This document shows, piece by piece, positions 1 to 11,708 of a stretch of DNA of 11,708 bases. The stretch is from positions 1 to 11,708 of the forward strand of contig JALUKJ010000154.1 in assembly GCA_027056615.1 (NCBI GenBank), written 5' to 3'. This stretch comes from Campylobacteraceae bacterium. GTDB lineage: Bacteria > Campylobacterota > Campylobacteria > Campylobacterales > Sulfurovaceae. Numbering within the stretch: the stretch's first letter is position 1; each line of letters opens with the position of its first letter. The position numbers were made by a program, and so were the translations under genes. The notes under the pieces were generated by a model. The model saw nothing but the letters and a program-made list of their open reading frames with translations. It had not been told where the DNA came from and ran no database searches.

Positions 1-180
1 GAGTGTAACTCCTAAAACATAATAAAAAGTAGGATGTACTAAAAAAAAGAGAAAAACATTTCTATTATAATAGAAATAAAGATTGTCAATCATCTCTTTT
101 AATGTATCTGCTTTTTGAATATAAAGCTCAAAAAGTTCTAGAAGTATCATCATTGTGATTATTTGCATTACTATTTCCAT
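1..180 (-). CDS. Small membrane protein, N-terminal part only
   Basis: An open frame reads from an ATG at 180-178 to base 1 without a stop, giving 60 residues; the gene continues outside the window. The product starts MEIVMQIITMMILLELFEL, a hydrophobic helix with an acidic end. A charged stretch (YIQKADTLKEMIDN) follows, then an aromatic-rich second hydrophobic segment (FLFFLVHPTFYYVL), so it is probably an integral membrane protein with at least two helices. No convincing Shine-Dalgarno sequence precedes the ATG. The gene is divergent from the HAD gene, and a TATTAT box at 212-207 fits as its -10. I do not recognise a named family and propose no function. The continuous frame and the sensible promoter position are the main support. 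Confidence 0.6.
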   Translation of the reverse strand, partial: MEIVMQIITMMILLELFELYIQKADTLKEMIDNLYFYYNRNVFLFFLVHPTFYYVLGVTL

Positions 181-190
181 GGTGAAAGTT

Positions 191-212
191 TAGCCAACTA
201 TTGGCTATAATA
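191..212. promoter_or_regulatory. Divergent promoter with 7-bp inverted repeat
   Basis: TAGCCAA (191-197) and TTGGCTA (201-207) form a perfect inverted repeat around a 3-base spacer. Its right arm runs into TATAAT at 206-211, a good -10 for the HAD gene. The same bases read on the minus strand give TATTAT (212-207), a -10 for the membrane protein gene. A protein bound to the repeat would therefore block or affect both directions. The boxes are seen directly; an operator role is inferred. Confidence 0.45.
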
Positions 213-232
213 CTCTAAAAAAGAGAGTCTTC

Positions 233-1066
233 TTGAAAAAACTTTTTATTACCGATTTAGACCATACATTTTTACACAGTAGCCAACAGGTAAGCCACTT
301 CTCTGAACAAATTTGGAATGAGAAGAGTAAACATGCCCTACTTAGCGTAGCAACAGCTAGAAGTTTTTCTAAAACAGAAGAGTTTTTAAAAGATTTAAAA
401 CTAAATCTTCCTCTTATCTTACTAGATGGGGCGATGGTTTCTACGCCTGAAAAAAAACTTATTTCACTAAATACGCTATCTAAAGAGCTTAGTGATGCTA
501 TTATAGAAGAGAGTAGTAAATTTGGTATCTACCCCTATGTTATTGCCCTTAAAGATAAAAAAACTTTAGATGAGAGTTTTGATATTCCTCCTATTTTAAA
601 CCATTATCAAAAATTTCTTATAGACAAACACTATACAAGTGACAAACGAATTGTACATAAAACAAAAATAGAGGGCGATGACGATACCTTAAAGCTTGTC
701 TATATGGGAGAGGAGTCTCTACTTCGTCCACTCTCTGTTCATCTTAAAAAAGTTTTTGGCTCTCAAATAGAGGTTAAACTCTCACCTGAAAACTATATGA
801 AATGCTATTTTTTAACCATACTGCACCCTCTTTCAGACAAAGCCCATGCCCTAATAAAAGTTCATGAGTATCTCAATCGTGATATTAAAGAGACAACTGT
901 TTTTGGAGATAGCATTAATGATATTGGTATGTTCAAACTAGCAGGTAATGCTGTTGCCGTTGCTAATGCCTTAGAAGAGGTGAAACAAGAGGCAGATATT
1001 GTTTTAAATGAGAGTAACGATGAAGATGCTGTTGCTAAATACTTGCAACAGATGATTAAAAGTTAA
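233..1066 (+). CDS. HAD-superfamily phosphatase, type IIB (Cof/MPGP-like)
   Basis: This is a cytoplasmic hydrolase of the haloacid dehalogenase superfamily, probably acting on a sugar phosphate. Motif I is DLDHT (residues 8-12), giving the nucleophile Asp8 and the general acid/base Asp10. Motif II is the Thr/Ser in SVATARS (about residues 38-44). A Lys in DKAHAL (about 200) and the Mg-binding GDSIND (225-230) complete the site. The long insert between motifs II and III fits a C2B cap, as in Cof-type and mannosyl-3-phosphoglycerate phosphatases; 277 residues is normal for the group. The start is a TTG with AAGAGAG (221-227) at good spacing and TATAAT upstream; no ATG lies close by. The 3' end overlaps the converging response regulator gene by 11 bp. 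The substrate cannot be read from sequence. Being near a MurNAc salvage operon that lacks a recognised MurNAc-6-phosphate phosphatase makes that one candidate substrate, which is speculative. Confidence 0.85.
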   Translation: MKKLFITDLDHTFLHSSQQVSHFSEQIWNEKSKHALLSVATARSFSKTEEFLKDLKLNLPLILLDGAMVSTPEKKLISLNTLSKELSDAIIEESSKFGIYPYVIALKDKKTLDESFDIPPILNHYQKFLIDKHYTSDKRIVHKTKIEGDDDTLKLVYMGEESLLRPLSVHLKKVFGSQIEVKLSPENYMKCYFLTILHPLSDKAHALIKVHEYLNRDIKETTVFGDSINDIGMFKLAGNAVAVANALEEVKQEADIVLNESNDEDAVAKYLQQMIKS

Positions 1067-1733
1067 TCTTATACCCTACACCATACTGATTTTTAATTAA
1101 ATTTTGAGGAATCTTTTTACGTAAATTTTTTACCAATGTACGAATAGATGAGTTGGTAATAACCTTATTAAACTCATCTCCCCAAACATAAAAAAAGATT
1201 TCATCATCTGAACATGGAGCACCAGCTTTATCAACTAAAAGTTCAAAAAGTTTTGATTCTCTTCTAGTTAAAGTTACTGCTTTCTCTTCACAAAATAGTG
1301 TTTTACTTTTACTATCCCAATAACAATTACAAGGTAGAGGAACACTCCGTCCACCATCAACTTTTTTAGAAACTTTAAGCAGTGCATTCATCAAATCAGT
1401 TCGTCCCACAGGCTTAATAAGATAAGATGAGAAGTTCAACTCAACAATATCAAGAAGTATCTCTCTATCTGAATGAGCAGTTAGTGCAATTAAAGCCACC
1501 GTATCATCTACTTGGCGTATCTTTTTAGCTAAATTAATACCATTTAATTTTGGAATAAGTAAGTCAAGTATAATAAGATGTATGTTGTTCTCTTCATAAA
1601 TACGAAATGCCTCTTCACCATCTCGTGCAATATGTACCTCACGACAAAGCTCTTCTAAAAAGTAGGCATATTTATCAATAATAGTATCTTCATCTTCAAC
1701 ATATAATATGTTTAAATTTTTTAAAATTTTCAT
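1056..1733 (-). CDS. OmpR-type response regulator, no adjacent kinase
   Basis: This is a two-component response regulator with an N-terminal receiver domain (about residues 6-118) and a C-terminal winged-helix DNA-binding domain (about 130-225). In the receiver, the acidic pair is in YVEDED (11-16), the phosphoacceptor is Asp57 in IILDLLIP, the switch Thr is T85 in ALTAH, and the conserved Lys is K107 in LIKPVG. The C-terminal part carries TRRESKLFELLV and ends in NQYGVGYKINF, the usual wing ending of the Trans_reg_C family. The linker has two cysteines (CNCYWD). A good ribosome site (AAAGGGAA) precedes the ATG. It lies 58 bp downstream of murU on the same strand, so it may be co-transcribed or use its own promoter; a TATTAT-like sequence is in that gap. 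No histidine kinase gene is in the window, so its signal is unknown. Confidence 0.92.
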   Translation of the reverse strand: MKILKNLNILYVEDEDTIIDKYAYFLEELCREVHIARDGEEAFRIYEENNIHLIILDLLIPKLNGINLAKKIRQVDDTVALIALTAHSDREILLDIVELNFSSYLIKPVGRTDLMNALLKVSKKVDGGRSVPLPCNCYWDSKSKTLFCEEKAVTLTRRESKLFELLVDKAGAPCSDDEIFFYVWGDEFNKVITNSSIRTLVKNLRKKIPQNLIKNQYGVGYKINF

Positions 1734-1791
1734 TGTTCCCTTTTTTAATCCAATTCAAATAATTTAAAATATCATTACATAATATTGTGAA

Positions 1792-2442
1792 TTAACTGTG
1801 TTTTTTTAATATATTTAAATAGTCTAAACGTTGAGGTGTTCCAATATCATACCATTCACCTTGATACAACTCTGTTGTTAACTGATTTTTTTCAATAGCA
1901 TCAAATAGAAGAGGAGCCAAAGGCTGTCTACCATACTCTAACCCTTTAAACATCTCTTTAGAGTAGTAACCAATACCAGAAAAAGTATACTTCTGTTGTG
2001 TACCTGTCAAATAGAAGTCTCCATCTAAGTTGTGTTCAGGGTTCTTTACCAAAATAAGTTTAGCTAAGAGTCCATCTTCTAACTTATAACTACTATCAAA
2101 TGGATAATCTGTCCAAACATCTCCATTGACTACTAAAAATGTATCTGAAAGTAGAGGAAGTGCCTTTACAATCCCCCCTGCTGTCTCTAATGCTCCCTCA
2201 TTTTGCTCATCAGAAAACTCAATCTGCACACCAAAGGCTGAACCATCACCCAAGTAGTCTATTATCTGTTGACCTAAGTAAGCAACATTTATAACTATTT
2301 GAGTAAAACCAGCATCACGTAGTCGTTCAATATGCCAAACAATAAGGGGTTTTCCTCCTATCTCTAAAAGTGGTTTTGGTGTGTGGTTAGTAAGTGGTCG
2401 CATTCTAGTACCTAACCCTGCTGCAAGTATCATTGCTTTCAT
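1792..2442 (-). CDS. murU: MurNAc-1-phosphate uridylyltransferase (MurU-like)
   Basis: This is a nucleotidyltransferase predicted to turn MurNAc-1-phosphate plus UTP into UDP-MurNAc, so that recycled sugar re-enters peptidoglycan synthesis without passing through MurA/MurB. The N-terminus holds the sugar-nucleotide pyrophosphorylase signature AAGLGTRMRPLT (7-18) followed by Lys23 in PKPLL. The metal-binding Asp is D108 in VVNGDVW, and LETAGGI (85-91) is the usual substrate loop. At 216 residues it is the short, single-domain form, close to known MurU, and lacks the C-terminal hexapeptide domain of GlmU. AAAAGGGAG precedes the ATG. It follows amgK on the same strand, and this kinase plus uridylyltransferase pairing is the best evidence for MurU rather than another sugar nucleotidyltransferase. 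The 127-bp gap to amgK is occupied mostly by a repeat element. Confidence 0.88.
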   Translation of the reverse strand: MKAMILAAGLGTRMRPLTNHTPKPLLEIGGKPLIVWHIERLRDAGFTQIVINVAYLGQQIIDYLGDGSAFGVQIEFSDEQNEGALETAGGIVKALPLLSDTFLVVNGDVWTDYPFDSSYKLEDGLLAKLILVKNPEHNLDGDFYLTGTQQKYTFSGIGYYSKEMFKGLEYGRQPLAPLLFDAIEKNQLTTELYQGEWYDIGTPQRLDYLNILKKHS

Positions 2443-2481
2443 AATAAATAGCTCCCTTTTTTTAATATTAACCTGTAGGTT

Positions 2482-2571
2482 GACTCGTTTCCACCGTCTC
2501 GGTGGTAATGCATACGTTTTGTTATTATTACTGTTGTATGCATTCCCACGCAGGAGCGATGGGAACGAGTC
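2482..2571. repeat. BIME/REP-like paired-hairpin repeat element
   Basis: This 90-bp element is made of two inverted arms. The outer ends GACTCGTT (2482-2489) and AACGAGTC (2564-2571) are exact reverse complements. The inner ends AATGCATAC (2507-2515) and GTATGCATT (2536-2544) are as well, leaving a 20-base AT-rich loop (2516-2535). Each arm also folds on its own: CCACCG-TCT-CGGTGG (2491-2505) is a perfect hairpin, and TTCCCACGC-AGGA-GCG-A-TGGGAA (2543-2565) is a hairpin with one bulge. The arms are much richer in GC than the flanking DNA. This layout is that of REP pairs (BIMEs) moved by RAYT transposases, or of a small MITE; no transposase is present here. Its right end supplies the last bases of the amgK stop codon. 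The murU ribosome site lies outside the element. Confidence 0.85.
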
Positions 2572-3508
2572 AAATGTCTATTTTTAAAAATTCCCCTAAT
2601 GGCTTCAACTCAATATAATTTTGACACACCTCATCTATATATCGTAAAGTTAAAGGAATATTGTCTATATAATCACTCTTCTTATCACGAATATCAAGTC
2701 TAGCAAAAATTCCTAAAATCTTGATATGTCTCTGAAGCCCTGTAAAGTCAAACCATCGAATAAACTGCTCGTCTGAAACATTAACACCCTTTAATCTTTT
2801 GAACTCTAGTGATAAATTTTCCATCTGCTTAGGGTCAAAATAGACATATACATCTTTTAAAAGAGAGACTAAGTCATAAGTCAAAGCACCCTTTTTAGCA
2901 TCTTGATAATCAATAACTACTAATTTACGCCCTGTCTCCATCATAATATTTCGTGAGTGAAAATCTCTATGAACAAAAATATCTTGTGGCTGAGAGAGAA
3001 CTTCATCACAAATTAAAGCTAATGTACCATCTAACATATTCTGCTCATTTTTACTCAACTCTACCTTAAGATGTTGCTCTAAGTACCACTCTTGCATTAG
3101 ATTCATCTCAAACATTAAAAACTCTCTATCGTAAGGTTCTAAGTTTGTAGTATCTGCCTTTTGAATCTTTAGAATCTCTTCAATCGCTTTCATATAGAGT
3201 AACTCAACACTCATATCATTCAAGACATCTGCTAAATGCTGTGAACCCAAATCGGTTAAAAGAAGATAACCCTCCTCTAAATTTTGAGCAATAATTCGTG
3301 GTACTTCAACTTTTACTTTTAATAAACGAACTGAAATATCAATAAATGGGTAAAGCACCTCTTTGTTTGCTGTAGAGTCCATAAGAATATAGCTTTTATC
3401 TCTGTCTATAATTCTATAATATCTTCTAAAACTTGCATCTCCACCAAGCACTTCTATTTTATAATCTCTATAACCTAAATCATTTAGCCATGATTTAATT
3501 CTTTGCAT
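2570..3508 (-). CDS. amgK: N-acetylmuramate 1-kinase (AmgK-like)
   Basis: This is an aminoglycoside-phosphotransferase-fold sugar kinase predicted to phosphorylate the anomeric hydroxyl of MurNAc (and possibly GlcNAc) with ATP. The N-lobe has LGGDASFRRYYRI (21-33), the nucleotide-binding loop typical of AmgK. The catalytic loop is FVHRDFHSRNIMM (178-190) with Asp182 as base and Asn187 as metal ligand. The metal-binding Asp200 is in VVIDYQDA. The start overlaps the end of anmK by 14 bp, so the two are probably translationally coupled. The protein is 312 residues, somewhat short of what I recall for the Pseudomonas enzymes (about 330-340). Its TGA stop (2572-2570) is formed by the edge of the repeat element, so the C-terminus may have been clipped or re-written by insertion of that element. 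The catalytic core is complete, so activity is expected. Confidence 0.88.
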   Translation of the reverse strand: MQRIKSWLNDLGYRDYKIEVLGGDASFRRYYRIIDRDKSYILMDSTANKEVLYPFIDISVRLLKVKVEVPRIIAQNLEEGYLLLTDLGSQHLADVLNDMSVELLYMKAIEEILKIQKADTTNLEPYDREFLMFEMNLMQEWYLEQHLKVELSKNEQNMLDGTLALICDEVLSQPQDIFVHRDFHSRNIMMETGRKLVVIDYQDAKKGALTYDLVSLLKDVYVYFDPKQMENLSLEFKRLKGVNVSDEQFIRWFDFTGLQRHIKILGIFARLDIRDKKSDYIDNIPLTLRYIDEVCQNYIELKPLGEFLKIDI

Positions 3509-4580
3509 ATATTGCCCCTAAAATACTGTTATCTTTTGCACCTGTGACACTTTTGAGGTCAACTTTTTCTTGATGCACTCTTTTGTAAGCTAACCAAGCA
3601 AATATCATCGCTTCCATATTGTCAGCATCTATATTATACTTCTGTGTTGAAGCAACTTCAACACCAGATAAAGCCTCTTGTAATTTTTCCATTAAAAAAA
3701 TATTTCTTGCACCACCACCACAAACTAAAAGCTCTTTAACATTAAATTTTTTAATTTCGTCTGCAATGCTCTTTACAGTTAATGCCAATAGTGTTGCTTG
3801 AACATCTTTTGCACATATTTTACCCAATGGTTCCAAATATTTTCTTAAAAAATTCTTATTAAAATATTCTCTTCCTGTACTTTTAGGATAATTTAATAAA
3901 AAATAGGGGTCATTTAACATACTGTTCAATAATTTCTCATTAACACAACCAGATTTTGCCCATGCTCCATCTTTGTCATAAGCAACACCTAAATGCTCTT
4001 TTACCCAAATATCCATCAAAATATTACCACAACCTGTATCATAACCAAGAAGTTTTGGTTCAAAAAGAGAGATATTTGCCATTCCTCCAATATTTACAAC
4101 AGCTACTCTATCTAAATGAGCAAATAAAAAAGCATGAAAAGCAGGAGCTAAAGGTGCTCCTTGACCTCCTAATGCTACATCTTTAGAGCGAAAGTCTGAA
4201 ACAACATCAATTCCTGTCTCAACTGCTACTACAGAAGCGTTACCAAGTTGCATTGAAAAGGGGTGTTGACCTAAAGGTTCATGCCACAGTGTCTGCCCAT
4301 GCAATCCAATAGCTTCTACATCTAAAGGGTTAATTAAGTTCTCTGCTAAGAGTTCATTTACTGCTTTTGCAAAAAAGAGAGCCAACCTATGGTCAACCTC
4401 ACCAATCTCTTTAAGAGTTGCCCCTTTGGCTATTAATTTTAAGATTTGATTTTTAAGAGACTCTTCAAATGGTACAAAGTGTATGGCTAAAAGATGACAC
4501 TCTTTATGATTTACTTCACAAAGAGCTACATCAACCCCATCTAAACTTGTACCTGACATAATACCTATATATTTTTCCAT
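3495..4580 (-). CDS. anmK: Anhydro-N-acetylmuramic acid kinase
   Basis: AnmK cleaves the 1,6-anhydro ring of anhydroMurNAc, a product of lytic transglycosylases, and phosphorylates it to MurNAc-6-phosphate using ATP in the cytoplasm. The signatures are clear: IGIMSGTSLDGVDVAL (5-20), GLHGQTLWHEP (92-102), VNIGGMANIS (162-171), YDTGCGNILMD (180-190) and LLVCGGGARN near 290. Asp181 in the DTG motif matches the catalytic base (Asp182 in E. coli). The length of 361 residues is normal. It is the first gene of the anmK-amgK-murU block. The start is fixed by the conserved N-terminus only a few residues before the first motif; there is no clear Shine-Dalgarno sequence, and the likely -10 box is only 9 bases upstream. 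Confidence 0.95.
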   Translation of the reverse strand: MEKYIGIMSGTSLDGVDVALCEVNHKECHLLAIHFVPFEESLKNQILKLIAKGATLKEIGEVDHRLALFFAKAVNELLAENLINPLDVEAIGLHGQTLWHEPLGQHPFSMQLGNASVVAVETGIDVVSDFRSKDVALGGQGAPLAPAFHAFLFAHLDRVAVVNIGGMANISLFEPKLLGYDTGCGNILMDIWVKEHLGVAYDKDGAWAKSGCVNEKLLNSMLNDPYFLLNYPKSTGREYFNKNFLRKYLEPLGKICAKDVQATLLALTVKSIADEIKKFNVKELLVCGGGARNIFLMEKLQEALSGVEVASTQKYNIDADNMEAMIFAWLAYKRVHQEKVDLKSVTGAKDNSILGAIYAKN

Positions 4581-4589
4581 TTAAAGCCC

Positions 4590-4595
4590 ATTATA
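4590..4595 (-). promoter_or_regulatory. Putative -10 box of the anmK operon
   Basis: On the minus strand TATAAT reads 4595-4590, preceded by a T/A-rich stretch typical of Campylobacterota sigma-70 promoters, which rarely have a fixed -35. It is only 9 bases before the anmK ATG, so transcription would begin about 2-4 bases upstream of the start codon, making a nearly leaderless message. No other comparable box is nearer than the AT-rich region further upstream. Confidence 0.4.
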
Positions 4596-4695
4596 CTTAT
4601 ATTTAAAATTGTAACTTTTTTATGGTTAGGAGTTTGTTAAAGAATTTCATTTAGAATTCAATAGTAATCATAATAAATATTAATTTTTTTTATTG

Positions 4696-4704
4696 TATTA
4701 TAAC
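4696..4704 (+). promoter_or_regulatory. Putative -10 region for the OLD-like gene
   Basis: TATTATAAC contains two overlapping -10-like hexamers (TATTAT and TATAAC) in an AT-rich, T-stretched context. It would place the transcript start about 20-25 bases before the ATG at 4737, leaving room for the ribosome site GAGAGG (4717-4722). The call rests only on consensus and position. Confidence 0.35.
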
Positions 4705-4736
4705 ATTCTGAATGAAGAGAGGTAAAATAATAGTAA

Positions 4737-6281
4737 ATGAGCATAAGAAAAAAACTATCTTCCAAATGGCAAACCGATTACTTTAACCAAAGGCTCAATA
4801 GTATCTCTTTTAATCATATTGGTTTGAGAGCTGTAAAAAACTGTTCCATTGAGTTTAACTATCCCATAACGGCTATTGCAGGAGCAAATGGTATTGGGAA
4901 GACGACTATTTTACAACTTATTGCTTGTCTCTATCATAACCTTGACAAGAGTCATAAACCTTACCGATTTTCAAACTCTAAAAAAGCAAAATCTTACTAT
5001 ACCTTTAGTGACTTTTTTATCCATTTTAAAGGTGAAGAGAAGTCTGAAAATGCAGAGATAACCTATAGTTTCTACACAAAAGGCTCAAATAAAACCCACA
5101 CCCTAAAAAAGGGTAAAAAATGGAATGACTATCGTCTGCGTCCTATTCGTCATACCGATTTTTTTGGTGTCTCTCGTGTTATCCCTGCTAATGAGTTTAG
5201 TACTTTTAAAAATACTTTCTCCTCTGTTGGTACTTCTATTACCCAAGAGACCCTCTCCCTCAAAAGTACAGAGATGATACGAAATATTCTCAACAAACCT
5301 CTCACCTCAGTTGATGTAAATAGCTCTGAGAAGATTGTTAACTTCAAGCTCAACAGCATTAATCTTGATTCAGGTCTAAGCTATAGCAACTTCAATATGG
5401 GAGCAGGAGAAGAGGTGATTATTGCGATGATTAGTCGGATTAATGAGTTGCCAAATGCTAGTATTGTACTTATTGAAGAGTTGGAATTGGGCTTACATCC
5501 TAAAGCTCAAAAGATTTTAATGGAGAAGCTTTTTCATATTGTCTATGCTAAACGATTACAGCTTATCTTCACTACTCATTCACCTTTTCTTTTTAATGTC
5601 ATGCCACCTGAGGGGAAGATTTTACTCAAAAAATTTGATGAGCAGTTGGAGGTCATCTATAGACCAAGTAATTTTCTTGCATTTTCAGAGCTTGTAGGCG
5701 AAACCCCTCGTGAATTAACTGTTTATGTTGAAGACCACATTGCAAAACTAATACTCCAAGAGCTGTTTAACAGCTCTCTATTAAAGAGAATAAACCTTGT
5801 AGATGTAGGAAGCAAAGAGAATGTAATCAGAATGGTAGGGGCTCACTATCGTAACACCTCATTGGGCAAAGCCGTAGGAGTTGCAGATGGAGACTTGACC
5901 CCAAAAGAGCTAAAAAATTGGTACAAAAAGTATGTTTTAAAAGAGGGTGAAGCGTTTGACGATGTTTTTGAGAGCAACAGTGCAAAAATGTTTAACAAGT
6001 TTGCAGGGACAGATGCCCCAGAGGTCTATATGGTTGAAAAACTAAAGCAAAATGATGAATACATTAGAGCCATAGATGATTCTGATGAATTTAAATCATT
6101 TATAAAACATGAACTAAGCTTAGAAGACCACCATAATCTATTTTATGTAGTAGCTAAGTACCTCTGTAAAAATGAGATGGTCATAAAAGCTCAACTTATT
6201 GGATATATGATTCAAAACTATAGAGAAGATTTTGAAGGGCTAATTGAGTTTGTTGAAGCTCGATTGAAAGATGAAATTTAA
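4737..6281 (+). CDS. OLD-like ABC ATPase with C-terminal TOPRIM domain
   Basis: This cytoplasmic protein combines an SMC/ABC-type ATPase with a TOPRIM nuclease-like domain, the layout of OLD-family proteins, many of which are antiphage or DNA-processing nucleases. Walker A is AGANGIGKTT (48-57). An ABC-signature-like NMGAGEEV lies at 220-227. Walker B is SIVLIEELELGLHP (242-255) with Glu248 catalytic and Glu247 where Asp is common. The switch His is H281 in FTTHSP. The TOPRIM part starts at LTVYVEDHIA (Glu332) and has VADGD (Asp384, Asp386). The GTDAPE segment near 424-429 and the helical tail are familiar from AAA-TOPRIM proteins. At 514 residues it is short for the family. There is no UvrD helicase next door (as in Gabija) and no HNH gene (as in Septu), so it looks like a stand-alone class 1 type. 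GAGAGG sits 14 bases before the ATG. A secreted CsgG-like protein follows 18 bp later on the same strand, an unusual partner. Confidence 0.85.
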   Translation: MSIRKKLSSKWQTDYFNQRLNSISFNHIGLRAVKNCSIEFNYPITAIAGANGIGKTTILQLIACLYHNLDKSHKPYRFSNSKKAKSYYTFSDFFIHFKGEEKSENAEITYSFYTKGSNKTHTLKKGKKWNDYRLRPIRHTDFFGVSRVIPANEFSTFKNTFSSVGTSITQETLSLKSTEMIRNILNKPLTSVDVNSSEKIVNFKLNSINLDSGLSYSNFNMGAGEEVIIAMISRINELPNASIVLIEELELGLHPKAQKILMEKLFHIVYAKRLQLIFTTHSPFLFNVMPPEGKILLKKFDEQLEVIYRPSNFLAFSELVGETPRELTVYVEDHIAKLILQELFNSSLLKRINLVDVGSKENVIRMVGAHYRNTSLGKAVGVADGDLTPKELKNWYKKYVLKEGEAFDDVFESNSAKMFNKFAGTDAPEVYMVEKLKQNDEYIRAIDDSDEFKSFIKHELSLEDHHNLFYVVAKYLCKNEMVIKAQLIGYMIQNYREDFEGLIEFVEARLKDEI

Positions 6282-6299
6282 ATCAAAAAAAGGAAGAAA

Positions 6300-7253
6300 A
6301 TGATTATCAAAAAGAGTGTGAAAATAGCATTGAGCTTACTGCTCATTAATAGTCTAGCATTTGGGGCTTCTAACTTAGAGACAGGGGTAGCAGAGGTTGG
6401 AGAAAAAATCTCTAAAAGTATGCTTACCGAAGGCAAAAAGAAGATAGCCGTCATAGAGTTTAGTGACCTCAATGACAATGTCAATAACTTAGGGCGTTTT
6501 TTAGCCGAAGAGCTAATCAATGAGTTGATGAACCACAGAAAAGAGAAAGGTTATGAGATAGTAGAGAGACGACAGCTCAATAAAGTGTTAAAACAGCTCA
6601 AACTCTCTAGCTCTGGACTACTTGACCCAAAATCTATGAAAGAGGTTGGTAAAATATTAAATGTTGATGCAATTGTAACAGGTTCATTAACTGATTTGGG
6701 AAATGATATTAAAGTCAATGCTAGAATCATCTCTGTAGAGTCAGCTAAGATAATTTCTACTGCCTCTACCAAGATACCAAAGGTTGGAAGTGTGGCAACT
6801 TTGATGAGTCAAAATAGTCTCAAGGTCTCTAGTAGTTCTATTCGTTCCTCTTCAACAGTAACCAAACAAACAGTAAAAAAGCCTAATGGGAAGTATTTTT
6901 TTGAGAATGAGGATATTTTAATTGAGTATAAAAAAATACAGAAAAGAGGATATGATGTAATTTTATACGTTACCTTTTTCAATAAAAAAAATAAACCTTT
7001 ACAAGTTGAATATTATCCCAAAAATAGTTATCTTACAGATAATAATGGACTTAAGTGGGATATGAGAAGCAAACAAACTTTGTTTACTGATAATAAAATA
7101 ACTATAGATGAAAATAGAAAAATTATCTCTCAACTAAATTTTGGACGAATGGGTGGTTCTGATGTGTCTGGAACACTGTTTAATTTAAAAGCATACTATA
7201 CAGTTAATGGGAAAGATATAGAGGTAAAATTTTATGATATACCTATAAAGTAA
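6300..7253 (+). CDS. Secreted CsgG/FlgO-like protein with C-terminal beta domain
   Basis: The product is probably periplasmic. A Sec signal (IIKKSVKIALSLLLINSLA) ends near Ala20 or Ala23, and no lipobox cysteine is present. Residues 46-160 match the TolB-N/CsgG/FlgO-type fold: KKKIAVIEFSDL opens the first strand. It continues with LAEELINELMN, YEIVERRQLNKVLKQL, and VGKILNVDAIVTGSLTDLG, then a strand pair ending ISVESAKIISTAST. These domains occur in curli secretion, flagellar outer-membrane and lipoprotein-assembly factors. A Ser/Thr-rich linker (about 162-192) leads to a 120-residue C-terminal region rich in beta-strands and aromatic residues (YDVILYVTFFNKKNKPL), resembling an Ig-like accessory domain. 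AGGAAG lies just before the ATG and the gene is 18 bp after the OLD-like gene, so the two are likely co-transcribed. The exact role is unknown; why it is coupled to a cytoplasmic ATPase-TOPRIM is not explained by known pathways. Confidence 0.8.
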   Translation: MIIKKSVKIALSLLLINSLAFGASNLETGVAEVGEKISKSMLTEGKKKIAVIEFSDLNDNVNNLGRFLAEELINELMNHRKEKGYEIVERRQLNKVLKQLKLSSSGLLDPKSMKEVGKILNVDAIVTGSLTDLGNDIKVNARIISVESAKIISTASTKIPKVGSVATLMSQNSLKVSSSSIRSSSTVTKQTVKKPNGKYFFENEDILIEYKKIQKRGYDVILYVTFFNKKNKPLQVEYYPKNSYLTDNNGLKWDMRSKQTLFTDNKITIDENRKIISQLNFGRMGGSDVSGTLFNLKAYYTVNGKDIEVKFYDIPIK

Positions 7254-7260
7254 TAGATAA

Positions 7261-7276
7261 GGTGGGAAACCCCACC
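7261..7276. terminator. Short hairpin between convergent genes
   Basis: GGTGGG (7261-7266) and CCCACC (7271-7276) form a perfect GC-rich 6-bp stem with an AAAC loop. It sits 7 bases after the stop of the CsgG-like gene, in the 59-bp gap before the converging lipoprotein gene ends. No strong run of T follows on the plus strand. On the minus strand the downstream bases are moderately T-rich. It may serve both genes as a weak bidirectional terminator. Confidence 0.45.
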
Positions 7277-7312
7277 ACCAATCAGTTAAAATTAAGGCTC
7301 TTGATTCATCTT

Positions 7313-8116
7313 TTAATTACACTTTTCATATTTTAAGATACTAGTTATGGTATAAGCATTATCAAGAACATCCACGGCTTTGGACTTTCCTGCCACAACA
7401 TTGTTATTGGTATCAAGTGTAATTTGAACTATACCCCCTAAACCTATAACACCTTTCTTTTTACTGGTGGTATCTCTAATTTGAATACTATCTCCACTAT
7501 CAATGGGTATACGTGTTCCATGATTACTGGTTGACATATCAAATGAACCATCACATCCAAAGGTAACAACTGTCGTTAAGCCATCTTCAGGATAACTTAT
7601 CTTATATCCCTTAATGTCATGAGCATTTACTTTGTTTGTTGAAGTGCTAGGTGTGGAGGTTGAGCTAGGGGGAGTAGTCGTCTCTGTGTTGGATGATGAA
7701 CCTGTTGCTGTCCATGTTCCACTACAGCCTAAGCTATCAGACCACTTTCCACTACCACTGTTGTTTTGCATCTTTCCACTATAGGTAGCCAGTCGTTTAC
7801 CACTCTTTGCAAATCCTCCACTTATATCACCATTTTTAGATGAGTATGTTCCCCCTATTATTAGGTTGTCACCCCATCCTGTTTTTATAGTTCCTGATAC
7901 AGATGAATTCTCAATTATCATTGTTCCATTCGCTCCACGACAGTTTCCATTTGATGTTGGAGTGGCTACTATTTTATACTTTTTGATGGTTGCTTCAAGA
8001 TTATTTGTGCTATTGGGTTGTGTTGAAGGGGTACTACTACCTTTTGAACCTCCACCACCACATCCTGATAAGTTAATCGTTCCAAAGAGCAGTGCTGTCA
8101 AATATATATTTTTCAT
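7313..8116 (-). CDS. Two-domain lipoprotein of unknown function
   Basis: The N-terminus is a lipoprotein signal (KNIYLTALLFGTINLSGC) with lipobox LSGC, so Cys19 would be lipidated. Gly20 rather than Asp at +2 favours the outer membrane. A flexible Gly/Ser/Thr/Pro stretch (20-40) follows. The first domain (about 42-138) is Gly- and Ser-rich and beta-like, with Cys59 and Cys131 and the repeated pattern SGxxxxGxW around GSGKWSDSLGCSGTWTA. A second Thr/Ser/Pro linker (139-162) leads to a C-terminal beta-rich domain (163-267) with Cys188 and Cys266. The four mature cysteines, two per domain, could form one disulphide in each. AAAGGATTAAC precedes the ATG. I do not recognise a named family. Its promoter closely resembles that of the adjacent WYL regulator gene, which lies 71 bp upstream on the same strand. 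It may therefore respond to that regulator. Confidence 0.75.
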   Translation of the reverse strand: MKNIYLTALLFGTINLSGCGGGGSKGSSTPSTQPNSTNNLEATIKKYKIVATPTSNGNCRGANGTMIIENSSVSGTIKTGWGDNLIIGGTYSSKNGDISGGFAKSGKRLATYSGKMQNNSGSGKWSDSLGCSGTWTATGSSSNTETTTPPSSTSTPSTSTNKVNAHDIKGYKISYPEDGLTTVVTFGCDGSFDMSTSNHGTRIPIDSGDSIQIRDTTSKKKGVIGLGGIVQITLDTNNNVVAGKSKAVDVLDNAYTITSILKYEKCN

Positions 8117-8141
8117 GTTAATCCTTTTTATAATAAAAAAG

Positions 8142-8173
8142 ATTGTATCTATTTGTTTTGCTAAAAACTGTCC
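8142..8173 (-). promoter_or_regulatory. Lipoprotein promoter with GGACAG module
   Basis: Read on the minus strand, GGACAG (8173-8168) and TTTT lead, 26 nt from the first G, to the -10 box TACAAT (8147-8142). The -35 region is therefore covered by the GGACAG-TTTTT stretch. The same spot lies in a small palindrome AAAAC-AGGACA-GTTTT (8179-8164). The module matches the WYL gene promoter in 22 of 32 positions by hand alignment, with identical spacing. It is a good candidate for a WYL-regulator binding site. Confidence 0.5.
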
Positions 8174-8187
8174 TGTTTTAAATAGTT

Positions 8188-9207
8188 TTATACTATTTTC
8201 AAATATTTGTTTAAATCTTGTATCATCTCATCTTGCAAAGATTGAGGAGAGAGTATCTTTACATTGGGTAGCCACCTTTTAATAAAAGGCAATATCTCCA
8301 ATGTATGGGTATAGTCCAAGGTAAACTCAACACTACCATCACTGTTCTCTTTTATAAAAGTTTGAGAGAAGAGAAACTTTTTCATATTTGGTTTGAAGTA
8401 TTTTGCAACTTTGGGTGAAGCCAAAAGGTGGGCTTTTTGTTTGTCCACTCCAAAGAGTGTCATGGGGTTTTGCATGGTTTTAAAGTAGTCAATATATTTG
8501 TTAAGTTGACTCTCTTGGTAAGACTCTTTTTTAGAGTACTCCACACGCTCTATAAAGGCAATGCGTAATAGAAGAAAACCTCGTTCTTCAGAAGCCGTAG
8601 CCACATACCAATTGTTGTCCATAAAGACAAGTTTTAAGCATTGAGCATTTTTAATAAAACGCTCTTGATTATAGTGGTAGTATATATCTCTATACTCATT
8701 ATTTTTTATGGCTAATTTTAAAGAGTTGAAAATCTGTTTTTTATCTTTCTCTAGTAACTCATCAAAATATGAATTTTGAAACAAGAAAATATCTCTTTTC
8801 CCTTTGCTAATATTGGCAAGTCTCTCTTTTGTATCCTCTTCTAGCTTTGCAAAAAGATTTTTGTCGGACTCATACATAATTTGTATGAGCCAAGAGACAT
8901 CATCGCTACTACTTAAAAACTTATGAAAAATAGTAGAGGCACTATCAAGCCGAAAACAGTGGGTAGGGTTCTCTTTTATCTTGACAATATGAGGGTAAAG
9001 CTTTTGTATATCAGCAAGATAACGACATAGAGTTCTTCTATCATAATCAAAACTATCTACATAGTTTTTACTATCTTGGGCATCAATAGCTTTTCCTACA
9101 ATCATACCTCTTTTATCTAAAACTGTTCCATTTTGACAAACTATCTTCTCTTCTACAAAGAGTTCCATCAATCTGAAAATATTTTCTATTTTTTTACTTA
9201 TGCTCAT
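8188..9207 (-). CDS. WYL-domain transcriptional regulator
   Basis: This is a winged-helix DNA-binding protein with a ligand-sensing WYL domain and WCX C-terminal extension. The N-terminal HTH includes the putative recognition helix in DRRTLCRYLADIQKLY (56-71). A roughly 30-residue insertion (about 22-53) separates helix 1 from the rest. The WYL core lies at about 155-225: W200-Y201-V202 in NNWYVATASE is a WYL variant, followed by LLLRIAFIERVE with conserved arginines. The WCX ends ILPFIKRWLPNVKILSPQSLQDEM, a typical family ending. Proteins of this type (BrxR, CapW) often control antiphage operons and are thought to sense nucleic acid or nucleotide ligands. The gene is divergent from the MBL-protease pair with a 107-bp shared region. 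A TATAAT -10 and a weak GAAGAAAAG ribosome site precede the ATG. The promoter module shared with the downstream lipoprotein gene suggests autoregulation. Confidence 0.9.
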   Translation of the reverse strand: MSISKKIENIFRLMELFVEEKIVCQNGTVLDKRGMIVGKAIDAQDSKNYVDSFDYDRRTLCRYLADIQKLYPHIVKIKENPTHCFRLDSASTIFHKFLSSSDDVSWLIQIMYESDKNLFAKLEEDTKERLANISKGKRDIFLFQNSYFDELLEKDKKQIFNSLKLAIKNNEYRDIYYHYNQERFIKNAQCLKLVFMDNNWYVATASEERGFLLLRIAFIERVEYSKKESYQESQLNKYIDYFKTMQNPMTLFGVDKQKAHLLASPKVAKYFKPNMKKFLFSQTFIKENSDGSVEFTLDYTHTLEILPFIKRWLPNVKILSPQSLQDEMIQDLNKYLKIV

Positions 9208-9237
9208 AATCTTTTCTTCACTTTTTTAATCTAAAAC

Positions 9238-9269
9238 ATTATAATATATTATTTTACCAAAACCTGTCC
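9238..9269 (-). promoter_or_regulatory. WYL gene promoter with GGACAG module
   Basis: On the minus strand GGACAG (9269-9264), a G and TTTT precede the -10 box TATAAT (9243-9238), with 26 nt from the first G to the -10. Transcription would start near 9230, giving a leader of about 22 bases. The module overlies the -35 region, so a bound regulator could repress, or could replace the missing -35 consensus as an activator. For the divergent MBL gene the GGACAG site lies about 35-40 bases upstream of its -10. Confidence 0.5.
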
Positions 9270-9303
9270 AACTTTAGAACTTTTTAAAACAAAATTAATT
9301 AGA

Positions 9304-9309
9304 TATAAT
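9304..9309 (+). promoter_or_regulatory. MBL gene -10 box, predicted leaderless
   Basis: A perfect TATAAT ends only 5 bases before the MBL ATG (9315). With the usual distance, transcription would begin at or within one or two bases of the start codon. There is no Shine-Dalgarno sequence before this ATG. The upstream TTTTTAAAAC stretch is a T-rich -35 substitute. A leaderless mRNA is the simplest reading. Confidence 0.5.
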
Positions 9310-9314
9310 TCAAA

Positions 9315-10370
9315 ATGCATAAAAAAAATCTAACCCTACATGTTTTAAAAGCATTCAGTGGAGATACTCTATTTTTATCTTACATAGGAGATGATGAACA
9401 TAAGCACTATATTCTTATAGATGGTGGTATGCCAAACAGTTACAAAAAATATATTAAAACTCATATAGCTAAAATAGAACATTTAGACTATGTTTTTCTT
9501 ACACATATTGACAAAGACCATATAGGTGGTATTTTGAAACTACTAGATAGTTCTCAAAAAAACAAAGTAAAAAATATCTTCTTTAATTCAGGGAAAATGA
9601 TAAAAAAGAGTGACTCTACTTTGGTAAGTGAATCAGATGGTATTGCATTGGTAAACTTTATTAATAACTCAAACACACTAAATACAAATAAAAAAGAGCT
9701 AACAAACGAAAGTGAGCCATTTAACTTTTTTGGTTTACAAATAACCCTTTTGTCTCCCTCTTATGAAGCCCTTGAAGTCTTTAACAATGCTTTTACCTTA
9801 GGTGAGATAAAAGAGGAAGCATTGATTAGTGACTCTCTTATAAAAGAAGATGTCTCTTTAGACTTTTATCAACTTATAAAAGAGAAACCATTTAAAGAAA
9901 AACGCCTAAAAGATGACCCTGCCAATGGAGCAAGTTTGTCTATGATACTAAAGTATGAAGAGCAAACTATTTTACTTTTGGGTGATGCTAAAGACCATAT
10001 TATAGTCTCTTCACTTAAAGCTTTAGGCTACTCTACTGAAAACAGATTAAAAGTAGACTACCTAAAGTTAGCACATCATGGAAGCAAATATCATACCAGT
10101 GAAGAGTTTTTAGCGTTAGTGGAGTGTCAAAACTATATCATCAGTACCAATGGACGATATGGACACCCCAACATAGAGACTTTAGCTAGAGTTTTGTGCC
10201 ATAAACACCGTGACACATCTAAAAAGATATATTTTTATTACAATTATGCAAAAGAGGATTATAAAAATACAAAGACACATCTTTTGACAAGTGAAGAGGA
10301 GGAGAGGTACAATTGTAAATCTATATACAACCATACTTTATTTAACATATTAGGGGAAAATAGTGACTGA
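9315..10370 (+). CDS. ComEC-like metallo-beta-lactamase-fold hydrolase
   Basis: This 351-residue cytoplasmic protein has no signal peptide or membrane segment. LHVLKAFSGDTLFLSY (8-23) and ILIDGGM (33-39) are the usual opening of ComEC/Rec2-type MBL domains. The metal motif THIDKDHIGG (63-72) has Asp66 where classic hydrolases have His, as is normal for this branch. NGASLSMIL followed by ILLLGDAK (Asp224), then LAHHGSKYHTSEEF (252-265) and STNGRYGHPN (277-286) complete the site. Family members act on phosphodiester-type substrates. Stand-alone MBLs of this kind pair with trypsin-like proteases in type I Avs defence systems, and the same pairing is seen here: the next gene overlaps by 8 bp. The start is fixed by conserved residues close to the N-terminus. 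The -10 box is 5 bases away, so the message may be leaderless. It is divergent from the WYL regulator, which probably controls it. Confidence 0.88.
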   Translation: MHKKNLTLHVLKAFSGDTLFLSYIGDDEHKHYILIDGGMPNSYKKYIKTHIAKIEHLDYVFLTHIDKDHIGGILKLLDSSQKNKVKNIFFNSGKMIKKSDSTLVSESDGIALVNFINNSNTLNTNKKELTNESEPFNFFGLQITLLSPSYEALEVFNNAFTLGEIKEEALISDSLIKEDVSLDFYQLIKEKPFKEKRLKDDPANGASLSMILKYEEQTILLLGDAKDHIIVSSLKALGYSTENRLKVDYLKLAHHGSKYHTSEEFLALVECQNYIISTNGRYGHPNIETLARVLCHKHRDTSKKIYFYYNYAKEDYKNTKTHLLTSEEEERYNCKSIYNHTLFNILGENSD

Positions 10371-11478
10371 AAAAGAGATAAAAGAGAATATCAAACAACT
10401 AACCGTTCAAATAGAGACACCTTATGAGAAAGGTACAGGGGTTCTTATAAGCTATAAAAGTAGACCATACATTTTAACCGTACATCACTGTATCTACGGA
10501 AAAGGAGCTAAAGAACATCAAGTTGATGCTGATGATGTAAAGTTTATATTTTATAATAAGGCAGAACTTTATGCTGTTGATATAATCTCTTTGGGGAATT
10601 TGGTTCTTTTGGAGATAGATAAAAAAGATTTATCTATGCATAACTTTATAACACTCAATTTTTCCAATGTTGAGTATGAGAGAGACTACTTCATTAGAGG
10701 TTTCCCCTCAGGATTAGACAAAGCACACAACTTCAAAGCCAAATGTAATGATGATGCTGTAGATAAAAAAACATTTAAGATAGAGATGTCCAATATTACC
10801 AATGATACATCAGGAGATGATGCTATAAACTACATGAAAGGCGTTTCAGGAAGTGGTGTTTTTTATGCTAAAAAAGGAAAACTCTATTTGGTTGGCTTGG
10901 TTAATGCCTTAGCCAACCAATCAGGAACATTTAATGCTGTTCATTGTACCAATTTAAAAGAGTTAAAAGTTATACCTACCAAAGCTAAAACTTCTAAATA
11001 TTATCTTCTTACTTTTCCTTTTGTTGTGTTGGGTCTGTTTTTTTTATGGGATAAAAGTTCTAATAAAATAACAACGCAACATGTAGAACCTATTATAAAA
11101 ACCCAAAAACCCACTGCCTCCAAAGAGATAATTTTATCCACTAATAATCAAAATATTGATGATGAAGTTAGTAGACAATTGACTCAAAGTGGTTTTATAC
11201 TCTCTTCAAAAAAGAATTTGACCAATGGGTATAAAATAGAGATTTATAATAAAATCAGACAAAAAAGCTCTACTGTTTATGACAATACCATTATTAAAAC
11301 CGATTGCCATTTAAGTTTTACAATTTTTGATACCGTAACAAAAAATCAAATTAAATCTGACTCTATAGATGGTGTAGCTAGTGGGTTTAGTAAAGAGGAG
11401 TCACTCGAAGAGTGTTTAAGAAATGGAGCTAAAGAGTTGGGTATAAAAATAGTTCGCTCTTTAAAGCATAAGTACTGA
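10363..11478 (+). CDS. Membrane-anchored trypsin-like serine protease
   Basis: Residues 1-200 form a chymotrypsin-fold domain. GTGVLIS (24-30) is the N-terminal strand, His42 in ILTVHHC is the catalytic His, and Ser162 in GVSGSGVFY is the nucleophile. At the usual Asp position, before the LVLLEID strand, stands Asn79 (GNLVLL). There is no signal peptide, so this half should be cytoplasmic. A single hydrophobic helix (about 213-229, YYLLTFPFVVLGLFFLW) with Lys residues before it predicts an N-in, C-out topology. The C-terminal 140 residues would then be periplasmic. They carry TDCHLSFTIFDTVTKNQI and SGFSKEESLEECLRNGAKEL, reminiscent of CsgG/LPP20/FlgT-type domains (weak similarity, by eye). 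The start is a GTG 5 bases after AGGGGA, overlapping the MBL stop, so the two are translationally coupled. It is probably an effector or signal-relay protease acting with the MBL protein. Confidence 0.82.
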   Translation: MTEKEIKENIKQLTVQIETPYEKGTGVLISYKSRPYILTVHHCIYGKGAKEHQVDADDVKFIFYNKAELYAVDIISLGNLVLLEIDKKDLSMHNFITLNFSNVEYERDYFIRGFPSGLDKAHNFKAKCNDDAVDKKTFKIEMSNITNDTSGDDAINYMKGVSGSGVFYAKKGKLYLVGLVNALANQSGTFNAVHCTNLKELKVIPTKAKTSKYYLLTFPFVVLGLFFLWDKSSNKITTQHVEPIIKTQKPTASKEIILSTNNQNIDDEVSRQLTQSGFILSSKKNLTNGYKIEIYNKIRQKSSTVYDNTIIKTDCHLSFTIFDTVTKNQIKSDSIDGVASGFSKEESLEECLRNGAKELGIKIVRSLKHKY

Positions 11479-11541
11479 TATATTTTAATTTTATATTTAT
11501 AAAAAATTTAATATTTTTGCTTAAGCTTAATTTTATTAATG

Positions 11542-11547
11542 TATAAT
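11542..11547 (+). promoter_or_regulatory. Putative -10 box of second response regulator
   Basis: A perfect TATAAT lies 30 bases before the ATG at 11578, in an AT-rich 99-bp gap. TTGCTT (11517-11522) and T-runs further upstream could serve as a loose -35. The palindrome TTAAGCTTAA (11521-11530) lies between them. The gene therefore seems to have its own promoter, separate from the MBL-protease operon. Confidence 0.45.
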
Positions 11548-11577
11548 TTCTTTTACAACTATTAAACAAGGAAATAC

Positions 11578-11708
11578 ATGAAGTGGAATCTTCTAGGTAA
11601 TATCAATTTATTGATTGTTGATGATGACCCTTTTAATCGGCAACTTGTTATAAATTTGTTGGGAAAAAGAGAAAATATACATTTTATAGAGGCAGAAAAC
11701 GGTAAAGA
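11578..11708 (+). CDS. Response regulator receiver domain, 5' part
   Basis: The frame runs from ATG to the window end without a stop (43 codons plus two bases). The product begins MKWNLLGNINLLIVDDDPFN, the first strand and acidic pocket (Asp15-Asp17) of a CheY-like receiver domain. It continues with helix RQLVINLLGKRE and strand IHFIEAENG. The phosphoacceptor Asp and any output domain lie outside. AAGGAAAT is well placed before the ATG. It is unrelated in sequence detail to the OmpR-type regulator at the other end of the window. Confidence 0.88.
   Translation, partial: MKWNLLGNINLLIVDDDPFNRQLVINLLGKRENIHFIEAENGK

Follow-up and report, generated by a model that had tools for sequence, protein, structure and literature searches.

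A predicted membrane-anchored trypsin-like protease paired with a predicted gated ComEC-like nuclease at a WYL-associated locus of a Campylobacteraceae genome

What could trigger a defence-type nuclease and its protease when the protease is itself predicted to sit in the membrane and no sensor gene lies beside it? This question is raised by the window, i.e., the whole stretch of DNA analysed here, an entire 11.7-kb contig (11,708 nucleotides) from a Campylobacteraceae genome bin of 467 contigs. In it a WYL/WCX transcription regulator (339 aa; 8188..9207, minus strand) lies head-to-head with a ComEC-like MBL-fold nuclease (351 aa; 9315..10370, plus strand), whose gene overlaps by 8 bp that of a predicted membrane-anchored trypsin-like protease (371 aa; 10363..11478, plus strand), confirming the arrangement first described. 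A cassette of gated pro-nuclease and activating protease, common to Avs1, Lamassu, Hachiman and DRT, was published in 2025 (PMC12799240, cited throughout for its main text), and by comparison with that text the locus holds a nuclease-protease pair of this cassette. The trypsin-type users tested there, Hachiman and AVAST, answer intracellular cues, namely DNA and phage terminase, and the homologous protease of Hachiman is triggered by forced dimerisation. A domain search of the window found no STAND gene, as the preliminary description had stated, and no SMC or LmuC gene, with only 230 bases remaining 3' of the protease gene, so that a sensor gene could be missed; the gene following the protease in the related genome G162 looks, by eye, like an M16-type peptidase.

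The MBL protein has a ComEC-like nuclease fold by structural match and is predicted to be a gated pro-nuclease. Its predicted structure contains exactly two long internal disordered stretches, both below pLDDT 50, which we take as candidate gating loops: loop 1 at residues 94-104 (9594..9629, plus strand), with a predicted cut site at V104-S105, and loop 2 at residues 161-177 (9795..9845, plus strand), with a predicted cut site at I171-S172, such that each loop carries an I/V-S cut-like site. Gating of the MBL by two loops has been shown for HamM and is supported for Avs1a (PMC12799240), and a pair of disordered loops that each conserve one cut-like I/V residue is common to the window pair and the Hachiman, AVAST and canu pairs of that article. 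Conservation was followed in the best 120 of 146 MBL matches, comprising 54 close relatives (P0047-P0100) and 66 more distant ones; the cut at P0100 was our own, and P0101 (55% identical, but covered over 75% only) was placed in the distant group. Among the close relatives listed, the first residue of site 1 is I or V in 54/54, with Val, as in the window protein, instead of Ile in 13 of them, and the next residue is S in all 54; at site 2 it is I in 53 and V in one, followed by S in 51 and C in three. Among the 66 distant matches listed the motif is mostly lost (site 1, Ile in 13 and Val in seven; site 2, Ile in seven). The corresponding alignment (A3) comprises 36 of 121 sequences, i.e., the window protein and the 120 listed of 146 matches. 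The N91-S105 spacing is 14 in the window protein, compared with 30 in four relatives and 41 in P0166; the loop 1 'insertion' is therefore modest here, the loop being much shorter than in other relatives.

The protease consists of a trypsin-like domain (residues 1-204, with His42 and Ser162; 10363..10974, plus strand), a predicted transmembrane helix with its N-terminus on the inside (residues 213-229; 10999..11049, plus strand) and a predicted extracytoplasmic domain (residues 254-371, with Cys315 and Cys351; 11122..11475, plus strand), which bears out the earlier proposal, now from hydropathy and predicted structure, of a helix-like segment of its own with a separate domain beyond. The model (m69bc24801be5) has a pLDDT of 72.4 and a pTM of 0.52, and blocks of the C-terminal domain reach pLDDT 74-94, the last residue excepted. 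The helix has a hydropathy of 1.91, but is only 17 residues long and contains a Pro, and a 19-residue scan missed it; net charge falls from +4 over the 15 residues preceding it to 0 over the 15 that follow. Helices were found in 22 of 47 proteases (the window counted, one marginal), and the charge rule fails in three of these 22, being reversed in P0003 and equal in P0004 and P0013. Both cysteines are invariant in the 17 proteases of alignment A1 (17 of the 47), and helix and C-terminal domain are retained down to approximately 45% identity. Charge, hydropathy and invariant cysteines lead us to predict that the protease domain is cytoplasmic and the two-cysteine domain periplasmic. At the position of the canonical triad Asp (79, by our own comparison) all 22 membrane-type proteases have Asn, Glu, Gly or Ser, and activity would therefore rest on the His-Ser pair or on another acid.

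By structural match the protease domain has a DegS-like, trypsin-like fold. DegS is likewise a membrane-anchored trypsin-like stress protease, but its protease domain is periplasmic, whereas that of the window protein is predicted to be cytoplasmic with the sensor outside. No NTPase domain was found in the 371 residues, nor any fusion to a known defence-associated enzyme, the C-terminal part being the helix and a domain for which no Pfam family scored above cut-off; sequence searches with this domain alone found nothing usable. A common origin with the neighbouring FlgO-like protein or lipoprotein was considered and left unsupported by hhalign (E 0.45 and 0.74). Rank 48 in a Foldseek search with the protease was an Acinetobacter baumannii minor lipoprotein, 5tse_B (TM 0.60 when normalised to target length, aligned residues not listed), whose size (134) suits the C-terminal domain; for the fold of that domain it is a lead only.

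The preliminary description had proposed a two-component, Avs1-type sensing pair. The pairing, the lack of a STAND gene in the window and the helix with its domain all stood, while kinship with Avs1, in the form proposed, was not supported: NCBIfam Avs1a scored 159.5 bits against a cut-off of 420 and Avs1b 18.4 against 1500, and LmuA is the top PADLOC profile for both the MBL (5.4e-77) and the protease (PDLC03855, 9.5e-26). The locus shares the MBL and protease superfamilies of AVAST type 1 (Avs1a/Avs1b) but has no STAND NTPase in the window, and membership of Avs1 was rejected; judged by profile, the pair appears closer to Lamassu. As in Hachiman (HamM-HamAB) and AVAST, a separate ComEC-like MBL lies upstream of a trypsin-like protease (PMC12799240). 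There, however, the protease is fused to a defence-associated enzyme, with HamA, Avs and LmuA named, whereas the fusion partner in the window protease is a membrane helix followed by a domain predicted to be periplasmic, and the terms membrane, transmembrane, periplasm and WYL are absent from the main text of that article. System 3, as its section in Kaur et al. presents it, also joins a nuclease to a trypsin-like, partly membrane-fused protease and proposes proteolytic deployment of the nuclease, but the nuclease is HNH/NucA, not MBL, its carriers are mostly alphaproteobacteria, and loop gating has no mention in that section. SNIPE, in the part of PMC13190303 used here, likewise counters phage entry at the membrane, but there the nuclease itself is membrane-bound and no protease is named. 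Our search of the open-licence literature found no membrane-anchored MBL-protease pair, the nearest idea being the NucA system (PMC7159879).

The pairing recurs, yet the membrane-type protease is rare. A trypsin-like protease lies directly downstream of 19 of the 22 MBL genes with a visible same-strand downstream gene (27 MBL genes in the compared loci, leaving out L016, L041, L045, L049 and L052), and the association claimed at the outset thus holds, MBL and protease being neighbours in most homologous loci. Far from near-universal conservation, occurrence is patchy: whole-protein protease matches occur in two of 175 family genomes, with weak partial matches in four more, and the MBL family in 18 of 175. 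A membrane-type protease profile matched two of 398 genomes of the order, two of 397 of the phylum and two of 397 of the class, in overlapping draws, the two being each time the source genome and G481, the latter in its N-terminal part only. No relatives of the protease were found in viral contigs or plasmids. Closest in sequence are P0047 (98%) and P0001 (91%); both lie on one contig, which falls outside the locus comparison, as does G145:C255, whose MBL is cut by the contig end. Within the genus there are repeated cases of WYL-MBL-protease loci that have no recognised sensor gene in their vicinity, and the architecture of the protease differs among them; the L013 protease has an OmpA-like, possibly peptidoglycan-binding part that may be extracytoplasmic. 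With the L013 protease as query, no protease was found for the source genome's second MBL locus (C246), a result of little weight.

The regulator, assigned by Pfam and PADLOC (WYL, 7.6e-18), has a WCX domain above and a WYL domain below their own cut-offs. A CRISPR locus of this genome encodes another WYL protein, to which the regulator is 40% identical over its full length. A WYL gene adjoins both MBL loci of the genome, although by one profile there are just four WYL genes in it; the WYL profile also matches in seven of 14 control genomes. In the divergent promoter region (9208..9314) the MBL-side part is nearly identical in relative L009 (alignment A4), while promoter-like matches are at chance level (17 found against 17.5 expected, 8000-11708). 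An operator candidate, AAAMCTGTCC, exact at 8164 and 9260, was dropped: 17 of 200 shuffles also attained its four matches with one mismatch, and it overlaps a possible -35 box, leaving no operator signal for WYL above chance.

Two envelope-type genes lie at lower coordinates than the regulator and are possible partners of the pair: a FlgO/CsgG-like exported protein (6300..7253, plus strand; FlgO PF17680 9.7e-15, CsgG 1e-9) and a lipoprotein-like gene (7313..8116, minus strand), for which no Pfam family scored above cut-off. Of 30 genomes of the genus, the former occurs in two, exactly those in which the membrane protease is also present, and a lipoprotein homologue adjoins WYL and MBL in G162, with the WYL/lipoprotein order swapped relative to the window. 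From these two related genomes a link of both genes to the pair is possible. An integration hotspot beside the M16 peptidase was also considered and set aside, being seen in G162 and G168 only; the M16 gene occurs in nine of 26 genomes, and its neighbours differ in the six other M16 genomes compared.

Taken together, we favour, with a probability of about 0.55, a reading in which an inner-membrane-anchored protease would unlock a cytoplasmic, probably DNA-cutting enzyme in response to an event at the envelope, phage attack being the likeliest. By analogy with the WYL repressor BrxR, the WYL protein would probably hold the divergent operon low and release it on a stress ligand. The MBL protein would be made as an inactive pro-nuclease, its two predicted disordered loops lying over the active site as in HamM and probably Avs1a. 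The predicted periplasmic domain would sense phage entry or another envelope signal, and this signal may cluster the protease, perhaps via the FlgO/CsgG-like protein or the lipoprotein, in the manner of Hachiman dimerisation. The protease would then cut the MBL protein after V104 and I171, and the freed nuclease would degrade DNA, aborting infection by growth arrest or death, such that a membrane sensor would do the work that falls to a STAND, SMC or helicase protein in known systems. A bolder form, which we regard as tentative and somewhat short of even odds, is an NTPase-free transmembrane immune receptor, an inside-out DegS, turning a phage-entry or envelope signal into gated DNase release in one step, with the FlgO/CsgG-like protein and lipoprotein as a trans-envelope tripwire and relatives bearing other extracytoplasmic parts, e.g., the OmpA-like one. 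If true, cells with a periplasm-facing sensor could react during phage DNA entry, and the cassette would prove connectable to a membrane sensor; V104, I171 and the active-site S162 are the exact residues for a direct test. The locus would also add WYL control to the nuclease-protease effector family.

The LmuA profiles invite another reading, that this is a Lamassu effector pair of the hydrolase-protease (ABC-3C) kind, having lost LmuB and LmuC or working with them in trans, the helix altering location only. A complete WYL-MBL-protease-LmuC-LmuB locus, with WYL in front as in the window, does exist within the same taxonomic order (L011). However, no LmuB, LmuC or ABC-3C C-terminal domain was found in the window, with its 230 bases after the protease, and a complete Lamassu was rejected; genome-wide, one LmuB profile gave two short weak matches only, which mean little because it also matches 13 of 14 control genomes. 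Moreover, where the ABC-3C adaptor would stand there is a helix and domain kept to the identity limit given above, unlike decay, and we consider this reading unlikely.

It is also improbable that the pair is an envelope-stress or DNA-uptake regulator without antiphage role, in which the protease trims the nuclease in normal physiology and the envelope-type genes are partners. Its ComEC-like and DegS-like folds and the exported-looking neighbours in both genomes would suit such a role, but the sparse distribution of the protease and the MBL family in the 175 genomes, the WYL association and a family shared with pairs of proven antiphage function argue against it. The same membrane-to-nuclease relay could instead serve cell suicide under other assaults on the envelope, i.e., toxins of rival bacteria, secretion-system strikes or conjugation; nothing at the locus names the trigger, and the predicted orientation of the sensor domain is towards the periplasm. 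Against this, the family precedents in PMC12799240 are antiphage and the WYL paralogue lies in a CRISPR locus, making such a module distinctly unlikely relative to the membrane-triggered antiphage relay that we favour.

A last comparison concerns the partner protein: in canu (caspase-nuclease) it is of the caspase family, whereas in the window it is trypsin-like, and a caspase neighbour is present in relative L046.

The MBL gene (9315-10370, + strand) and the gene for the trypsin-like, predictedly membrane-anchored protease (10363-11478, +) overlap by 8 bp, and the WYL gene (8188-9207, −) is divergent from both; the set is real and lies where the preliminary description, which proposed it as a candidate defence module, had placed it. 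The MBL-protease pair proves to represent an effector cassette whose working was explained recently, here in an unusual form that is wired to the membrane. PADLOC profiles ranked LmuA (Lamassu hydrolase) above RTasMBL and, after that, Avs1a for the MBL, and LmuA first for the protease with Avs2 and Avs1b after it, and matches of the pair to the NCBIfam Avs1 models were far under the cut-offs. Passages of a recent study (PMC12799240, Science 2025) describe an MBL-protease cassette common to Hachiman, AVAST, Lamassu and DRT, in which the MBL serves as a pro-nuclease: it carries two disordered insertions, and a conserved isoleucine is present in each of them. According to the same passages, cleavage of HamM by its partner protease after both isoleucines unlocks an indiscriminate DNase, defence by Avs1a requires the same sites, with one cleavage product detected, and dimerisation of the Hachiman protease domain suffices for toxicity (PMC12799240).

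The genes, conserved sites, hydrophobic segment, cysteines and associations were found in the sequence or by searches, and the folds and loops were predicted by models; repression, topology, clustering, cleavage, trigger and defence are inferred. In the proposed mechanism, WYL would de-repress the operon, an extracytoplasmic event would cluster the membrane protease, the clustered protease would cut the MBL after V104 and I171, and the freed DNase would abort infection. The main weakness of this proposal is the absent triad Asp: at residue 79, the usual position of the catalytic Asp, a column picked by our own comparison with HtrA-like sequences, the 22 membrane-type proteases have Glu (13), Asn (4), Gly (4) or Ser (1), while His42 and Ser162 are invariant (22/22). 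Beyond the helix, the membrane-type proteases P0015, P0017 and P0020-P0022, all search matches, carry a Pro/Lys-rich, repetitive-looking tail and not the two-cysteine domain. An FGE domain fused to a trypsin-like protease (L040:3049-4215, directly following an MBL gene, and match P0031) is another swapped protease end.

At E <= 1e-20, searches of 175 genomes of the family and 398 of the order detected relatives of the MBL in 18 and 10 genomes, respectively. The loci examined contain 27 MBL genes, and where a same-strand downstream gene is visible (22 genes) it encodes a trypsin-like protease in 19. In the other three, the gene downstream of the MBL encodes a caspase (L046; Peptidase_C14, 4.1e-30), is a short gene resembling, by eye, that caspase gene (L050), or encodes a 707-aa protein (L047). 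At locus L051 (7705-10417), a 450-aa-coding stretch splits the MBL gene in two, with a protease and an SMC gene downstream. WYL lies no more than three genes from the MBL in 7/27; the downstream gene is visible at six of these seven loci and is a protease in all six. One of the six, L011, is a full Lamassu (LmuC 6.4e-9, LmuB 2.3e-85), whereas at the other five, the WYL-MBL-protease loci of the window and genomes G162, G163, G167 (C122) and G170 (C2), SMC profiles had no match over a span of six genes or as far as the contig reached. Of the proteases at these five loci with no recognised sensor gene, four are predicted to contain a membrane helix, and they represent three architectures. The 371-aa form, shared by the window and G162, has its helix at 213; the 760-aa form (L013:5487-7769) has it at 527; and the 591-aa form has it at 546, with a weak TPR match mid-protein. 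The 537-aa protease of G170 has no predicted helix. The L013 protease has a middle part that matches no Pfam family and, beyond its helix, a weak match to OmpA that stays under the cut-off (0.0035), and is possibly a peptidoglycan-facing version.

WYL proteins are 22-28% identical between lineages, 44-60% inside the group of loci L013, L016, L037 and L039, and 94% between the window and G162; these separate lineages suggest repeated recruitment of WYL to such loci. A one-profile search of the window's genome bin (G000) found four WYL genes, two of which adjoin its two MBL genes, and by rough arithmetic (4 WYL in ~2,400 genes) the probability of a chance WYL neighbour for a given gene is ~0.3%. 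At the second WYL-MBL locus (L016, G000:C246:1794-3122) the contig ends after the first 100 MBL residues, and a search of G000 with the L013 protease did not find the protease of this locus. The third WYL gene (L068, contig C83) adjoins Csx20 (2.9e-44), with Cas6 (3.7e-47) ~2 kb off and, also on C83, three 37-38-base repeats at a spacing of 73-74, by look a short CRISPR array; its product is 40% identical to the window WYL over the full length and, judged by sequence, one WYL lineage is found at both CRISPR and MBL-protease loci. The fourth lies beside a response-regulator-like protein, near an ankyrin-like protein with a weak PADLOC candidate match. BrxR is a WYL repressor, 48% of whose family is reported to be located with known defence systems (PMC9122601).

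The window is an entire contig of a 2.4-Mb bin of 467 contigs, and the genomic context for judging a defence island is confined to these 11.7 kb. The stretch upstream of the three genes contains a gene for a lipoprotein-like product (7313-8116, −), another for a FlgO/CsgG-like product (6300-7253, +) and an OLD-type AAA gene (4737-6281, +; best PADLOC profile HEC-04, 1.1e-58). The FlgO/CsgG-like gene occurs in 2/30 genus genomes, exactly both that carry the membrane protease, and G162 also has the tail of a second copy (L058). The lipoprotein is common to the window and G162, with its order relative to WYL swapped. This co-occurrence of possible envelope partners (n = 2, related genomes) may reflect a functional link or joint transfer.

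A homologue of the OLD-type AAA gene, truncated by the contig end (L038:6067-6594), lies one gene from another MBL-protease pair, in G164. Consecutive nucleotidyltransferase-like, APH-type kinase and AnmK genes (1792-4580, −; AnmK and APH by profile, the rest by eye) look like anhydro-MurNAc recycling, and a response-regulator-like gene, recognised by eye, starts at 11578 downstream of the protease and leaves the contig. The closest locus among those examined is L009 (JALVEV010000046.1, a Campylobacteraceae MAG; MBL identity 94%), which lies on one and the same contig as L015 and G162:C46, the length and gene content being identical. In the 9304-9317 region, TATAAT ends 5 bases ahead of the MBL start codon, with identical bases in L009; because of this spacing, and since no clear ribosome-binding site was seen ahead of the start, the MBL mRNA may be leaderless. 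The MBL-protease loci at L009:6219-8996 and L036:3194-5965, of two different subtypes, flank closely related (78%) M16-type peptidase-like genes on opposite sides.
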